Assembly: GCA_000308255.3 (NCBI GenBank)
Contig: HG326663.1
Span: 391,522 to 455,521, forward strand
Direction of reading: 5' to 3'
DNA: 64,000 nt
Source of the DNA: Anaerococcus pacaensis 9403502
GTDB taxonomy: Bacteria > Bacillota > Clostridia > Tissierellales > Peptoniphilaceae
In this document: positions 1 to 64,000 of the stretch, one piece after another
Position numbering within the stretch: the first letter of the stretch is position 1
Layout of the letters: every line of letters starts with the position of its first letter
Notes under the pieces: generated by a model
What the model was told of the DNA's origin: nothing
The model's input: only the letters and a program-made list of their open reading frames with translations
Databases searched by the model: none
Translations under genes and position numbers: made by a program

Positions 1-1862
1 TTGATTAGTATTGCGTCTATATCTTCACGGCTGAATTCTTCAATTTCCTCTTCCTCAGCGGCCTTGGTTACTTGAATCATTTCGCCGATATTTTTTCTAA
101 TGGTGGTTGGTGTGATGCCATTTTCTCTGTTGAATTCTTCTTGGATTTCGCGGCGACGGGCTGTCTCATCGATAGCTTTTTGCATTGATTTGGTGATTTG
201 GTCGCCGTACATGATTACCTTGCCCTCAGAGTTACGAGCGGCACGGCCTATGGTTTGGATGAGGGAAGTTTCACTTCTGAGGAAGCCTTCCTTGTCTGCA
301 TCTAGTATTGCAATGAGCGATACTTCTGGGATATCTAGACCTTCACGAAGGAGGTTGATACCTACGAGTACATCAAATTCACCCAGACGAAGCTCACGGA
401 TAATTTCCGAACGCTCTATGGTTTTGATATCAGAGTGGAGGTATTTTACCTTGATACCATTGCTGGTCAAATAGGTGGTTAGGTCCTCGGCCATTTTTTT
501 AGTAAGGGTAGTAACTAAAGTCCTATCGCCCTTTTCTATTGTTTGATTAATCTCAGCTATGAGGTCGTCAATTTGATTTTCTGTAGGGCGGACTTCTACT
601 ATCGGATCTAGTAGGCCTGTTGGGCGGATGATTTGGTCAACCATTTCACCATTTGTCTTCTCTTTTTCATATGGGCCAGGGGTGGCTGATACATAGACAG
701 CCTGGCCAATTAAGTCTTCAAATTCATTGAACTTTAGAGGTCTATTATCAAGGGCTGATGGCAATCTAAAGCCATAGTCCACTAGGTTTTGTTTTCTACT
801 CCTGTCCCCTTCATACATACCACCTACTTGTGGGATGGATACGTGGGACTCATCGACCATGAGGATGAAATCATCTGGGAAATAGTCGATTAGGGTGTAT
901 GGCCTAGAGCCTGCTGGCCTATTTGATAAGTGGCGTGAATAGTTTTCGATACCTGAACAAAAGCCAATTTCTCTTAGCATCTCAAGGTCATATCTGGTAC
1001 GTTGTTCGAGTCTTTGAGCTTCTAGAAGTTTGTTCTCGCGGTTTAGCTCTTCTAAGCGTTCTTCAAGCTCTTGTTCGATTGAAATAATAGCTCGGTCTGT
1101 CTTCTCGCTGGTTGTCGCATAGTGGCTGGCTGGATAAATATATCCATGGGTTAACTTTGCAGTTACCTTGCCTGTGAGCGAATCAAATTCTGATATGTCT
1201 TCGATTTCATCTCCAAAAAACTCTATACGGATAGCCTTTTGGTCAAAGCCAGCTGGGAAAATATCTAGTATATCGCCGCGGCGCCTAAAGGTACCACGGT
1301 CAAAATCTATGTCATTTCTCACATATTGGACATCGATAAGTCTCCTCATGACCTCTTCTGGAGCTATCTCTTGGCCAGGCCTTAGAGAAACTACTAGTTC
1401 CTTATAGTCAATCGGATCCCCTAGGCCATAGATACAAGAAACAGATGCCACAATGATTACATCTCGGCGCTCAAATAAGGCCATAGTAGCACTATGGCGC
1501 ATCTTATCTATTTCATCATTTATCGAACTATCCTTGGCTATGTAGGTATCAGTTGCCGCTACATAGGCCTCAGGTTGGTAATAATCGTAGTAGCTTACGA
1601 AGTATTCTACAGCATTGTCCGGGAAAAATTCCTTAAATTCTGTAAAAAGCTGGTAAGCGAGTGTCTTGTTGTGGGCAAGGACCAGTGTTGGCCTTTGCAC
1701 ACGTTCTATAATATTGGCCATGGTAAAGGTCTTACCAGAGCCAGTCACCCCGCGGAGGATCTGGTCGGTCTTGCCAGATTCTAGGCCAGCTACCAATTTA
1801 TCGATAGCTGCTGGCTGGTCCCCCTTGGGTTTATAATTAGAATTTATCTCAAATTTATTCAT
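1..1862 (-). CDS. uvrB: UvrABC excision nuclease subunit B (3' end outside window)
   Basis: Damage-verifying helicase-like subunit of nucleotide excision repair; UvrA loads it on DNA and UvrC then incises. The ATG at 1860-1862 opens [20 protein letters not shown], followed by the Walker A motif GVTGSGKT, both typical of UvrB. About 620 codons are present, so only the C-terminal 40 or so residues (the UvrC-binding UVR domain) are missing at the window edge. The start is preceded by AAAGGAAGTG. It is transcribed away from the small membrane-protein genes, and a plausible promoter lies at 1911-1938. The frame shows no disruption. Identity is secure from the N-terminus and the DNA-repair helicase character of the rest. 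Confidence 0.95.
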
Positions 1863-1910
1863 AAACACTTCCTTTATTACAAGTGTAAATTATCATTGGG
1901 TCCATATATA

Positions 1911-1938
1911 AATATACACGTATTTGTTTAAATTTCAA
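1911..1938 (-). promoter_or_regulatory. Probable uvrB promoter
   Basis: On the minus strand TTGAAA (1933-1938) and TATATT (1911-1916) are separated by 16 bases, about 50 bases upstream of the uvrB ATG. It is a reasonable sigma-A match; I see no LexA-type box beside it. Confidence 0.4.
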
Positions 1939-1963
1939 TTATTATGAGGTCTATGCAGGGCAT

Positions 1964-1987
1964 AAAAAAAAGCCCCGCTTGGGGCTA
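1964..1987 (-). terminator. Intrinsic terminator after the small membrane-protein operon
   Basis: On the minus strand AGCCCC-AAGC-GGGGCT (1971-1986) is followed by an unbroken T run of eight. It lies a few bases past the stop of the 60-residue protein gene and is a textbook intrinsic terminator. Confidence 0.85.
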
Positions 1988-1990
1988 ATA

Positions 1991-2173
1991 TTAGTTCTGA
2001 TTCTTTGATTTATCGGCTATGGCGAGTAATAGATTTGCTCCACCAAATAGCCATAATAGTGACTGGAACAATCTTAGATTATCAAAAGCTGGTACGAATT
2101 TTAAAATCAAGGCTATGACTATACAAACTAAGCCAGTGATAATCCTTATTCTTCTTTTTTCTTCATTATTCAT
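1991..2173 (-). CDS. Small two-helix membrane protein, 60 aa
   Basis: Not a family I recognise. A charged N-terminus (NNEEKRRIR) is followed by two hydrophobic segments, about residues 10-27 and 36-52, and a hydrophilic tail. The ribosome site GAGGTGG lies a few bases before the ATG. It is the last gene of a run of tiny membrane-protein genes on the minus strand (65, 51 and 60 residues) and ends at a strong terminator. The basic start followed by paired helices resembles its neighbours, which suggests one diverged family. Function unknown. Confidence 0.6.
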   Translation of the reverse strand: MNNEEKRRIRIITGLVCIVIALILKFVPAFDNLRLFQSLLWLFGGANLLLAIADKSKNQN

Positions 2174-2189
2174 ACGACCACCTCTACGC

Positions 2190-2345
2190 TCATTTTATAA
2201 AAGGCAAATCGTATTTGGCCCCATAGGCCACAAGCCCACCTAGGACTGTAAATATTGCCCCTAATAAGTAGTCGCCAGTAGTAAGCCCATAATAAGCAGC
2301 CATCACTATTAGCATCAATCCAATTATCATAAATCTTTTTTCCAT
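2190..2345 (-). CDS. Small membrane protein, 51 aa
   Basis: Short frame starting MEKRFMIIGLMLIVMAAYYG and ending YDLPFIK. It has two hydrophobic stretches (about residues 5-20 and 27-42) around a short polar loop. It begins 3 bases after the stop of the 65-residue gene upstream and ends 16 bases before the 60-residue gene, so the three are probably co-transcribed. No family recognised. Tight spacing and its hydrophobic pattern support a real gene, but at this length it is only a moderate call. Confidence 0.5.
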   Translation of the reverse strand: MEKRFMIIGLMLIVMAAYYGLTTGDYLLGAIFTVLGGLVAYGAKYDLPFIK

Positions 2346-2348
2346 CAT

Positions 2349-2546
2349 TTATCTCCCAAATTTAAAATCATCTTCCATAAAATTATCATCACCAGAAAGG
2401 CCTGTTGCCTTATCTGCTATAAAAAATGTAACCACTCCTCCAAAGACCATGACCAAGGCAAAGATGGTTTCTCCTATGAGATATAGCATAATCCCAAGGA
2501 GTAAAAAGCAAACTGCCATGATGCGTATCTTTTGTTTTTGACTCAT
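2349..2546 (-). CDS. Small membrane protein, 65 aa (copy 1 of a duplicated gene)
   Basis: Starts MSQKQKIRIMAVCFLLLGIM, with two hydrophobic segments (about 7-24 and 28-46) and an acidic C-terminal tail. A nearly identical protein is encoded at 5800-5997; the first 46 residues differ by only a couple of positions while the tails have diverged. The flanking DNA is shared too, so this is a recent segmental duplication rather than a conserved fold. No function can be assigned. The conserved reading frame in both copies supports coding capacity. Confidence 0.6.
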   Translation of the reverse strand: MSQKQKIRIMAVCFLLLGIMLYLIGETIFALVMVFGGVVTFFIADKATGLSGDDNFMEDDFKFGR

Positions 2547-2721
2547 ATCTACCCTCTATTCCTTTTACTATGATTTTACCGCATTTTAAAAGACCTCCCA
2601 AGAGGGAAGCCTCGTTTTACTTATCTAGAGGTTTGATTTTGGCTTTTGAAGGCAGCTACTAAGAATAGTATAGCTACAATTAGTGAGATAATTGCCCACA
2701 TGGTATCTTGTCTTTGAAAAC
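2447..2721. repeat. Duplicated 275-bp segment, copy 1
   Basis: This segment matches 5898-6172 without an indel (constant offset 3451) and with about five differences. It covers the first part of the 65-aa gene, a terminator and most of the 54-aa gene. The two copies flank the first metal-efflux locus in direct orientation, so recombination between them could excise arsR-HMA-ATPase. Confidence 0.85.
2585..2613 (-). terminator. Terminator between two small membrane-protein genes (copy 1)
   Basis: On the minus strand GGCTTCCC-TCTT-GGGAGGTC (2592-2611, two G-T pairs) precedes TTTT. It sits between the 54-aa and 65-aa genes and is duplicated unchanged at 6036-6064. Confidence 0.6.
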
Positions 2722-2785
2722 TTAAGAGGGCTACTACTAGAAAAATTATTCCTACGATGATTCTAATTACTTTACTACTTTCCAT
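2621..2785 (-). CDS. Small membrane protein, 54 aa (copy 1 of a duplicated gene)
   Basis: Begins MESSKVIRIIVGIIFLVVAL and contains two hydrophobic segments (about 6-22 and 29-45) followed by a short polar tail. A close paralogue is encoded at 6072-6236; the second half is nearly identical, the first half has drifted with mostly conservative changes. That pattern (IRII/IRIV, VGII/VGVI) suggests protein-level selection. No known family or function. A terminator follows directly. Confidence 0.55.
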   Translation of the reverse strand: MESSKVIRIIVGIIFLVVALLSFQRQDTMWAIISLIVAILFLVAAFKSQNQTSR

Positions 2786-2886
2786 AAAATTTCCTTAATC
2801 TAATATAATCTTTATACTCAAAATTATAGTACCAATTAGAATGATTTTATAGCTAATCGTATGGTCTAAGTTTTTAATTTAGCCTA

Positions 2887-2938
2887 TTGACAGATAAATG
2901 TCATATGATATAATGAACATATGAACACATATTCATTT
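2887..2938 (+). promoter_or_regulatory. Promoter and SmtB/CzrA-type operator of the first metal-efflux operon
   Basis: TTGACA (2887-2892), 16 bases, TATAAT (2909-2914): a consensus promoter. Just downstream lies ATATGA-N8-TCATTT (2919-2938). The same 6-8-6 inverted repeat stands at the same place after two other promoters (8186-8205 and 8889-8908). The form matches the TGAA...TTCA operators known for ArsR/SmtB metal sensors, so repression by the product of the next gene or its paralogue is expected. Confidence 0.8.
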
Positions 2939-2993
2939 ATTTAAAGGAGGTTAAATGTATGAATCGATAAAAAATGCTAGACTTTAAGATATA

Positions 2994-3257
2994 ATGGAGA
3001 TTTCAGACCTATTTAAGGTTTTTGCAGATTCTACTAGACTTAGAATCCTCCATAAGCTTTTTAATAGGCCTATAAGTGTAGGAGTCATAGCAGAGGCTCT
3101 TTATATGAGCCAATCAGCTATTTGCCACCAGCTTAAATATCTAAAGGATAGCAACCTAGTAAAATCAGAAAGAAATGGCAAGTCTATATATTATTCACTT
3201 GCTGATAATCATATAAAGACAATTTTTAAGACAGGATTAGAACATATTAAAGAATAG
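2994..3257 (+). CDS. ArsR/SmtB-family metal-sensing repressor, N-terminally disrupted
   Basis: Winged-helix repressor with the recognition segment SQSAICHQLKYLK. The C-terminal helix carries D-x-H-x10-H-x2-E (LADNHIK...LEHIKE), the alpha-5 zinc site of SmtB/CzrA; the N-terminal cysteines used by CadC are absent, so zinc (or cobalt) sensing is likeliest. Odd start: the strong site AAAGGAGG (2943-2950) serves an ATG at 2955, but that frame hits TAA after ten codons (2985-2987), and the ATG at 2994 lies in the same frame with no good ribosome site. Alignment with the paralogue at 8222 shows that 2994 falls inside the first helix. Either a nonsense mutation or a leader peptide with translational restart. 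Confidence 0.75.
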   Translation: MEISDLFKVFADSTRLRILHKLFNRPISVGVIAEALYMSQSAICHQLKYLKDSNLVKSERNGKSIYYSLADNHIKTIFKTGLEHIKE

Positions 3258-3266
3258 GAGAATATA

Positions 3267-3491
3267 ATGAAAGTAAAATACAAAGTAGAAAGTGATGACC
3301 TATGTCCAAATTGTGCAGCAAAGATTGAAGAGGCTGTTAAGAAAATTGATGGAGTAAATGATGCCAACCTATCATTCCTAACTTTGAAGCTAAAGATGGA
3401 ATTAGCTGATGGTGCTGATGAAGATGCTATCTTTGATGAGGCTAATAGACTTGCTGATAAACTTGAGCCAGGGACTGTCTTAGTGAGGTAG
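3267..3491 (+). CDS. Free-standing heavy-metal-associated (HMA) domain protein
   Basis: A 74-residue beta-alpha-beta-beta-alpha-beta HMA domain with the metal ligands in DLCPNCAAKIE (Cys13 and Cys16), where most relatives have GMxCxxC. It probably carries Zn(II)/Cd(II) in the cytosol and hands it to the ATPase encoded 3 bases downstream, which lacks the usual N-terminal HMA domain. It sits 9 bases after arsR in the same operon. A paralogue with the same motif is at 8519-8746. Domain identity is firm; the metal and the hand-off are inference from context. Confidence 0.85.
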   Translation: MKVKYKVESDDLCPNCAAKIEEAVKKIDGVNDANLSFLTLKLKMELADGADEDAIFDEANRLADKLEPGTVLVR

Positions 3492-3494
3492 GAT

Positions 3495-5342
3495 ATGTTT
3501 GAGTCTATGACAGATGCTCACAAAAAGGAGCTTAGTAAACTTATAGCTATAGGTATTTTTACTGCTATATTAGCAGTATTAAGGAATAATATAGGTGAAA
3601 GTATATGGATTGTGGGTGGGTTTTTATTAGCCTACTTGCTATCCGCATGGAATGTTTTGATAAAAGGGTTTAAGGGAATCATCCGTGGCCAGGCCATGGA
3701 TGAAAACTTCCTTTTGTCTATAGCATCAATTGCAGCCTTCATCCTAGGCCAATATATAGAAGCAATTGCTGTAATACTTTTTTATAATTTTGGTGATTTA
3801 TTTGAAAATATAGCAAGCCATAAGTCCCGCCAAAACATAGAAGGACTCCTAGACTTAGTGCCTGATGTGGCCAATAAGGTAAACCCAGATGGTTCTACTA
3901 CAGAAATCGACCTAGATGATGTAGAAGTAGGAGATATCCTCCTGGTTCGTGATGGTGAGAAAATTGGCGTGGATGGTGTCGTTATAGAAGGCCATGGTCT
4001 ACTTGATACATCTTCTGTTACTGGAGAATCCATGCCAGTAGAAGCCGAAGTAGGGTCTGAGATTATATCTTCATCTCTTCTTACTGAAGGGATTATCAAA
4101 ATGGAAGCTAAGAAAGAATTTGATGATTCCGTTGCTGCAAAGATTATGGAGATTATAGAAGATTCCGCAGAAAGTAAATCTCAAAGTGAAAAAATGGTAA
4201 CAAGATTTGCCAGAGTCTATACCCCAATTGTTGTAGCTATTGCGCTTATAGTAGCGATTATCCCTCCCCTATTTTTTGGAGGAGATTGGTATGACTCTAT
4301 ATTCTTGGCAGCTACATTTTTAGTAATATCATGCCCATGTGCCCTAGTACTATCAGTCCCACTAAGCTTTATGTCAGGCCTTGGCCTAGCTAGTGAAAAT
4401 GGCATCCTTATAAAAGGAAGCCAGTATTTTGAAGGACTAAAGAATGCCAAAGTCCTATTATCCGACAAAACCGGAACCCTCACTACAGGGAATTTCAAAG
4501 TAAAAGATATAGAATATTTTACTGACCATGATAGGGAAAAAATCCTCGATTATATATACAATATCGAGCTAATGAGTACCCATCCTATAGCAAAAGGGAT
4601 AGTAGAAAGTCTAGACCGTGATGAAAAACATGATTTGTTTGAAGAAGTGACCAATGAAAAGGGCCTTGGTGTAAGAGCTACTAGCAAGGATGGCGACCTA
4701 ATCAAGATAGGTTCTGCTAGATTTGTTGGCTATGATGGAGAAGAAAATGACAGAGCAATATATGTCTCTATAGATGACAAGCTTGCTGCAAAGGTAATAA
4801 TCGAAGATGAAATCAAAGACCAATCATTTGAAACTATAGAAGATCTTCACAACCATTTTGAAAATATAGCTGTAGTATCAGGCGATGGCAAAAATGCAGT
4901 TGAAGAAACAGCCAAAGAACTTGGCCTAGATGACTACTACGCAGAAGTCATGCCAGACCAGAAGCTAGAAATTATGAAAGGCTACCAAGATAAAGGACTT
5001 CCTACAGTCTTTGTAGGAGATGGTATCAACGACGCCCCAGTCCTTACCAATGCAGATGTTGGTATATCAATGGGAGAAACAGCATCTGACCTTGCTATAG
5101 AATCATCCGATATACTCATAGTTAACGGAGAATTTAGCCAGATGAGCAAGCTAATGAAAATCTCAGACCTTACCAATAGGACAGTAAGACAAAACGTGAC
5201 TTTCATAATGGCTGTCAAAATAGGAATCCTAATAGCAGGACTACTAGGCTATGCAAATATGTGGCTAGCAATATTTGGAGATGTAGGAGTTACAATAATA
5301 GCAGTCCTATGGTCTATGAGAATATTGAGAAGTAAATTGTAG
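3495..5342 (+). CDS. Zinc/cadmium-type P1B heavy-metal-translocating ATPase
   Basis: Membrane pump exporting divalent soft metals with ATP. Visible are TGES (about 176-179), the transmembrane metal site CPCALVLSVP (CPC 280-282), DKTGTLT with phosphorylated Asp324, the nucleotide-site HP (363-364) and GDGINDAP. CPC-x4-S-x-P, an N...K pair in the next helix (NVTFIMAVK) and DVG in the last helix are the P1B-2 (Zn/Cd/Pb) signature. At 615 residues it is shorter than ZntA/CadA because it starts directly at the first membrane helices without an HMA domain; that domain is the separate upstream gene. Last gene of arsR-HMA-ATPase, followed by a terminator. A paralogue is at 8926-10836. Confidence 0.93.
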   Translation: MFESMTDAHKKELSKLIAIGIFTAILAVLRNNIGESIWIVGGFLLAYLLSAWNVLIKGFKGIIRGQAMDENFLLSIASIAAFILGQYIEAIAVILFYNFGDLFENIASHKSRQNIEGLLDLVPDVANKVNPDGSTTEIDLDDVEVGDILLVRDGEKIGVDGVVIEGHGLLDTSSVTGESMPVEAEVGSEIISSSLLTEGIIKMEAKKEFDDSVAAKIMEIIEDSAESKSQSEKMVTRFARVYTPIVVAIALIVAIIPPLFFGGDWYDSIFLAATFLVISCPCALVLSVPLSFMSGLGLASENGILIKGSQYFEGLKNAKVLLSDKTGTLTTGNFKVKDIEYFTDHDREKILDYIYNIELMSTHPIAKGIVESLDRDEKHDLFEEVTNEKGLGVRATSKDGDLIKIGSARFVGYDGEENDRAIYVSIDDKLAAKVIIEDEIKDQSFETIEDLHNHFENIAVVSGDGKNAVEETAKELGLDDYYAEVMPDQKLEIMKGYQDKGLPTVFVGDGINDAPVLTNADVGISMGETASDLAIESSDILIVNGEFSQMSKLMKISDLTNRTVRQNVTFIMAVKIGILIAGLLGYANMWLAIFGDVGVTIIAVLWSMRILRSKL

Positions 5343-5353
5343 CTTAAATAAAG

Positions 5354-5399
5354 GTGATATTGCAGAATAGGTAATTCTATTCTGCACATCACTTTTTTT
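5354..5399 (+). terminator. Terminator of the first metal-efflux operon
   Basis: GCAGAATAG (5362-5370) pairs perfectly with CTATTCTGC (5377-5385), and an outer GTGAT/ATCAC extends the stem to 5354-5392. Seven T residues follow. Confidence 0.75.
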
Positions 5400-5799
5400 C
5401 TATTCTCGGACTTTTGCAACAGCCCCTTAAGTCTAACTTTATGGGGTCACCTTAAGTTTTAAAGCTAACGGGGATATTAATATACTAGGGAAAACAAGAC
5501 TTGAGCCTTAAATTTCTCTTATCTTTTTCTTTGACTATAGGTTGCCCCAATAGCTTTCAAGCCAACCATCAAAAATATAAGGGCAAAAAGTTGCTGGCCA
5601 TTGGCAAATAAAATATAAGCAATACCAAGCTGGTAGGACACCAAGCATTTTAATATCGATATTGTTCATAGGTAACTACTTTGTTTTGTTGTTCGTAAAT
5701 CATTACCCAATATCATTATAGTTTAATAGTTTTATCAAAAAACAACCCCTGCTAAATTAAGCTCGGGATTGTTTAAGTTGTAGATATTAAATACATTTT
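5400..5799. other. Gene-poor interval with remnants
   Basis: No intact gene seen. The first part carries GGACTTTTGCAACAGCCCC, resembling the end of an insertion element, but no partner end was found. A short open frame for a membrane segment lies on the minus strand at 5519-5644 (listed separately). The rest is AT-rich spacer downstream of the 65-aa gene at 5800-5997. Confidence 0.5.
5519..5644 (-). pseudogene. Possible remnant of a small membrane protein
   Basis: Minus-strand frame of 41 codons from a TTG, containing a hydrophobic stretch (YQLGIAYILFANGQQLFALI) and ending TYSQRKR. Upstream the same frame is closed by TGA, and an ATG in another frame (MNNIDIKML) suggests a frameshifted start. 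The hydrophobic-then-basic layout resembles the small membrane proteins nearby. Could be a short real gene or chance. Confidence 0.3.
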
Positions 5800-5997
5800 T
5801 TACCTGCTATAGGCAAAATTATCATCCATAAAGTCATCGCTTGACCCATCCTTACTTGCCTTATCAGCAATTAGGAAGGTAACTACTCCGCCAAATACCA
5901 TGACCAAGGCAAAGATGGTTTCTCCTCTGAGATATAGCATGATCCCAAGGAGTAAAAAGCAAACTGCCATGATGCGTATCTTTTGTTTTTGACTCAT
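5800..5997 (-). CDS. Small membrane protein, 65 aa (copy 2)
   Basis: Paralogue of the protein at 2349-2546: same start (MSQKQKIRIMAVCFLLLGIM) and helices, with an unrelated acidic tail (DGSSDDFMDDNFAYSR). The N-terminal two thirds lie in the duplicated block 5898-6172; the tail lies outside it yet keeps the same length and acidic character. No function known. It lies behind the ABC exporter genes at 6249-8071, separated from them by the 54-aa gene and a terminator. Confidence 0.6.
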   Translation of the reverse strand: MSQKQKIRIMAVCFLLLGIMLYLRGETIFALVMVFGGVVTFLIADKASKDGSSDDFMDDNFAYSR

Positions 5998-6172
5998 ATC
6001 TACCCTCTATTCCTTTTACTATGATTTTACCGCATTTTAAAAGACCTCCCAAGAGGGAAGCCTCGTTTTACTTATCTAGGGGTTTGATTTGGGCTTTTGA
6101 AGGCAGCTACTAAAAATAGTATAGCTACAATTAGTGAGATAATTGCCCACATGGTATCTTGTCTTTGAAAAC
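5898..6172. repeat. Duplicated 275-bp segment, copy 2
   Basis: Direct repeat of 2447-2721 without indels and with about five substitutions, covering parts of two small membrane-protein genes and the terminator between them. Confidence 0.85.
6036..6064 (-). terminator. Terminator between two small membrane-protein genes (copy 2)
   Basis: Identical hairpin to that at 2585-2613 (stem 6043-6050 with 6055-6062 on the plus strand), followed on the minus strand by a short T run. Confidence 0.6.
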
Positions 6173-6236
6173 CCAGGATAGATACTACTAAAAATATAAC
6201 TCCTACAACGATTCTGATAATTTTTGTACTTTCCAT
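6072..6236 (-). CDS. Small membrane protein, 54 aa (copy 2)
   Basis: Starts MESTKIIRIVVGVIFLVVSI and ends SPNQTPR; two hydrophobic segments as in the copy at 2621-2785. It begins 12 bases after the ABC permease stop codon, so it is probably the third gene of that operon, and a terminator follows. Amino-acid changes relative to copy 1 are largely conservative (Ile/Val, Leu/Ile), consistent with a functional peptide. Role unknown; co-transcription hints at a link with the exporter. Confidence 0.55.
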   Translation of the reverse strand: MESTKIIRIVVGVIFLVVSILGFQRQDTMWAIISLIVAILFLVAAFKSPNQTPR

Positions 6237-6248
6237 AGTTCAACCTTT

Positions 6249-7364
6249 CTATAAAATATTTACTACGACAAATCCTAGCAAAAAGGCGATAATCCCAAGG
6301 ATATACTTCCTCGGATGCTTCCACACCTCAGTTGTTGTCTTCTTATTCTTAATCGGGTGATTAGTTTCTAAATAATAGGCCCCTAAAGTTTCAAATACGA
6401 CAAGGCCTATTATAAGAATGATGATTTTAAGGCTAAGCTCATTCCAAAATAGTCCTACTATTATCAAATGAACTAAGATGTAATAGGCTATGATCATTTT
6501 AAAATAATCTTTGGCAAGTGACTTATGGGTTGCTGGCAAAAGAGCCTTATATGTATTGATGTCAGTTTCAGTGGAAAGGACCGTCATTAATGGGGTGTTT
6601 ATTGTGGCCACCATCAGAGCCAAAGGCAGGCCCATTTCATTTGGAAATGCTAAGCCTAGGATTATTATCATAATGATGAGGCCAGCTGTATTTATGATGT
6701 AGACTTTTTCACTGATGATAAATTTAAGGAAGTAGTTACTTATCTTTATTTGTGACATCTTCCCTGCTGATGAGCTAGTAAAATAAACTTCATTTAAAAA
6801 ATTTGTCTTGATAACAAAAAGGTAAGAAGCAACTATCACAAGACTAACTAGGTATAGTTTACTATTGATAATTAAATGGCTGCTTAGGACTAGAGCTAGG
6901 ATGCTTAGTACAATAGTCAAGAGCTTTTTCCCATTTGAAATATTTTGACTTACCCCCACGCTTGCTATGATGCAAATGATGGGACTTGCTATGATTAAAG
7001 ATATAAAATAGCTTATCGGCAAATTAAAAGCTATAAAGGCAACTAGCACGAGTAGCACTTTTCTTATCAAAGTATCAATTGTAATAGCCTCAATAAAGCC
7101 CAAATTTATCTCATTCCTATCTACCGGCAATTGATAATAGGCGCCGGTATTTTCTTTGGATGTGTAGGTCTTTACAAAATAATAAATATTAAAGGCCAGG
7201 GCGAAATAGATAAACAAAAGGCTAGCAAAACTTAGGCTGAGCTCGCCATAGGTTGGGTTGTTTTCGATAAAGGTTTGTAAAAGGACAAATAAGACTAGGC
7301 CAAATACTGCAGTTTTATAAACATCTCTCTTATCAATGAAATCTTTGAGAAATACCTTGTGCAT
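6249..7364 (-). CDS. ABC-2-type exporter permease
   Basis: A 371-residue integral membrane protein with about ten hydrophobic segments, a basic N-terminus (MHKVFLKDFIDKRDVYKT) and no other domain. It starts 2 bases after the stop of the ABC ATPase gene, so the two form a transporter. The loop PVDRNEINLGFIEA after the second helix group resembles ABC-2 permeases of bacitracin- or lantibiotic-resistance type exporters, but I cannot name a substrate. The pair lacks a histidine kinase neighbour of BceAB type. Confidence 0.75.
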   Translation of the reverse strand: MHKVFLKDFIDKRDVYKTAVFGLVLFVLLQTFIENNPTYGELSLSFASLLFIYFALAFNIYYFVKTYTSKENTGAYYQLPVDRNEINLGFIEAITIDTLIRKVLLVLVAFIAFNLPISYFISLIIASPIICIIASVGVSQNISNGKKLLTIVLSILALVLSSHLIINSKLYLVSLVIVASYLFVIKTNFLNEVYFTSSSAGKMSQIKISNYFLKFIISEKVYIINTAGLIIMIIILGLAFPNEMGLPLALMVATINTPLMTVLSTETDINTYKALLPATHKSLAKDYFKMIIAYYILVHLIIVGLFWNELSLKIIILIIGLVVFETLGAYYLETNHPIKNKKTTTEVWKHPRKYILGIIAFLLGFVVVNIL

Positions 7365-7366
7365 GG

Positions 7367-8071
7367 CTAACCCTCAAAGGCCCTAAGGATTTGATCTACA
7401 GTTAGGTCTTTATTTATAGACTTTTTAGCCGAAATCTTTCCCTTATCAAGCAAGAAATATGAATCGCAGGCCTCGTTGATGGACTCCAAGATATGAGTTG
7501 CCATAAGGATTGATCCATACTCTTTGTAACCCTTTATGAGTTTATATAAAAAGACTGTTGACTCAAAGTCTAGCCCATCTACAGGTTCATCTAGGATGAG
7601 AAGTGGTAATTTGAGTCCCATAGCTGCTATGATGAAAAATTTCTTTTTATTACCCATAGATAGTTCTTTGACTGGATAGGTCCTGTATTTTTCAAAATTA
7701 AAACCATCTATCATATAAGATTCAAAATTATCGTCGAATTCCCTGCCGTAGGCCTTATGTAAAAATTCATTGTACTCATCAAAGGTCCAATACTTAAAAG
7801 CATTATCCTCTGAAAATACTGCCATACGACCGAGTTTGAAGTTTTCATCATCAAAGCTAACTGCCTTGCCCCTATATGTAAAATTGCCTATGCTAAATTT
7901 GGGGTGTATATCTGTGATGGTCTTTATCAGCGTGGTCTTGCCCGACCCATTTGACCCAACCAGGGCTACTATTTCCTTGTTTTCAATCTCAAAACTCGCC
8001 CCATCTATGATATTTTCCCCATCCACATACCAGGATTTTAAGTTGTCTACTCTTATCAGTAAGTCATCCAT
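7367..8071 (-). CDS. ABC transporter ATP-binding protein
   Basis: Cytoplasmic ATPase energising the adjacent permease. Order of motifs: Walker A GSNGSGKTT, Q-loop region, signature LSMGNKKK (in place of LSGGQ), Walker B LLILDEPVDGLD, switch His in MATHI. The signature variant LSxGNKKK is usual in ABC-2 exporters of the BcrA/CcmA class. The frame is open to 8104, but AAGGAGG lies 6 bases before the ATG at 8069-8071, and the longer N-terminus runs through a tandem repeat, so I take 8071 as the start (234 residues). Forms an operon with 6249-7364. Confidence 0.88.
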   Translation of the reverse strand: MDDLLIRVDNLKSWYVDGENIIDGASFEIENKEIVALVGSNGSGKTTLIKTITDIHPKFSIGNFTYRGKAVSFDDENFKLGRMAVFSEDNAFKYWTFDEYNEFLHKAYGREFDDNFESYMIDGFNFEKYRTYPVKELSMGNKKKFFIIAAMGLKLPLLILDEPVDGLDFESTVFLYKLIKGYKEYGSILMATHILESINEACDSYFLLDKGKISAKKSINKDLTVDQILRAFEG

Positions 8072-8084
8072 TCTTTTCCTCCTT

Positions 8085-8120
8085 ATAAAACATATACCCG
8101 CCATAAAACATATACCCGCC
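8085..8120. repeat. Perfect 18-bp tandem repeat (two units)
   Basis: ATAAAACATATACCCGCC occurs twice head to tail (8085-8102 and 8103-8120), just upstream of the ABC ATPase start and opposite the second arsR promoter. Probably a slippage duplication; any regulatory effect is speculative. Confidence 0.8.
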
Positions 8121-8155
8121 TCTATAATTATAATTGTAAAATATTGGTAAATAAT

Positions 8156-8205
8156 TTGACTTTAGAGCTTACAAGCATATAATAAATATGAGTAAACATT
8201 CATAT
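8156..8205 (+). promoter_or_regulatory. Promoter and SmtB-type operator of the second arsR-HMA operon
   Basis: TTGACT (8156-8161), 16 bases, TATAAT (8178-8183), then ATATGA-N8-TCATAT (8186-8205), a perfect 6-8-6 inverted repeat just past the -10. Same geometry as the operators at 2919-2938 and 8889-8908. Confidence 0.8.
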
Positions 8206-8221
8206 GAATAGGAGCACATAA

Positions 8222-8515
8222 ATGACTACAAATATTAACGAAGAAACCTTATTTGACTTGGCAGATTTATTCAAAATACTAGGAGATTCCACTAGGCTTA
8301 GGATAATATCAGTCTTATATGAAGGTCCTATGAATGTGGGTGAGATTGCAGATTCCCTAGATATGAGCCAATCTGCAATAAGCCATCAGCTTAAGAGCCT
8401 TAAGGATAATAACCTCGTTATAGCTTGTCGCGATGGCAAATCAATTTATTATGACTTAGCTGATGACCATGTAAAGATTATCCTTCAAACAGGTCTAGAA
8501 CACATAAAGGAGTGA
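8222..8515 (+). CDS. ArsR/SmtB-family zinc-type repressor (intact)
   Basis: A 97-residue winged-helix metal sensor: LFKILGDSTRLRIIS opens the fold, SQSAISHQLKSLK is the recognition helix, and LADDHVK...LEHIKE gives the alpha-5 ligand set D-x-H-x10-H-x2-E of SmtB/CzrA. There are no N-terminal Cys ligands. On binding zinc it should release the three similar operators in this window. It is closely related to the protein at 2994 but has the full N-terminus. It is followed 3 bases later by the HMA gene and then a terminator, so this operon holds sensor and metal carrier only; the pump has its own promoter. Confidence 0.92.
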   Translation: MTTNINEETLFDLADLFKILGDSTRLRIISVLYEGPMNVGEIADSLDMSQSAISHQLKSLKDNNLVIACRDGKSIYYDLADDHVKIILQTGLEHIKE

Positions 8516-8518
8516 AAT

Positions 8519-8746
8519 ATGAAATATAAATACGACGTAGAAAGCAAAAACCTTTGTCCAAATTGTGCAGCAAAGATAGAAGATAAAATTAGAAAAATAG
8601 ATGGTGTGGAAGATGTTAATTTCGCAGCTATCACCAGAAAACTAAGATTAGAAGTAGCCGATGATGCAGATATCGATAAAATCATGACTGAAGCCCAACA
8701 AATCGCTGACAAAATTGAACCGGGCACAGTATTTGTTGGCAAATAA
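8519..8746 (+). CDS. Free-standing HMA domain protein (paralogue)
   Basis: 75 residues with NLCPNCAAKIEDKIRKIDGV, the same Cys-Pro-Asn-Cys site as the protein at 3267. The whole sequence is an HMA fold and ends EPGTVFVGK. It follows arsR after 3 bases and ends just before a strong terminator. Likely delivers zinc or cadmium to the pump encoded at 8926, which lacks an HMA domain of its own. Regulation together with the sensor but apart from the pump would let carrier and pump levels differ; this is inference. Confidence 0.85.
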   Translation: MKYKYDVESKNLCPNCAAKIEDKIRKIDGVEDVNFAAITRKLRLEVADDADIDKIMTEAQQIADKIEPGTVFVGK

Positions 8747-8759
8747 ATACTAAAAACAC

Positions 8760-8792
8760 AACCCGCGCTAGTTTAGCTAGTGCGGGTTTTTA
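8760..8792 (+). terminator. Terminator between HMA gene and second ATPase
   Basis: AACCCGCGCTAG (8760-8771) pairs with CTAGTGCGGGTT (8777-8788, one G-T pair) and is followed by TTTTTAT. It separates arsR-HMA from the pump gene. Confidence 0.85.
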
Positions 8793-8807
8793 TAATGGTT
8801 CTAAATA

Positions 8808-8855
8808 TGATAGCGGTTATCAGTACATTGTTAGCATTTATGATAATTGTTATCA
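8808..8855. promoter_or_regulatory. Two Fur-family-like 15-bp inverted repeats
   Basis: TGATAGCGGTTATCA (8808-8822) and TGATAATTGTTATCA (8841-8855) both have the 7-1-7 form of the Fur-family consensus TGATAATnATTATCA; the second differs from it at one position. Their centres are 33 bp apart, about three helical turns, so dimers would sit on the same face. The second box ends 1 base before the -35 of the ATPase promoter. A Fur, Zur or PerR-type regulator is a reasonable guess. Confidence 0.55.
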
Positions 8856-8856
8856 T

Positions 8857-8908
8857 TTGACAAAGTAAAGTAGCATGCTATAATAGTGGTATGAACAAGT
8901 ATTCATAT
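8857..8908 (+). promoter_or_regulatory. Promoter and SmtB-type operator of the second ATPase
   Basis: TTGACA (8857-8862), 16 bases, TATAAT (8879-8884), then GTATGA-N8-TCATAT (8889-8908). Third example of the same promoter-plus-operator design in this window. Confidence 0.8.
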
Positions 8909-8925
8909 GAGCGGAGGTGCATATA

Positions 8926-10836
8926 ATGATAACCAATATCAGTAAAGAACAAACTGAAGTAAAGAAAAAATCAAATGCAAAGTTATTTACCATAGCTGAT
9001 ATGACTAATGAGCACAAAAAAGAAGCCGTGAAGCTAGTTATTTGCGCGGCGATTCTAATCATACTCGGCATATACGCTCACTTTTCAGGTGATTACAAAC
9101 TTTTAAATATCGCAAGCATAGCTATCTACATAATAAATGGCCTAAAGCTATTTAAACTTGCATTTTTAGGACTTATCCACTTTCAGCCGCTTGATGAACA
9201 TTTCCTTATGACTATAGCATCTATCGCAGCCATTTACATAGGCCAATACCCAGAGGCTGCATCACTGGTACTATTTTGGTCATTCGGTGAATTATTTGAA
9301 GATATAGCCACACATAAGTCCCGTAAAAATATAGAGGGCCTATTAGATATTGTGCCAGATGTTGCAAATAGGATAGATGAAAATGGCAATGTGACAGAGG
9401 TCGACCTCGATGAAATTGAAATAGGCGATATCATGCTAGTGCGTGATGGGGAAAAAGTTGGTGTCGATGGTAAAGTAATCGAAGGCCACGCTTCTCTAGA
9501 TACTTCATCTATCACAGGCGAATCAATGCCAGTTGAAGTAGCAGAAGGTGATGAGGTCATCTCTTCATCAATTGTCAATGAAGGTTTTATAAAAATTGAA
9601 GCCAGTAAAGAATTTGACGATTCTGTAGCAGCAAAGATTATCGAACTAATCGAAGATTCTACCGACAGTAAGTCAGAATCTGAAAAAAGAATCAGTAAAT
9701 TCGCTAGAATCTATACTCCAATTGTAGTAGCAATAGCTGTAATAATGGTCCTTATACCAATCATAGGATCAGGCCGAGACTTTAATAATTACCTACTCCG
9801 TGCCGCAACATTTTTAGTAATTTCTTGCCCATGTGCCTTCGTAATATCAGTCCCACTTAGCTTTATATCAGGCCTTGGTGTGGCTAGCGAGAATGGAATC
9901 CTTATCAAGGGCAGCCAATATTTTGAAGGCTTAAGCGAAGCAAAAGTCCTCCTTACAGATAAGACTGGGACCCTTACTACTGGAGAATTTATAGTAGAAG
10001 ATATTGAATTTCTCACAGACTATGATGAGGATAAGGCTCTTGATTACCTATATAATATCGAGCTAATGAGCACCCACCCTATCGCTCAAGGGGTGGTGGC
10101 AAGCCTGGACCGCGCTGAAAATCGTGATCTATTTAAAGATACCAGCAACGAAAAAGGCCTGGGTGTACGAGCTATCACACAAATGGATGAGGAAATTAAA
10201 GTAGGATCAGCAAAATTTACTGGCTATACTGGTGACGACGTAGATAAGAGAGTATTTATGTCTATAGATGATAAGCTAGTTGCTATAGTCCACATAGGAG
10301 ATGAGATAAAGGAAAATTCTTTTGAAACAATAGAAAATCTCCACCACGACTTTAATCAAATAGCCATTGTATCAGGTGATAATGAGAAAAATGTAGCAGA
10401 AACTGCTGCAGAGCTTAAGCTAGATGACTACTATGCAGGCGTCATGCCAGAAGATAAGTTAAATATCATGAAGGACTATCAGTCAAAGGGCAACAAGGTT
10501 GTCTTTGTAGGTGATGGTATGAACGATGCCCCAGTACTTAAAAATGCCGATGTAGGTATTTCAATGGGTGAGACTGCATCTGATATAGCAATCGAGGCGA
10601 GCGATATCTTGGTTGTAAATGGTGAATTTAGTAAGCTTATCCAGCTTATGAGTATAGTAAATCTCACAAATAAAACAGTAAATCAAAATATAATCTTCAT
10701 AATAGCAGTAAAAATAGCCATCCTTGCCCTAGGAATCTTTGGTTATGCAAGCATGTGGCTAGCAATATTTGGGGATGTGGGTGTGTCAATCATCACTATC
10801 CTATGGTCAATGAGACTGCTTAGAAAAGATTTTTAA
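8926..10836 (+). CDS. Zinc/cadmium-type P1B heavy-metal-translocating ATPase (paralogue)
   Basis: Second P1B-2 export pump, closely related to the one at 3495. It carries TGES, CPCAFVISVPL with CPC and S-x-P, DKTGTLT, the HP motif in LMSTHPIAQG, GDGMNDAP, and FGDVGVS in the last helix. A frame from GTG at 8917 is possible, but the ribosome site GGAGG (8913-8917) overlaps it, so the ATG at 8926 is the likely start (636 residues). The N-terminus before the first helix is a short charged stretch rather than an HMA domain. It has its own promoter with an SmtB-type operator and Fur-like boxes, unlike the first pump. A bidirectional-looking terminator follows. Confidence 0.93.
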   Translation: MITNISKEQTEVKKKSNAKLFTIADMTNEHKKEAVKLVICAAILIILGIYAHFSGDYKLLNIASIAIYIINGLKLFKLAFLGLIHFQPLDEHFLMTIASIAAIYIGQYPEAASLVLFWSFGELFEDIATHKSRKNIEGLLDIVPDVANRIDENGNVTEVDLDEIEIGDIMLVRDGEKVGVDGKVIEGHASLDTSSITGESMPVEVAEGDEVISSSIVNEGFIKIEASKEFDDSVAAKIIELIEDSTDSKSESEKRISKFARIYTPIVVAIAVIMVLIPIIGSGRDFNNYLLRAATFLVISCPCAFVISVPLSFISGLGVASENGILIKGSQYFEGLSEAKVLLTDKTGTLTTGEFIVEDIEFLTDYDEDKALDYLYNIELMSTHPIAQGVVASLDRAENRDLFKDTSNEKGLGVRAITQMDEEIKVGSAKFTGYTGDDVDKRVFMSIDDKLVAIVHIGDEIKENSFETIENLHHDFNQIAIVSGDNEKNVAETAAELKLDDYYAGVMPEDKLNIMKDYQSKGNKVVFVGDGMNDAPVLKNADVGISMGETASDIAIEASDILVVNGEFSKLIQLMSIVNLTNKTVNQNIIFIIAVKIAILALGIFGYASMWLAIFGDVGVSIITILWSMRLLRKDF

Positions 10837-10842
10837 ATAGCA

Positions 10843-10878
10843 AAACCCCTTAGTCAAAACTAAGGGGTTTGCTTTATT
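10843..10878 (+). terminator. Terminator after the second ATPase, probably bidirectional
   Basis: AAACCCCTTAG (10843-10853) pairs perfectly with CTAAGGGGTTT (10860-10870). T-rich sequence follows on the plus strand; on the minus strand the stem is followed by TTTTGC. It lies between convergent genes and could end both. Confidence 0.8.
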
Positions 10879-10891
10879 TGGAGTTTTTCAA

Positions 10892-11857
10892 TTAGTATTT
10901 TAGTGCTTCCATAGTAAGGATTAGGCCATTTACATTCATTTTTGATGGTCTTGTATAGCTTAATTCTTCGCGAGCTCTATCGATTGCTTCTGCTACTTCT
11001 CTTCTGCTATCTCCACGTCTTTTGGCTTTTCTAAGGTCTGCTAAAAGTTCTTTTAATTTGTCGATTTCGTGTGGCATAGCTCTTTCATCTTCGTTGTTTA
11101 ATGCTTCTGCTACAGCTTGATCTAATCTATCAGAAAGTTGGTAGATTTCTAGTACTGTAGCTTGTGGGCGTAGTCTGCCATTTGTAATGTCTGCTACTTC
11201 TCTATCTAGGGCTTTTATTACATAGGTTGGTTTGTTTTTAAGTTCGTTGTATTTCATGAATCTTGCCTTGTGTAGCTTAACATCAAGGTCAGCTCTTACA
11301 TACATGTTTGCTGTATCATTTAGGCCCATTTCTGGATATGATAATAGTTTTGCTTTTAGCACTTCAAATCTAGCCATATATGCTTTCATGTCATCCACTG
11401 TGTGGAATGGAGATGCTGCTATTACTAGACCTTCGAATACGTATTCTGCGATTTCTGCGTGAGCATCGTCTACTTTATATCTAAGTTGTGTAGTTGCAAA
11501 TCTGATTGTTCTACCTACTCTACCTAGAACTAGTAATCTTTGCGGAATAGATGCTGGATCATATAGGTCTGCTGCGCTAAGGCCTTGAGCTGATTTGTCG
11601 ATGTTTTCTTCAATTTCTAGAGCAGTTTGATTGAATTCATCTACCATCTGTTGGTCTTGGTCGTCTGTGATTACGATTGAGTTTACTTCATCTCTCATAG
11701 ATCTGATTTGTTGTTTGTAAACTTCAGCCTCATCCATAGTTAGGGTATTGGTTTCTGTTGGTGTGTCGATTATGATGCTTGTAGCAAATGTTGGTGCTAC
11801 ATGGCCGAGAGTTAGGGTAATCGCTAGGACTGAAGCGAAAATTTTGTTAAGTTTCAT
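10892..11857 (-). CDS. Secreted CAMP-factor-like protein, 321 aa
   Basis: Signal peptide (residues 1-26, cleavage near TFA) followed by an alpha-helical domain matching streptococcal CAMP factor: YDPASIP, then RTIRFATTQL, then EVLKAKLLSYPEMGLNDTANMY, which lines up with the ...ALEQKVLTYPDLKPTDRATIY stretch of the Streptococcus agalactiae protein. CAMP factors are secreted pore-forming co-haemolysins. It follows another CAMP homologue by 10 bases, preceded by AAGGAG, and is the last gene of the secreted-protein run starting at 19594. The C-terminal 60 residues are helical and charged with no recognised domain. The family call comes from recalled sequence, not a search; catalysis is not expected. 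Confidence 0.75.
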   Translation of the reverse strand: MKLNKIFASVLAITLTLGHVAPTFATSIIIDTPTETNTLTMDEAEVYKQQIRSMRDEVNSIVITDDQDQQMVDEFNQTALEIEENIDKSAQGLSAADLYDPASIPQRLLVLGRVGRTIRFATTQLRYKVDDAHAEIAEYVFEGLVIAASPFHTVDDMKAYMARFEVLKAKLLSYPEMGLNDTANMYVRADLDVKLHKARFMKYNELKNKPTYVIKALDREVADITNGRLRPQATVLEIYQLSDRLDQAVAEALNNEDERAMPHEIDKLKELLADLRKAKRRGDSRREVAEAIDRAREELSYTRPSKMNVNGLILTMEALKY

Positions 11858-11867
11858 TTTTTTCTCC

Positions 11868-13631
11868 TTAGTTAAATACTATTTCAAAAGACTCGTTGAT
11901 ATCTTTGATGCTGATGGTAGCTAATACTTCTTTTTGCCAGGTTGGTATATCAAAGCCTGTATATTTTTTGCTTGCTTTACCATTCTTTAGATAAATTCTA
12001 TGCTTGATAGCTTTTGAACCATAGGCTAGTTCGATATCACATGGGCCTGAGTAAGCTTTGCCGTTTTCTGTAGCTTCTACTGCTATTTCAAATACACCTG
12101 CTTTTCTTGGAGTGATATTGATATTTGTGATAGCATAAGTTTTGCTTTCAGCTACTTCTGTTATGTTTAGGCTGATGGTTTTTTTGATGCCATTTACACT
12201 AGTTACAGTTACATCAGTTTTACCAGCAGCTAAAGCACTTATGTTACCAGCTTCATCTATAATAGCTATATCTGGGTTTGCCACTTGGTAGCTTAAAGTC
12301 TTATCTGTTGCTCTTTCTGGAAATACCAATACTTTTTGGCCAAGTGGATAGGTTTCTCCAAGCTTCATATCGATTGAACCTACTGTGAAAGATATGTCTT
12401 TTACTTCGTCTGTTATGTTATAAACTGGACCCGCTGGTGTAACTGGGCTTGGTTTTGCTTTGAAATATTGGTCATTTACTCCAGTTGGTTCTAGCATTGG
12501 TAGGCTAGAGCTTTCACCTGGATTTAAGATTTGTAATTCAAAGTCTTTGGTGATTCCATTATCAAGGGCCATAACAGTAATGATGACATTGCCAGTTTTA
12601 AGAGGCACTATCTCATTGCCGATTACACGAGCTATATATGGGTTTGATGAGTAAACTAAGTAGTCCTTGTTTTTTACTTCTGCTGGCATGATAACAGGTC
12701 TGATTTTGGTTTTGTTATCGATATTTATTGCGCCAGCTTCACCTTCCATAAATTCAATCTTTTCTGCTCTGATTTTTGGACCAGCTACTTTTTCGATAGC
12801 TAGTTTTAGCTTTTCTTCTTGTTCATCTAGCTCTCCGCAAGTGACTACTATTCTCCACCAGAGACTAGCTGATATTGAGATTTCTTTGTCTAGTTCACGA
12901 GCTAAGAATTTTCTACCAGTTCTGTTAGCTTGATTTCTAACTTGGCGAGCTTCTTTGATTGTTCTGTGATAGGCAGCCTTTTTATAGATGGTTGCTATAT
13001 CTTCAGGTGATAGGTCAGGATAAGCTAAGAGCTCTTGTTCTAGGGCCTCAAATCTTTCGATATAATCCATGATTTGGCCTTCGCTAGCAAATGGATTTGC
13101 CGCGTACAATATACCTGTAAGCACGTATTCTGTGAGTTTGGTGTGGGCAGCTATTACCTTATTTGCTAGTTCTGTACTACCAAATCTGATTGCTCTACCG
13201 ATTCTAATAAGGAGTTGGACCCTAACTGGGATAGTGGTTTTGTCATATATACTACCTGTTTCAAGTCCCCCTTGGCGTGAAAATTCCCCGTTTTTCACAC
13301 TTTGTTCATAATCATCTATTTCTAGACTAATTGTTCTTACTGCTTCGTTGTATTGTTTGATACATTCTTCATACTTTTCGTCAGCAGCTTCTACCCCTTC
13401 GATGGCCTTTTGAGCCTTGATCAATTCTTCTCTAACTTCTGCAATTTCTAGCTCAGCTTGTTCTAGTCCAATGCTTTGATCTATGGTGACATCTGGTCTT
13501 CTTTCTTTTATCAATGCGTCTTCATTGATTTCAAGACCACTAGCATGCACTATAGAACTAACGCCAGGAGCTATATTTAATGCTGTTGTTAGCATCGCAA
13601 GAGTTAGGGCAACTTTTTTACTTGCCTTCAT
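11868..13631 (-). CDS. Secreted CAMP-factor domain fused to Ig-like domains
   Basis: 587 residues. Signal peptide 1-30 (cleavage after VHA). Residues about 60-285 are a CAMP-factor domain; IYDKTTIP, NPFASEGQI and YPDLSPEDIATIYKKA align closely with the streptococcal protein (DPFAS, YPDLKPTDRATIYTKS). Residues about 288-375 and 405-490 look like bacterial Ig-like (Big_2) domains (VTVTSVNGIKKTI). The last 85 residues are a module also found twice at the C-terminus of the protease encoded upstream. Ribosome site AAAGGGGG. A small AT-rich hairpin (13657-13675) precedes it in the operon. CAMP factors I know of are single-domain proteins of 220-280 residues, so this architecture is unusual; it may anchor the toxin to a surface or host ligand. 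Confidence 0.75.
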   Translation of the reverse strand: MKASKKVALTLAMLTTALNIAPGVSSIVHASGLEINEDALIKERRPDVTIDQSIGLEQAELEIAEVREELIKAQKAIEGVEAADEKYEECIKQYNEAVRTISLEIDDYEQSVKNGEFSRQGGLETGSIYDKTTIPVRVQLLIRIGRAIRFGSTELANKVIAAHTKLTEYVLTGILYAANPFASEGQIMDYIERFEALEQELLAYPDLSPEDIATIYKKAAYHRTIKEARQVRNQANRTGRKFLARELDKEISISASLWWRIVVTCGELDEQEEKLKLAIEKVAGPKIRAEKIEFMEGEAGAINIDNKTKIRPVIMPAEVKNKDYLVYSSNPYIARVIGNEIVPLKTGNVIITVMALDNGITKDFELQILNPGESSSLPMLEPTGVNDQYFKAKPSPVTPAGPVYNITDEVKDISFTVGSIDMKLGETYPLGQKVLVFPERATDKTLSYQVANPDIAIIDEAGNISALAAGKTDVTVTSVNGIKKTISLNITEVAESKTYAITNINITPRKAGVFEIAVEATENGKAYSGPCDIELAYGSKAIKHRIYLKNGKASKKYTGFDIPTWQKEVLATISIKDINESFEIVFN

Positions 13632-13684
13632 AGATCCCCCTTTAAGTTTTTATTTATATTTAGCTTTGCTAAATACCACAATTA

Positions 13685-16495
13685 TTATTTGCTCATACCG
13701 TAAGCCACACTTGCTTCAGTGTTTACGACTTTTAAGGTAGTCACAAAGTCCTTTTTCCAGACGCCGAAATCAGCTCCAGAATATCTGATACTAGCCTTGC
13801 CATCTACGAAGTTTACTGTATTGATTCGAGTTGTTCCGTCAGATACAGTTTCTACTATTCCCATGCCTGTGTATGGGTAGCCGTCTTCGTAAGCTTCAAA
13901 GCTTAGGGTGAAATATCCATTTTTCCTTTGGCCCACTCTGATGTCCCCGAGATCATAGTATTTTGGGCTAAGGCCTGTTACGTAGCTTGGGTATTGTCTG
14001 ATAAATGGCTTAGACTTACTATCTTTTGAGAATTCATAGACTAAGACATCATTGATGTCACGTAGTTTTAATTCAGTTACAAAGTTTGTTCTCCACACGG
14101 CAAATTGTCCACCATGGTAGGTGATGCTAGCTTCCCCGTTTTTGAAGTAAACTGTAGATGTTTTTTCTACTTGTCCATATTCTTCATTGCCAGCCTTAGT
14201 TGTGATAGTTGCAGGTCCGTTGTAGCCTTGCCCATTTTGATGAGCCTTTAGGTTGATGGTAAAGTATCCAGCATCTCTATCAGATACGCTAAATTCAGTA
14301 AGTTCTACTGGGTAATTGGCAAAGTCTGGTAGAACTCTGACATTTACTGATTTGATGATGTTATTTGTAGTCTTTACAGTCAGAGTAGTCTTTCCTATTT
14401 GATGAGCTGTTACCAGGCCATTTTCATCAATACTTGCTATCTCTGGATTCTTTGATTCGTAGGAAAACTTTCTCCTAGCTGTGTCTGGATAGACAGTTAT
14501 TTTTTCAGCTAAGTTTAGTATTTCTCCTTCCACAAGGTTTGCTTGTGGGATTTTGATAGACATGTTTCTTATCACAAATGGATCTTCGTATGGTTTTGGA
14601 GGATCTGGGAATTTCTCAGTATCTTCGATTTCACCATTTTCATAAAGTTCGTTTGGACCTATGACTGGGATTTCATTTAGCTTGGTAAAGCGCATGTCCT
14701 TTGGTATGATTTCTAGGTTAAATCTAGCACGGAGGATACCACGAGAGACTCTGGTTTCTACTAGAATATTGGCTGTACCGATTTTCTTTGGAACGATAAC
14801 TCCATCTGGTAGAACATCAACAACATCTGTATCTAGGGTGTAGATTTTGATGGCTACATTTTCTATATTAGATGGTTCAACTATTGGTGTTAGCTTACCG
14901 GTGTTATTTATTCTAAGGTAGCCGCCAGCGCCTTCTGCTACAGAGATGTTTTTCACTTCTAGTGTTGGCTCTGGCATATTTGGGTCTACTGGGAAATCAT
15001 CATCTTCTATGACTTCGCCTGTGGTTGTGATAGCCTTTAGGCATACATTGGCACCCTTTAACTCTGTAGAAAGGTCAGCCCATTTTTGGCCATCGCTTGA
15101 TACGAATGATTGACCTGGTAGGGAGTCAGCCTTTGATGAGAAGTTTGGAATTTTCGCTTCTACGGCTAGCGGATATCTGTAGTTTGCCTTAGATGAATCC
15201 AAATGAGCCATCACGGCAAATTGTTCGCCTTCTTCAAGCTCTATGTGTGAAATATCGATGGTGTAGTAGCCTGGGTATTGGAGAGTTCCAGATGCTACTT
15301 CGATTTTTTCACTATCTAGTTGGCTGGTTCTTTCGATGTTTCTTACTACATATAGCTTGTAGTCTGTGTACATGCTGACATTGAAAAGGCCTATTTCGTG
15401 TAGGGTTTCCTTGCTATCTGCCTTGAAGATATTACACATATAGCCTTGTTTGTTGTAGCCTACAGATCTAGTGGCACCAAATGGGTCGTATTGGTAAATG
15501 CGGCCATTAGGGTCTTTTTTCTTTGCTATAAAACAAGCATTGGACTTACCTGCAAAGGCATCTTCGTAGGATACATAGTAATAGCCATTTTCCATATAAG
15601 ATGGACCCCATGAGTTCTTGCAAATCCAAGCTCCATCTGCCTTTGGTTTAATAGAAAATAGTTCTTTAGGGAAGGTGTCATCCCAACCAACTATGGTCAC
15701 CGCGTGATCATCTGTGCCGCCACCTGGATTAAAGTAAGAGTAGTTTCTTGCATTTTCATAGTATTTGGAACTATTGATAGTAGTATAAACCCCACCATGT
15801 TCCATAACTGCTAGTTTGATGTCGGTTGTGTCTACGAAATTATAAACATCTGGTAGATATAAAACTTTATCGATATCTAGCATCCTGTCTACATCTGTAG
15901 GAGATACTGAGATAACTGGGTCATACATATCATCTTTTTCACTAACTGGGCCTGACCACCTAGCCATATATGCTGCGGCAATATCTCTATTGCCCCCATC
16001 ATTTGGACCCCAGTCAAAGCCGTGGGTGTTTCTAAGGTGCTTTTCAGAAAAATCAAATTTGCCGTATTTGCTTAGGACTGATTCCATGGATCCATAGGTA
16101 GCAAAGGCCCAGCAAGACCCGTTTTTACCTTGGTTTTTAACAGGAGATACTCTGTTCATGAGTCTAAGGTCATAAGTTTCTGGTAGTTTTGTTGATTTTG
16201 CTCTCGTTCTAGTCTTTATATAATCAAAGTTTACCTCCAGAGGTGAAACTTTTTCGCCAGATTGTTGGGCGCTATAGAATTCTTCTGATATAGGGCTTAT
16301 CTCGAGGCTGTGGTTTTCACCTGCTGTATCAAGATATATATCGGTAGGATCTGGGGCTATTTCTAACTGTGGGATAAGCTCAGCCTCTTGGCTTTCTACT
16401 TCTAAGCTTAGAGGGCTAGAAGCAAGCACCATATTAGCCGGCATTATCATAGATCCTGCTAGTAACAGGGCTAATAATTTATTTCTCTTTTTCAA
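13685..16495 (-). CDS. Secreted papain-family (C1) cysteine protease with Ig-like repeats
   Basis: 936 residues from a TTG start with AAGGA five bases before it. Signal peptide about 1-25, a pro-region to about 105, then a C1 domain with the oxyanion Gln122, nucleophile Cys128 (NQGKNGSCWAFATYG), His264 (DDHAVTIVGWDD) and Asn294 (CKNSWG). Residues about 310-480 look like the lectin-like domain that follows C1 in clostridial relatives. Then a beta-rich linker, a Big_2-type domain near 645-730, and two copies of an 85-95-residue module at the C-terminus, shared with the CAMP fusion. No LPXTG or surface-layer motif, so probably released. Second gene of the secreted operon, 45 bases after the 1017-aa paralogue. 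Confidence 0.9.
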   Translation of the reverse strand: MKKRNKLLALLLAGSMIMPANMVLASSPLSLEVESQEAELIPQLEIAPDPTDIYLDTAGENHSLEISPISEEFYSAQQSGEKVSPLEVNFDYIKTRTRAKSTKLPETYDLRLMNRVSPVKNQGKNGSCWAFATYGSMESVLSKYGKFDFSEKHLRNTHGFDWGPNDGGNRDIAAAYMARWSGPVSEKDDMYDPVISVSPTDVDRMLDIDKVLYLPDVYNFVDTTDIKLAVMEHGGVYTTINSSKYYENARNYSYFNPGGGTDDHAVTIVGWDDTFPKELFSIKPKADGAWICKNSWGPSYMENGYYYVSYEDAFAGKSNACFIAKKKDPNGRIYQYDPFGATRSVGYNKQGYMCNIFKADSKETLHEIGLFNVSMYTDYKLYVVRNIERTSQLDSEKIEVASGTLQYPGYYTIDISHIELEEGEQFAVMAHLDSSKANYRYPLAVEAKIPNFSSKADSLPGQSFVSSDGQKWADLSTELKGANVCLKAITTTGEVIEDDDFPVDPNMPEPTLEVKNISVAEGAGGYLRINNTGKLTPIVEPSNIENVAIKIYTLDTDVVDVLPDGVIVPKKIGTANILVETRVSRGILRARFNLEIIPKDMRFTKLNEIPVIGPNELYENGEIEDTEKFPDPPKPYEDPFVIRNMSIKIPQANLVEGEILNLAEKITVYPDTARRKFSYESKNPEIASIDENGLVTAHQIGKTTLTVKTTNNIIKSVNVRVLPDFANYPVELTEFSVSDRDAGYFTINLKAHQNGQGYNGPATITTKAGNEEYGQVEKTSTVYFKNGEASITYHGGQFAVWRTNFVTELKLRDINDVLVYEFSKDSKSKPFIRQYPSYVTGLSPKYYDLGDIRVGQRKNGYFTLSFEAYEDGYPYTGMGIVETVSDGTTRINTVNFVDGKASIRYSGADFGVWKKDFVTTLKVVNTEASVAYGMSK

Positions 16496-16540
16496 ATTTT
16501 CCTTCTTTCAAACATTTGAGAGGCAGCTCGCCCCTGCTGC

Positions 16541-19500
16541 TTATCTAGCTACTCTAAAGCTATATTCTTCACTTATTTGTTTATAAGTGTCTCTATCAAC
16601 TGTCAGCTTAAGCTTGTAGTCGCCTTCATTTAGGGCAGGACCTGTAAAGCTTACCTTGCCTGTGTAGGTAGTAGTGCATGTGCTAGTGCTTAGGACCTTG
16701 CCATTGCTATCTTCGATGCTAAATTTCACATTTGCATATCTTAGATTTAGGTTTTTCTCATCTTTGATATGGGCTGTAAAGCATGGACGAGTCCTTGGTT
16801 TGTAAGTAGACTTTAGGTCTAACATACTAAGGGACATTGGCTTGCTATTATTGTCGATGAATTCCACATCAAAACTTGCATCAAGGTTGCCAATTGAATC
16901 ATCCTTAGTCCTTACTTCTACAGTATAGACCCCAGCCTTCATACTAGAGTTTGGCTCGATGTACATGCTGGTATTGCCATTGTAGTCTGTAGTTTTTTCT
17001 ATGTCGTAGATGAAATTATTAGGACCAGTTACTCTTATAGCAAGTCTAGCATTTCTGACTGGCCTTTGTTCCGCATCTTTTAGACTTAGCCTGATGTTTG
17101 CACGATCACCATAGTAGTAGATTTTCTTATCAAAGTTATATAAGAGTTTTAGACTCATATCTTTTTCTTTGACCACGAAGTTTATACTATTTTCGGCTAT
17201 ATGAGTGTTGGTTCTGGCTCTTACTAATACCTGATAAGTACCAGCCTTAGCACTAACATCTGGGCTGTAATTGTAAGTGGTCATCCCATTATAATTAGTG
17301 GTGCCAGTATTTTTATGAACTGCACCATCTGGGGTAGTGATTTCAATATCTACTCTGGCATTTGGGATAGCCCTACCTTGCATGTGTGTTTGAATCTTGA
17401 TAGGGATTCTTTCTCCCTTTTCGTATTCATCTTTATCTGTACTTAGCTTTATGTCTAATACATTATTAGGCTCTGGAGTATTTGTATCTCCGATTGTAAT
17501 ATCATATGAATTGTTATAATCTTCAAATGTATCCCCAGTCACCCTTACATTTAGTTTATAAGTACCTGCTTGGCTGATGTGGCGGGTATCCAAGTCTACT
17601 TTGAAATTACCATTTTGGTCGGTGTAGGCTTCTTTGCTGGCTCCTCCTGCTAGGCTTACGTTTACTAGAGCGTAGCGGAGGTTTCTTTGGTATTTGTCAC
17701 GGACATTTACTGTGACTGGAAGAGACTGGCCTAGTTCTAGATTTTCTTTTGGTAAATAGACATTTACATTGAAGATATTGCCTTGGTTGTAATCAGCTTT
17801 ACTCACGGTGACATTGACGCTAGTTGCAACCCCAGATCCATCTGTAGCTGAGATTGTGATAGTTGCAGATCCTTCTCTAAGGGCTCTGACTTCTCCATTT
17901 GAACTAACAGTAGCTACATAAGTGTTAGATGATGCATAGCTTAGGTTTTTATTGCTAGCATCTGTTGGTAGGGCCTCAGCGCTAATGTTTTCTCTACCGC
18001 CGATTGTAAGATTGATAAGGTCCTTATCCACCGATATGCTTTGGACTTTTTTATCTCTTACAATAGGATCTATAGGTGTGTTATCTATATAGCCTGAGCC
18101 GCTAGGCTTGGTGAAGGCCTTGACACAGACATTAGTGTTGGCCATTTGGTTGGTGACATCTGACCAGTTGTAGCCATCATAAGAGATGTATGATTGTCCT
18201 CTGGCTGCGGTAGCTCTTGATGAATAGCCCCAAATTGGTTTTTCAACTGGTATTGGGTATGGGTAACCTGTTGTAGTGAATTTTACAATTGGTGCGAAGT
18301 ATGCACCATTTGGAATTTGTTGTGGTCTAAATTTGACTGTTTGATATCCTGCAAAATCAAATTTACCGCTAGCTACTAGTACCCTGTTATTAAAGCCGCT
18401 ATTGCCACCGATATTAGTGTTAACGTATATTTCGTAGGAGACATTGTTGGTTGGAACAAAGATCCCCACTTCAGATATTTCTATATTTTGCTTGGCTGGA
18501 CCAAATACATTTGAGAACCAGCCTACGCTTCCTCTACCTATATTTGAAGTCATCCCAAGGTAGTCGTGGTACCAAATAGATTTATTAGCTTCTTTGTTTT
18601 TTAGGATGAAGATACAATTGCTCTTTGCTATGTGGGCATCATAGTAGGATACGTAGTAATATCCGCCTTGAGTTCCCCAATGAGACCCCCAAGAGTTTTT
18701 ACATATCCAAGCCCCATTGCCAGGAGCTCCCCATTTGAAATTTGATGCGCTGTAGTTATCATCCCAACCTACTATGGTCACCGCGTGGTTAGCATAACCT
18801 TGTCCAGGGTTGTTGTGGCCCATGGTGTACATGTTGGTATAGTATTCGCTACCATTTACAACTGTGTAGGCTGCCCCGTAGTCCATAATTGCTTCCTTTA
18901 GGACTCTGGCATCATTTTGATTTCTAACATCTGGTATATAGAGGGCCTTATCTAATTCTTTGACAGGGCGAAGGCCCGCTGGAGAATAGAAATCATAAGG
19001 GCTATATGGCTCATCTCTTTCAGAGATTGGTCCTGCCCACCTAGATAGGTAGGCTGCTGATACTTGGTTGGTACCACCATCTTTTGGACCCCAGTCGTAG
19101 CCATGGGTATTTCTAAGGTTCTTTTCAGAAAAGTCTGTATTCTCACGTGGAAGTAGCACTGATTCAGCAGACCCATATGTGGCAAAGGCCCAGCAAGAAC
19201 CATTTGGTCCTTGGTTTCTCATTGGTGTCACTCTACCAAAATTTCTTAGGTCGTATTGGGCTGGTATAAATGAGGCCTTTTGCCTATTTGGCACTTCTTC
19301 TTCAAGTGTGTCATAGTCGGTGTAAATCTTTAATGGATCGACATTTAAACCAAATTTCTCAGCCTCATCAGCAGTTTCTTGCCTATTAAATTCTGGATTG
19401 ATAGGAGCTTGATCTATCTCTAGCTCATCTACTAATAAATCATCGTCTAAATAAAAATCGGAGCTTGATACTTCAAGTCCACCGCTATTATCTATTGCAT

Positions 19501-19594
19501 CATTTTCTATAGCATAAGCTTTGATTGGCGGATTTGCTGCCACAAGGCTTAGGGCCAAAAATAAGGCCAAGAATGATTTTCTATTGTGTTTCAT
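16541..19594 (-). CDS. Secreted papain-family (C1) cysteine protease with four macroglobulin-like repeats
   Basis: 1017 residues. Signal peptide 1-28 (AYA), acidic pro-region, C1 domain with Gln128, Cys134 (PNGSCWAFATYG), His270 (YANHAVTIVGWDD) and Asn300 (CKNSWG): a complete catalytic set. A lectin-like region follows (about 320-500), then a Big_2 domain (512-600), then four repeats of about 95 residues with Y..G...I.I.........A.V.I, TT.YNG and AGTY.V.V patterns, resembling MG2/Ig-like stalk domains. First gene of the secreted run; ribosome site AAAGGTGG. It begins about 170 bases after the terminator of the repeat-peptide gene, so it has its own promoter. Likely a host- or neighbour-directed protease. 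Confidence 0.9.
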   Translation of the reverse strand: MKHNRKSFLALFLALSLVAANPPIKAYAIENDAIDNSGGLEVSSSDFYLDDDLLVDELEIDQAPINPEFNRQETADEAEKFGLNVDPLKIYTDYDTLEEEVPNRQKASFIPAQYDLRNFGRVTPMRNQGPNGSCWAFATYGSAESVLLPRENTDFSEKNLRNTHGYDWGPKDGGTNQVSAAYLSRWAGPISERDEPYSPYDFYSPAGLRPVKELDKALYIPDVRNQNDARVLKEAIMDYGAAYTVVNGSEYYTNMYTMGHNNPGQGYANHAVTIVGWDDNYSASNFKWGAPGNGAWICKNSWGSHWGTQGGYYYVSYYDAHIAKSNCIFILKNKEANKSIWYHDYLGMTSNIGRGSVGWFSNVFGPAKQNIEISEVGIFVPTNNVSYEIYVNTNIGGNSGFNNRVLVASGKFDFAGYQTVKFRPQQIPNGAYFAPIVKFTTTGYPYPIPVEKPIWGYSSRATAARGQSYISYDGYNWSDVTNQMANTNVCVKAFTKPSGSGYIDNTPIDPIVRDKKVQSISVDKDLINLTIGGRENISAEALPTDASNKNLSYASSNTYVATVSSNGEVRALREGSATITISATDGSGVATSVNVTVSKADYNQGNIFNVNVYLPKENLELGQSLPVTVNVRDKYQRNLRYALVNVSLAGGASKEAYTDQNGNFKVDLDTRHISQAGTYKLNVRVTGDTFEDYNNSYDITIGDTNTPEPNNVLDIKLSTDKDEYEKGERIPIKIQTHMQGRAIPNARVDIEITTPDGAVHKNTGTTNYNGMTTYNYSPDVSAKAGTYQVLVRARTNTHIAENSINFVVKEKDMSLKLLYNFDKKIYYYGDRANIRLSLKDAEQRPVRNARLAIRVTGPNNFIYDIEKTTDYNGNTSMYIEPNSSMKAGVYTVEVRTKDDSIGNLDASFDVEFIDNNSKPMSLSMLDLKSTYKPRTRPCFTAHIKDEKNLNLRYANVKFSIEDSNGKVLSTSTCTTTYTGKVSFTGPALNEGDYKLKLTVDRDTYKQISEEYSFRVAR

Positions 19595-19645
19595 ACTATC
19601 CCCACCTTTAGATTAAGTTTTTATACCTACTGATTATGTAATATT

Positions 19646-19709
19646 ACGTCTAATTTTTCACAAATAACTTAAAATTTTCCCCGATTGCTATATATAATAA
19701 TTTAGACGT
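19646..19709. promoter_or_regulatory. Spaced 8-bp inverted repeat upstream of the secreted operon
   Basis: ACGTCTAA (19646-19653) and TTAGACGT (19702-19709) form an exact inverted repeat 48 bases apart in the promoter region of the protease operon. It could be a pair of regulator half-sites or chance. No clear -35/-10 pair could be fixed between them. Confidence 0.3.
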
Positions 19710-19763
19710 GACGGAAACTAAGAACTGATAATAATTCCTACCCAAATACTATGGTATGATTTC

Positions 19764-19796
19764 GAAAAAGAGATAAAGGCAGCTAGCCTTTATCTG
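19764..19796 (-). terminator. Terminator of the repeat-peptide gene
   Basis: On the minus strand AGATAAAGGC-TAGCT-GCCTTTATCT (perfect 10-bp stem, 19771-19795) followed by CTTTTTC. It isolates the peptide gene from the protease operon. Confidence 0.85.
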
Positions 19797-19810
19797 CTAT
19801 AGATTACTAA

Positions 19811-20059
19811 TTAATAAATAGAAATAGGTTCTGTTTTTGGAGCTAGTCTATAAATTGAGATTGGCTCGTGTTTTGGTGTAGATCTATAGATTGAAATCGG
19901 TTCATGTTTTGGTGTAGAACTATAAATTGAGATTGGTTCATGCTTTGGTCCCCTTGCATAGCCGTAAGAACTAGCATGAGCTGGTTGCTTTGTACTAGCA
20001 AATATGGTTATACCAAATATTAAGAGTGTGCATAATTTTTTAATATTTTTTATTTTCAT
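19811..20059 (-). CDS. Secreted tandem-repeat pro-peptide, candidate pheromone precursor, 82 aa
   Basis: The ATG at 20057-20059 has AAAGGA 8 bases upstream. Product: basic start, hydrophobic core (LCTLLIFGITIF) and AHA-SS signal-peptidase site (about residue 29), a short SYGYARG linker, then four units: PKHEPISIYSST, PKHEPISIYRST, PKHEPISIYRLA and a terminal PKTEPISIY ending at the stop codon. Nothing else is encoded. This is what a multi-copy peptide precursor would look like; the mature form might be EPISIY or KHEPISIY. It lies directly downstream of an RNPP-type regulator, the standard partner of such peptides, and upstream of secreted virulence-type genes. The frame is open up to 20134, but that start lies in the regulator's stop codon before a terminator, so I reject it. 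Signalling is inference; a surface or binding peptide is the alternative. Confidence 0.7.
   Translation of the reverse strand: MKIKNIKKLCTLLIFGITIFASTKQPAHASSYGYARGPKHEPISIYSSTPKHEPISIYRSTPKHEPISIYRLAPKTEPISIY
19814..19948. repeat. Four in-frame 36-bp repeats encoding PKHEPISIYRST units
   Basis: 3.75 units of 36 bp, each encoding 12 residues. Silent and conservative differences between units, with the KHEPISIY core nearly invariant (the last unit has KTEPISIY), argue for selection on the peptide rather than fresh slippage. Confidence 0.85.
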
Positions 20060-20081
20060 ATCTATCATCCTTTCACTGCTA

Positions 20082-20087
20082 ATTATA
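20082..20087 (-). promoter_or_regulatory. -10 element of the repeat-peptide gene
   Basis: Minus-strand TATAAT about 23 bases before the peptide ATG. The expected -35 window (about 20104-20110) reads TTACTT, a poor match lying in the T tract of the upstream terminator. A good -10 with a weak -35 is typical of activator-dependent promoters. Confidence 0.45.
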
Positions 20088-20099
20088 TAAGATATTGAT

Positions 20100-20130
20100 A
20101 AAAAAGTAACCCCACAGTTTTGTGGGGTTA
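20100..20130 (-). terminator. Hairpin between regulator and peptide genes
   Basis: Minus-strand AACCCCACA-AAAC-TGTGGGGTT (perfect 9-bp stem) then ACTTTTTT, starting 1 base after the regulator stop codon. It works as an intrinsic terminator; because it abuts the peptide promoter it could also be a dyad operator. Confidence 0.75.
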
Positions 20131-21027
20131 TCATTCGCTTAGTATTTGATCTACACTTTCTTTAATTATAAGCTTCAAATCTGGCTTAATCATCATATCG
20201 CATAGCCTTAGAGAGCTTTCAATATCTTCCATATATCCTGGATCATCAGCTTTGAATTTGCTTATCCCCAGTAGATAGTAGACAAGGATTATCCTTCTAT
20301 AATTATTGGTCAGAGAACTTAGTTCAAGTGCCTCACTACAAATATTTATAGATTTTTTATAATTTTCTTTCATATAGTTATACTTTGCCAAGTTATATAA
20401 GATGTCTATATAGTTAGTATCTGTAGTTTCCAGATTATCTACTAGGAAGTCTAAGATCAATTTAGAATCGGAATTGTGTTTAGCATGGATGTAATATTCT
20501 GAAAGCTTGATTAATATACGCTTTTCAATATCATTATAATAATGCTTGAAGCCTTCCTCTATAGGTTTGCCGTTTATTCTCAATGCATCAAGCATCAAGT
20601 CTTTGTATTTATCGAAGTTTTTATTGATATCTTTTTCGTAAACGCCTTGATAATACAAAATGTATTGGTTAAGCTTAGTGTGATATGAACTAGGCAATAG
20701 GTCTTCAAAACTTTTTAGTTTTTCTATGTCTTCGCCTAGCCTCTCGAGCGACAAATTTTCTAAAGTATTATCGATTTTATTAATTTGCTGAGCCACCATA
20801 TTCCACGAAGACCCGCAGTCATCCATGAGGATAATTTCAAAATCAATGCCCAGGACCTCAAGGATATCAAGGAAATTATCTACACGTGGGTTGTTGTGAT
20901 TATTTTCTATCCTACGCAAACTTTCTTCAGACATACCAACCATTTCGGCCAAGTCCTTCTGAGAAATGTTCCTATTTTTTCTAATTCTCCTAATTTCGCT
21001 ACCTATAAAACTATAATCGTATGACAT
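20131..21027 (-). CDS. RNPP-type (Rgg/PlcR-like) HTH-TPR transcriptional regulator
   Basis: 298 residues: an XRE helix-turn-helix at about 7-62 (IRRIRKNRNISQKDLAEMVG, then SEESLRRIENN), then an all-helical C-terminal region of about 230 residues with TPR-like pairs (YNLAKYNYMKENYKKSINIC; YYLLGISKFKADDPGYMEDI). Length and layout match Rgg, PlcR, PrgX and NprR, which bind secreted, re-imported oligopeptides in the TPR groove. The ribosome site is a strong GGGGGG tract and a promoter lies at 21075-21103. A gene for a secreted tandem-repeat peptide follows on the same strand after a hairpin. Family membership is judged from architecture; an XRE regulator with a TPR domain of other function remains possible. 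Confidence 0.8.
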   Translation of the reverse strand: MSYDYSFIGSEIRRIRKNRNISQKDLAEMVGMSEESLRRIENNHNNPRVDNFLDILEVLGIDFEIILMDDCGSSWNMVAQQINKIDNTLENLSLERLGEDIEKLKSFEDLLPSSYHTKLNQYILYYQGVYEKDINKNFDKYKDLMLDALRINGKPIEEGFKHYYNDIEKRILIKLSEYYIHAKHNSDSKLILDFLVDNLETTDTNYIDILYNLAKYNYMKENYKKSINICSEALELSSLTNNYRRIILVYYLLGISKFKADDPGYMEDIESSLRLCDMMIKPDLKLIIKESVDQILSE

Positions 21028-21074
21028 AATCCCCCCTCACCCCTAGTAGTTCATAGTATAGGCTCATCATAATT

Positions 21075-21103
21075 ATTTTATCAAAGACTAGAAAATTTGT
21101 AAA
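21075..21103 (-). promoter_or_regulatory. Promoter of the RNPP-type regulator gene
   Basis: Minus-strand TTTACA (21098-21103), 17 bases, TAAAAT (21075-21080), about 50 bases upstream of the regulator ATG. Near-consensus, suggesting constitutive expression. Confidence 0.65.
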
Positions 21104-21225
21104 TATTTTATCAATGATATCAATCTTCTTAATGCTATTACTCTAAATTTTAACTAACTCTAAAATATTTTTATATAAATTTATAAACAATATTATAATT
21201 AATTATCAAGAAGAAGATTAATTAT

Positions 21226-21260
21226 AACAAAACCCAGCGCTTAAGTAAAGCTGCTGGGCT
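21226..21260 (-). terminator. Terminator of the lipoprotein-DsbA operon
   Basis: Minus-strand CCCAGC...GCTGGG (21233-21258) followed by TTTTGTTATAA. The lipoprotein stop codon overlaps the hairpin base. Confidence 0.65.
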
Positions 21261-21936
21261 ATTGGTCTAAATTTAATTGATTAAAGACCTCATCATCGGT
21301 CTTATTCCAGATAATAAAACCTTGGGTCTTATCTTCCGAGAAGTCTTCTTTTTTGTAATTATCATCTAAGCGGGTGTCAGCATTGGGCAACAGCCCCTTT
21401 GGCGTACCTGGGATATAGAGTAAGTATTCAGCCTCAGGATTGATCCCTAGGGCAAAGTCGACATTGAAATAAATGTCATCATGGGCCCCATATTCTGATG
21501 TAATCTCAAAATCTTTCATCGAAAGCTTATAAACATTGTCATTTACTTGCTCAGTTATATCAAACTTTCCCTTAAAGTTTGCATTGTGGATTTCTACTGC
21601 ATGGTAGTAGATTTGGGCATATTCATTGAGACCGCCATCGAATTCATCGGCGGCAGTATTTCCCATATATGATCCCTTAAATGACCCATCTGGGCCAAAT
21701 ATCATATTCGTCCAGCCAGTATCCTCGCCATAGGTCCTTACAACTTGCTGACCATCTAGCTTTTCAAATAGAAATGCTCTAAGCTCATCGAGGCTTAGAC
21801 TGGGCTCACTAGTTTCAGTTGCCTTTTCATCGAGGTTTACCACTTCTGGAGTCTGTGGTACTTCTTCTTTAGCTTCCTTCGCCCCACAGGCTGTGAAAAT
21901 TAGAAGTCCAGCAAGCAATAATTTCTTAATTCGCAT
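21259..21936 (-). CDS. Lipoprotein of unknown function
   Basis: MRIKKLLLAGLLIFTACG is a lipoprotein signal with lipobox L-x-T-A-C, so the mature protein is anchored by a diacylglyceryl Cys. The rest (about 210 residues) begins with an acidic, Pro/Thr-rich linker and continues as a beta-rich domain (GWTNMIFGPDGSFKGSYMG) I do not recognise. Two starts are possible: 21951, overlapping the dsbA-like gene, and 21936, one base past its stop codon. I prefer the latter for its compact signal. Co-transcribed with the thioredoxin-fold gene and the TIGR02328-type gene, but no shared function is evident. Confidence 0.7.
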   Translation of the reverse strand: MRIKKLLLAGLLIFTACGAKEAKEEVPQTPEVVNLDEKATETSEPSLSLDELRAFLFEKLDGQQVVRTYGEDTGWTNMIFGPDGSFKGSYMGNTAADEFDGGLNEYAQIYYHAVEIHNANFKGKFDITEQVNDNVYKLSMKDFEITSEYGAHDDIYFNVDFALGINPEAEYLLYIPGTPKGLLPNADTRLDDNYKKEDFSEDKTQGFIIWNKTDDEVFNQLNLDQ

Positions 21937-21937
21937 C

Positions 21938-22633
21938 TTAATGGCAACCATCTGGTCCGCAGATTTTGCTATCAGCTGATAGGTCGATTAGGCCGACCTC
22001 TTCGTTTACTTTTTCTAGAGTGTTTTTAAAGGCTTCTACACCTTGAGATCCAGATAGGGAATATTTGTCATTGAAGATAAAAAATGGCACGCCATTTACA
22101 CCCATTCTTTGAGCTTTTGCTTCATCTTCACGGACGATTTCTGCAAATTTTTCCTTATCCTCTACTACTGCACGGGCTTGGTCGGCATCAAGGCCAACAT
22201 CAGTTGCTATATCTACAAGGGTATCAGCATCTGCCATAAAGCCATTGTCCTTAAAGATAGTTTCGTAGCCCTTTTCGAAAAAGGCACTGTCTTTGCCATA
22301 AAACTTCGCATATTTAGCTAATCTATGGGCATCAAAGGTATTTTGCTGATCGAGCTCGTCAAAGCGCATATCAATGCCCACCTCATGCGCCTCAGCCATC
22401 ATAGGACCTAGTACATTTTCATTTACATACTCCTCACTAGGAAACTTCTTCATCACACCTTCTATATAAGAAGTCCCAGGCTCAGTTGGTGCATCAGGGC
22501 GAAGCTCGAAAGCCAAATAATTAATTTGTACCTCATCGCGTAATCCTAATTCATCAATGGCCTTATCAAGCTGCGCCTTGCCTATATAGCAAAATGGGCA
22601 TACAAAATCAGAAAATATATCAATCTTTATCAT
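21938..22633 (-). CDS. DsbA/FrnE-family thioredoxin-fold oxidoreductase
   Basis: 231 residues. The start MIKIDIFSDFVCPFCYIGKA holds the CPFC redox motif of the FrnE/DsbA-like group, followed by the usual helical insertion and a cis-Pro region (MGVNGVPFFIFNDKYSLSG). No signal peptide, so it acts in the cytoplasm, probably as a disulfide isomerase or a glutathione-S-transferase kappa-like enzyme. It overlaps the upstream TIGR02328-type gene by 14 bases. The C-terminal KICGPDGCH holds two more cysteines, as in some FrnE proteins. Family secure, substrate unknown. Confidence 0.9.
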   Translation of the reverse strand: MIKIDIFSDFVCPFCYIGKAQLDKAIDELGLRDEVQINYLAFELRPDAPTEPGTSYIEGVMKKFPSEEYVNENVLGPMMAEAHEVGIDMRFDELDQQNTFDAHRLAKYAKFYGKDSAFFEKGYETIFKDNGFMADADTLVDIATDVGLDADQARAVVEDKEKFAEIVREDEAKAQRMGVNGVPFFIFNDKYSLSGSQGVEAFKNTLEKVNEEVGLIDLSADSKICGPDGCH

Positions 22634-23003
22634 AATCTCTCCTTAAATCAAAACCTTTGTCAGATAAATTATCCAAACACTCTTTCAAATACTCATCATC
22701 ATGCTCGGGATATATTGGCCTAGTCTCAGATAGTTCCTTTAAATCATCGTATGGCGGCAGCAACTTGCCACGATAATCCTTATCCTCCCAAGCTCGATCT
22801 GGTTTATAGCCTCGGTCTTTCATCTCCTCAATGATAAGCATATGATATTGGTAAAGCTTATATGGACTATGGGAAAATACATAATTTACTGTAGCATGAG
22901 GCCTTCCCCATCCAGCCCCACGCAAGGCAGCGCACTCCCTATGTTGACCCAGCAATTGGCCACGTGGTAACTTATCAATCAAATCTTCATGCCATAATCT
23001 CAC
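22620..23003 (-). CDS. TIGR02328-type protein (pyrimidine-dimer glycosylase-like fold)
   Basis: 127 residues opening MRLWHEDLIDKLPRGQLLGQ and HRECAALRG, then HATVNYVF and a lysine/proline-rich second half: the pattern of the widespread small family annotated as TIGR02328, related in sequence to T4 endonuclease V (pyrimidine dimer DNA glycosylase). The conserved N-terminal residues may contribute to a glycosylase-type active site, but I know of no proven activity for this bacterial branch. First gene of the operon with the DsbA-like protein and lipoprotein. Confidence 0.8.
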   Translation of the reverse strand: MRLWHEDLIDKLPRGQLLGQHRECAALRGAGWGRPHATVNYVFSHSPYKLYQYHMLIIEEMKDRGYKPDRAWEDKDYRGKLLPPYDDLKELSETRPIYPEHDDEYLKECLDNLSDKGFDLRRDYDKD

Positions 23004-23111
23004 AAACTTTCTCCTTAAATTAATTATATAAGATTATAAAAAAGCTTCAAATGACATTTACAACTAAGCAAAATTTTTATATTATTTAGGTAAGAAAGGT
23101 GGTAGGCTAAC

Positions 23112-23456
23112 ATGGAAGCACTAAAAAATATATTTAAATTTATTGAAGCAGTTGCATATATTCTCGCTGGCTTATTTGTAGTCATTGTGATAATAAACTT
23201 AATAAAATATTTAATAATATTTCTAAGATCTGAGCCGATAATTGCTGGACTAATCGGCCTAGCTATTACTGCTTTCTTTTCTCATAAGACAAGGCAAAAG
23301 AAAGATTCTCCAAAATACAATAGATATAAAATAATAACAACAGTACTCCTAATTTTTTCAATCATAAGCTTCCTACTCCCAAAGGGCCCTAGCATCAAAG
23401 AATACGAGGAGGCTAAAGAAGCCAAGAAGAGCCGTATCGAAGAAGAAAAAAAATAA
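23112..23456 (+). CDS. Small membrane protein of unknown function, 114 aa
   Basis: Three hydrophobic segments (about 13-37, 43-56 and 74-89), a basic loop (SHKTRQKKDSPKYNRYK) and a highly charged C-terminal tail rich in Glu/Lys. Preceded by AAAGGTGG about 11 bases before the ATG. Isolated on the plus strand between minus-strand genes. No family recognised. The regular hydrophobic pattern and ribosome site support a real gene at the border of the accessory region. Confidence 0.6.
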   Translation: MEALKNIFKFIEAVAYILAGLFVVIVIINLIKYLIIFLRSEPIIAGLIGLAITAFFSHKTRQKKDSPKYNRYKIITTVLLIFSIISFLLPKGPSIKEYEEAKEAKKSRIEEEKK

Positions 23457-23476
23457 GAGACGAACATCCGCCTCTC

Positions 23477-23644
23477 TTAGTACCTAATCGCAAAATAAAT
23501 CACATAAGCCCAACTCAAAATCCCATGAAAAATTGCCCAAGGTATAGATTTCCATGCAGTATAGGAAATAATCATAGCAAGTGCAGACCCAAATGTAACG
23601 CCCTCTTTAACTGTCTTTTGAATTACCGTTTTATTCTCTTGCAT
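23477..23644 (-). CDS. Small membrane protein, 55 aa
   Basis: Frame starting MQENKTVIQKTVKEGVTFGS and ending in a hydrophobic, aromatic-rich second half (KSIPWAIFHGILSWAYVIYF). The ribosome site GGGGGTG lies 6 bases before the ATG. A truncated paralogue survives at 26093-26158, where PWDIFHGLLSW is recognisable, so the family is duplicated locally. It starts 48 bases after the Fic gene stop codon, so it may be co-transcribed with Fic. Function unknown; I have no evidence that it acts as an antitoxin. Confidence 0.55.
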   Translation of the reverse strand: MQENKTVIQKTVKEGVTFGSALAMIISYTAWKSIPWAIFHGILSWAYVIYFAIRY

Positions 23645-23692
23645 AATTTCACCCCCTCTCTTAAAATCAATTTGACCAGAATTTTGAATTTC

Positions 23693-24277
23693 TTATTCTA
23701 ACTCATCCCCAATATCTTCAGCTCTAATTTCATCAAAATCTTCATATCTATAAGACTGGTCAAGTCCTTTCATAAATACATCTCTATCGCTAATTTCATC
23801 TGTAAGAGCGGCTCTCAGTAAATCTTTAATATATTTGCTTTTGACCGGGCTAAGTTTCATAAATTCTAGGTAATCAAATTTGTCAACTTTTTGCCAATCT
23901 ATAACCTTTCCCAGGTTTTTCTTAAGCATCAAGTCTAGCCAAATCCTAGTAGCCCTACCATTGCCTTCTATGAATGGATGGGCTACATTCATTTCTACAT
24001 ACTTATCTAAGATGAGATCAAAATCATCTTCTGGCATTGCTTCGATTGCTTGAAGAGCTGGGATAAGATACATAGAATTTGCAAATCTGAAATTGCCCTT
24101 AGATATATTTACATCCCTTATCTCACCAGCATCATAGCCATCTATATCATGAAAGAGAGCATAATGAATATCCCTAAGTCCCTTTACAGTACCTACTTCT
24201 ATATCATCTATTTCTCCACTATCCCAAAGTTCTATGGCCCTTTTTTTGCTGATGTACTCTTCATTACTCGCCTGCAT
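23693..24277 (-). CDS. Fic-domain AMP-transferase, class III-like
   Basis: 194 residues with the complete Fic motif HPFIEGNGRATR (H-P-F-x2-G-N-G-R-x2-R) near 103-114, the catalytic His and anion-hole residues for transferring AMP or another phosphonucleotide to Ser/Thr/Tyr targets. Near the C-terminus QSYRYED matches the class III inhibitory motif S-x3-E-(G/N) except for Asp at the last position, so autoinhibition in cis is expected. The ATG at 24277 follows AGGGGTGG; a GTG two codons earlier is possible. A broken copy lies at 32348-32650. Target unknown. Confidence 0.9.
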   Translation of the reverse strand: MQASNEEYISKKRAIELWDSGEIDDIEVGTVKGLRDIHYALFHDIDGYDAGEIRDVNISKGNFRFANSMYLIPALQAIEAMPEDDFDLILDKYVEMNVAHPFIEGNGRATRIWLDLMLKKNLGKVIDWQKVDKFDYLEFMKLSPVKSKYIKDLLRAALTDEISDRDVFMKGLDQSYRYEDFDEIRAEDIGDELE

Positions 24278-24388
24278 AACCACCCCTATTACTATCCTTA
24301 TTTAAATTTATTATTGATATTATACTCCGATATGAACATTAGCATTATATAATCAACAAAGGTCAACAATTTCTAACCAATGAAAATA

Positions 24389-25192
24389 CTACTCCCATCT
24401 TTTATTAAAATGACTATTATCAGCCAAAATCTCCTTGAAGATTATATCTCCATAATGTTCTGTTAGTTGAATAGCCATAATCGGATCATCTCCAAAATCT
24501 TGGTTTTGTGGATTAGAAACATGATAGGCTCCGTAGATTCCCATAATCCTTTTATCTTCTAGTCTATCAAGTTCATAAATAAAATTTTCGACAAGCTTTT
24601 CTTCACGAAAATCCGCCATTTTTCTTATGTAGTGGACAGCTATATCCGTATTTAAATATTTCTCGTAAGTTGCATTTCTATAGTTCCCATCTTCCATCAC
24701 TTGTTTGACTCTTTGGATTTCCTCTTCGTTAACTGATTCAGATTCTTTTAAGTAACCTAGGTAAGCCTCTCCCAGGCTATCCGAAAAATAACTAATATCT
24801 GTCCCATAAAAAACCGTCTCTGGGCATTCATCTCTTATTTTCTCAAGAAAATCTTTATAATAATTCGCCCCAGAAACATCTCCATAATCTATTGCAAGAA
24901 GCCTTAAAATCTCATCATCTCCTGTTTCTAACCATAAATTCAACAGCCCCGCCTCAAAATTAGCAAGCTCTAAAAATAAATTTCTCATCCCATGCTGGTG
25001 GTAATAACTATGCCAAAGCTCATATTCACGGGCTACCAAATCTTCTTGGCCGTGGATTTCACCGTAAAGATAGATTTGTTGATTCTTGTTGTAATCAGAC
25101 AAATCTCTATCAGCTCTATTGGTGCAACCCCCTATAAGTAAAAGGCTTGCTAGACTAATAAGTATCTTAAAAAGATTTTTCTTTACTTTCAT
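24389..25192 (-). CDS. Lipoprotein of the EreA/ChaN/TraB-like superfamily (1)
   Basis: 267 residues with a lipobox (LLIGGC) and short polar linker. The core motifs YGEIHG, LFLELANFEA, VFYGTD and MGIYGAYHV are spaced as in the EreA/ChaN/TraB/Tiki group, where paired GxxH and Glu residues form a metal or haem site. It could be a surface hydrolase or haem-binding protein. It follows its paralogue by 13 bases, so the two are co-transcribed. The superfamily assignment is by motif memory and moderate; the substrate is unknown. Confidence 0.6.
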   Translation of the reverse strand: MKVKKNLFKILISLASLLLIGGCTNRADRDLSDYNKNQQIYLYGEIHGQEDLVAREYELWHSYYHQHGMRNLFLELANFEAGLLNLWLETGDDEILRLLAIDYGDVSGANYYKDFLEKIRDECPETVFYGTDISYFSDSLGEAYLGYLKESESVNEEEIQRVKQVMEDGNYRNATYEKYLNTDIAVHYIRKMADFREEKLVENFIYELDRLEDKRIMGIYGAYHVSNPQNQDFGDDPIMAIQLTEHYGDIIFKEILADNSHFNKRWE

Positions 25193-25205
25193 GATAAATT
25201 TAACA

Positions 25206-26030
25206 TCACCTACTTCTCTTTACATCCTCGATAGTCATATCCTTATATTTATTAAGAGATACCTCATCATATAGTAATCGAGTATAAATTATATCTCCAT
25301 AGTGGGCTCTAAGCTGGTCTGCCATATTAGGATCTTGAGGACCTTCAATTTTACGACTATTATCAACGTGGTAGCCACCATAAATACCCATCACTCTTTT
25401 ATCATCGAGCTTATCAAATTCATAGATAAAGTTCTCTACTAACTTACCCTCCCTATAGTCCATAATTTTACCAAATTTATCAGGATCCTCAATATAGTTA
25501 TACCAATGTTCCCCTTGCTTCATAACTTCTTTTACCCTCTTATATCTATCCATATCGAAAGGTTTTTGGTCTCTCAAATACTCCAAATATAACTCACCAG
25601 TTGTATCAAATAGGTGGCCAACATCAGTCCCATAAAATACTGTCTCAGGGCATTCATTCTTAATTTTTTCATAAAACTCTCTTAGATAAATACTTGATCC
25701 AAAAGTATTAGCCGAATTTTCAAAAATCATATCCAAAATTTCATCGCTATCTTCTTTCATCCATTCATTTAAAAAGTATGCATCGAAGTTACCAGCTTCT
25801 ATAAAAAGATTCCTCATGCCATGATTGTCATAAAAATATTTCCACAACTCATACTCTTCTAAAATTTGTTCTTCTACAGCATGCATTTCTCCATAGAGAT
25901 AAATTTGCTTATCATTACTGTATTCTTCCCCTTGCCTCATACTACATCCCGCTAGGAAAATAAGGGCAAATATAAGAACAGATAATGGCTTAATAATTTT
26001 TTTAAATATTGATTGATAATTCTTTCTCAT
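25206..26030 (-). CDS. Lipoprotein of the EreA/ChaN/TraB-like superfamily (2)
   Basis: 274 residues, lipobox LIFLAGC near residue 30. YGEMHAVEEQ, LFIEAGNFDA, VFYGTDVGHL and MGIYGGYHV line up one for one with the downstream paralogue, so both GE-x-H and G-x-YH sites are conserved. Overall the two are clearly homologous but diverged, pointing to an old tandem duplication kept by selection, in contrast to the decayed duplicates farther along. Upstream of it lies a fragment of the 55-aa membrane-protein gene. Confidence 0.6.
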   Translation of the reverse strand: MRKNYQSIFKKIIKPLSVLIFALIFLAGCSMRQGEEYSNDKQIYLYGEMHAVEEQILEEYELWKYFYDNHGMRNLFIEAGNFDAYFLNEWMKEDSDEILDMIFENSANTFGSSIYLREFYEKIKNECPETVFYGTDVGHLFDTTGELYLEYLRDQKPFDMDRYKRVKEVMKQGEHWYNYIEDPDKFGKIMDYREGKLVENFIYEFDKLDDKRVMGIYGGYHVDNSRKIEGPQDPNMADQLRAHYGDIIYTRLLYDEVSLNKYKDMTIEDVKRSR

Positions 26031-26092
26031 ATACCAACTATACTTTAAAACGAAAAAACTTCCTTAACATTAAAGTTAAAGAAGCTTCACAC

Positions 26093-26158
26093 TTAATATC
26101 TAATTATAAAATAAATCCAACTTAACAGCCCATGAAAAATATCCCACGGGATAGAATG
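26093..26158 (-). pseudogene. Truncated copy of the 55-aa membrane-protein gene
   Basis: Minus-strand HSIPWDIFHGLLSWIYFIIRY then stop, matching the C-terminal half of the protein at 23477-23644. The frame is closed by TAG immediately upstream, so the first half is lost. Confidence 0.7.
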
Positions 26159-26439
26159 CTAAGTGGTGTAAGAAATATTTTTTCAAATACATTGATATAA
26201 TCTCGAAAAGTATTTTTTTAAATTGAATATTATTATACTGTTTAATCTGTTGAACTTTATACAAAATTTTTATATCTAAAATAAAAATATAGCCTAATAC
26301 ATGGATATTTTAGGTGATATTTTATATAGGTGAATCCTTATAAATAGGTTTAAGATTAAAATATTTACTTATTTACTGTATTGTGTTAAACTATAGATAA
26401 AATAATTTATTTAATATATTGGTTTCATGGAGGTCTACA

Positions 26440-26694
26440 ATGATAAATAAACCATCTATTATTAAAAAAATATCATACTCACTATTAGCAATCGGATTTA
26501 TAATATTTACAATCGCTGGTTTTTTTTATGGTGTTAGACCATTATCAGTATTTTCAATTTTAGGAATTATAATAATTATAATTGGTCTTCTAATAGGAAC
26601 AATTTTTCTGAGATGCCCCCATTGTAAAAAATCACTACCCTTAAGAGGACATTTAGGTAATCATTGTCCAGAATGTGGGTTTAAGTTTGATTAG
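26440..26694 (+). CDS. Membrane protein with zinc-ribbon tail, 84 aa
   Basis: Two hydrophobic segments (about 12-29 and 35-55) followed by RCPHCKKSLPLRG and HCPECGFKFD: two CxxC knuckles making a zinc ribbon in the cytosol or at the membrane. GGAGG lies 7 bases before the ATG at 26440; a longer frame from 26419 overlaps that site and is rejected. Small membrane-plus-ribbon proteins are common in Firmicutes accessory regions but have no assigned role. A decayed copy lies at about 27700-27899. Confidence 0.7.
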   Translation: MINKPSIIKKISYSLLAIGFIIFTIAGFFYGVRPLSVFSILGIIIIIIGLLIGTIFLRCPHCKKSLPLRGHLGNHCPECGFKFD

Positions 26695-27301
26695 TTAGAA
26701 ATTGTAATTTTCCCAGCACAATGTGAGATCTTTTCAAAATTTGAATTTGAAACGTGATTTTTTAGCTCATCATAAATAAAATAAAACTCCTGATCATCTC
26801 AATAATCTCCAGCTTGAGATTGACAGTCTTCTAATTCCTTACGAGTATTAAAGGCAACATCACCAATATAAATCCTCCATCCATCATTTAATAAAGGAAA
26901 TAGTGATTTTAAAATACGATCTATTCACTATCTTCTAAGTGATGGAGGATATAGGTAGCTATAATCGCATCATATTTTTTTCTTTAATCTCATCACTTAA
27001 ACCATCTGAAAAATCGTTTAATATAGCTTTGCATCTAGCATTTTTTCCTGGGCAATACTAATCATTTCTTTAATAAATCTTGCCCGTATTTTAATATATT
27101 TTTCATACAATCCCGAAGTTAAAGTCCCAATTTTAAATCCAATGTCAAAACAGCCTTCGATTTTTGATTCTATACACTGTTGTATATTTTATTTAAAATT
27201 TCTTTATAATCTGCAAATGGATAAGTACCATCATCTTCTGATATGTTAAAACTTTTATTGTATCAAATAATTCACAGGTAAAATCATATATTATCTACCA
27301 T
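26695..27301 (-). pseudogene. Decayed class I methyltransferase gene
   Basis: The minus strand is recognisably related over its full length to the intact gene at 34571-35188: YPFADYKEILNKIYN near the start, the glycine-rich loop region, and the terminal region around the 34571 stop codon. Multiple frameshifts and stops interrupt it. It is a relic of a local duplication. Confidence 0.75.
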
Positions 27302-27700
27302 TTACTACCTCTTAATCATATAAAATGAATAGATATTCTTTAAAACTAATCTTTAAATTAAAATATCTAATAATTTTACTCTTTTAATTGCCTTCTAATT
27401 ATAAAAATTTATTATATATAAAATGTGATATAACATCTTATTTTACTAACAAAATATTTAAACAATTTATTAATTTACTTGACTAAATTAATATTTTATA
27501 GTATATTATGATAAAGGAGTAAATTTAAATGTTAATTTGTAGTCATTCCATTACCTAATAAATTTTGGGAATTCTAAATGTAGAAATAATAGATAATTGT
27601 GATTAGTCCATTTGGTAATATACTTCGTAGATCCTTAATATAGATCTCTAATGTGAAAATTATCAGACATAAGTAATATATCGTATACGCCTTTTTTTGG
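27302..27700. other. AT-rich interval without intact genes
   Basis: Very AT-rich. A promoter (TTGACT 27479-27484, 17 bases, TATATT 27502-27507) with AAAGGAG just after it leads only to short closed frames and then the decayed zinc-ribbon gene, so it is probably the orphaned promoter of that copy. Confidence 0.5.
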
Positions 27701-27899
27701 AATGGATTTTTTAGTATTTATAATTATAGATTTTATCTGTAATTAGTTTCTTAAAATCACTCTCAATACTAATGATAACAATAATTATAATTGGATATTA
27801 AAATTGAATAATCTTTTGAATGTCAGTACTCAAAAATCCTCATCCTTAAGAGAACATCTCTCTAACTATAACTCTAGCTGTGACTCTAGGATTAGCTAG
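27700..27899 (+). pseudogene. Decayed copy of the zinc-ribbon membrane-protein gene
   Basis: AATAATTATAATTGG and CCTTAAGAG(A/G)ACAT blocks align with the gene at 26440-26694 and the final codons read LREHLSNYN...C, against LRGHLGNHCPEC in the intact copy. Most zinc-ligand cysteines are lost and stops interrupt the frame. Confidence 0.5.
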
Positions 27900-28006
27900 A
27901 TAAGCTAAATAAAGTCGTTAATTAAACAGGTAATTTTATAATTATAATTTATAAATTTAAGGTTAAGTTGAATTTAAATATTAACTATTGAAGAAGGTTA
28001 TATCAT

Positions 28007-28972
28007 ATGAAAAATAAGATAAAAAAAATAATAATAATTTTAATGACATTAGTCATCATATATCCTAATAGCTATGCTGCGGGAAATTTTTTTGACAAAT
28101 TTTACATACCGGGTCTGAACTATCAAAGTGATTATACTGACCAATTATTAGATTCTAGAACCGAGGCGTTAGTATCCAATAACCTAGACGATTATGAGAA
28201 AATTAATAATCAGCTAAAATCAAGTGGAGTTGAAGAAATTTCTTTAAAGGAAGTTATAGAATTAACAGAAAATCCAAAAGAAATTGGATTAAGTCTTGAT
28301 ACTTATAATCGAAATACTAATGTTAAATTTTATAAAGAAGAATTTACCCAAAGCAGTAATGGTAAGAAATATAAGATTATGAAAATTACCGCTGTACCTA
28401 ATTCCACATCAGGATTACTATATAAATCAGGTAATACTACACAGCGTAATTCTACATCTAAAAGTGCAAAAGCTATGAGCCTAATTGGAATTACAGCATA
28501 CTCTGCAGCAGGAATTATATCAGATAAAATCGGAACATTTTTAAGCGTATATGATGCGATTAAGGACGCTTTTGGAGTTCTAGATCCATATACTACAGTT
28601 GAAAATATACAAGCCTCTTATGCATGGAATGTAGGGGTAAATTGTTCTTTTATATATGTGTTCGATTCAAACTTGGGTAGTTATAAATTATCTGCTAGAT
28701 ACCATAAGGCTAGCGCAGCAGTGGGAGTAGATATACCTACATTAAATTTAAAAAATAAAAATGCAAGAACATCTGTACTTCAATGGAATAAAACTGGGGA
28801 TGTTACACCTTCAAATTATAATAGTGTAAGCACTGCTATAAACTACTATGAAAAAGGGGCCGTTTATTCATCATCAGTATCTAGAGTTAACATTACTGGA
28901 TTAGAAGAAAAAACCGTAAATACAGTATACTTGCCTAACCCTTATACTCCATCTGAGGCTGGTTACTACTAG
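28007..28972 (+). CDS. Secreted protein of unknown function, 321 aa
   Basis: Signal peptide MKNKIKKIIIILMTLVIIYP with cleavage near SYA-AG. The mature part has an acidic helical region (DDYEKINNQLKSSGVEEISL), a central small-residue segment (SLIGITAYSAAGIISDKIGT) that may insert into or line a membrane, and a Ser/Thr/Tyr-rich C-terminal half with aromatic residues (YAWNVGVNCSFIYVFDSNLG). The ribosome site AGAAGG is 8-10 bases before the ATG. The only long intact frame in about 3.4 kb of decayed DNA, so it may be recently acquired or under selection. A secreted toxin or bacteriocin-like protein is one guess without direct support. Confidence 0.65.
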   Translation: MKNKIKKIIIILMTLVIIYPNSYAAGNFFDKFYIPGLNYQSDYTDQLLDSRTEALVSNNLDDYEKINNQLKSSGVEEISLKEVIELTENPKEIGLSLDTYNRNTNVKFYKEEFTQSSNGKKYKIMKITAVPNSTSGLLYKSGNTTQRNSTSKSAKAMSLIGITAYSAAGIISDKIGTFLSVYDAIKDAFGVLDPYTTVENIQASYAWNVGVNCSFIYVFDSNLGSYKLSARYHKASAAVGVDIPTLNLKNKNARTSVLQWNKTGDVTPSNYNSVSTAINYYEKGAVYSSSVSRVNITGLEEKTVNTVYLPNPYTPSEAGYY

Positions 28973-29304
28973 TTTCATGAGAAGATTAAAAGTAAACAAT
29001 TGACTCTATTACATGAAGAGTATCTGTTGATTATACATAGTTAACTCCTCTTCATATTGTCTTAAACTAAAAATTCATCATAGTTTGTCGAACTTATTTA
29101 ATAGAATTTAAACGGTCTTATTCTATAAAAATTTCGATTTTAAAATGAAAACTTAGATGAATACTATTCACATTTTAATCTATTTATTTAAAATATCCTT
29201 AGATAATAATAAACTCATTGTACTTAGATGATTACATTAAAATTCTTGGAGTAGAACTAATTAGCATTTAGAAGAAACCAATTTGTAGGTATAATAAACG
29301 GTTA

Positions 29305-29355
29305 AAAACTTATCGCCTAGGTCATACATTATCCTAGGCGATAAGTTTTATTAAT
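29305..29355 (+). terminator. Long hairpin, probably a bidirectional terminator
   Basis: AAAACTTATCGCCTAGG (29305-29321) pairs perfectly with 29333-29349; T residues follow on both strands. It lies 330 bases beyond the secreted-protein gene. Its TTATCGCCTA core is shared with the palindrome before the Fic gene at 32803. Confidence 0.65.
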
Positions 29356-29657
29356 AAAATATTACTAATTATTATAATATTTACTATAATGGTGTACATT
29401 AGAAATATAAATGACATAAATTAAATTTATCAAACCATTTTAAAATAACCACACTATTTATTATCAATTTGTGTAAGACAACAATACAGAAATAAATAAT
29501 CAAAATGTAATCCCATATCTTTTCTTGCCCATAATGGGTATTTGCTTTCCCATCATTTACTCCATCCATTTATATTAATATAATCAATTAATAAACTATA
29601 AGTTGTAGATATAGTTTTAGATAACCGAGTGTACAGTTATTTAGTATTCAAATTAAG
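29356..29657. other. AT-rich interval, nothing recognisable
   Basis: About 300 bases of AT-rich sequence between the hairpin and decayed minus-strand genes. No open frame, promoter or repeat stands out on either strand. Confidence 0.5.
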
Positions 29658-29847
29658 TTAAATGTTTTTATTTATCGTAGTAAAAGACGAGTTTAAAACG
29701 GTATATACCTTTTTGTTGTTTAATATATTTTTTAGCTCTTCATTAGCTTCAGATATTTCATCTTGGAGTATTTTCTTTTCGTGATTATCGATATATACCA
29801 ATATCTTTCACAAATTTAGAACTTAATTCTTTTATAGCATGGGACAT
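29658..29847 (-). pseudogene. Frameshifted small gene, possible coiled-coil protein
   Basis: MSHAIKELSSKFVKDIGIY stops after a few more residues, but a shifted frame continues with NHEKKILQDEISEANEELKN and ends TTINKNI before a stop. Together they would make a charged helical protein of about 65 residues. No family recognised; one frameshift is needed. Confidence 0.4.
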
Positions 29848-29884
29848 TGTAGTTCTAAAATCAACCTATACGGGTTGGAAAATG

Positions 29885-30565
29885 TTAAAATATAACTTCT
29901 TTTTTAAAACCCGTATCACCCCAATAAAGTCTATAGGCATTTTTAATAGGGTTAGATTTAATAACCTTAATTTTATAATCATCCCAAAAACTGCTAGCTG
30001 ATTTTATATTGCAATGGCATCTATTTCCTGGACAGAATAGAACTCGTCAAAGTTTGCTCTCCCTGACTCATCATAATGAGGACAATGCAAATAAGGGATG
30101 ATGCCCAAACCTTTAATCCATTTATATTTTGAGTTTTCAATACCTTATAAGTTCGCTATCGCTATGTCCTGCAATAAACCAGCAAATAGATTCTGCACTT
30201 AATCCAGATAGTACCTTCCCACTTTTAAAAGCTCTCATTTTGGCCTTATCCACACCGTATTTTTTCCAAACTTCCTTCATATAAGCAGTATTACCACCAC
30301 CAACATAAATTATTTCTGTTCTTTTAAACTTTTGGTCAATCTCTTCTATTATTATATCTGCATTTGATAAATACAAGGTGTCAGTTTTGCATCCTAAACT
30401 CTCATATAAATAGTTAACAGTTTCTACATAAGGCTTGGCATTTTTAATTGCTGTAGAAATAAATAAGAAGTTTGGTTTTTCTTTCTTTGATGATTCAACA
30501 ATAAATTTATCTATGTCGTAAGATTGATTTTGTGATACTTCCCCACCACCAATAGCTATAAACAT
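29885..30565 (-). pseudogene. Peptidase S51 (dipeptidase E-like) pseudogene
   Basis: The intact first part shows MFIAIGGGEV, IIYVGGGNTAYM and GLSAESICWF, where the family nucleophile motif is G-x-S-A-G. The frame ends early (SELIRY, stop), but a shifted frame continues with WIKGLGIIPYLHCPHYDE and, after an in-frame stop and another shift, YKIKVIKSNPIKNAYRLYWG up to a stop at 29885. These are the normal later parts of an S51 peptidase, so the gene is full length but broken at three or more places; the Gly to Glu change in the nucleophile motif also fits inactivation. Confidence 0.8.
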
Positions 30566-30682
30566 AAATCACCTCCAACGCTTAAAACTTATTTCATTAG
30601 CATAGGGCCTAAAACAAGTATCAGTAAATCTACACGTCTAATCCTTCATTATCTGGGATCCATAAGGCTCTATTTATAAAGA

Positions 30683-31476
30683 TTATTGATCATTCCTTTT
30701 CATGTACAAGCTATAGAATATTGCAATCATAATTATATTAACGATAAGTACGAATATACTACCATCCATACCAACTGACCCTCCAGATATAATAGAATTC
30801 CCAATGATTTTGACATTGTATAGTTTTGGATAATCATCCGCTAATGACACTACTCCAAAAATCAATCCACCCATAAAATTTCATATAAAGTGCAATATTA
30901 TAGGTATTAATAAAGAATTATTACTGTATTCTAGGATAATAGTCATTAATAAAGACATAGTAATTACATTTATTATAGCAATGGGTCCTGATTCAAAAGC
31001 TCCGCCATGCAATAGAGTAAATAATATAGTTATAATTATTGTAGCAATCCATGTACCAAATTGTTTCTTTTATAACTGGTAAATATAACCTCTTACTATA
31101 AGTTCTTGCATTATAGTATTTAATAATAGAGCTATTATCCAAATACATAGCATATCTAAAGAATTTTTTCTGGTTATTTCTATATACCCTAATCCATAAA
31201 GTATAAAAAATGGTAAAAAAACCAAGCTAAAGCTAACAATACCCCTATTATTGTTTGCTTAACTGGCCTCTCATAATGCATTATATTTAAATGATTTTTC
31301 TCGTATCTATTAAATATGTAAGTGATAAGTATTATTGATATAAATGGTATTAATTCAGCTAAAAATCTCCACCAGACATCAGGGATAGTATCAGGTATAG
31401 GTATTAATACAGAAATTGTTATCCAAGATATGAAGAATAATATTATTTTTGTAAATGTTTTAATAGATTTATTCAT
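30683..31476 (-). pseudogene. CPBP-family (CAAX-like) membrane protease pseudogene
   Basis: Starts MNKSIKTFTKIILFFISWIT with several membrane helices; after a frame disruption near 31188 the sequence QELIVRGYIYQ appears (family E-E-x3-R motif), then FTLLHGGAFESGP and ILHFI-stop-NFMGGLIFGV, where Trp has become TGA; another TAA follows YIYQL. It ends naturally at FYSLYMKRNDQ. At least one frame shift and two nonsense codons. Such proteins often serve bacteriocin immunity or maturation. A 5'-end fragment of another copy lies at 36515-36660. Confidence 0.75.
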
Positions 31477-31693
31477 GACAATAGTATATTTTTTTATATA
31501 AATAATTCAATCTTATAGTAAGTTAGACATTTTAATTAATTTTAGATCTATATCAATAATTAAATGAGTAAAGTATTGGCTATATATCAATTTTTATAAA
31601 TAAATTATCTAATTATAATTTAATTACTAAGTATTTAATCTGTAATATAAATCCTACTTAAAGGTGTATGCCAATTGATTAAAATAAAAAAGC

Positions 31694-32179
31694 CTATCCA
31701 CTAAAAGTGAATAGACTTATTATAAAGATAAGATAAAAATTCAAAATATATAAGTAATATCTCATGAATAAATATCCATCTTCACTATTTTCTGATTCTA
31801 CAAATCCTAATTTCTGCCAAAATTCTAATGCTTTGAGGTTTCTACAATCAACAGGAATAGATATTTTATCTGCCTTGTAAGTATCTTTTAAATAATCTAT
31901 ACAAAGCCTTGCAGCTTCATTTCCATAGCCCTTATCCCTAAAATCTTCTATAATAAAAAAGTTTATAATCTGATAGTTTTCCTCCCCTACATAAAGCATG
32001 ACAAAACCAATAAAATCACCACCCTTTGATATGGCAAATGGCTTCATGTCAGGATAATAAAGCCAAGCTTCAGCTAAGGAATAAGACACGCTATCCGCAA
32101 AGTCAGTCATGCTAACTCCAGGGTCTAAGTTTATACATTAATTAAAGTTTTCTTCGGTTATTTCTTGTAAGCTAATCAA
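31694..32179 (-). pseudogene. GNAT acetyltransferase pseudogene
   Basis: Full-length relative of the intact gene at 34043-34474, including the TTG start at 32179 and SLQEITEENFN, but codon 14 is TAA (32138-32140) where the intact gene has GAA. The normal stop codon is lost too, so the frame runs into a hydrophobic tail (YILNFYLIFIISLFTFSG). Translation from the internal ATG at 32110 would lack the first strand and helix of the GNAT fold. Confidence 0.75.
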
Positions 32180-32347
32180 ATTTTCCTCTTGCTGTTTTTA
32201 ATAGAAGATATAAACGAATTGCTTGTAGGATCTTATAGATCCCCATCGATGTCGAGGGGTTTTAGAGCATGATTTCCAGATTTACTTATCTCGTTCTCTC
32301 AAAAGTGTAAATTTTCACAAGATTATAAACAAATATAATCTCATTTA

Positions 32348-32650
32348 TCAATCTATATCAATATCTTCAGCCTTAAATTTATCCATATCTTCATACCTGT
32401 AAGATTGGTCTAGCCCCTTCATGAAGACATCTCTATTATTAATCTCATCTGTAAGAGCTTCTTCTAATAGAATTTTTATATATTTACTTTTTATAGTACT
32501 AAGCTTCATAAACTCCAAATAATAAAACTTATCAACCCTTTGCCTATCCATTACCTTATCTAGATTTTTCTTTAGCATTAAGTCTAGCCAAACCCTCATC
32601 GATCTCCTGTTATCCTCAATTACTTATACATTAGGATTTATCATAATTTT
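32348..32650 (-). pseudogene. Fic gene pseudogene (active site lost)
   Basis: MRVWLDLMLKKNLDKVMDRQ through QSYRYEDMDKF matches the C-terminal half of the Fic protein at 23693-24277, including the S-x3-E inhibitory helix. Upstream, the frame still shows NV-stop-VIEDNRRSMR where the intact copy has NVAHPFIEGNGRATR, so the catalytic motif is destroyed and the N-terminal half is gone. Confidence 0.8.
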
Positions 32651-32751
32651 TCCCTAGATTCTTTCAAGACGAGACCTATTATTTACTTAGTCTTCTCTAA
32701 AAAGCTTATTTAATTATTATATTATGTAACATATTTTCACCTAACAATTGA

Positions 32752-32788
32752 TTTATCGCCTAAAATATAGTATATTTTAGGCGATAAA
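32752..32788. promoter_or_regulatory. Perfect 37-bp palindrome, likely Fic-gene operator
   Basis: TTTATCGCCTAAAATATA (32752-32769), a central G, and its exact reverse complement (32771-32788). It ends 14 bases before the Fic ATG and the GAGGG ribosome site follows it directly. Lacking a T run after the stem and overlapping the promoter/leader, it is better read as an operator; the downstream protein has a C-terminal winged helix that could bind it. Confidence 0.65.
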
Positions 32789-32802
32789 CGGAGGGTTAGG
32801 CG

Positions 32803-33846
32803 ATGAGAAAGTTCGATTATGGATTACTGAAAGACGATAAATGGGATATTGAGATAATTAATTATATAGCTACTATTGAGCAGTTTAAGGGCCGTCAAGA
32901 AGTATTTTTATCTCAAAAAGCCCATACATTAAACAATTTAGTAGAGCTTGCTATTATACAGAGTACTGAAAGTTCTAATAAAATAGAAGGAATTAGGACT
33001 ACAGATAAAAGAATCAAAGACCTAGTTTTAAATAAGGTTATACCAAGAAATAGAGATGAGGAGGAGATTCTCGGATACCAAGATGTTTTAAACACTATAC
33101 ATGAATCTTATAATTATATCCCTATAAAACCTGATATAATATTACAATTGCATAAAGACTTATATAAGTATTCTGCTAAATCTATTGGAGGAAGATTTAA
33201 AAATTCTCAAAATTTTATTTCTCAAACCAGCACGAATAAGGAAAGTCAGGTTATATTTACTCCTCTTGACCCTTTCGAAACCCCAATGGCAATAGAGATG
33301 ATTTGCAATTCATTTAATCGAGAGATAGATAAGGGTGATATCAATCCCCTAATATTAATCCCAGCCTTTATCCACGATTTCTTGTGTATACATCCATTTA
33401 ATGATGGAAATGGCAGGATGTCTAGGCTTCTAACTACCCTTCTCTTATATAAATCAGGATATGATGTAGGAAAATACATAAGCCTTGAAGAAAAAATAGA
33501 AAAAACTAAACTTAATTACTATGAATCCTTAGATAAAAGCGGACTTGGTTGGATAGATGGAAATGAGGATAAATCTTACTTCATAAAATATATACTAGGA
33601 ATAATCACATCAGCGTATAGGGATTTTGAAGATAGAGTAGATATATTTGATAGCAAGCTATCTGCAATAGAACAAGTGGAGGCGGCAATATCAAGCATAA
33701 CAGGTAAATTTACAAAAACTGACATTATGAAATTAACACCCACCATAAGCAGAGCATCAGTAGAAAATTCTCTAAGTGAGCTGGTAGAACGTGGTCTAAT
33801 CGAAAGACATGGCAAGGGAAGGGGAACTTTTTATACTAAGAGGTAG
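32803..33846 (+). CDS. Class II Fic protein with C-terminal winged-helix domain
   Basis: 347 residues. N-terminal Fic_N-type region with the inhibitory motif SSNKIEGI (S-x3-E-G, near 57-64), which blocks the ATP site in cis; Fic core with HPFNDGNGRMSR (about 197-208) complete; a C-terminal winged helix (TKTDIMKLTPTISRASVENS, then LVERGLIERHGKGRGTFYT). Related proteins AMPylate targets and themselves and can act as transcriptional regulators. GAGGG precedes the ATG, and the 37-bp palindrome lies just upstream. Terminator at 33864. Surrounded by pseudogenes but intact. Confidence 0.9.
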   Translation: MRKFDYGLLKDDKWDIEIINYIATIEQFKGRQEVFLSQKAHTLNNLVELAIIQSTESSNKIEGIRTTDKRIKDLVLNKVIPRNRDEEEILGYQDVLNTIHESYNYIPIKPDIILQLHKDLYKYSAKSIGGRFKNSQNFISQTSTNKESQVIFTPLDPFETPMAIEMICNSFNREIDKGDINPLILIPAFIHDFLCIHPFNDGNGRMSRLLTTLLLYKSGYDVGKYISLEEKIEKTKLNYYESLDKSGLGWIDGNEDKSYFIKYILGIITSAYRDFEDRVDIFDSKLSAIEQVEAAISSITGKFTKTDIMKLTPTISRASVENSLSELVERGLIERHGKGRGTFYTKR

Positions 33847-33863
33847 ATATTAAGTATATAAAC

Positions 33864-33895
33864 AATCCAGTGAGAAAATTTTCACTGGATTTTTG
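33864..33895 (+). terminator. Terminator of the Fic-HTH gene
   Basis: AATCCAGTGA (33864-33873) pairs with TCACTGGATT, followed by TTTTG; the stem lies 18 bases after the stop codon. Confidence 0.75.
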
Positions 33896-34042
33896 ATTCT
33901 AGTCATCTGATATATCAGGCTATTAAAAAGTAAAATGATGTTAAGTTCTTGTGATGAATTTTTATAAAATACTTTAAATTATGTTTTTCCTTAGGATATA
34001 TAGCTATTTATTTCTAAAGCAGAGATAAGCTAAAATCAAGAT

Positions 34043-34474
34043 TTATAAGTAATACCTCATAAATAAATACCCATCTTCAATATTGTCAGATTCTACAAAT
34101 CCCAATTTCTTCCAAAATCTTAAGGCCTTGAGGTTCCTAATATCAACAGGAACAGATATTCTTTCTGCCTTGTAATTATCTCTTAAATAATCTACGCAAA
34201 GGCTAAGAGCTTCTTTGCCAAGGCCCTTATCTCTAAATTCTTCTACAATGAAAAAATTTATAATTTGAAAGTTTTCTTCACCTACATATAGCAAAACAAA
34301 TCCTATAAGTTTACCATCCATAGAGATGGCAAATGGCTTCATATTAGGATAATAAAGCCATGCTTCTGCTAAGGAGTAGGTCACACTATCAGCAAAGTCA
34401 ATGTTTGTAACCCCTGAATCTAAGTTTATACATTCATTAAAATTTTCTTCGGTTATCTCTTGTAAACCAATCAA
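34043..34474 (-). CDS. GNAT-family N-acetyltransferase
   Basis: 143 residues from a TTG start with GAGGG five bases before it. The fold is visible: MKPFAISMDGKLIGFVLLYV (beta2-beta4), FFIVEEFRDKGLGKEALSLC (acetyl-CoA pyrophosphate loop R/Q-x2-G-x-G/A as RDKGLG), then VDIRNLKALRFWKKLGFVES, typical of spermidine/SpeG-like and ribosomal-protein acetyltransferases. Substrate not inferable. A nonsense-mutated copy is at 31694-32179. It lies 96 bases downstream of the methyltransferase gene. Confidence 0.85.
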   Translation of the reverse strand: MIGLQEITEENFNECINLDSGVTNIDFADSVTYSLAEAWLYYPNMKPFAISMDGKLIGFVLLYVGEENFQIINFFIVEEFRDKGLGKEALSLCVDYLRDNYKAERISVPVDIRNLKALRFWKKLGFVESDNIEDGYLFMRYYL

Positions 34475-34570
34475 ATTTTCCCTCTATCCAAAGTTTAATA
34501 ACTCGTTTTTTTTGCTGGTATAGTCTTCCATATTTTTACCCAGGCAAATCTCCTTCTATGAGAAGAAAAC

Positions 34571-35188
34571 TTATTTCTTGATAGTAAGTATACCTGCACA
34601 GTGAGATACTTGGTTAAATGTTGCATTAGGGAAATAATCTTTCAACTCGTCAAATACAAAGTAAAACTCTTCCTCATCCCAATAATCACCAGCATCCTTT
34701 TGACAATTTTCTAAGTCCTCGCGAGTTTTAAATGCCACATCTCCTATATAAAGTGAGCCGTCTTCTTCTAATAATGGCAAAAGTTCGTTGATAAATTCAA
34801 TCTTACTTTCATCATCCAGATGATGAAGGGCGTAGGTTGATATTATGGCATCGTATTTATTTTCTACGATGGCTTCATCTAAACCATCAGAAAACTTTTT
34901 TAAGTATAACTTTGCATGAGGCATTTTTTCTTGTGCTATCTTTAGCATCTCAGTAGAAAAATCCTGGCCATAAATCTCTATATCCGCATCATAAAGTTTG
35001 CTAGTAAGAGTTGCAGTACCAAAACCAATATCCAAAACCTTTTTTGCCCCCTGGGATAAGACATCATTATAAATCTGATTTAATATTTCCTTATATCCAG
35101 CAAAAGGATATGTATTATCATCATCCGATAAGTCTACGCTCTCGTCGTAACCATCAGCCCATAGGTCAAAACCTTTATTATCTAACAT
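34571..35188 (-). CDS. Class I SAM-dependent methyltransferase
   Basis: 205 residues with motif I VLDIGFGTATLTSKL (SAM-binding E/D-x-G-x-G), motif II EIYGQDFS, and ISTYALHHLDDESK as motif IV. The overall pattern is that of small-molecule methyltransferases of the Methyltransf_25 type common in Firmicutes. Start MLDNKGFDLWADGYDESVDL. No specific substrate is evident. A decayed copy covers 26695-27301. Followed on the same strand by the GNAT gene. Confidence 0.85.
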   Translation of the reverse strand: MLDNKGFDLWADGYDESVDLSDDDNTYPFAGYKEILNQIYNDVLSQGAKKVLDIGFGTATLTSKLYDADIEIYGQDFSTEMLKIAQEKMPHAKLYLKKFSDGLDEAIVENKYDAIISTYALHHLDDESKIEFINELLPLLEEDGSLYIGDVAFKTREDLENCQKDAGDYWDEEEFYFVFDELKDYFPNATFNQVSHCAGILTIKK

Positions 35189-35420
35189 TTATAATTCTCC
35201 TTATTAAGAAAACATTCAATTCTTCCTAGCAATAATATCCCTACAATCGAGAGTAAGCAAAAGATTGAATTTATAATAAACCAATTTAATTTTAAAATAC
35301 TCAAATTATATTTATCTCTATATCTGACAAGATAAATTCCAACTTTAGATTTTATATGTAATTATACCAATCTTGTACTCATAGGGTATCACTATAAGAT
35401 TTAAATATAAGAAAATATTC

Positions 35421-36176
35421 CTATTCTATCGCATAAGAGAGAATATTTTCATATCCAGCATCATATATTTCTCTAATCCTATCTTCATTATCCATTAGGA
35501 TGAATAGACCCACCATAGGTGCATACTTTTCATAAAAACTATTAGCATTGGCTTCGGTGATATTCGAAAGTTGTTTTTGTCGGTTGTTTTCTTTAAGAGC
35601 ACTTGATAATTTATTCAGGTTATTTTTATAATACTTATTTCTAATTTTCTCGTAATTATCTCTTAATTTATTATTAAGTGATAAGTAATGTGCAAATCCC
35701 TCATTAAAGACCATATTTAACATCTCATATTTATAATTACTTACATTACTATAGTCATTTTTCTCATATAAGAGATGAAAAATTTCATGAGTTATTAATG
35801 CATCTACAGTTTCAATTATGCTAGACTCATTTCCTGTATAAATTCTATTGATATCAAAAATAATATATAAATCATCGTTTCGCTCACGAGTCATAGCTTC
35901 AAAAGGATACGGACAACCGACGGTTAGTATAAATTTCATCTCATTTTCATATACTTCTCTCCAGTTAGGAAAAGCATAATCAAAAAAATCCTCATTGTAA
36001 GGAGAAAAATCAATTAAGTTTTCTTTTATAAGATTATTGGCTGACATTATCTTATCATTATTTACTTTAGGATCTTCATATTTATATTCTCCATGAATCA
36101 AATTATAAAAAATCCATTCATTAGAAATATCCTCACCCTTTATATAATTTATGACGATACTATCATCTATGTACAT
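35421..36176 (-). CDS. Zincin-like metalloprotease candidate, 251 aa
   Basis: No signal peptide or membrane helix. Residues around 135-170 hold ALITHEIFHLLYEK, an HExxH zinc motif, with NEGFAHYLS 25 residues later providing a likely third ligand Glu, the gluzincin arrangement. The region before it (YPFEAMTRERNDDLYIIFDI) and the helical C-terminus are not recognised. The ATG at 36176 is followed by YIDDSIVINYIKGEDIS. Probably an intracellular peptidase or a toxin-like protease; it could also be one of the domesticated zincins of unknown substrate. Confidence 0.55.
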   Translation of the reverse strand: MYIDDSIVINYIKGEDISNEWIFYNLIHGEYKYEDPKVNNDKIMSANNLIKENLIDFSPYNEDFFDYAFPNWREVYENEMKFILTVGCPYPFEAMTRERNDDLYIIFDINRIYTGNESSIIETVDALITHEIFHLLYEKNDYSNVSNYKYEMLNMVFNEGFAHYLSLNNKLRDNYEKIRNKYYKNNLNKLSSALKENNRQKQLSNITEANANSFYEKYAPMVGLFILMDNEDRIREIYDAGYENILSYAIE

Positions 36177-36514
36177 ATTTATCCTCCCGATAATGTTATA
36201 AACTTATATCTATCCTGATCTCAGACAGACTTTTCAGACTGATAAGTATTCAAAGCAATCAACTCTATTTTCAAACTCGGATTTATGTAGGTTTTCTCAT
36301 AGTAAATATCCTAAAGTTAATACAAAAATGCTTAATGGACTTCTGATATATAGTATTGCTCAAAAAAGGTCTATCAAAGATACAGATAAATTTGGGTCTT
36401 TTCTACAGCTCATCAAATCTATCATAAAATAATTACCTATCTTACTTTCGCTCTAAGCAAATCCATAGTCAGATCTATATTTATATAAGAGGCCTAGGTT
36501 AGCTACTTAACATC
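36177..36514. other. Intergenic interval with an orphan open stretch
   Basis: A plus-strand frame without a start codon runs for about 75 codons up to 36432 (for example MLNGLLIYSIAQKRSIKDTD near its end). It has no ribosome site and no family resemblance I can name. The remainder is AT-rich spacer. Confidence 0.4.
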
Positions 36515-36660
36515 GCCACCAGACACCAGGCAAGGTATCAGGTATAGGTATAACTACAGAAATTATTATCCAATATATGAAAAATAATATTATTTTTTAA
36601 AATGTTTTAATAGTTTTACTCCTATTAGTAGTATATTTTTTTATTTAATTATTCAATTTT
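36515..36660 (-). pseudogene. 5' fragment of a second CPBP-protease copy
   Basis: About 145 bases match 31370-31515 (start region of the CPBP pseudogene) with scattered changes: the VWWRF region, IPDTIPD-like codons and the shared upstream flank. The start ATG is lost. The copy ends where the IS256-type remnant begins. Confidence 0.65.
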
Positions 36661-36671
36661 GATAGCATCCG

Positions 36672-37960
36672 TATAATTGTGTAAAAAGAAAAGGTCATTC
36701 GAAACCCAAACTAGCACAATGTTTTTAGCAATAAAACTAAACTAGGAGGAATAATAAATGACCCAATTACATTCTACATTAAATACAGAAGATATTCAAA
36801 ATTTAATCAATACAGAAGTTAAAAATGATATGGCAAGAACTATTCTAACTAAAGTATTCAACTAGCTTATGGAAAAAGAAAGAGATGAATACTCAGAAAA
36901 TACAGCCTATCAAAGAGATCCTAACAGGAGTACTTACCGTAATGGATACTACGAACGTGACTATACAACAAAAATATGAACATTAATCCTAAGAGTACCT
37001 AGAATAAGAGATGGCAAATTCTCAACAGAAGTTTTTGAAAGATACCAAAGAAATGAAAAAGCTCCACTCACAACCATGCTAGAAATGTATGTTCAAGGAG
37101 TATCGACAAGAAAAGTATCCAAGGTAATAGAAAACATGTGTGGTCAAACATATTCTAAATCTTTTGTATCTTCCCTAACTAAAGAATTAGATGAAGAAGT
37201 AAAGCTATGGATAAATAGCAACCTAAGTAATATTAAATATCCCTTCATAATTGTAGATGTAGTATGCATAAAGGAAAGGGAAAACAATCGAGTAGTATTA
37301 AAAGCTTGTCATATTGCAATAGGAATAACTGAAAAAGGAAATAGAGAAATAATAGGCTTAGACCTAAGTCCCAGTGAAATTGAATACTCATGGTCAAACT
37401 TCTTTGAATATTTAAAATCCAGAGGACTATCTGGCCTTAAAATGGTAATATCAGATGTCCACAAAGGTTTAGTAAAAGCAATAAAAAAAATTCTTAAATG
37501 TAATATGGCAAAGAAGTCAGGTTCATTTCTTAAGAAATATCCTATCAAAAGCACCAAAGAAAAACACTAAAGAATTTAGAACAGACATCAAAGCACTATT
37601 TAAAATCCAAGATATAAGCTTGGCAAGAAAAATAAAAGAAGAAATATTCTTAAAATACGAAAGCGAAAAGAAATTTCAAAACTCTTTAAGCATATTGGAT
37701 AAAGGATTTGAAGATGCTTTTGCATATTTAGCTAACAATACTATCCATAGCAGACTTAGATTGACTAATAGCTTAGAAAGACTACACGAAGAAGTTAGAA
37801 GACGTGAAAAAATAATTAGAATATTCCCTAATGAAGATTCAACTATTCGCCTAATAGGCGCAATCCTCATTGATATCAATGAGGATTGGATAACATCTTC
37901 TAAACTATATATTAGAATGAAATATTAAATATTGTACTAGTAGATTTTACACAACATTAT
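36672..37960 (+). mobile_element. Decayed IS256-family insertion sequence
   Basis: Ends carry related inverted repeats: ATAATTGTGTAAAA (from about 36673) and, reading inward from the right end, ATAATGTTGTGTAAAA (about 37960-37945). Between them lies one transposase gene in the usual layout for this family (about 1.3 kb in total). The element has stop codons and a frameshift, so it is not autonomous. Target-site duplications could not be fixed. Confidence 0.8.
36758..37928 (+). pseudogene. IS256-family transposase pseudogene
   Basis: Starts MTQLHSTLNTEDIQNLINTE behind AGGAGG. Diagnostic parts: YRNGYYERDYTT, a first catalytic Asp in IIVDVVCIKER, the second in MVISDVHKGL, the hallmark WQRSQVHFLRN (in a shifted frame near 37505), and the E region SLERLHEEVRRREKIIRIFP. 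Broken by TAG after about 35 codons, TGA after TTKI, and a frameshift near 37500; otherwise close to full length. Confidence 0.85.
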
Positions 37961-38015
37961 GGACTTGACTAAAAATAACAACAATTAGAATAATGTATTA
38001 TTTTTATAAATTAAC

Positions 38016-40265
38016 CTATTCTGATATACCCATCATCATATTATAGTGTTCAATATGTCCAGTTTTATCAAAAACATCCTTAAAAACCCTTTTAAATATA
38101 TCGCTCATATCAGAGTGCATATCTATGTGCAAATCATCATATATAGTGTGAGAACCATCATTTATCCAATACAAAAGTGATTCACATACATTTTTTTCTT
38201 CTTTAGTTTTAAACTTTGATATTATGTAGTCATCTTGCTTTTTACCAATTATTTTAAAATAGTTTTCAATAATTCTTCTCATAGTGTTTTGCATAGAAAC
38301 AGCCGAAATATTTTTATCTTCTCTAAGCTCTTTCCATAATAATTCATATGTAGATGAAATTGGATTAACCATGTCATAACTTTGAATTTTTGATATACCA
38401 TTATTTTTTCTTACAATCCAAAAATTAACATCTTTATCTTCCGTTGTTCTTCCGTCTATAAATGATACTTCTTTATGAAAATAAACATTATGAGTGAATA
38501 TAAATAATTGTTCTACATCAGAATTACCCTTTTTTATTTCAACTACTAACTCTTTAATCATAGCACTAACCAAATATAATATATTACTATCTAAACTACT
38601 TATAGGGTCGTCCAAAATAATTATTTTCTTTTCATCAACAAATTCTTTATTAGTAGACCCCTTAGTCAATTGCATGAAATATAAAAAAGTTATAAAAGTC
38701 GATTCTCCTTCACTCAAAGTATGATTAGCATCTGTTCCATTATCTCTAATGATGCGATACTTATTTAATTGTTCGCCTTTAACTTCAGAGTATGGTTCAA
38801 TTTTAAAATTCGTAAATCCATAAGCGACTAAAGTTTTATTTATTTGATCTACTGCAGGTTGCACACTTGTTAAATTATTTGACTTCTCACTTATTTCTAT
38901 TTTAAGTTTCTCAATTTCATCAAACTTATTCGTTAAGTTTTTTTTCATACCTATTAAAGCTTTATTAATTGAATTCATACTTTCAACATATCGATTTATC
39001 AAATTTTCCGAATCATAAATACAATAACACCAAACATCATCCACTAGTTTTCCATATTCTTTATTATATTCTTTAACTAAATTATTATTCTTTTCAATCT
39101 TAGCATTCAAACTAAATAACAAATTGCTAATCTCATTAAATGATTCTAGTAGTTCAGAAAAAGAAATTTTAGTTTCTGGCGCCTTAATCTTCTTTTCTAT
39201 TTTATTTTTAATACTTTCTAATTGTGCTTCTATTTTACCTATCAGTGCATTATATGTATTCATATTTAATTCAGCAATATTACAAGAAGCCGTCATTTCC
39301 AAATTATTACGAAGCCCTTTTAATATTGAATCTACAATATTAAATAACTCTTTCTTTTTCAATTTCATATAGTCTAATTTTTCTATATACTCATTGTTAA
39401 AGAAATTATATATTTCGTTTATAAAAATCTCATCTATAGTATTCTGTTGACAAAATGGACACACCGAGCTGTCTTCTTCAATGTATTCCATACCTTTATG
39501 AACCCAAGATGAGTTATCCAATTTTTTAATCAGCTTAGCTATTTCTACATCATCACTACCAAAAATAACTTGATTCCAAATTGAATCTTCACATATTTTT
39601 TTAACATTTTTTAATAAATTCTCTGGTATTTCATATAAATTTTCAACACTAACTGGCTTTCTTTTAAATAGCACAGAAGATCTTTCTATCAGATTTTTCC
39701 TTTCATTTAATTCTCCATTAGGATTATTAATACGCCTTTGTAATTCTTCGATAAATTTATTTTTATTTCCTCTAAAACCATGAAAAGCATTACTAAAATC
39801 ATCTTCATTACGTTTAAGAATTTGATTCCATGCATCTTCCTTAAAATTTTTTTCTAATTCTTCTTTTTCATAATTTTTCTTTTCAATGGATTCTTTAGTT
39901 TTATTGTATTTTTCTTCTTTTTCTCTTAATTCCTCTTTAAGTTTTTTAATAGCTTCGATATCTTCGATTGAGTCTTCCCCTAATGTAAATACACCTGGAA
40001 TTCCTACTTCATTTTTAAAATTATTTTCTCGAAATTGACGGTTATAGACATATATTGGGGTTTTATTGCTAGATGCCCATTTTATCTGACAAAATTTATA
40101 TCTATCTGAATTTATTTCATAAGTACTTAAATACTCACTAATGGTAGTCTTTCCACTACCATTAGCTCCATAAATAAAATTTACTTTCTTACAATTACTT
40201 ATATTAACTCCCAAATCATCGTAAGGAGTACAAGATTTCATAGAAATTTCGTTAATCATTTTCAC
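38016..40265 (-). CDS. RloC/PrrC-like AAA ATPase, putative anticodon nuclease
   Basis: 749 residues. SMC/Rad50-like ATPase of the AAA_13 type: Walker A GANGSGKTTISEY near 34-46, long coiled coil (100-460) interrupted by CPFCQQ near 270, a possible zinc-hook, then the ABC signature LSEGEST and Walker B KKIIILDDPISSLDS. Beyond it R-x3-E (RRIIE) and a His in NDGSHTIYDD recall the Arg-Glu-His set of PrrC/RloC anticodon nucleases, with E-to-H spacing 39 against 32 in PrrC. It overlaps the type III Res gene by 14 bases or more, matching PrrC's habit of pairing with restriction systems. Likely suicidal tRNA cleavage on phage attack; the nuclease assignment is inference. Confidence 0.7.
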   Translation of the reverse strand: MKMINEISMKSCTPYDDLGVNISNCKKVNFIYGANGSGKTTISEYLSTYEINSDRYKFCQIKWASSNKTPIYVYNRQFRENNFKNEVGIPGVFTLGEDSIEDIEAIKKLKEELREKEEKYNKTKESIEKKNYEKEELEKNFKEDAWNQILKRNEDDFSNAFHGFRGNKNKFIEELQRRINNPNGELNERKNLIERSSVLFKRKPVSVENLYEIPENLLKNVKKICEDSIWNQVIFGSDDVEIAKLIKKLDNSSWVHKGMEYIEEDSSVCPFCQQNTIDEIFINEIYNFFNNEYIEKLDYMKLKKKELFNIVDSILKGLRNNLEMTASCNIAELNMNTYNALIGKIEAQLESIKNKIEKKIKAPETKISFSELLESFNEISNLLFSLNAKIEKNNNLVKEYNKEYGKLVDDVWCYCIYDSENLINRYVESMNSINKALIGMKKNLTNKFDEIEKLKIEISEKSNNLTSVQPAVDQINKTLVAYGFTNFKIEPYSEVKGEQLNKYRIIRDNGTDANHTLSEGESTFITFLYFMQLTKGSTNKEFVDEKKIIILDDPISSLDSNILYLVSAMIKELVVEIKKGNSDVEQLFIFTHNVYFHKEVSFIDGRTTEDKDVNFWIVRKNNGISKIQSYDMVNPISSTYELLWKELREDKNISAVSMQNTMRRIIENYFKIIGKKQDDYIISKFKTKEEKNVCESLLYWINDGSHTIYDDLHIDMHSDMSDIFKRVFKDVFDKTGHIEHYNMMMGISE

Positions 40266-42867
40266 GTCCCGTCACATGCTTCAAACTTATATCAAATTCT
40301 TCCATCCTATATTCTTTATTAAAGAATGGAAGTCCTATTACCTTATACTTATTATCGTCCACATAAGTTTTTGTTGGTATACCTTGCTCTTCAATTTTTA
40401 AAAGGAAATCTTCTTTCCATTTATCTTTTTCTAGTAGATGGCTTCCTTTAGGTTCGATATAAATCTGTTCTTGTAAATATCCGTCTGTTCCTTTCTTTTG
40501 CAAGAATAATAAAAAGTCAGGTTCAAATCTTTCTCCTGTATCAAATTCATAGATCGCTAAGGCTGGTATTCTTTCATTTCTTACCAAATAAATCTCATCA
40601 TATTTATTGCATAAATCTTTTACTATCCCTTTAAAATATTTTACAAAGGCTTTTTCTTCACTTGTTCCGTAGTTATCATTGTAGACATACCAAGGTTCAA
40701 AAGCTAAATCCATGCTGTCTTCACTTACAATCATAGCTTGTGATACACCTAGCCCCTCTCCATATGAATTGTCCACATATATTTTTTTATCTTTTAGAAC
40801 TTCGTGAACCCTCTTAGCAAAAAATTCCCTTGTTCCTTCATATTCAGTTTCTATTTGTTGGATATATGTCGAAATATCTTTTAAAATTTTCATAGATCCT
40901 TCATATATGTCTTTTGCTTGCAATTTTTCATATGGGCTCTCTATTTGCAACATTATATTTCCTAAGTAATTTTCAGATTGTAAAAATTCTTTCTTTGATT
41001 TTAAGTTAGGAAAATATGATTTAAGTGTATTGAATTTTAGTACCTCAAAATTTGACATTGCACCTTCAGCAATATTTAAAGGTATATTTTTAAATTCATA
41101 TCGAAATGTATTGGTCATACCGTTAGCTTTTACTTTTCCTTCATCAAATAATCCATATATAAAGGAACTACCAGTTGAAATTTTATGCTGGTAATAACCA
41201 TTTCGTATTTTTTTATCTATTCCCGTAACTGATTTTCTTGACTTTTCAACTTTTCTATTTGAAAATACATAGGCTTCTCTGAAAAAATCTGTTTGTTTAA
41301 ATTCATCTTTCAATATATAATTTATTTCCATCGGAGCATCTGCTAATAAACCCGTCTGTTTTAGAGCATACCTTAACTCACCAATATATCGTGAATCCTG
41401 CATAGAATGATATAAGAGTGTTTCCAATATCCTATTTTCATTAGATATATCATAATCATATTTACGCTTATTTCTTGGCTGATCATCTTCAATTTTAAAT
41501 GGACAATACCTGGCTCCGCGCCCTATTAGTTGAGCTTCACTTATAGTTGTTTTTCCTGGCTTGCCATTTTTTCCATCTCTTGTTTCATATAATCTTACGA
41601 TATCAAAAAGATTTAATACATCCCAACCCTCATTTAACATATCAACTGTGAAGATTATTCTGTAAGGATTATCTTTTGCTTCCATAGAATTTACAGCAAC
41701 TTGTTTTTCCTTTTCTTCAGATTCACTCTTAGAATTTAATATTATAGAATTTTCCGTTGAAAATCCTAATTTGATATCAGATACAAGAGCATTCAAACTG
41801 GAGTCTTTTTTAAGAAAATATCCTATAGCATTTTTTAAATATTCATTATCAGAATCCTTATATTTTAGAATTTCATCAGTATTGAGATTATTTAATTTCT
41901 GATAAAATTTATCATAAAATGCTTTTGAATCTTTAATAGTTTTTGATTTTAATAAAACAACTGGCTTTATATTTTGACCATTATCACCAAACAAATGTCT
42001 CCTATATTCACTTACAACAAGCGCAAGTAGGGTTCTCGTCCACCTATCATAATCACCTTGCATATTATTAAAATCTTTGGTGTATCCGCTCTCTCTAAAC
42101 TTAGATAAGGTATAATCATATATAATTTTATCCAAATATTTCTTCTCAACATTAGGGTCTTTCAAATCAGCAGTTGCTGTAAATTCTAACAAGGCATTAT
42201 CTCTATTTGCTCTGAATATTCTTTCAATAGTATATTCCCAACTTTTTGCATTTTCTTCTAGATCTGTTTTTTCAGTTTTTGTAAGTCCCTTAGTTACAGT
42301 GTTTATATGGTGAGATTCATCTGAGATTAAAACAATCTTATCATCTTCAAAATCATCAATAGTAGGAGAGTCCTCCTTTGGAAAATTCATGTCCAATTGA
42401 AGTTTTTGTGTGGAAGTAAAACAAATATTTATAGCATTTTCATCGTAAAAGGCAAAATTATTTACTTCTTTTACTTGAACTTGATTTCCCATCAATTCAA
42501 TATTATCTTCAAAAAGATACTTAATAGAAGATTTATTAAGGAAATTTTCTTTAGTCTTTTCTATGATATTATTCTGATTTACAAAAAATAAGAATTTTCT
42601 ATAACCCTTGGTATATAAATATAGAATAAGTCCTGCCATTATAACAGTCTTACCAGAACCAGTTGCCATATGAAATAAATTGTGGATTTGTTTATTTTTA
42701 ATCAAATCACTTTCAACATAGGTTATAAAATACCTGAAAGCCTCATCTTGGTAATCGCGCAATATTATATTTGGATTTAGGTTCGACTCTATATAGGAAG
42801 GTAATTCTTTTAAAGCTCCTATTTTTTTAATAACATCTAATTCTTGGTACAAATATTGATCAGTCAT
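40252..42867 (-). CDS. Type III restriction enzyme Res subunit
   Basis: 871 residues from the ATG at 42867, with AAGGAG before it and 4 bases after the mod stop; the longer frame into mod is rejected. SF2 helicase core: Walker A MATGSGKTVIMAGL, DEAD-type DESHH, TATAD motif III, RGARYCPF motif VI. C-terminal nuclease: FEPDFLLFLQ...IYIEPKG, the PD-(D/E)xK pattern. It translocates on DNA with Mod and cleaves 25-27 bp from an unmethylated site. Operon: controller-mod-res-RloC-like. Confidence 0.93.
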   Translation of the reverse strand: MTDQYLYQELDVIKKIGALKELPSYIESNLNPNIILRDYQDEAFRYFITYVESDLIKNKQIHNLFHMATGSGKTVIMAGLILYLYTKGYRKFLFFVNQNNIIEKTKENFLNKSSIKYLFEDNIELMGNQVQVKEVNNFAFYDENAINICFTSTQKLQLDMNFPKEDSPTIDDFEDDKIVLISDESHHINTVTKGLTKTEKTDLEENAKSWEYTIERIFRANRDNALLEFTATADLKDPNVEKKYLDKIIYDYTLSKFRESGYTKDFNNMQGDYDRWTRTLLALVVSEYRRHLFGDNGQNIKPVVLLKSKTIKDSKAFYDKFYQKLNNLNTDEILKYKDSDNEYLKNAIGYFLKKDSSLNALVSDIKLGFSTENSIILNSKSESEEKEKQVAVNSMEAKDNPYRIIFTVDMLNEGWDVLNLFDIVRLYETRDGKNGKPGKTTISEAQLIGRGARYCPFKIEDDQPRNKRKYDYDISNENRILETLLYHSMQDSRYIGELRYALKQTGLLADAPMEINYILKDEFKQTDFFREAYVFSNRKVEKSRKSVTGIDKKIRNGYYQHKISTGSSFIYGLFDEGKVKANGMTNTFRYEFKNIPLNIAEGAMSNFEVLKFNTLKSYFPNLKSKKEFLQSENYLGNIMLQIESPYEKLQAKDIYEGSMKILKDISTYIQQIETEYEGTREFFAKRVHEVLKDKKIYVDNSYGEGLGVSQAMIVSEDSMDLAFEPWYVYNDNYGTSEEKAFVKYFKGIVKDLCNKYDEIYLVRNERIPALAIYEFDTGERFEPDFLLFLQKKGTDGYLQEQIYIEPKGSHLLEKDKWKEDFLLKIEEQGIPTKTYVDDNKYKVIGLPFFNKEYRMEEFDISLKHVTGREND

Positions 42868-42871
42868 GATA

Positions 42872-44524
42872 TTACTCCTTGCCATAGAAGCTTCTAGTAA
42901 ATGCCTTGTCAGCCTCACTCACCTTATAATCTTCATCATCTATATCTGATAAATTTACATAAAGTTGGTTTTTATTTAAAAGCTCCATAACAAGATTCTT
43001 TTGCTCATCAAGACTAAGCTTATCAAAATCATCTTGATTTTCTTTTAAATCACTTGGGAGGACAGAAGGAATTAATTTTCCATTGTCAATGGCCTTATTT
43101 AAAATTTCTTTAACGGAATCTGAGTTCTTAGCATTTTCTAGTTCATTAACAAGATTTTCATTGTCTTCTAAAAGTTCACAATAAACAAAAGATCCCCCTC
43201 CTTGCCAATTTACTGTTTTAGAAATACCAAACTCAAAACCTTCAACGACCTTTTGTAGTCTTTCCAAGCCAATGGATATTTGTTCACTCATTTGCTCTAT
43301 TCCTATATATTTTCTTCCCAATTTATGGGCAGTTGCCGCTGTTGTTCCGGAACCAAGATGATAATCTAATACAATATCTCCTTTATTACTTCCCATTTCG
43401 ATAATTCTTTGAAGTAATTTTTCTGGCTTTTGTCCAGAGAAATCTAATAATTCAGATCTGTATCTATCTGTGGAGTATATATCATCCCACCAATCTTCAA
43501 GTTTTTTCCCTTGAGCTTCAGCTTTATCTTTAAAATCTTCTTTAGTATCAGCGTTTCCAAATACCTGACCTGTATTATGAACTCCACTTTTATGCTTAAC
43601 GTATGGCTGATTAAATAATGTATTTTCTCCATTACCATAATATAAAATATCATCATGTTTTCTCGGTAAAAACCTTGAGCTTCCTGATGGACCAGTGTAA
43701 CACCAAATAATATTATTTTTAAAATTTTCTTTCCCAAAGATATCATCCATTAATACTTTTGCATAATGAGATTCATTAAAATCCAAGTGTACAAATATGG
43801 ACCCATCTGGTTTTAGTAATCTTTTAGCTATAGCAAACCTATTTTTCATAAATGTTAACCAGGTTGAATGATTAAATTTATCATTATAGTTAAAAGAATC
43901 CCCTCCGGTATTAAAAGGAGGATCAATATAAATAAGCTGTACTTTCCCCTCAAATTTTTCTAATAAAGACGACAAAGCAAGCAGATTATTTCCCTGTATG
44001 ATTAAATTATCATTCTCTTTAAATATGATATTCTCTTTCACACCATCTTTAGTATATCGCTTAGCATTCCCTAAAACTTTAGGAGCTAGGAGTCTATTTA
44101 CCTGGTCTGGAGCAAGGGTCTCATTATAAAAAATTTCATCTCTTTTTTGATCTTCCTTGGTTTGTCCACCTTCAAGGACACAGTCTTTGTAAGGCCATAC
44201 CAGGGAAACATCTTGTTTTTGACTAATCAGGTTATTATTAACATCAACAAGACCTATCTTATTTTTGTACACAGTAAAAGAATCCGGAAGAAATTCTTTT
44301 GATTCTAGAACCCATACAAATTTATTTTTATCAAAAACATATATATCATCAACTCTTGTAAAAAAAGCTTCTTTTAATAATTCGTTGTTTAGCAAGGCCT
44401 TTAATAATTTTTCATCATTAGCTCTTGCCGCATCCGATACTATAGTCTTAATAATTTGATCAGCTTCTCCAACAAAACGGTCATCAGAAACCAACACTAT
44501 TTTTAATTCATCTAAAAATTTCAT
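42872..44524 (-). CDS. Type III DNA methyltransferase Mod subunit
   Basis: 550 residues. YIDPPFNTGGDSFNYNDKF is the DPPY-like catalytic motif IV of N6-adenine methyltransferases, followed later by DYHLGSGTTAATAHKLGRKY (motif I, SAM binding): the beta-class order, with the target-recognition domain between them. The start ATG at 44524 follows TGAGGT and lies 2 bases after the XRE gene stop; a longer frame from 44578 overlaps that gene and is rejected. I see no simple-sequence repeat of the kind that makes other mod genes phase-variable. Confidence 0.93.
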   Translation of the reverse strand: MKFLDELKIVLVSDDRFVGEADQIIKTIVSDAARANDEKLLKALLNNELLKEAFFTRVDDIYVFDKNKFVWVLESKEFLPDSFTVYKNKIGLVDVNNNLISQKQDVSLVWPYKDCVLEGGQTKEDQKRDEIFYNETLAPDQVNRLLAPKVLGNAKRYTKDGVKENIIFKENDNLIIQGNNLLALSSLLEKFEGKVQLIYIDPPFNTGGDSFNYNDKFNHSTWLTFMKNRFAIAKRLLKPDGSIFVHLDFNESHYAKVLMDDIFGKENFKNNIIWCYTGPSGSSRFLPRKHDDILYYGNGENTLFNQPYVKHKSGVHNTGQVFGNADTKEDFKDKAEAQGKKLEDWWDDIYSTDRYRSELLDFSGQKPEKLLQRIIEMGSNKGDIVLDYHLGSGTTAATAHKLGRKYIGIEQMSEQISIGLERLQKVVEGFEFGISKTVNWQGGGSFVYCELLEDNENLVNELENAKNSDSVKEILNKAIDNGKLIPSVLPSDLKENQDDFDKLSLDEQKNLVMELLNKNQLYVNLSDIDDEDYKVSEADKAFTRSFYGKE

Positions 44525-44526
44525 AA

Positions 44527-44742
44527 CTACCTCATATACTCCATAACATCTTCTACCCCACACCCTAACACGCAACATATCTTTGCAATAGTCTCTAAAT
44601 CTATCCTTTTAACCTTATTATTACAATAAGAATTAAGTTGTGTCCTTTGTAGATTCGCTTCTTTTTCTAATCTATTTTTACTAATATTTGTTTCTTCTAA
44701 AACCTGATCTATTTTAAAAACAATTTTCCCAAAGTTTTGCAT
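44527..44742 (-). CDS. XRE-family controller of the type III R-M operon
   Basis: 71 residues from ATG 44742, with GGAG 6 bases upstream; a TTG seven codons earlier is less likely. KIDQVLEETNISKNRLEKEA and RTQLNSYCNNKVKRIDLET form a helix-turn-helix of the YozG-like (HTH_26) type. It is the first gene of the R-M operon and 2 bases from mod, in the position of restriction controller (C) proteins. A 16-bp palindrome in its promoter at 44807-44822 is the likely operator. Confidence 0.8.
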   Translation of the reverse strand: MQNFGKIVFKIDQVLEETNISKNRLEKEANLQRTQLNSYCNNKVKRIDLETIAKICCVLGCGVEDVMEYMR

Positions 44743-44785
44743 TATTTCTCCAATTTTTTCCAAATTAACTCTGCTAATTAAACTT

Positions 44786-44822
44786 ATTATAACATAAATT
44801 AATAAATCTTACAGGTGTAAGA
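44786..44822 (-). promoter_or_regulatory. R-M operon promoter with controller palindrome
   Basis: Minus-strand TATAAT (plus-strand 44786-44791) with a weak -35 (TGTAAG, 16 bases upstream) that lies in TCTTACAGGTGTAAGA (44807-44822), a perfect 7-bp inverted repeat around GG. A dyad covering the -35 fits autorepression or activation by the C-like protein. Confidence 0.6.
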
Positions 44823-44838
44823 AGATTTGATTTACAGC

Positions 44839-44870
44839 AAAAAAATAAATCGAGTAAACCTCGATTTATT
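44839..44870 (-). terminator. guaA terminator
   Basis: Minus-strand AATAAATCGAG-GTTTA-CTCGATTTATT followed by seven or more T residues; the guaA stop codon lies in the 5' arm. Core region ends and the defence island begins here. Confidence 0.85.
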
Positions 44871-46398
44871 CCCATTCTATAGTTCCAGGTGGTTTAGATG
44901 TGATATCATATACAACTCTACCAACACCTGCTACTTCATTTATCATTCTGCTTGATAGAGTTTGTAGGAGTTCAAATGGTAGGTTGCTTGCTTCTACGCT
45001 CATGGCGTCTGTGGTTTCTACGGCTCTGATTGCTATAACGTTGTCGTAGCTTCTGGCATCGCCTTTGACGCCTACTGTTTTGATTGGGGTCCATACTGTG
45101 AAGTATTGCCATACGTCTTCGTTTAGGCCGGCGTTTTTGATTTCTTCACGTAAAATAGCGTCTGTTTCTCTTACTATTTCTAGTCTTTCTTCAGTGATTT
45201 CGCCTATTACTCTAATTCCAAGGCCTGGGCCTGGGAATGGTTGGCGCCATACCATGTCGTGTGGGACGCCTATGGATTCGCCTAGTTCTCTTACTTCGTC
45301 TTTGAATAGGTCGCGGAGGGGTTCTACTAGGCCCTCAAATAGCATGTCTTCTGGTAGTCCGCCTACGTTGTGGTGGCTTTTTATCACACTTGCCTTATCT
45401 TTACCAGATTCGATGACATCTGGGTAGATTGTGCCTTGGACTAGGTATTTGGCATCTCCAAATTCTTTGGCTTCGCGTTCGAATACTTCTACGAAGTGGT
45501 TGCCGATGATTTTTCTTTTTGTTTCTGGATCTTCAACTCCCTTTAGCTTGGTTAAAAATTCTTCGCTAGCGTCTACCTTTTTGACATTAAGGCCAAGGTT
45601 TTTGTAGGTTTCCATTACTTCATCTGCTTCGTTTTTACGAAGTAGGCCGTGGTCTACGAAGATGCATTGGAGGTCTTCGCCTATGGCCTTAGATACTATG
45701 GTTGCTGCGACAGAGCTGTCTACCCCACCGGATAGGGCGCAGATCATTTTTTGACCTTTGTATTTAGTTGCTATTTCGTTTATGATTTGGTTAGCAAAGT
45801 CGTCCATTTTCCAGGTTTGTTCAGCCTTACAGATTCCTAGAACGAAGTTTGCAAGCATGATTTTACCGTATTCTGAGTGGACTACTTCCGGGTGGAATTG
45901 GACTGCGTAGATGTTTTTTTCTTCGTTTTCCATACCAGCTACAGGACAATTTAGGGTCCAGGCAGTTTTTTTGAAGCCTTCTGCAAGTTTGCTGATTCTA
46001 TCTTTGTGGTTCATCCAGATAGTTGATTCTTGTGGGACATTGTTAAATAATCTACTTTTATTATCAACTAAAAGTGGGGTTTTGCCGTATTCGCCGTTAG
46101 TAGGTGTTTCAATTTCTCCACCAAATATGCGGTTGATGTATTGAAGGCCATAGCAGATGCCTAGGATTGGCACGCCTAGATCAAATATTCTGCTGTCTGC
46201 TCTAAGGCTTTCTTTGTCATTTACTGACTGTGGGCCGCCGGATAAGATAATACCAGCTAGGCCTTCTAGGTCTAGGCTATCCATGGTGATATCGCATGGG
46301 TGAAGCTCAGCATATACGCCTAATTCACGGACACGACGTACGATTAGTTGGTCAGTTTGTCCACCAAAATCTAGGACTATAATTTTATTTAAGCTCAT
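44866..46398 (-). CDS. guaA: GMP synthase (glutamine-hydrolysing)
   Basis: 510 residues, the normal length. N-terminal class I glutamine amidotransferase: KIIVLDFGGQTDQLIVRRVR, nucleophile Cys in GICYGLQ, His/Glu in HPEVVHSE. Then the PP-loop ATP pyrophosphatase ALSGGVDSSVAA and the C-terminal dimerisation domain ending KPPGTIEWE. Converts XMP to GMP using glutamine and ATP. Downstream of the PPDK regulator gene on the same strand. Its 3' end is a known integration point for genomic islands, and the restriction island begins just past it. Confidence 0.98.
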   Translation of the reverse strand: MSLNKIIVLDFGGQTDQLIVRRVRELGVYAELHPCDITMDSLDLEGLAGIILSGGPQSVNDKESLRADSRIFDLGVPILGICYGLQYINRIFGGEIETPTNGEYGKTPLLVDNKSRLFNNVPQESTIWMNHKDRISKLAEGFKKTAWTLNCPVAGMENEEKNIYAVQFHPEVVHSEYGKIMLANFVLGICKAEQTWKMDDFANQIINEIATKYKGQKMICALSGGVDSSVAATIVSKAIGEDLQCIFVDHGLLRKNEADEVMETYKNLGLNVKKVDASEEFLTKLKGVEDPETKRKIIGNHFVEVFEREAKEFGDAKYLVQGTIYPDVIESGKDKASVIKSHHNVGGLPEDMLFEGLVEPLRDLFKDEVRELGESIGVPHDMVWRQPFPGPGLGIRVIGEITEERLEIVRETDAILREEIKNAGLNEDVWQYFTVWTPIKTVGVKGDARSYDNVIAIRAVETTDAMSVEASNLPFELLQTLSSRMINEVAGVGRVVYDITSKPPGTIEWE

Positions 46399-46415
46399 TT
46401 ATTCTCCTCACTAGT

Positions 46416-47237
46416 CTAGTTTGAGATTTCCCCAAATTTTGACTTGTAGTATTCTACAATTTCAGTTGCGGTTTGTTCGATAGTATTGTTGGTCACATCT
46501 ATGACCTTGGCATCTAGGTCTCTGTAGACTTCCTTGGCGTATTCGAGCTCGGTTTTGATGCGAGTGTCGTTGTAGTATACGCTTTCGCCCATGAGTCCAA
46601 GTTCCTTGGACCTATCTTCTCTGATGTCTGATAATTTGTCTGGGTCTATGATAAGGCCTATCAACCTATCAGGGTCTACTTCAAATATTTCCTGAGGCAG
46701 TCTGCTTTCAGGTACAAGTGGTAGGTTAGATACCTTAAAGCCCTTGGTTGCAAGAATCATAGTGGTTGGAGTCTTACTAGTTCTAGATACTCCAAGTAAG
46801 ACTATGTCAGATTTTGTGAAGCCTCGAGGGTCCTTGCCGTCGTCATATTGGATGGCAAATTCGATGGCTTCTATCATAGAGAAATAATTTTGAGATAGGT
46901 TGTGAGTTAGCCCTATCTCACGCACTGGCTTTTGGCCGGTTACTTTTTCTACTGCTCTGATGCCGTATTCTAGGATGTCTATTACTTCGATATTCTTCTC
47001 ATATGCAAGTTTTGAGATATAGTCTGATAGTTCAAGACTTGTGATGGTCTTTACTATAATAGAATAATCTGGTATATCAGCAAATATCTCATCTACCTCT
47101 TCAGTTGTCTTGATATCAGGGCGTCTTACTACTCTTTGATTAAGATATGGGAATTGGCTGGTGACTGATTTGAGGTAGACATTGGCCGTCTCCCCCGTCG
47201 AATCACTTATGATTACTATCGTTAAGGTATCGTCCAT
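46416..47237 (-). CDS. Pyruvate,phosphate dikinase regulatory protein (kinase/pyrophosphorylase)
   Basis: 273 residues, DUF299 family. IIVIISDSTGET-like opening (DSTGETANVY), GVSRTSKTPTT as a P-loop-like motif, and PLVPESRLPQEIFEVD. It phosphorylates PPDK on Thr with ADP and reverses it with phosphate. Lies 13 bases downstream of glyS, the same neighbour as yqfL in Bacillus subtilis. No PPDK gene is in the window. Family call is firm; regulation of PPDK or PEP synthetase depends on what the genome encodes. Confidence 0.93.
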   Translation of the reverse strand: MDDTLTIVIISDSTGETANVYLKSVTSQFPYLNQRVVRRPDIKTTEEVDEIFADIPDYSIIVKTITSLELSDYISKLAYEKNIEVIDILEYGIRAVEKVTGQKPVREIGLTHNLSQNYFSMIEAIEFAIQYDDGKDPRGFTKSDIVLLGVSRTSKTPTTMILATKGFKVSNLPLVPESRLPQEIFEVDPDRLIGLIIDPDKLSDIREDRSKELGLMGESVYYNDTRIKTELEYAKEVYRDLDAKVIDVTNNTIEQTATEIVEYYKSKFGEISN

Positions 47238-47250
47238 TGTAGTAGTCTCC

Positions 47251-49314
47251 TTATCTTACAATTTCTTTTACGTCAAACACTTTTTGTAGTCTATTAGAAA
47301 GGCTATTTAGCATAGCAAGTCTATTGGCCTTTAGTTTTTCATCATCTACATTTATCATAGTATTGTCTAAATAATCATTACCCACTTTGCCAGTAGCTGC
47401 CACATTATTTAGCTCTCTGAAATAGTCTTCCTCACTCTTTAGTGGGATGTCGGTAAGGTCTATGATTTGATCGTAGAATTCTCTTTCGAGGTCTGTTTCG
47501 ATAAGGTTTTGGTCTATATCTCGATGTGCACTATCTTTAGTTAGATTTACTATTCTTGTAAAGTAGCTTAGGCTTTCGTCATTTTCTTTGATGAAACTAT
47601 CCACTGCCTTTACTCTCATAGCTATCCTAAGTAGGTTTGTCTCATCTGAGTTTATTACAGAATTTACCACATCATACCTATAGCCATTATCAATTAGCAT
47701 ATTTCTTAGCCTATCTTTGATAAAGTCAATAGTCTTTGACATAGTTGTATCGTAGTCAAATGGTAGTTCGTTTTTCTCTGTGTAGACTATGAGGGCATCA
47801 TTGATGAGGTCTTTGAGGTCAACATCGATGTTGTTTTCTAGAATTATATTGATAAGCCCCAAAGCTGCACGGCGAAGGCCGAATGGGTCTTGGCTACCTG
47901 TAACATAACGCTCGATAGCGTATAGGCCTACGATGGTGTCGATCTTATCAGCTATAGATAGGACGATGCCTACGATAGTTTGTGGCAAGTCTCCACCAGC
48001 AGATCTAGGCATGTATTGCTCGTCGATTGCACCAGCTACTCTATCATTTTCGCCTGATTTTTCAGCATAAATCCTACCCATAGTACCTTGTAGTTCGGTA
48101 AATTCGATTACTATCTTTGTCACAAGGTCTGCCTTTGATAGGTAAGCTGCACGTCTTAGGTCTTCTTTGACATCTTCACCTAGGGAAAGTTCAGTTTGGA
48201 AGCGGGTTGCTAGATCCATTAGCCTTTCGGTTTTTTGATACATAGTGCCTAGGCCTTCGAAGAATTTGAGGTTTTTAAGCTCTTCCACATAGGCTTCGAG
48301 TGGCTTAGCTGTATCTTGGTCATAGAAGAACTTGGCATCTTCTAGGCGGGCAACGAGTACCTTTTTGTTTCCTGCTATGACATTTTCACTTGCTGTATTA
48401 TCACCATTTCTCACCACTAGGAAATATGGCATAAGCTCACCATGGTCATCTAAGAGTGGGAAATATCTTTGGTGGTCTTTCATAGGAGTGATTACCACTT
48501 CTTTTGGAAGCTCTAGGTATTTTGGATCGATGTCACCGATTAGGACTGTAGGATATTCTACGATATTGATGACTTCATCTAATAGGTCATCATCTTTCAT
48601 ATATTCGCCGCCCTTTTCCATATCGTGCTTATTGAGCCCTCTGATAATTAAATCGTGGCGGTCCTTGTATGATAGGATGACAAAATTTTCTTTAAGTAAG
48701 TTTTCGTAATTTTCTATTTTATCTATCACTATATAGCTTGATCCAAGTGCCCTGTGGCCTTTGGTTACATTGCCAACTTCGATACCTTCTGCATCGAAAT
48801 CTAGGACTTCGTCATCTAAGATTGATACGAAATATCTAATAGGTCTAGCCCAGCGAATAGATCTGCCACCCCAGCGCATAGAACGTGGGAAGGAGATTGA
48901 TTTTATGAGCTCATATACATTTTCTTGGAGTACTTCAGCTACTGATTTGCTGATTTCTTTTTTTTCGATAAAGACATAGTCAGACCCATTTTGCTCTTTG
49001 ATGATGACATCAGATAGGTCTGCTCCTTGGCCTTTTAGAAAGCCTAAGAGTGGCTTGTTTGGATTGCCTGCCTCATCATATGCAATAGCCTTGGCAGGAC
49101 CTCTAACTTCTATTATCTCACTAGTGTCACTAGCTGATATGTCATTTAAAAATATAGCAAAACGGCGTGGAGTAGATTCAACTCTAATCTCACCTACGTT
49201 TAGCTTGTTATCTGCTACTAGTTTTGCAAATTTATCTTCTAATTGAGCCTTGGTGGCCGGTATATAATCAGAAGGTATTTCTTCTACACCGATTTCTAAT
49301 AAATAATTACTCAT
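47251..49314 (-). CDS. glyS: Glycyl-tRNA synthetase beta subunit
   Basis: 687 residues from ATG 49314, which overlaps the last 8 bases of glyQ; GGGGGAG in the glyQ end is its ribosome site. Starts [20 protein letters not shown], the diagnostic beginning of bacterial GlyS, and contains [14 protein letters not shown] and the HD-like and anticodon-binding C-terminal parts. With GlyQ it forms the alpha2-beta2 enzyme charging tRNA-Gly. A longer frame upstream lies inside glyQ and is rejected. Confidence 0.96.
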
Positions 49315-50194
49315 TTTCTCCCCCTTCTTTTTTGAGAAGTGGAAATCCTTGTTCTTCTCTTTTTTCAATATAGGCTTGGGCTACTCTACTTGATACATCG
49401 CGGACACGCTTGATGAAGTGGGCACGTTCAGATACTGATATTGCCCCCTTGGCATCTAGGGTATTGAAGGCGTGGCTGGTCTTTAATACATTGTCATAGG
49501 CTGGGTAAATCAAACCTAAATCAATTAGCCTATTCGCTTCTTTTTCGTAGATATCAAATAGGGTCATAAGTGTGTCATTGTCTGCATCTTCAAATGAATA
49601 TTTGGAGTTTTCATATTCGGCAAGTTTGAATACATCACCATAGGTAAGAGTTTCAGACCATTTGAGGTCGTATACATTTTCCACATCTTGAAGATACATA
49701 CAAATTCTTTCAAGACCGATGGTAATTTCTACTGATTCTAGGTCACAGTTGATGCCACCTACTTGTTGGAAATATGTGAATTGGGTGATTTCCATCCCAT
49801 CTAGCCATACTTCCCAACCCAGGCCCCAGGCTCCAAGTGTTGGTGATTCCCAGTTGTCTTCAACAAAACGGATGTCGTGCTCTCTAGGATTGATACCAAT
49901 AGCTTCTAGGCAGTCTAGGTATAGGTCTTGGATATTTTCTGGTGATGGTTTGATAAGAACTTGTAATTGGTGGTGTTGGTAGAGCCTATTAGGATTTTCC
50001 CCATAGCGGCCATCGGCTGGACGGCGGCTTGGTTCCACATATACTACTGACCATGGTTCTGGTCCCAGTGCTCTTAGGAAAGTGTGTGGGTTCATAGTAC
50101 CTGCTCCCTTTTCGATGTCGTATGGGAACATGATAGAAGCACCCTGCTCTCTCCAGTACTCTTCAAGTTTTTGTATTAGATCTTCTAAATACAT
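49307..50194 (-). CDS. glyQ: Glycyl-tRNA synthetase alpha subunit
   Basis: 295 residues of class II aminoacyl-tRNA synthetase: [60 protein letters not shown] and [19 protein letters not shown]. These are almost invariant in GlyQ and bind glycine and ATP. Translationally coupled to glyS by overlap. Downstream of recO by 12 bases. Confidence 0.98.
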
Positions 50195-50206
50195 ATTAAT
50201 TCCTTT

Positions 50207-50977
50207 CTACTTATATTTTTTGTAAACCCAATCCATGGATGCATATCGCGGGAGTTCGAGTTTATCAAGGCTGTAGTCGATTATCATTAGAGCAATCTTT
50301 GCTATTCCAAAAGAAGAATCAATAGAATCTAGGTCTTCTGATGGGGTGTAGAGCAAGCGCTTAGCATAGGCGAGCTCCTTATTTGTCATATAAATCTTAT
50401 CGTGGACTAGATGTTTACAATCGCTACATACTAGCGAAGACTCAGCTGGCGAAAAATAATAATCCCCATGAGCTATTTTCTTGCCACAGACACCACAGCT
50501 TGTTAAATTTGGTTTGAAACCAGAAAATGAAATGTATTTTAATAAAAATGCCAAAAAAATATTTATCTGGTTAGTCTCCGCATTTTCAAATGCATCGAAG
50601 CTGTGGTCTAGGAGATTGTAGACGATATCAACCTGGATTTGGTCGAGGGTCCTTAAAAGCAAATCTGCTATTGCTGACTTATATAATATTATATCAAAAT
50701 TTTTGTTCGATTTGCTGTATGACTTGACTAAATTGGCATCGCGGATGCCATAAAATTCTTTGCCGGACTTGTAGAGATTGTAATTTGCCTTTACAAAGCG
50801 TTGGGTCACTCCTAGAGTCTTTGATTTTTTGCTCATGACTCCCTTGGCTATGATTGATATTCTCCCAAAGTCTTCGGCAAAGACTTCGACTATCTTGCTG
50901 GTCTCCTTATATGGAAATTCGCGAAGGACAAAGCCTGTGACATCTGAGATGTCGGCCTTGCTATCATTTGTAACCAA
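50207..50977 (-). CDS. recO: DNA repair protein RecO
   Basis: 256 residues. N-terminal OB fold (GFVLREFPYKETSKIVEVFA), then helices and a Cys4 zinc site: CGVCGK and CSDC. RecO with RecR loads RecA on SSB-coated gaps. The first in-frame start is a TTG inside the last codons of era (14-base overlap); no ATG/GTG alternative exists in the frame before conserved residues, so TTG is taken. Same place next to era as in Bacillus. Confidence 0.93.
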   Translation of the reverse strand: MVTNDSKADISDVTGFVLREFPYKETSKIVEVFAEDFGRISIIAKGVMSKKSKTLGVTQRFVKANYNLYKSGKEFYGIRDANLVKSYSKSNKNFDIILYKSAIADLLLRTLDQIQVDIVYNLLDHSFDAFENAETNQINIFLAFLLKYISFSGFKPNLTSCGVCGKKIAHGDYYFSPAESSLVCSDCKHLVHDKIYMTNKELAYAKRLLYTPSEDLDSIDSSFGIAKIALMIIDYSLDKLELPRYASMDWVYKKYK

Positions 50978-51845
50978 ATCTATCTACCATTTTCTCCTTC
51001 TTGCGCCAGTCTTTTTCGACTTTTACCCAAAGCTGGAGATTTACTTTGCTATCTAGGAAGACTTCGATTTCTTTGCGAGCCTCCATACCAATTTGCTTAA
51101 TCATCGCTCCACCCTTGCCGATTACAATTTCCTTGTGAGAATTTTTCTCAACTATAATTGTTGCGGCAATGTCTATCATATTTTTGTTCTCACGTTCCTT
51201 AAAGTCATCGATGCGTACAGCTATACCATGTGGGACTTCTTGGGATAGGTTGTTTAAAGCTTTTTCTCTGATAATCTCAGATACGATAAAGCGCTCAGAC
51301 CTATCTGTGATCATATCGCGGTCATAATAAGCTGGGCCCTCATCAAGCATCTTTTTGATGGTATTGATGTAGGTATCAACTCCCTTATCTTCAAGGGCTG
51401 AGATTGGGATAATTTCTTGAAACATATCCATATCTTCGTATTTGGCCTTGATTTGCTCTACTTCAGCCTCGCTAATGAGGTCTACTTTGTTGATTAGTAG
51501 AATCTTTGGCAAGTGGATACGGCTTAGCATCTCGAGTATTTCATTATCAAGCCTTCCGATTTCAAGTGATTCATCGACTATAAAGGTCACTATATCAGAT
51601 TCTCTGAGTGATTCTTCTGAGAATTCAAATAGCTTTTCTTGGAGCTTATTTTTTGGTGTTTGAATCCCCGGGGTGTCGATAAAAATGATTTGGCTATCTT
51701 CATCGTTATATATAATTTGAATTTTATCGCGAGTAGTCTGAGGCTTATTTGAAATGATTGAGATTTTCTCTCTGAGGATTTTCTCCATCAGTGTTGATTT
51801 ACCAACATTTGCCCTACCTACTACTGAAACAAATCCGCTTTTCAT
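50964..51845 (-). CDS. era: GTPase Era
   Basis: 293 residues: G1 GRANVGKSTL, G2 T in KPQTTRD, G3 DTPG, G4 NKVD, then the C-terminal KH domain VIGKGGAMIKQIGMEARKEI. Era binds the 3' end of 16S rRNA and helps 30S assembly. Its start overlaps the cdd stop by one base. Conserved cluster with ybeY, cdd and recO. Confidence 0.98.
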   Translation of the reverse strand: MKSGFVSVVGRANVGKSTLMEKILREKISIISNKPQTTRDKIQIIYNDEDSQIIFIDTPGIQTPKNKLQEKLFEFSEESLRESDIVTFIVDESLEIGRLDNEILEMLSRIHLPKILLINKVDLISEAEVEQIKAKYEDMDMFQEIIPISALEDKGVDTYINTIKKMLDEGPAYYDRDMITDRSERFIVSEIIREKALNNLSQEVPHGIAVRIDDFKERENKNMIDIAATIIVEKNSHKEIVIGKGGAMIKQIGMEARKEIEVFLDSKVNLQLWVKVEKDWRKKEKMVDRFGYK

Positions 51846-52240
51846 TAGTCTAAATCCTTACTAGTAAAAGAATGCGGTAAGAGTTCTTCGATGGTCATGA
51901 TTTTGTAGTCATCAACCGACTTTGCTACCACAATCTGAGTGTCAGCATCTGCAAATTCCCTGATAAACTGCCTGCACACCCCGCATGGGTAGGTGAAATC
52001 ACTATCGCCAGTGATGACGATATACTTAAATTTCGTTTCGCCTTCACTGATGGCTGTGCTCATAGCTGAGCGCTCAGCGCATAGGGTTGGCGAATATGCA
52101 GCATTTTCTATATTTACTCCCTTATAAATCCTACCAGATTCCATTTCGCAAACGCAGGATACTCTGAAATTTGAATAAGGGGAATAGGAATTTTTCTTAT
52201 TTTCAATTGCTATTTGTATAAGTTGTTCGATTTTTTTCAT
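51845..52240 (-). CDS. cdd: Cytidine deaminase
   Basis: 131 residues of the tetrameric zinc type: CAERSAMSTAISEG supplies one Cys ligand and the catalytic Glu, PCGVCRQF supplies two Cys ligands, and YSPYSNFRVSC near the start binds nucleoside. Deaminates cytidine and deoxycytidine to uridines. ATGA overlap with the upstream DgkA-PAP2 gene. Confidence 0.96.
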   Translation of the reverse strand: MKKIEQLIQIAIENKKNSYSPYSNFRVSCVCEMESGRIYKGVNIENAAYSPTLCAERSAMSTAISEGETKFKYIVITGDSDFTYPCGVCRQFIREFADADTQIVVAKSVDDYKIMTIEELLPHSFTSKDLD

Positions 52241-53082
52241 AAAAATAATCCGAATATGGCCATGGCCATGGATGTACCAAGTATTGCCCCTCTGATAATC
52301 TCTGGGACTGAGTGAATATTGGCCTCATACCTGCTTTCTGCAACTATTAGAGCAAGGGCAATGAGAATCAGCTGTGGCAATGGTTCATCGACCAAAAATA
52401 AGCCAATTGTAGACGCGCAAAAGGCAATCGATGTATGGCCACTTACAAAACCACCCTTAAAAGCACTACCGTGGCCTTGATAAAATACTCCTTTGAGAAA
52501 TAGAGTGATGACTATCACAAGTCCCATAGTTATGAGCGCCAAGTGCGATGGCCTCCTGGTAATCCTGATTAAAACAGAACTATGGAAGTCCACGATTTTG
52601 TCAAAAAATATCAGATAGGCCACAAAAAGTGCATTTATAGCAGCTATAAAAGTTGCCGCTGCAGCTAGGTCTTTGCTGGCCTTGGCAAAAGGCGAATACT
52701 TGCCCTTGCTGGCAAGATTTACCGCTTGTTCTATGGCAGTATTTAAAAGCTCAGAGCCAATTACAAAGCTTACTGCAAAGACTAGTGTAATCATCTCGAC
52801 CCTAGATACATTGAAAAATAAAGAAACAATCAAAAGCACAGCTAAGGCAAAGAAATGAAATTTCATATTTTTTTCGTGATTGATAGCCCAGACTATACCC
52901 TCATAAGCATAGTCAAAGCCCTTTAGGAATTTCTGCCCGTGGCTTAGCTCTTCTTTTTCAAAATTTTGTTTCTCTAGTATGGCTTCTTCTTCTTTTTCTG
53001 CCCTATATTCCTCGAGGATTTCGGCCTTGATTTCTTTTTTGAGTTCTTCTATTAGGGCGTCCCTGGTGTCCTTGTCAGTCAT
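52237..53082 (-). CDS. Fused diacylglycerol/undecaprenol kinase and PAP2-type phosphatase
   Basis: 281 residues. After a charged N-terminus, a DgkA-like domain (about 60-170; GSELLNTAIEQAVNLASKGK) and then a PAP2 domain with SGHTSIAFCAS and ESRYEANIHSVPEI, the second and third phosphatase motifs (final acid Glu rather than Asp). The first part phosphorylates undecaprenol (Gram-positive DgkA), the second dephosphorylates prenyl or lipid phosphates, so the fusion could balance C55-P pools. Overlaps ybeY by 8 bases. Such fusions are known in Firmicutes; direction and substrate are inference. Confidence 0.9.
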   Translation of the reverse strand: MTDKDTRDALIEELKKEIKAEILEEYRAEKEEEAILEKQNFEKEELSHGQKFLKGFDYAYEGIVWAINHEKNMKFHFFALAVLLIVSLFFNVSRVEMITLVFAVSFVIGSELLNTAIEQAVNLASKGKYSPFAKASKDLAAAATFIAAINALFVAYLIFFDKIVDFHSSVLIRITRRPSHLALITMGLVIVITLFLKGVFYQGHGSAFKGGFVSGHTSIAFCASTIGLFLVDEPLPQLILIALALIVAESRYEANIHSVPEIIRGAILGTSMAMAIFGLFL

Positions 53083-53524
53083 TTTTAAAGACCCCCAGAT
53101 TTCTCATCACTTCCTTCTCGCGGCTGCGCATGATGGCCTTGTCATTGTCATTCATGTGGTCATAGCCTAGGAGATGGAGCATGGAATGGGCTGTCAGATA
53201 CATGATTTCACGCTGAAGGCTATGGCCTAAGTCCTCTGCCTGGGCCTTGGCCACATCCATGCATATCACGATATCGCCAAGGAGTGTGTCGACCCCCTCT
53301 ATATAATAGTCCTCTTCTAAAGGAAAGGATAGGACATCTGTTGGCCTATCCACTTCTCTAAATTCTCTATTTAATCTATGAATCTCATCCTCATCAACAA
53401 AAGTGATGGAAACTTCGTAATCTAAGCTAAGATCCTCAGTTTTTAGGACCTCTACTACGACCTTCTCAAGGTCTGCTGTCATTTCTATGTCTTCTGTTGT
53501 TTCGTTTGTAATAAGGATATTCAT
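53075..53524 (-). CDS. ybeY: Endoribonuclease YbeY
   Basis: 149 residues with the metal site HSMLHLLGYDH (H-x3-H-x5-H) and the upstream FREVDRPTDVLSFPLEEDYY. Needed for 16S rRNA 3'-end maturation and 70S quality control. Located between phoH and the dgkA fusion as in many Firmicutes; phoH ends 8 bases upstream. Confidence 0.97.
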   Translation of the reverse strand: MNILITNETTEDIEMTADLEKVVVEVLKTEDLSLDYEVSITFVDEDEIHRLNREFREVDRPTDVLSFPLEEDYYIEGVDTLLGDIVICMDVAKAQAEDLGHSLQREIMYLTAHSMLHLLGYDHMNDNDKAIMRSREKEVMRNLGVFKND

Positions 53525-53532
53525 AATTTCAC

Positions 53533-54546
53533 CTATAACATTTGTGCTTCTATGCCTGGGTTGTTGCCTGTAGCTTCATTTGTCTTGGCCTCTTCTCTTT
53601 TAGCATCTTCGCGGTCGTAGGCATCGATGATACGTTGTACCAATGGATGGCGGACTACGTCTATGGAGCTAAAGTTTTGGAAGGCTATGCCATTGATATC
53701 CTTTAGGATACGCTCTGCTGTACGCAGGCCTGATTGCTTGCCACGTGGCAGGTCGACCTGGGTCTTATCACCTGTGATGATAGCCTTAGATCCATAACCT
53801 AGACGAGTTAAAAACATCTTCATTTGTTCACTTGTAGTATTTTGTGCCTCATCTAGGATGACAAAGGCATTATCAAGTGTACGGCCTCTCATGTAGGCAA
53901 GAGGAGCTACCTCTATCATGCCCTTTTCTACAAGACCTTGATAGGTTTCAAAGCCTAATATTTCAAAGAGCCCATCATAGAGCGGACGAAGATATGGATC
54001 TACCTTATCTTGCAAATCGCCAGGCAAAAATCCTAAGCTTTCTCCAGCTTCTACAGCTGGACGAGTGAGGATTATCCTATTTACCTCGCCTTGCTTGAAG
54101 GCACGGACTGCCATGGCTACGGCTAGATATGTCTTACCAGTACCTGCTGGCCCTATACCAAAGACTATGTCGTTGTTTTTTATCTTTTCTACATAAGTCC
54201 CTTGGCCTAGGGTCTTTGGCTTGATTGGCTTACCCACTGCTGTTGTGATTATTGCATCATCCAAGTGGCCACGGATGACATCCTTGTTTTCACGCTCGAG
54301 CATATCGGCTGTGTATTTTATCTTTTGAAAGTCGATTGGCTCGTTTTTCTGGATATCATTTAAGAGTGTGATGATAAGCTCTTTGGTAAGTTCGGTATTA
54401 ATACCTTCACCTGATATTTCTAAGCTATCATCGCGTAGCTTAATTTTTGTGTTGAACCTGTCTTGGATGTACTTTTTATTGTTGTCAAAATTTCCAAATA
54501 ATGCACGTGCATGGTTTGGATCTTTTATTTGTATACTTCTATTAAT
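53533..54546 (-). CDS. phoH: PhoH-family ATPase, apparent AUU start
   Basis: Walker A GPAGTGKTYLAVAMA, TRPAVEAGESLGFLPGDL and FVILDEAQNTT identify PhoH, an RNA-associated ATPase of unknown exact role. Conventional starts give only 256 residues from ATG 54303, which cuts off the N-terminal domain. The frame stays open for 81 more codons (IQIKDPNHARALFGNFDNNK) back to TAA near 54560, with no ATG, GTG or TTG. An ideal ribosome site GGAGG (54554-54558) lies 7 bases before an in-frame ATT at 54546, giving 337 residues, the family norm. I therefore place the start at this AUU codon; a sequencing error is the alternative. Confidence 0.85.
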   Translation of the reverse strand: MNRSIQIKDPNHARALFGNFDNNKKYIQDRFNTKIKLRDDSLEISGEGINTELTKELIITLLNDIQKNEPIDFQKIKYTADMLERENKDVIRGHLDDAIITTAVGKPIKPKTLGQGTYVEKIKNNDIVFGIGPAGTGKTYLAVAMAVRAFKQGEVNRIILTRPAVEAGESLGFLPGDLQDKVDPYLRPLYDGLFEILGFETYQGLVEKGMIEVAPLAYMRGRTLDNAFVILDEAQNTTSEQMKMFLTRLGYGSKAIITGDKTQVDLPRGKQSGLRTAERILKDINGIAFQNFSSIDVVRHPLVQRIIDAYDREDAKREEAKTNEATGNNPGIEAQML

Positions 54547-54589
54547 ACTAATCCCTCCGATAGTTTATTGTCCTAATATTATACCTTTT

Positions 54590-55131
54590 TTAGGAAAATT
54601 TTTTAGCTTTTGGTGGGCCGATGATTTCGGCTGTTATCATGGCCTGGCGGAGTTGGTGTTTCTTTTTGAGGGCCTTTTTTTGAGCAGCGATTTTTTTATC
54701 ACGTTCATTTTCGAGTCTATTGGCCCTGTCCATTTCTCTTTTCGCTTCTGCTTCAGCTTGTTTTTTCTCTTTTAGGCGGCGTCTGAGGTCTGGGTTGACC
54801 CCGGTATAGTTTGAGCCAGATGTGCCCTCAGCTCCCATTACTCCACTGCCTGAGATAGACCCACGGGAATTGACCTTGCCCTCGTGGGAACGGTCATCCA
54901 TTTGATGGTCTCTTTGTTTAGTATTGCGGGAATTTTTAGCCTCAGGTCTTGGAAAAATTTCCTTTGTATCTTTGTTTCCACCAAAACGGCGCCAGACGGT
55001 TGACCTGTCATCTTTGCTATTTCTATTATCCTCTCTAGGGCTTTGTGTTTTCTTTGTTTGGTTTGGATTTTTCTGAGCCCATGAGTCAAAGGATTCGAAG
55101 GTGCTTTTTTCGTTTTACCTTTTTTAAACAT
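54590..55131 (-). CDS. Frameshifted gene for a charged coiled-coil protein next to floA
   Basis: ATG 55131 (overlapping the floA stop by 8 bases) opens MFKKGKTKK, but the frame then becomes nonsense-like. One extra A in the six-A run at 55105-55110 (a -1 shift) yields [20 protein letters not shown], then [30 protein letters not shown] and the coiled coil [20 protein letters not shown], ending PPKAKKFS at 54590. That makes a coherent 180-residue hydrophilic protein with a central coiled coil. In Bacillus the floA-phoH interval holds yqfB-yqfD, but I see no similarity. Either a natural frameshift, slippage on the A tract, or a sequencing error. Confidence 0.6.
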
Positions 55132-56068
55132 CAAACTCACCACTATCTAGATCTGATAATGATTCACGCATTTTTGTGTCAGCATTTATGTTTTGCATAT
55201 TGTAATAGTCCATGATGCCAAGGTTGCCTTCTTCAAATGCTTTGGCAATAGCTTCTGGGATTTTTGCTTGGGCTTCTATTACCTTTGCCTTGTTTTCTTG
55301 TTCAAGGGCTATAGCTTGAGCACGGCGTTCTTCAGCCTTAGCTTGGGCAATGTTTTTATCAGCTTCAGCTTGGTCACGTTGTAGTTCTGCACCTACGTTA
55401 CGGCCGACATCCACATCGGCGATATCAATTGAAAGAATCTCATAAGCTGTTCCAGAATCTAGACCCTTTAGTAATACTGTTTGTGAGATATTGTCTGGGT
55501 TTTCAAGTACTTCTGCGTGTGAATTTGCAGAACCTACTGTAGTTACGATACCTTCACCTACACGGGCGATGATTGTTTCCTCCCCTGCACCCCCTACTAG
55601 GCGGTCAATATTTGCTCTTACTGTTACTTTTGCTATTACTTTTACTTCGATACCATTTTTCGCTACTGCAGCGATAACTGGGGTATTGATTACTTTTGGT
55701 GTAACTGAGACTTGAACAGCTTCAAATACATCACGACCAGCTAGGTCTATAGCTGCTGCTTGTTCAAATGTAAGGTCGATATTTGCTCTTTCGGCTGCAA
55801 TAAGTGCATCTACTACTTGGTTGACATTACCACCAGCTAGGTAGTGGCTTTCAAGGTCTGCTGAATCAATGTGGATACCAGCTTGGTGAGATTTAATCAT
55901 TGCATTTACGATATGGCTAGGATTTAATCTTCTAAATCTCATCGCAACAAGACTTGCCATAGAGATATTTACTCCAGAAAATCTTGCTGTAATCCAAAGG
56001 CCCACTGGTACCATTGTGAAAAATACTATTAATACAATTATAAGAATTGCAGGTATTACGAATTCCAT
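55124..56068 (-). CDS. floA: Flotillin-like protein FloA
   Basis: 314 residues: N-terminal membrane segment ([20 protein letters not shown]), then [20 protein letters not shown], and a coiled coil [20 protein letters not shown]. This is the YqfA/FloA family, which organises functional membrane microdomains. It follows an NfeD-like gene with which it overlaps by 13 bases, the usual floA-nfeD pairing, and its C-terminus overlaps the next gene. Confidence 0.96.
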
Positions 56069-56691
56069 ATTTTCTCCTTTACGATTATATGGCCATCTTT
56101 TATGGCTATTACTTCTATTTCTTTATCTTTTCCTATAAAGTCTCCCTCAGTCTTTGCATCATAAGGGATTCCCTCAATTTCAATTCTCCCAGTAGGTCTA
56201 AGTATAGTCTTGGTCTTGCCAAACTTGCCTAGTAAATCTTTTTTTTCTGGCTTAGAATTATAGCCTCTTTCTGACGAATTGGCTGTTTTTAGAATGTAGT
56301 TATCAAATAGGTTGTTTGAAAATCCAAGCTTTACATAGACTGTGACAGTTAGAACTATCGCAAGGGCACTTGCTAGTAGGATTAGAAATCCAAATCTATT
56401 ATCCGCAAAACTATCAAATACCGAATAGACCGTAAGTATGATTCCTATGATGCCAATGATTCCAAAACTTGGTATGAATATCTCAATGGCAATAAGGGTC
56501 ATACCCATGACAAAGGTTAAGATTGTCATATTGTCTGCTACGTTGTGGATGGTATTTTGGTAATAGAAAAACCCAAATAGGATAAGGGTTAGTATGGTGA
56601 ACAGGACTTTTTTGTTAGTAAAAAGTACAGATATCAAACTAATTACCGCAAGCACGAAGCTTAATGCAATTGTTATATCATTTGCGAGCAT
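56056..56691 (-). CDS. NfeD-family membrane protein
   Basis: ATG 56691 follows AAAGGTGG. Five or six hydrophobic segments ([38 protein letters not shown], the usual NfeD signature region with IEIFIPSFG) and a C-terminal OB-fold ([20 protein letters not shown], then [11 protein letters not shown]). No ClpP-like serine protease domain, so the short NfeD1b type. Partner of FloA in membrane microdomains. Confidence 0.9.
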
Positions 56692-56773
56692 ATTTACCAC
56701 CTTTCTATATTTTCTCAATTTAATTATATAATAAATTCAATTAAAGCGCTATTATTTTCACATTTGTTGCATA

Positions 56774-56799
56774 GAAAAAGACTAGCACGCGCTAGTCTC
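56774..56799 (-). terminator. Terminator of the 111-aa membrane-protein gene
   Basis: Minus-strand AGACTAGC-GCGT-GCTAGTCT followed by TTTTC; lies just past the stop of the gene at 56802. Confidence 0.75.
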
Positions 56800-56801
56800 G
56801 C

Positions 56802-57137
56802 TTAGTAAAGTATAGCTATCATCATTGACATAACAAAAAATTTTCCCACAATGTAATTTATTATTGTAAACATAATAAAACATACATTAATTACAACTGA
56901 CTTCTGATTACTAAGCCTTATAAACTTCATAACGTATACTCCATAGTTTATAAGGGTCAATCCTAAAATGATTAGCTCAAAATAACCGCTAAAATGCACC
57001 AGGGTCGTGTGATCCATGCTTGCCTTTATCGGTAAAAATCCACCCACAAAAGCTAATTCAGTACAAAATACAATAAATAGTAGTGCAAAAATTTTAAAAT
57101 GCTTTGTTAAATTTTCGACCTTTGTGTTTGCCAGCAT
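56802..57137 (-). CDS. Membrane protein of unknown function, 111 aa
   Basis: Four hydrophobic segments: IFALLFIVFCTELAFVGGFL, an HFSGYFELIILGLTLINYG stretch, VVINVCFIMFTIINYIVGKF and a short final helix. GGAG-type ribosome site before the ATG. No recognised family. Stands alone between the fni operon and the nfeD operon with its own terminator. Confidence 0.6.
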   Translation of the reverse strand: MLANTKVENLTKHFKIFALLFIVFCTELAFVGGFLPIKASMDHTTLVHFSGYFELIILGLTLINYGVYVMKFIRLSNQKSVVINVCFIMFTIINYIVGKFFVMSMMIAILY

Positions 57138-57226
57138 ACTACGCCTCCTTAAAAACTTTTATAGATGCCTACTATATTTTGATAAATCTTACCTTCATTT
57201 CTTGTAAAATCAATATATTTTTTATA

Positions 57227-58246
57227 CTAATCCAGTATTAAATTTCTAAGCTCACCTGTAATCTTATAATCAATCTTCTTAAGTTCATCAATAGTTCTGA
57301 CTCCAAGCAAAGCCATAATGATTTTTAGCTTGTGATTGATTTCTTTGAGGAAGTTTTCACAAGCATCGTAGCCTCCACGGAGCAAGTAGCTTAGGACTTC
57401 GCCTGACATAGCGCACATATCAGCTCCTATAATGATAGATTTGGCTATGTCCGTTGCCGAACGAAGGCCACCAGAAGCTATTAAAAACACATCTTCTGAT
57501 ACACTTCTAACATCGATGATGGACTTAGCTGTAGGAATCCCCCAGTCATAGAGGTCTGAGTAGTCACCTTCAAAATCTCTGAGGTCTTCGATTTCTATGA
57601 AGTTTGTTCCACCAAAGCCAGCCACATCGATATATTTCACTCCCTTATCTACTAGTTCTTTGGCAGCTCTTTTTGATATGCCGGCCCCAGTTTCCTTTAC
57701 AATTATCGGGCAAGGAAAGTCATTTACTAGCTCTTCGATAAGTCCTAGCGATGAGTGGAAGCTATTATCTCCTTCCTTCATCACTAGCTCTTGGGCTATG
57801 TTTAGGTGAACTTGCATGGCGTGGGCGTCTACTAAGTCTCTGGCAAATTCAAAGTCATGAATATTTCTCTCAAAGCCTAGGTTACCTATGCGGAGCAAGT
57901 CTTTTTTGTGGGCCACTAGCTCAAATGATTCACGTGCCCCCTCATCTGTGAGTGCTATGGATTCACTACCTACAGCCATTGGTATACCAATAGCTTCGCA
58001 TATAGATGATAGGTCTTCATTGATGGCATTTGATGTAGATCCACCACCTGTCATAGCATCTACCATCAGCGGCATGGTGATTTTCTTACCCAAGAATTCT
58101 ATACTCGTATCCACATCAGCAAGCGACACATCCGATAGGGCGTAGTGCTCGATGTAGACATCATTGAGCAAGGTCGACCCATGTGAGCGGCTCTTAAGGT
58201 AATTTTCTATGTGTTGGTCTTTTCTTTCACGTCTTTGAGTATCCAT
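57227..58246 (-). CDS. fni: Isopentenyl-diphosphate delta-isomerase, type II
   Basis: 339 residues, FMN- and NADPH-dependent IDI-2 interconverting IPP and DMAPP. Motifs: RKDQHIENYLKSRSHGSTLL, PLMVDAMTGGGSTSNAINED (flavin site), PIIVKETGAGISKRAAKELV, and GGLRSATDIAKSIIIGAD. Follows the LCP gene by 14 bases on the same strand. Supplies prenyl precursors for undecaprenol and quinone-like lipids. Confidence 0.95.
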   Translation of the reverse strand: MDTQRRERKDQHIENYLKSRSHGSTLLNDVYIEHYALSDVSLADVDTSIEFLGKKITMPLMVDAMTGGGSTSNAINEDLSSICEAIGIPMAVGSESIALTDEGARESFELVAHKKDLLRIGNLGFERNIHDFEFARDLVDAHAMQVHLNIAQELVMKEGDNSFHSSLGLIEELVNDFPCPIIVKETGAGISKRAAKELVDKGVKYIDVAGFGGTNFIEIEDLRDFEGDYSDLYDWGIPTAKSIIDVRSVSEDVFLIASGGLRSATDIAKSIIIGADMCAMSGEVLSYLLRGGYDACENFLKEINHKLKIIMALLGVRTIDELKKIDYKITGELRNLILD

Positions 58247-58260
58247 ATGTTCCTCTATTT

Positions 58261-59496
58261 TTATTCATCAATGTAGTATTCGTGATATTCGACGTATTCA
58301 TCGATTACTTCATAGTATTCCTCAGCTGGAGGGTTGTAAGTTTCTGCTGGGGCTGGGGTGTAGGTGTCTACTGGCGCAGGAGCAGGTGCTGGCGGATTGT
58401 AATTTTCAACTGGGGCTGGCGCTGGAGTATTATTTTCAACTGGAGTCTCCATTGGTATGGTTTGAGTTTCTGGTAGTGGAACCTCTTCTACCTCAGGCTC
58501 TTTGAACTTATCTGGGTCTATGCCTGATTCACCAGATTGGTCTTCGATTTCATCGATTGTTTCATATTCTCTATAGCCAGAGTCTTCCTTAGACCAATTT
58601 TCAAGTTTGAAGCTATCAAAGTTGTCATCTACTATCTTCCAAGTCTTCTTATAATCTGGAATCCAGTAGCTAGTTCCATTTATGGTTTGTTCCATACCTG
58701 GCACTGTGTAAGTGTCCATCTTATCTGATGAGAAGTTGTTGATATTGCCTGCCAAATCCATTAGGGCACCCATTGGCAGATTGGTTTTTACATAGCGGAG
58801 GTAGTTTGAAATAAAGGTCATGATGTTCATTGACTTTGATTTTTTAACAACCTCATCTACCATGGCTTTCACAAATTGTTGTTGGGTATTTACCCTGCCG
58901 ATATCGCCGTTGTTGTAGATGTTTCGTGTCCTAAGTAGCCACATAACTTCATTACCATTAAGGTGGTTTTCACCTGGCTCTATTTGGATAGATCCACGGT
59001 CAACATAGACTCCCTCTGGGACTTCGTAGTCAACCCCACCTAGGGCATCTACGATATTGATAAGCGCCTGATAGTTGATTTGGACATAATAGTCTATATC
59101 TAGGCCCAAAAATGTCCTTAGGGTTTGCATGGTAAGTTCGATTCCGCCAAAGGCATGGGCGTGGTTGACCTTATCAAATTTATCTCGAATCTTTATCCTG
59201 CTATCACGTGGTATCGATAAGAGCTTCATCTCGCCTGTCTTGGCATTGGCAGAGATGAGCATGATAGTATCGGTACGGGTGAAGTCGGTGTTGTCAGTGT
59301 TGGAGTTCTTGTCCACCCCTACGACTAGTATTAGGTATTCGCCTTCTTCTTTGTTTATTGCATTGTCATTGTATGTGGTATCATCCCCATAGATGTAGTC
59401 TTTTTGGCTGGCATAGAGGGTGTCTAATACAAATTTCGACCCAAAAAATGCCGCAAGAACTACTAGAAGGGTTATCAAAAATCTTTTCTTTCTCAT
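58261..59496 (-). CDS. LytR-CpsA-Psr (LCP) family cell-wall glycopolymer ligase
   Basis: 411 residues: N-terminal membrane helix (about 4-28), then the extracytoplasmic LCP domain with TRTDTIMLISANAKTGEMKL, SIPRDSRIKI, VNHAHAFGG and YVQINYQALINIVDALGGVD, which bind polyprenyl-phosphate. A Pro/Ala-rich low-complexity tail (repeats of PAPAP, NYNPP, TYTPA) and an acidic Tyr-rich end (EYYEVIDEYVEYHEYYIDE) follow; such a tail may cross the wall. Transfers teichoic-acid-like polymers onto peptidoglycan. Upstream of fni. Confidence 0.93.
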   Translation of the reverse strand: MRKKRFLITLLVVLAAFFGSKFVLDTLYASQKDYIYGDDTTYNDNAINKEEGEYLILVVGVDKNSNTDNTDFTRTDTIMLISANAKTGEMKLLSIPRDSRIKIRDKFDKVNHAHAFGGIELTMQTLRTFLGLDIDYYVQINYQALINIVDALGGVDYEVPEGVYVDRGSIQIEPGENHLNGNEVMWLLRTRNIYNNGDIGRVNTQQQFVKAMVDEVVKKSKSMNIMTFISNYLRYVKTNLPMGALMDLAGNINNFSSDKMDTYTVPGMEQTINGTSYWIPDYKKTWKIVDDNFDSFKLENWSKEDSGYREYETIDEIEDQSGESGIDPDKFKEPEVEEVPLPETQTIPMETPVENNTPAPAPVENYNPPAPAPAPVDTYTPAPAETYNPPAEEYYEVIDEYVEYHEYYIDE

Positions 59497-59551
59497 AGGT
59501 CCTCTCTTCTGTTAGAAAATATTATACCATGAGAAGGCCTTTATTCTATAG

Positions 59552-59577
59552 AAAAATCCACCAGCATGAGCTAGTGG
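59552..59577 (-). terminator. Terminator of the large activase gene
   Basis: Minus-strand CCACTAGC-TCAT-GCTGGTGG (one G-T pair) followed by ATTTTTC, just after the stop codon at 59586. Confidence 0.75.
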
Positions 59578-59585
59578 ACATAATC

Positions 59586-62500
59586 TCAGTTATTAATTTC
59601 TGCCAGCTCTTTTTGCTTCATAGCATCGCGCGCCTGGCTCATCATTAGTTTCACACGGTTGATTTGGTTGACTTCACTTGCACCTGGATCGTAGTCGATA
59701 GCTACGATATTGGCTTCAGGATATTCTTCGCGGATTTTTTTCATAACACCTTTGCCTGTAATGTGGTTTGGCAGGCAGCCAAATGGTTGGATACATACTA
59801 TATTTGGTGCATCGGCGTGGATTAGTTCAATCATCTCTCCTGCTAGTAGCCAGCCTTCACCAGCTTGGTTGCCCTTGCTAGTGACTTCTTCTGCTAGCTC
59901 TACTATATGGTCGATGTATTCTGGTTCGTCAAATCTATTTGACGCGATAAGGGCCTTTCTAATTGGCTTTCTGTATTGCTCTACGAGGTTGATACCAATT
60001 CTTGAAACTTTTGCGGTCATCTTAGACTTACCATAGAGTTCTGCTTTGATTTCAGAGTTTTTCATGCAGTACATAAAGAAGTCTGTTAGGTCAGGTAGTA
60101 TTACCTCAGCCCCTTCTGCCTCTAAGATGTCTTGGAGATTGTTGTTGGCTTCTGGTAGGAATTTCACGAGTATTTCCCCAACTATACCAGCTTTTGGTAA
60201 TTTGATATCTTTGACAGGGATGTTATCAAAGTCTTCTACGATTTGCTTAGTTACTTTTTTGTAGTCACGGTCGCCCATGGTTGAGATTTCAGTTTCAAGC
60301 CTTGCTATCCACTCTTCTTTGAGTGCATTTGTCTCACCCTTATTTATTTCATATGGACGAGTAGCATTTGATACTCTGTTGATAAGGTCTCCTAAAAGTA
60401 GGGCGCGTAGAGCCTTTGATAGCATTGGGATTGTTGATGGTTTTCTTAAGTCTAGGCCTGCATTTGTTTCTATGCCTTGGGCAGATATTGCTATTACTGG
60501 GATGTCAGGAAGCCCTGCATCGCGGAGGCCTTTTCTGATATAGCCAACATAGTTACTTGCTCTGCATGCCCCACCTGTTTGACTCATAACGAGTGCTAGC
60601 TTATCTGTATCGTAGCGGCCAGAATTTACCGCTTCCATTAATTGGCCAACTACTGTTATAGATGGGTAGCAGGAGTCGTTATTTACATATTTGAGCCCCG
60701 CATCGATTACCTTGTCATCGATTGTGTCTAGGAATTCAACGTTGATATTATAGTGGTGGAGAACAGGCTTTAGGATTCTAAAGTGCTCTCTGGCCATTTG
60801 TGGGGCAAGGATGGTGTAGCCTTCCTCTACCATTTGCTTGGTGAATTCTGGTGTAGAGTAATCAAGCCTATCTAGGTCTTTTTTAAACTCTATCCCCTCC
60901 ATTTTCTTTTGATTTAGAGCTTGAAGGAGCGACCTAATACGGATTTTGATAGCTCCGAGGTTTGACACTTCGTCGATTTTAAGGAGCGTATAAATCTTAC
61001 CGTGGGCTTCTAATAGGTCTTGGACTTGGTCTGTGGTGACTGCATCGAGTCCGCAACCAAAGCTATTTAGCTGGATGAGTTGTAAATTTGGATTGTCCGC
61101 TACATACTCTGCCGCACGGTAGAGTCTAGCATGATAAGACCATTGGTCGAGGACTCTGGTATTGGCCTCGATGTCTTCGATATTGTAGGCCACAGCGTCT
61201 TCAGATATGACAGGGATTCTCATACCTTCGATTAGTTCTGGGATACCGTGGTGAACTTCAGGGTCAACGTGGTAAGGACGGCCAGCGAGTACTATGGCGT
61301 TTAGCTTGTTACGGTTGACATAGTCGATGATTTCCTTGCCGCGGATGCGGATGGCATCGTGATAGGCTTGCTGTTCGCTCCAAGCAAGGGCTACTGCATT
61401 TTGGATTTCTTTTTTAGATAGGGTATTGCCATTGTGTTCGTAGCCAGTAAATTCTTCTACCATTCTCTTTGAGATGATATCTTGGCTTTCGAGTGACACG
61501 TATGGCGCCATATATTTGCCAGCTCTGATTGATTCGACGTTATTATTGATTACATCAGGATAACCAGATACTACTGGGCAGTTCATGTGGTTTTGGGCCT
61601 TGTCAAATTGCTTGTATTCGTAAAATACTGCTGGGTAGAAAATTAGGTCGAGATTTTTCTCTGCCAAGTCTTCGATATGACCATGGGCAAGTTTGGCTGG
61701 ATAACAAGCAGTTTCAGATGAAATTGAGCTAATGCCCTTTTCATACATTTCTCGGTCTGATTCGCCAGATAGGACTACATCAAAGCCAAGTGAAGTGAAG
61801 AACTTATGCCAGAATGGATAGTCTTCGTACATATTTAGGACTCTTGGAAGTCCTACTGATCCCATACGGGCCTCTGATCCAAGTGTTTTTCTATTAAATA
61901 AGAGGTCGTATTTAAACTTATACATGTTTAAATCAGATAGGGTTTCTTCTGCTTTTACACCAGCACCACGTTCGCAGCGGTTGCCTGTTACATAGCGAGA
62001 CCCATCTGGGAATTTATTTATGATTAATGAACAATTGTTGGTACATAAGCCACAACGGGCATTTTTTTGCTCGTAGGTGAATGTTTCTAATTCGTTAATG
62101 TTTGCGAGTGTTGATTGGCCAGTTGACTTGTCACGTGAAATGAGGGCCATACCCATAGCTCCCATAAGGCCTGCAATTTCAGGTCTGGTGGTCTTTCTGC
62201 CTGTAATTTTTTCGAATGAACGTAGGATAGCATCACCATAGAAAGTCCCACCTTGAACTACGATGTTTTCGCCAAGGGACTTTGGATCGCGGACTTTGAT
62301 TACTTTTTGGATGGCGTTTTTGATTACCGAATAACATAGGCCTGCTGCTATATCGCCCACTTCTGACCCTTCCTTTTGAGCTTGTTTTACCTTGGAATTC
62401 ATAAAAACTGTACAGCGGCTGCCTAGGTCTGCTGGTTCCTTGGCAAATAGGGCCTTTTGTTGGAACTCTTTGACATCCATGCCAACCGATTGGGCGAAGG

Positions 62501-63860
62501 TTGATAAAAATGATCCACATCCTGATGAGCAAGCTTCGTTTAGTTGGATCGAGTCAATAATTCCATCCCTTATATGCATGGCCTTCATATCTTGGCCACC
62601 AATATCTAGGATAAAGTCTACATCAGGATTGAAGAACTTCGCTGCTCTGTAGTGAGCGATGGTTTCTACCTCACCATTGTCAATATGGAGGGCATTTTTG
62701 ATAAAATCTTCCCCATAGCCACAAATTCCAGATGCAGCTATATAGGCCTTTGGGTTTTTCTTGATGTAGGCATCTTTTAGCATAGATATGACTACTTCTA
62801 GTGGGCGGCCTAGGTTCATCCTATAATCATCTATGAGTATGTGGCCATCTTCGCTTAGCCAAACCATCTTTGAGGTAGTAGATCCTGCATCAATACCAAC
62901 ATAGATAGGCCCTTGGTAATCTGCGATATCCTCATACACTACTTGGCTGGTCTTGTGGTCTGCAACAAACTTTTCGTATTCAGCTTCTGATGTGAATAAG
63001 GGTTCCAGACGCTTGGTCATTTCTAAATCTTCTGGGGCTTCTTTTTCTAATTCCTCAATTAATTTGCTATATGGCACAAATTCTGGGTTTTCAGCTGACA
63101 TAATTGCTGCACCCTTGGCTACATATAGCTGAGCATCTTCTGGTGTGGTAAAGGTATTGCCATCTTGGCCTAGGGTTTCAATAAAGCGGTCACGAAGGGC
63201 AGGCAAGAAGTGGAGTGGGCCACCTAAAAATGTGACATTGCCCTTGATTGGGCGACCACAGGCAAGGTTTGATATAGTTTGGTTTACTACTGATTGGAAG
63301 ACTGATATAGCAATGTCTTCACGACTTGCCCCTTGGTTCATGAGGGCTTGGATATCAGTTTTAGCAAACACTCCACAGCGGGATGCTATTGGATAAATCT
63401 TCTTGTAACTTTGAGATAGGTCGTTAAGACCTGATGCATCTGTATCAAGGAGAGCTGCCATTTGGTCTATAAAGGCACCTGTACCACCAGCACAGATAGA
63501 ATTCATCCTTTGCTCAACAGATCCAGAAAGATAAGTAATTTTGCTATCTTCCCCTCCTAGCTCAATCACTACATCAGTCTCAGGAAGGAATTTTCTTATA
63601 GCTTCTGTTTCCGCTATTACCTCTTGGACGAAATTGATTCCCATATATTTTTCTAGGAACATCCCGCCAGATCCTGTGACATTTATAGTGATATTGTCAT
63701 CTTTAAACTCTTCGTAAGCCTCGTTTAAAACTGATCTCACTGTCTCTTTGACGTCAGACTTATGACGTCTATATACTTGGTATAGGGTATTGAATTCACT
63801 ATCTGTAATTACTATCTTTACAGTAGTAGACCCTACATCTAGTCCCATATGTAAATTCAT
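59586..63860 (-). CDS. Fused 2-hydroxyacyl-CoA dehydratase activase
   Basis: 1424 residues. Two ASKHA/BadF-BcrA ATPase domains: GLDVGSTTVKIVIT with RMNSICAGGTGAFI, and VGIDAGSTTSKMVWLSEDGH with NEACSSGCGSFLST, each with the Cys ligand for a shared [4Fe-4S] cluster. Then a Cys-rich region (KNARCGLCTNNCSL, NRCERGAG), and HgdB/DUF2229-like domains with SSETACYPAKLAHGH and MSQTGGACRASNYVGY. A known giant protein of anaerobic Firmicutes, believed to deliver low-potential electrons to a dehydratase in amino-acid fermentation. No partner dehydratase lies in the window. ATG 63860 with a T-rich upstream region. Confidence 0.9.
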   Translation of the reverse strand: MNLHMGLDVGSTTVKIVITDSEFNTLYQVYRRHKSDVKETVRSVLNEAYEEFKDDNITINVTGSGGMFLEKYMGINFVQEVIAETEAIRKFLPETDVVIELGGEDSKITYLSGSVEQRMNSICAGGTGAFIDQMAALLDTDASGLNDLSQSYKKIYPIASRCGVFAKTDIQALMNQGASREDIAISVFQSVVNQTISNLACGRPIKGNVTFLGGPLHFLPALRDRFIETLGQDGNTFTTPEDAQLYVAKGAAIMSAENPEFVPYSKLIEELEKEAPEDLEMTKRLEPLFTSEAEYEKFVADHKTSQVVYEDIADYQGPIYVGIDAGSTTSKMVWLSEDGHILIDDYRMNLGRPLEVVISMLKDAYIKKNPKAYIAASGICGYGEDFIKNALHIDNGEVETIAHYRAAKFFNPDVDFILDIGGQDMKAMHIRDGIIDSIQLNEACSSGCGSFLSTFAQSVGMDVKEFQQKALFAKEPADLGSRCTVFMNSKVKQAQKEGSEVGDIAAGLCYSVIKNAIQKVIKVRDPKSLGENIVVQGGTFYGDAILRSFEKITGRKTTRPEIAGLMGAMGMALISRDKSTGQSTLANINELETFTYEQKNARCGLCTNNCSLIINKFPDGSRYVTGNRCERGAGVKAEETLSDLNMYKFKYDLLFNRKTLGSEARMGSVGLPRVLNMYEDYPFWHKFFTSLGFDVVLSGESDREMYEKGISSISSETACYPAKLAHGHIEDLAEKNLDLIFYPAVFYEYKQFDKAQNHMNCPVVSGYPDVINNNVESIRAGKYMAPYVSLESQDIISKRMVEEFTGYEHNGNTLSKKEIQNAVALAWSEQQAYHDAIRIRGKEIIDYVNRNKLNAIVLAGRPYHVDPEVHHGIPELIEGMRIPVISEDAVAYNIEDIEANTRVLDQWSYHARLYRAAEYVADNPNLQLIQLNSFGCGLDAVTTDQVQDLLEAHGKIYTLLKIDEVSNLGAIKIRIRSLLQALNQKKMEGIEFKKDLDRLDYSTPEFTKQMVEEGYTILAPQMAREHFRILKPVLHHYNINVEFLDTIDDKVIDAGLKYVNNDSCYPSITVVGQLMEAVNSGRYDTDKLALVMSQTGGACRASNYVGYIRKGLRDAGLPDIPVIAISAQGIETNAGLDLRKPSTIPMLSKALRALLLGDLINRVSNATRPYEINKGETNALKEEWIARLETEISTMGDRDYKKVTKQIVEDFDNIPVKDIKLPKAGIVGEILVKFLPEANNNLQDILEAEGAEVILPDLTDFFMYCMKNSEIKAELYGKSKMTAKVSRIGINLVEQYRKPIRKALIASNRFDEPEYIDHIVELAEEVTSKGNQAGEGWLLAGEMIELIHADAPNIVCIQPFGCLPNHITGKGVMKKIREEYPEANIVAIDYDPGASEVNQINRVKLMMSQARDAMKQKELAEINN

Positions 63861-64000
63861 ATAAGCCTTCTTTCATAAATAATCATATATGGTTAAAAGT
63901 TATCTATAAAATAACTTTAATTTTTATTTAAGCATCTATGCTATTTTACCCCCGATAAATAATTATTCACTAGCAAACCAGTCGGAAATAAAAATTTTTC
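63861..64000. other. Upstream region of the activase gene
   Basis: AT-rich leader to the window edge. The ribosome site AAAGAAGG lies before the ATG; I could not fix a -35/-10 pair with confidence. Confidence 0.4.

What the first reader, a model, noticed from the sequence alone, without database searches (positions are those of the whole stretch)
19811..21027. Candidate peptide-pheromone system: RNPP-type regulator beside a secreted precursor with four tandem peptide copies
Seen: an 82-residue frame made only of a signal peptide, a short linker and four 12-residue units, the last ending exactly at the stop codon (PKTEPISIY), directly downstream of a 298-residue HTH-plus-helical-repeat regulator. 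The units keep KHEPISIY almost unchanged while the DNA differs, so the peptide seems selected. Known: Rgg, PlcR, NprR and PrgX are controlled by short peptides cut from secreted precursors encoded next door, usually one copy at the C-terminus. A multi-copy precursor recalls yeast alpha-factor; I know of few bacterial parallels. The peptide promoter has a good -10 but a poor -35, as expected for an activator-dependent gene. Inference: EPISIY or KHEPISIY is exported, matured, re-imported by an oligopeptide permease and bound by the regulator.
Basis: partly seen in the sequence, partly recalled or inferred. Interest (0 to 1): 0.93.

Follow-up and report, generated by a model that had tools for sequence, protein, structure and literature searches.

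The report
Repeat-peptide quorum-sensing system in Anaerococcus
In an Anaerococcus genome a regulator gene is followed by a small gene whose likely secreted product carries four copies of one six-residue peptide (EPISIY), which would likely be the signal by which the cells sense their own density; systems of this kind are known from other bacteria, so this is a new and testable member rather than a new kind.

Summary

Comparison backs a pheromone. Orthologous regulators (66-69%) occur in three more of 31 genomes of the genus; all four have the precursor next door, and no other genome gave a confident precursor hit. All 12 precursor sequences seen end in EPISIY, with 1, 2 or 4 copies. A sister regulator (46%) has a single-copy precursor ending PISIYSL, before a circular bacteriocin gene.

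It folds as a strong terminator and lies 19 nt before the -10 in all four, so it is likely also the operator. Two likely secreted C1 cysteine proteases lie downstream; close orthologs (81-83%) of one occur in the same four genomes only.

Multi-copy propeptides are known for PlcR, NprR, Rap and AimR: a new member, not a new kind. Nothing is experimentally tested.

The parts
20131..21027 (-). RNPP-type regulator, 298 aa: N-terminal HTH_3 (residues 12-64) and all-helical TPR-like C-terminal domain (about 66-298)
   Evidence: Pfam HTH_3 E 1.9e-15; AlphaFold2 mean pLDDT 86.7, pTM 0.75; best PDB fold match PlcR-PapR7-DNA 3u3w; profile of 33 sequences matches PlcR over profile positions 8-296, E 1.1e-20
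20102..20130 (-). 29-nt block TAACCCCACAAAACTGTGGGGTTACTTTT; its first 24 nt (20107-20130) are a palindrome with 10-bp arms and a 4-nt centre. Predicted intrinsic terminator of the regulator gene and, as inferred, operator of the precursor gene
   Evidence: Identical in 4 of 4 species, next longest invariant run 11 nt; hairpin -15.6 kcal/mol, z -5.3; terminator scan; once in each of the 4 genomes with the system, absent at up to 3 mismatches from the other 27 of the genus; 19 nt before TATAAT in 4 of 4
20082..20087 (-). -10 element TATAAT of the precursor gene; no good -35, the end of the palindrome and the T-run take its place
   Evidence: Sequence; present at the same spacing in 4 of 4
20068..20073 (-). 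Shine-Dalgarno-like AAAGGA
   Evidence: Sequence; TGAAAGGA invariant in 4 of 4
19811..20059 (-). Pheromone precursor, 82 aa
   Evidence: 12 of 12 precursor sequences seen end in EPISIY
19973..20059 (-). Signal peptide (by inspection: K-rich start, CTLLIFGITIF core, AHA before S30); no signal-peptide predictor was available
   Evidence: Sequence; weak NCBIfam match of this part to PhrA_Strep, E 0.014, 15.6 bits against a cut-off of 40
19922..19939 (-). EPISIY copy 1
19886..19903 (-). EPISIY copy 2
19850..19867 (-). EPISIY copy 3
19814..19831 (-). EPISIY copy 4, ends at the stop codon
   Evidence: PISIY-TAA at this place in 4 of 4 focal genomes
19771..19795 (-). Terminator after the precursor gene
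   Evidence: GATAAAG...CTTTAT and the TCTTTTT tail (TCTTTTT invariant) are kept in the four-species alignment
16541..19594 (-). Likely secreted C1 (papain-like) cysteine protease with Lectin_like, MG2, Big_1 and Big_2 domains, 1017 aa; candidate target
   Evidence: Pfam; orthologs of 75% identity adjacent in G012 and G023, a 59% relative elsewhere in G011
13685..16495 (-). Second likely secreted C1 protease with Lectin_like and Big_2 domains, 936 aa; candidate target
   Evidence: Pfam; 81-83% orthologs in the other three of the 4 genomes (of 31) that have the EPISIY system, at the same locus; next best relative 47%, in G004

Best explanation
The two genes likely form a peptide quorum-sensing pair of the RRNPPA kind, in which the precursor would be exported and cut into EPISIY, the peptide would be taken back in, and the PlcR-like regulator would bind it and then switch on the precursor's own promoter. 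Shown by sequence: the regulator's HTH and its homology to PlcR, the tandem EPISIY units ending at the stop codon, and co-inheritance of the two genes. Shown by prediction: the PlcR-like TPR fold. Inferred: the N-terminal segment directs export; a signal peptidase and extracellular proteases release one EPISIY from the C-terminus and more from the internal copies (each internal copy needs an extra cut after Tyr, always before Ser or Arg); an oligopeptide permease imports it. Inferred: the regulator dimer binds the 24-bp palindrome at its own stop codon, which overlaps the place of a -35 element, so that the peptide-bound regulator activates the precursor (positive loop), while the same palindrome in RNA ends the regulator transcript. 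Inferred, weaker: the adjacent C1 proteases are the output, or part of it. The confidence below is for the pheromone pair; the palindrome and protease steps are less sure.
Against: No expression, binding or peptide data exist. The window protein scores only 14.2 bits against Pfam RNPP_C (cut-off 26.5), relatives P0009 24.5 and L062 23.5. No known PlcR box lies near the precursor (8 near-matches in the window, 6.65 expected by chance). The palindrome could be a terminator only: two of four lactococcin-clade regulators (L052, L055), which lack the CCAC/GTG motif, also have a hairpin on their stop codon (-9.1 and -5.8 kcal/mol; the other two -1.2 and -4.2), and the motif is absent from the 4 outlying regulators. 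No second copy of the palindrome is found near the proteases, and a terminator stands between precursor and proteases. The middle unit is degenerate in 2 of 4 genomes, so four intact copies are not essential.
Confidence: 0.84

Rival explanations
1. Same pheromone pair, but control is by antitermination, as for AimR: the regulator bound near the palindrome lets polymerase read from the regulator gene through the hairpin into the precursor. (A variant of the best explanation, not exclusive of it.)
For: The palindrome is a strong predicted terminator between the two genes; the RRNPPA regulator AimR is reported to be an antiterminator at a terminator between aimP and aimX (PMC10769878, passages).
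Against: TATAAT follows the hairpin at the same 19-nt spacing in 4 of 4 loci. In the related 6-locus clade the element is no terminator by folding (-1.4 to -3.5 kcal/mol, no better than shuffles), though TGTGT is kept in 6 of 6 and TCCAC in 5 of 6.
Confidence: 0.1
2. The palindrome is only the regulator's terminator and the precursor promoter is constitutive; the regulator acts elsewhere.
For: The hairpin is strong (-15.6 kcal/mol) with a T-run, and hairpins on or just after the stop codon are also seen after L052, L055 and L060.
Against: A terminator needs pairing, not identity: 29 of 29 nt including the 4-nt centre are the same in four species whose regulators share 66-89% of residues, 1 of 20,000 column shuffles reaching such a run; it occurs once per genome at a fixed distance from the -10; a weaker CCAC/GTG element recurs in related clades.
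Confidence: 0.2
3. The repeat protein is not a signal but a secreted effector (antimicrobial or surface peptide) that merely lies beside its regulator.
For: Related regulators do lie beside bacteriocin genes: circularin/uberolysin type at L061 and lactococcin 972 at L062 and L063, tested by Pfam or NCBIfam; L052 and L055 look alike by reading.
Against: At L061 the bacteriocin is a separate gene and a single-copy PISIYSL precursor stands between it and the regulator. The kept core is six residues at the extreme C-terminus, as for PapR7; copy number varies 1-4 while the core does not.
Confidence: 0.08
4. The pair is real, but the peptide inhibits (repressor or anti-activator mode) rather than activates. 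(A variant of the best explanation.)
For: RRNPPA receptors can be inhibited by their peptides: AimP inhibits AimR DNA binding (abstract of PMC9232636, listing).
Against: The palindrome in place of a -35 and a good -10 fit an activator; the closest fold is the activator PlcR, whose active boxes also precede a -10 (PMC2464732, passages).
Confidence: 0.15

Closest known systems
PlcR-PapR (Bacillus cereus group)
   Same: HTH-TPR receptor of about 285-300 residues, closest in fold and the natural full-length match in the profile search; a precursor gene with the signal at its C-terminus; box ahead of a -10 (PMC2464732, passages); peptide with Pro-hydrophobic-polar-hydrophobic (LPFEF, EPISI)
   Different: About 18% identity; no PlcR box near the precursor; palindrome of another sequence, at the regulator's stop codon and also a predicted terminator; one site per genome where PlcR has 28 active boxes (PMC2464732, passages); 1-4 EPISIY copies
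Multi-copy RRNPPA propeptides (Phr105, Phr3T; NprR, AimR and PlcR propeptides with repeats)
   Same: Several copies of one mature peptide in one secreted precursor, the last at the C-terminus; up to six copies reported (PMC9765709, section 7) and up to eight (PMC11343458, passage)
   Different: Those subfamilies are assigned to Bacillales (PMC9765709, abstract in passages); here genus Anaerococcus, order Tissierellales, with a degenerate middle unit in several variants while first and last copies stay intact
RopB-SIP-SpeB (Streptococcus pyogenes)
   Same: A peptide-sensing receptor controls a secreted protein, SpeB (PMC6565748, abstract), a cysteine protease (recalled); here two C1 cysteine proteases lie beside the pair
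   Different: SIP is leaderless (same abstract); SpeB is of another protease family (recalled); control of the proteases here is not shown
AimR-AimP arbitrium
   Same: Receptor with a secreted hexapeptide; a terminator takes part in regulation (PMC10769878, passages; PMC6458997, listing)
   Different: Phage-borne; no relative of this regulator was found in the phage or viral collections, and only one HTH-only match among plasmids
Cwp84 (Clostridioides difficile)
   Same: C1 protease followed by a lectin-like domain, like the two neighbouring proteases (PMC4089489, abstract and passages)
   Different: Not tied to a peptide-signal locus in the passages read

Membership tests
RRNPPA (RNPP) peptide receptors | N-terminal HTH DNA-binding domain (Rgg, NprR, PlcR, PrgX, AimR type) | tested here: met
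   HTH_3 E 1.9e-15, 57.1 bits against a cut-off of 23
RRNPPA (RNPP) peptide receptors | C-terminal TPR superhelix, receptor of 250-500 aa | tested here: met
   298 aa; predicted all-helical repeat domain whose best matches are PlcR, with Rap, NprR and ComR among the next rows; single TPR Pfam hits are below cut-off
RRNPPA (RNPP) peptide receptors | Sequence profile RNPP_C (PF18768) above its curated cut-off | tested here: inconclusive
   Window protein 14.2 bits, P0009 24.5, L062 23.5 against 26.5; yet PF18768 stands in the precomputed list of 15 of 40 relatives and the profile of 33 sequences matches PlcR over its whole length
RRNPPA (RNPP) peptide receptors | Adjacent gene for a small secreted propeptide | tested here: met
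   Adjacent 82-aa precursor; 4 of 4 orthologous loci. The export signal was judged by eye
RRNPPA (RNPP) peptide receptors | Mature peptide is imported and binds the TPR groove | not testable with these tools
   Only the presence of oligopeptide-binding proteins (SBP_bac_5) in the genome was checked
PlcR subfamily | Closest structure and full-length homology to PlcR | tested here: met
PlcR subfamily | PlcR box TATGnAnnnnTnCATA upstream of the controlled genes | tested here: not met
   No match at up to 1 mismatch between 7890 and 22868 of the window; 8 matches elsewhere, 6.65 expected. So not filed as PlcR subfamily, only as PlcR-like RRNPPA
Multi-copy propeptides | Two or more copies of the mature peptide in one precursor | tested here: met
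   4 copies here; 11 of 12 precursor sequences seen have 2 or 4, one has 1; that the copies are cut free is not tested

The most novel reading that the evidence does not exclude
One 24-bp palindrome at the regulator's own stop codon serves three ends at once: in RNA it terminates the regulator message, in DNA it is the single operator of the regulator and replaces the -35 of the pheromone gene. The co-inherited secreted cysteine protease is both the output of the loop and a maturase that frees the internal EPISIY copies, so that copy number (1 to 4) and protease together set the gain of a protease-gated quorum-sensing loop.
Probability: 0.15. Interest if true: 0.74.

Novelty: new member of a known kind. 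Interest (0 to 1): 0.52.

Why it matters
It gives a concrete peptide (EPISIY), receptor and candidate operator to test in a genus of anaerobic cocci for which two literature searches (Anaerococcus with RRNPP; Anaerococcus with quorum sensing, peptide and Rgg) found no paper in the library held; RRNPP_detector lists one quorum-linked gene cluster in the family Peptoniphilaceae, to which Anaerococcus belongs (PMC10075063, section 12). The genus holds several such pairs, some beside bacteriocins, so signal-receptor specificity can be compared within one genus: EPISIY, PISIYSL and the IIDxFY-like group. Natural variation in copy number around a fixed core makes the dosage role of repeats testable.

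Tried and rejected
Mobile origin: viral contigs (36 pattern stretches, no relative), phages (no match) and plasmids (1 of 72,556 records, an HTH-only match) gave nothing.

EPISIY elsewhere: PISIY-TAA occurs in 8 of 130 genomes of the family; beyond the four focal genomes there are 6 hits in 4 genomes, as many as the backward control pattern gives (6), and none ends a plausible secreted precursor (by reading), so chance.

More operator copies: in the own genome one further imperfect site (2 mismatches, C6); none at up to 3 mismatches of the 22-mer in the window beyond the known one; CCACAN4TGTGG at 2 mismatches is at chance level in the window (12 found, 12.4 expected). Reading the region before protease 1 in three genomes showed no shared palindrome of this type.

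A 17-codon SHP-like frame (MEKLF...) after the paralog regulators L060, L049 and L050 was considered as their signal, but its -10-like sequence overlaps its start codon and the frame changes residues; left open.

Cleavage by the neighbouring protease with Lys at P2, as for Cwp84, fits PKH and PKT units but not PQI, PET, SQI, SEV, PPI or GET; not supported.

PlcR box: not found. Fold matches to non-signalling TPR proteins (APC/C, LGN and so on) were taken as common TPR arrangement. A third literature search (at least 3 of 4 terms, 10 of 68 papers listed) gave only the Cwp84 paper as relevant. No literature search was made for stop-codon palindromes that double as operators.

Full report
Observation. 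The window carries, on the minus strand, a 298-residue regulator (20131-21027) and, 71 nt after its stop codon, an 82-residue frame (19811-20059) made of a hydrophobic start, a linker and four units that contain EPISIY, the last ending at the stop codon. The 36-nt period is also found at DNA level.

Relatives. In 31 genomes of the genus, orthologs of 66-69% occur in three besides the window's own: G011, G012 and G023. All four carry a precursor directly downstream. A search with the precursor finds these four genomes only (two hits at E 0.12 and 0.15 not counted). The protein database adds eight precursor sequences, some of them close variants of the genome ones. All 12 end in EPISIY (the stop codon was seen in the four genomes; the others are protein records); EPISIY copies are 4, 4, 2 (nine cases) and 1; the 15 internal copies are all followed by Ser or Arg; the residues before the core vary. 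In G012, G023, P0045, P0046, P0047 and P0048 a middle stretch of one unit's length has lost the motif while first and last copies keep it. Over the 10 intact units of the four genomes at least 7 substitutions occurred (units picked by motif, 2 of 12 slots left out, so that synonymy is partly by construction). By position, first and last units are EPISIY in 8 of 8 with at least 5 substitutions, all synonymous.

A wider family. In 130 genomes of the family, 25 matches at E up to 1e-25 lie in 15 genomes. Four had been read before; the other 21 were read. Two are pieces of an interrupted copy and one (L066) gave only a partial frame; the other 22 regulators are on a tree. The EPISIY clade (99/98 support) has as sister the regulator L061 (99/98; 46% identity) with a single-copy precursor ending QIPISIYSL, followed by a circular bacteriocin (Bacteriocin_IId E 5e-10; TIGR03651 E 1e-20) and, further on, a SpoIIM-domain protein. 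A clade of six regulators has in 6 of 6 cases a 40-51-residue peptide gene with a hydrophobic start, 83-84 nt after the stop, with related ends (such as EHIIDIFYLA and EDLIIDIYC). Four others lie before lactococcin-972-like genes (two of the four confirmed by Pfam). Three (L060, L049, L050) have a different palindrome and no clear precursor. The remaining four show no such pattern.

The palindrome. Between regulator and precursor stands TAACCCCACAAAACTGTGGGGTTACTTTT. In three genomes its TAA is the regulator's stop codon; in the window it begins right after TGA. It is identical in four species: the longest invariant run in a 1,276-column alignment is 29, the next 11; 1 of 20,000 column shuffles reached 29 (columns are not independent, so this is a guide). 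It folds at -15.6 kcal/mol (z -5.3) and is followed by a T-run, so it would terminate the regulator message. TATAAT follows after 19 nt in 4 of 4, so that a -35 element would overlap the end of the palindrome. It occurs once in each of the four genomes and in none of the other 27 at up to 3 mismatches. In the six-locus clade a weaker CCAC/GTG element stands at a like place and is no terminator by folding. I infer that it is the operator. Against: hairpins on the stop codon also follow L052 and L055, which lack the motif.

Neighbours. Two likely secreted C1 cysteine proteases with lectin-like domains follow. Orthologs of the second (81-83%) are found in the three other EPISIY genomes, at the same locus; the next relative is 47%. 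The first has adjacent orthologs in two of these three. This is co-inheritance at one locus, not proof of control; no palindrome was found before the proteases and a terminator separates them from the precursor.

Place among the known. RRNPP_detector's criteria as printed (receptor of 250-500 aa with TPRs, adjacent secreted propeptide of 10-100 aa; PMC10075063, passages) are met as far as they could be checked. Repeated mature peptides are described for AimR, NprR, PlcR and Rap propeptides (PMC9765709, section 7), and their processing for two phage Phr propeptides (PMC11343458). So the multi-copy precursor is not new. What I could not find described are the lineage and the peptide; the stop-codon palindrome, if bound by the regulator, would be an unusual layout, but I made no literature search for it. 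Library searches for Anaerococcus with RRNPP and for Anaerococcus with quorum sensing, peptide and Rgg gave no paper; most subscription papers are not held.

Verdict.

Noticed in passing
L061 / L041 (G023), regulator 9216-10103 of L041 (-) and the genes after it: A PlcR-like regulator, a single-copy PISIYSL precursor, a circular bacteriocin (circularin A/uberolysin family) and then, among others, a SpoIIM-domain protein and an ABC-transporter ATPase (the last by reading): likely a peptide-controlled bacteriocin; oligopeptide-permease-like genes (by reading) lie about 3-9 kb away on the same contig.
   Followed up: partly
L053, L056, L065, L067, L068, L069: Six related regulators (54-84% identity to one another), four of them directly after an mnmA-like gene (by reading), each followed by a 40-51-aa hydrophobic-start peptide gene and then by a long, likely secreted protein: a second peptide-receptor family in the genus.
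   Followed up: partly
L062, L063 (also L052, L055): Regulators of the same wider family directly before lactococcin-972-type bacteriocin genes (Pfam for L062 and L063; by reading for L052 and L055).
   Followed up: partly
L002 / L060 (own genome C1:708953-709831): A 41% paralog of the regulator in the window's own genome, after an RsbV/RsbW/SigB-like operon and before an ABC transporter (by reading), with a different palindrome (ACCTGCA...TGCGGGT) just after its stop; near the equivalent regulator L012/L049 stand a PqqD-like protein (22.8 bits, cut-off 23.4) and a radical-SAM-like protein (by reading).
   Followed up: partly
L014 / L051 / L064 (G007): An interrupted copy of a related regulator with a palindrome-like element after it.
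   Followed up: no
window 23693-24283 (-): A Fic/DOC-family protein (Pfam Fic E 1.2e-11) with the motif HPFIEGNGR.
   Followed up: no
window 24389-25192 and 25206-26030 (-): Two similar tandem genes for likely lipoproteins (267 and 274 aa); the first was scanned and has no Pfam family above cut-off, the second was not scanned.
   Followed up: no
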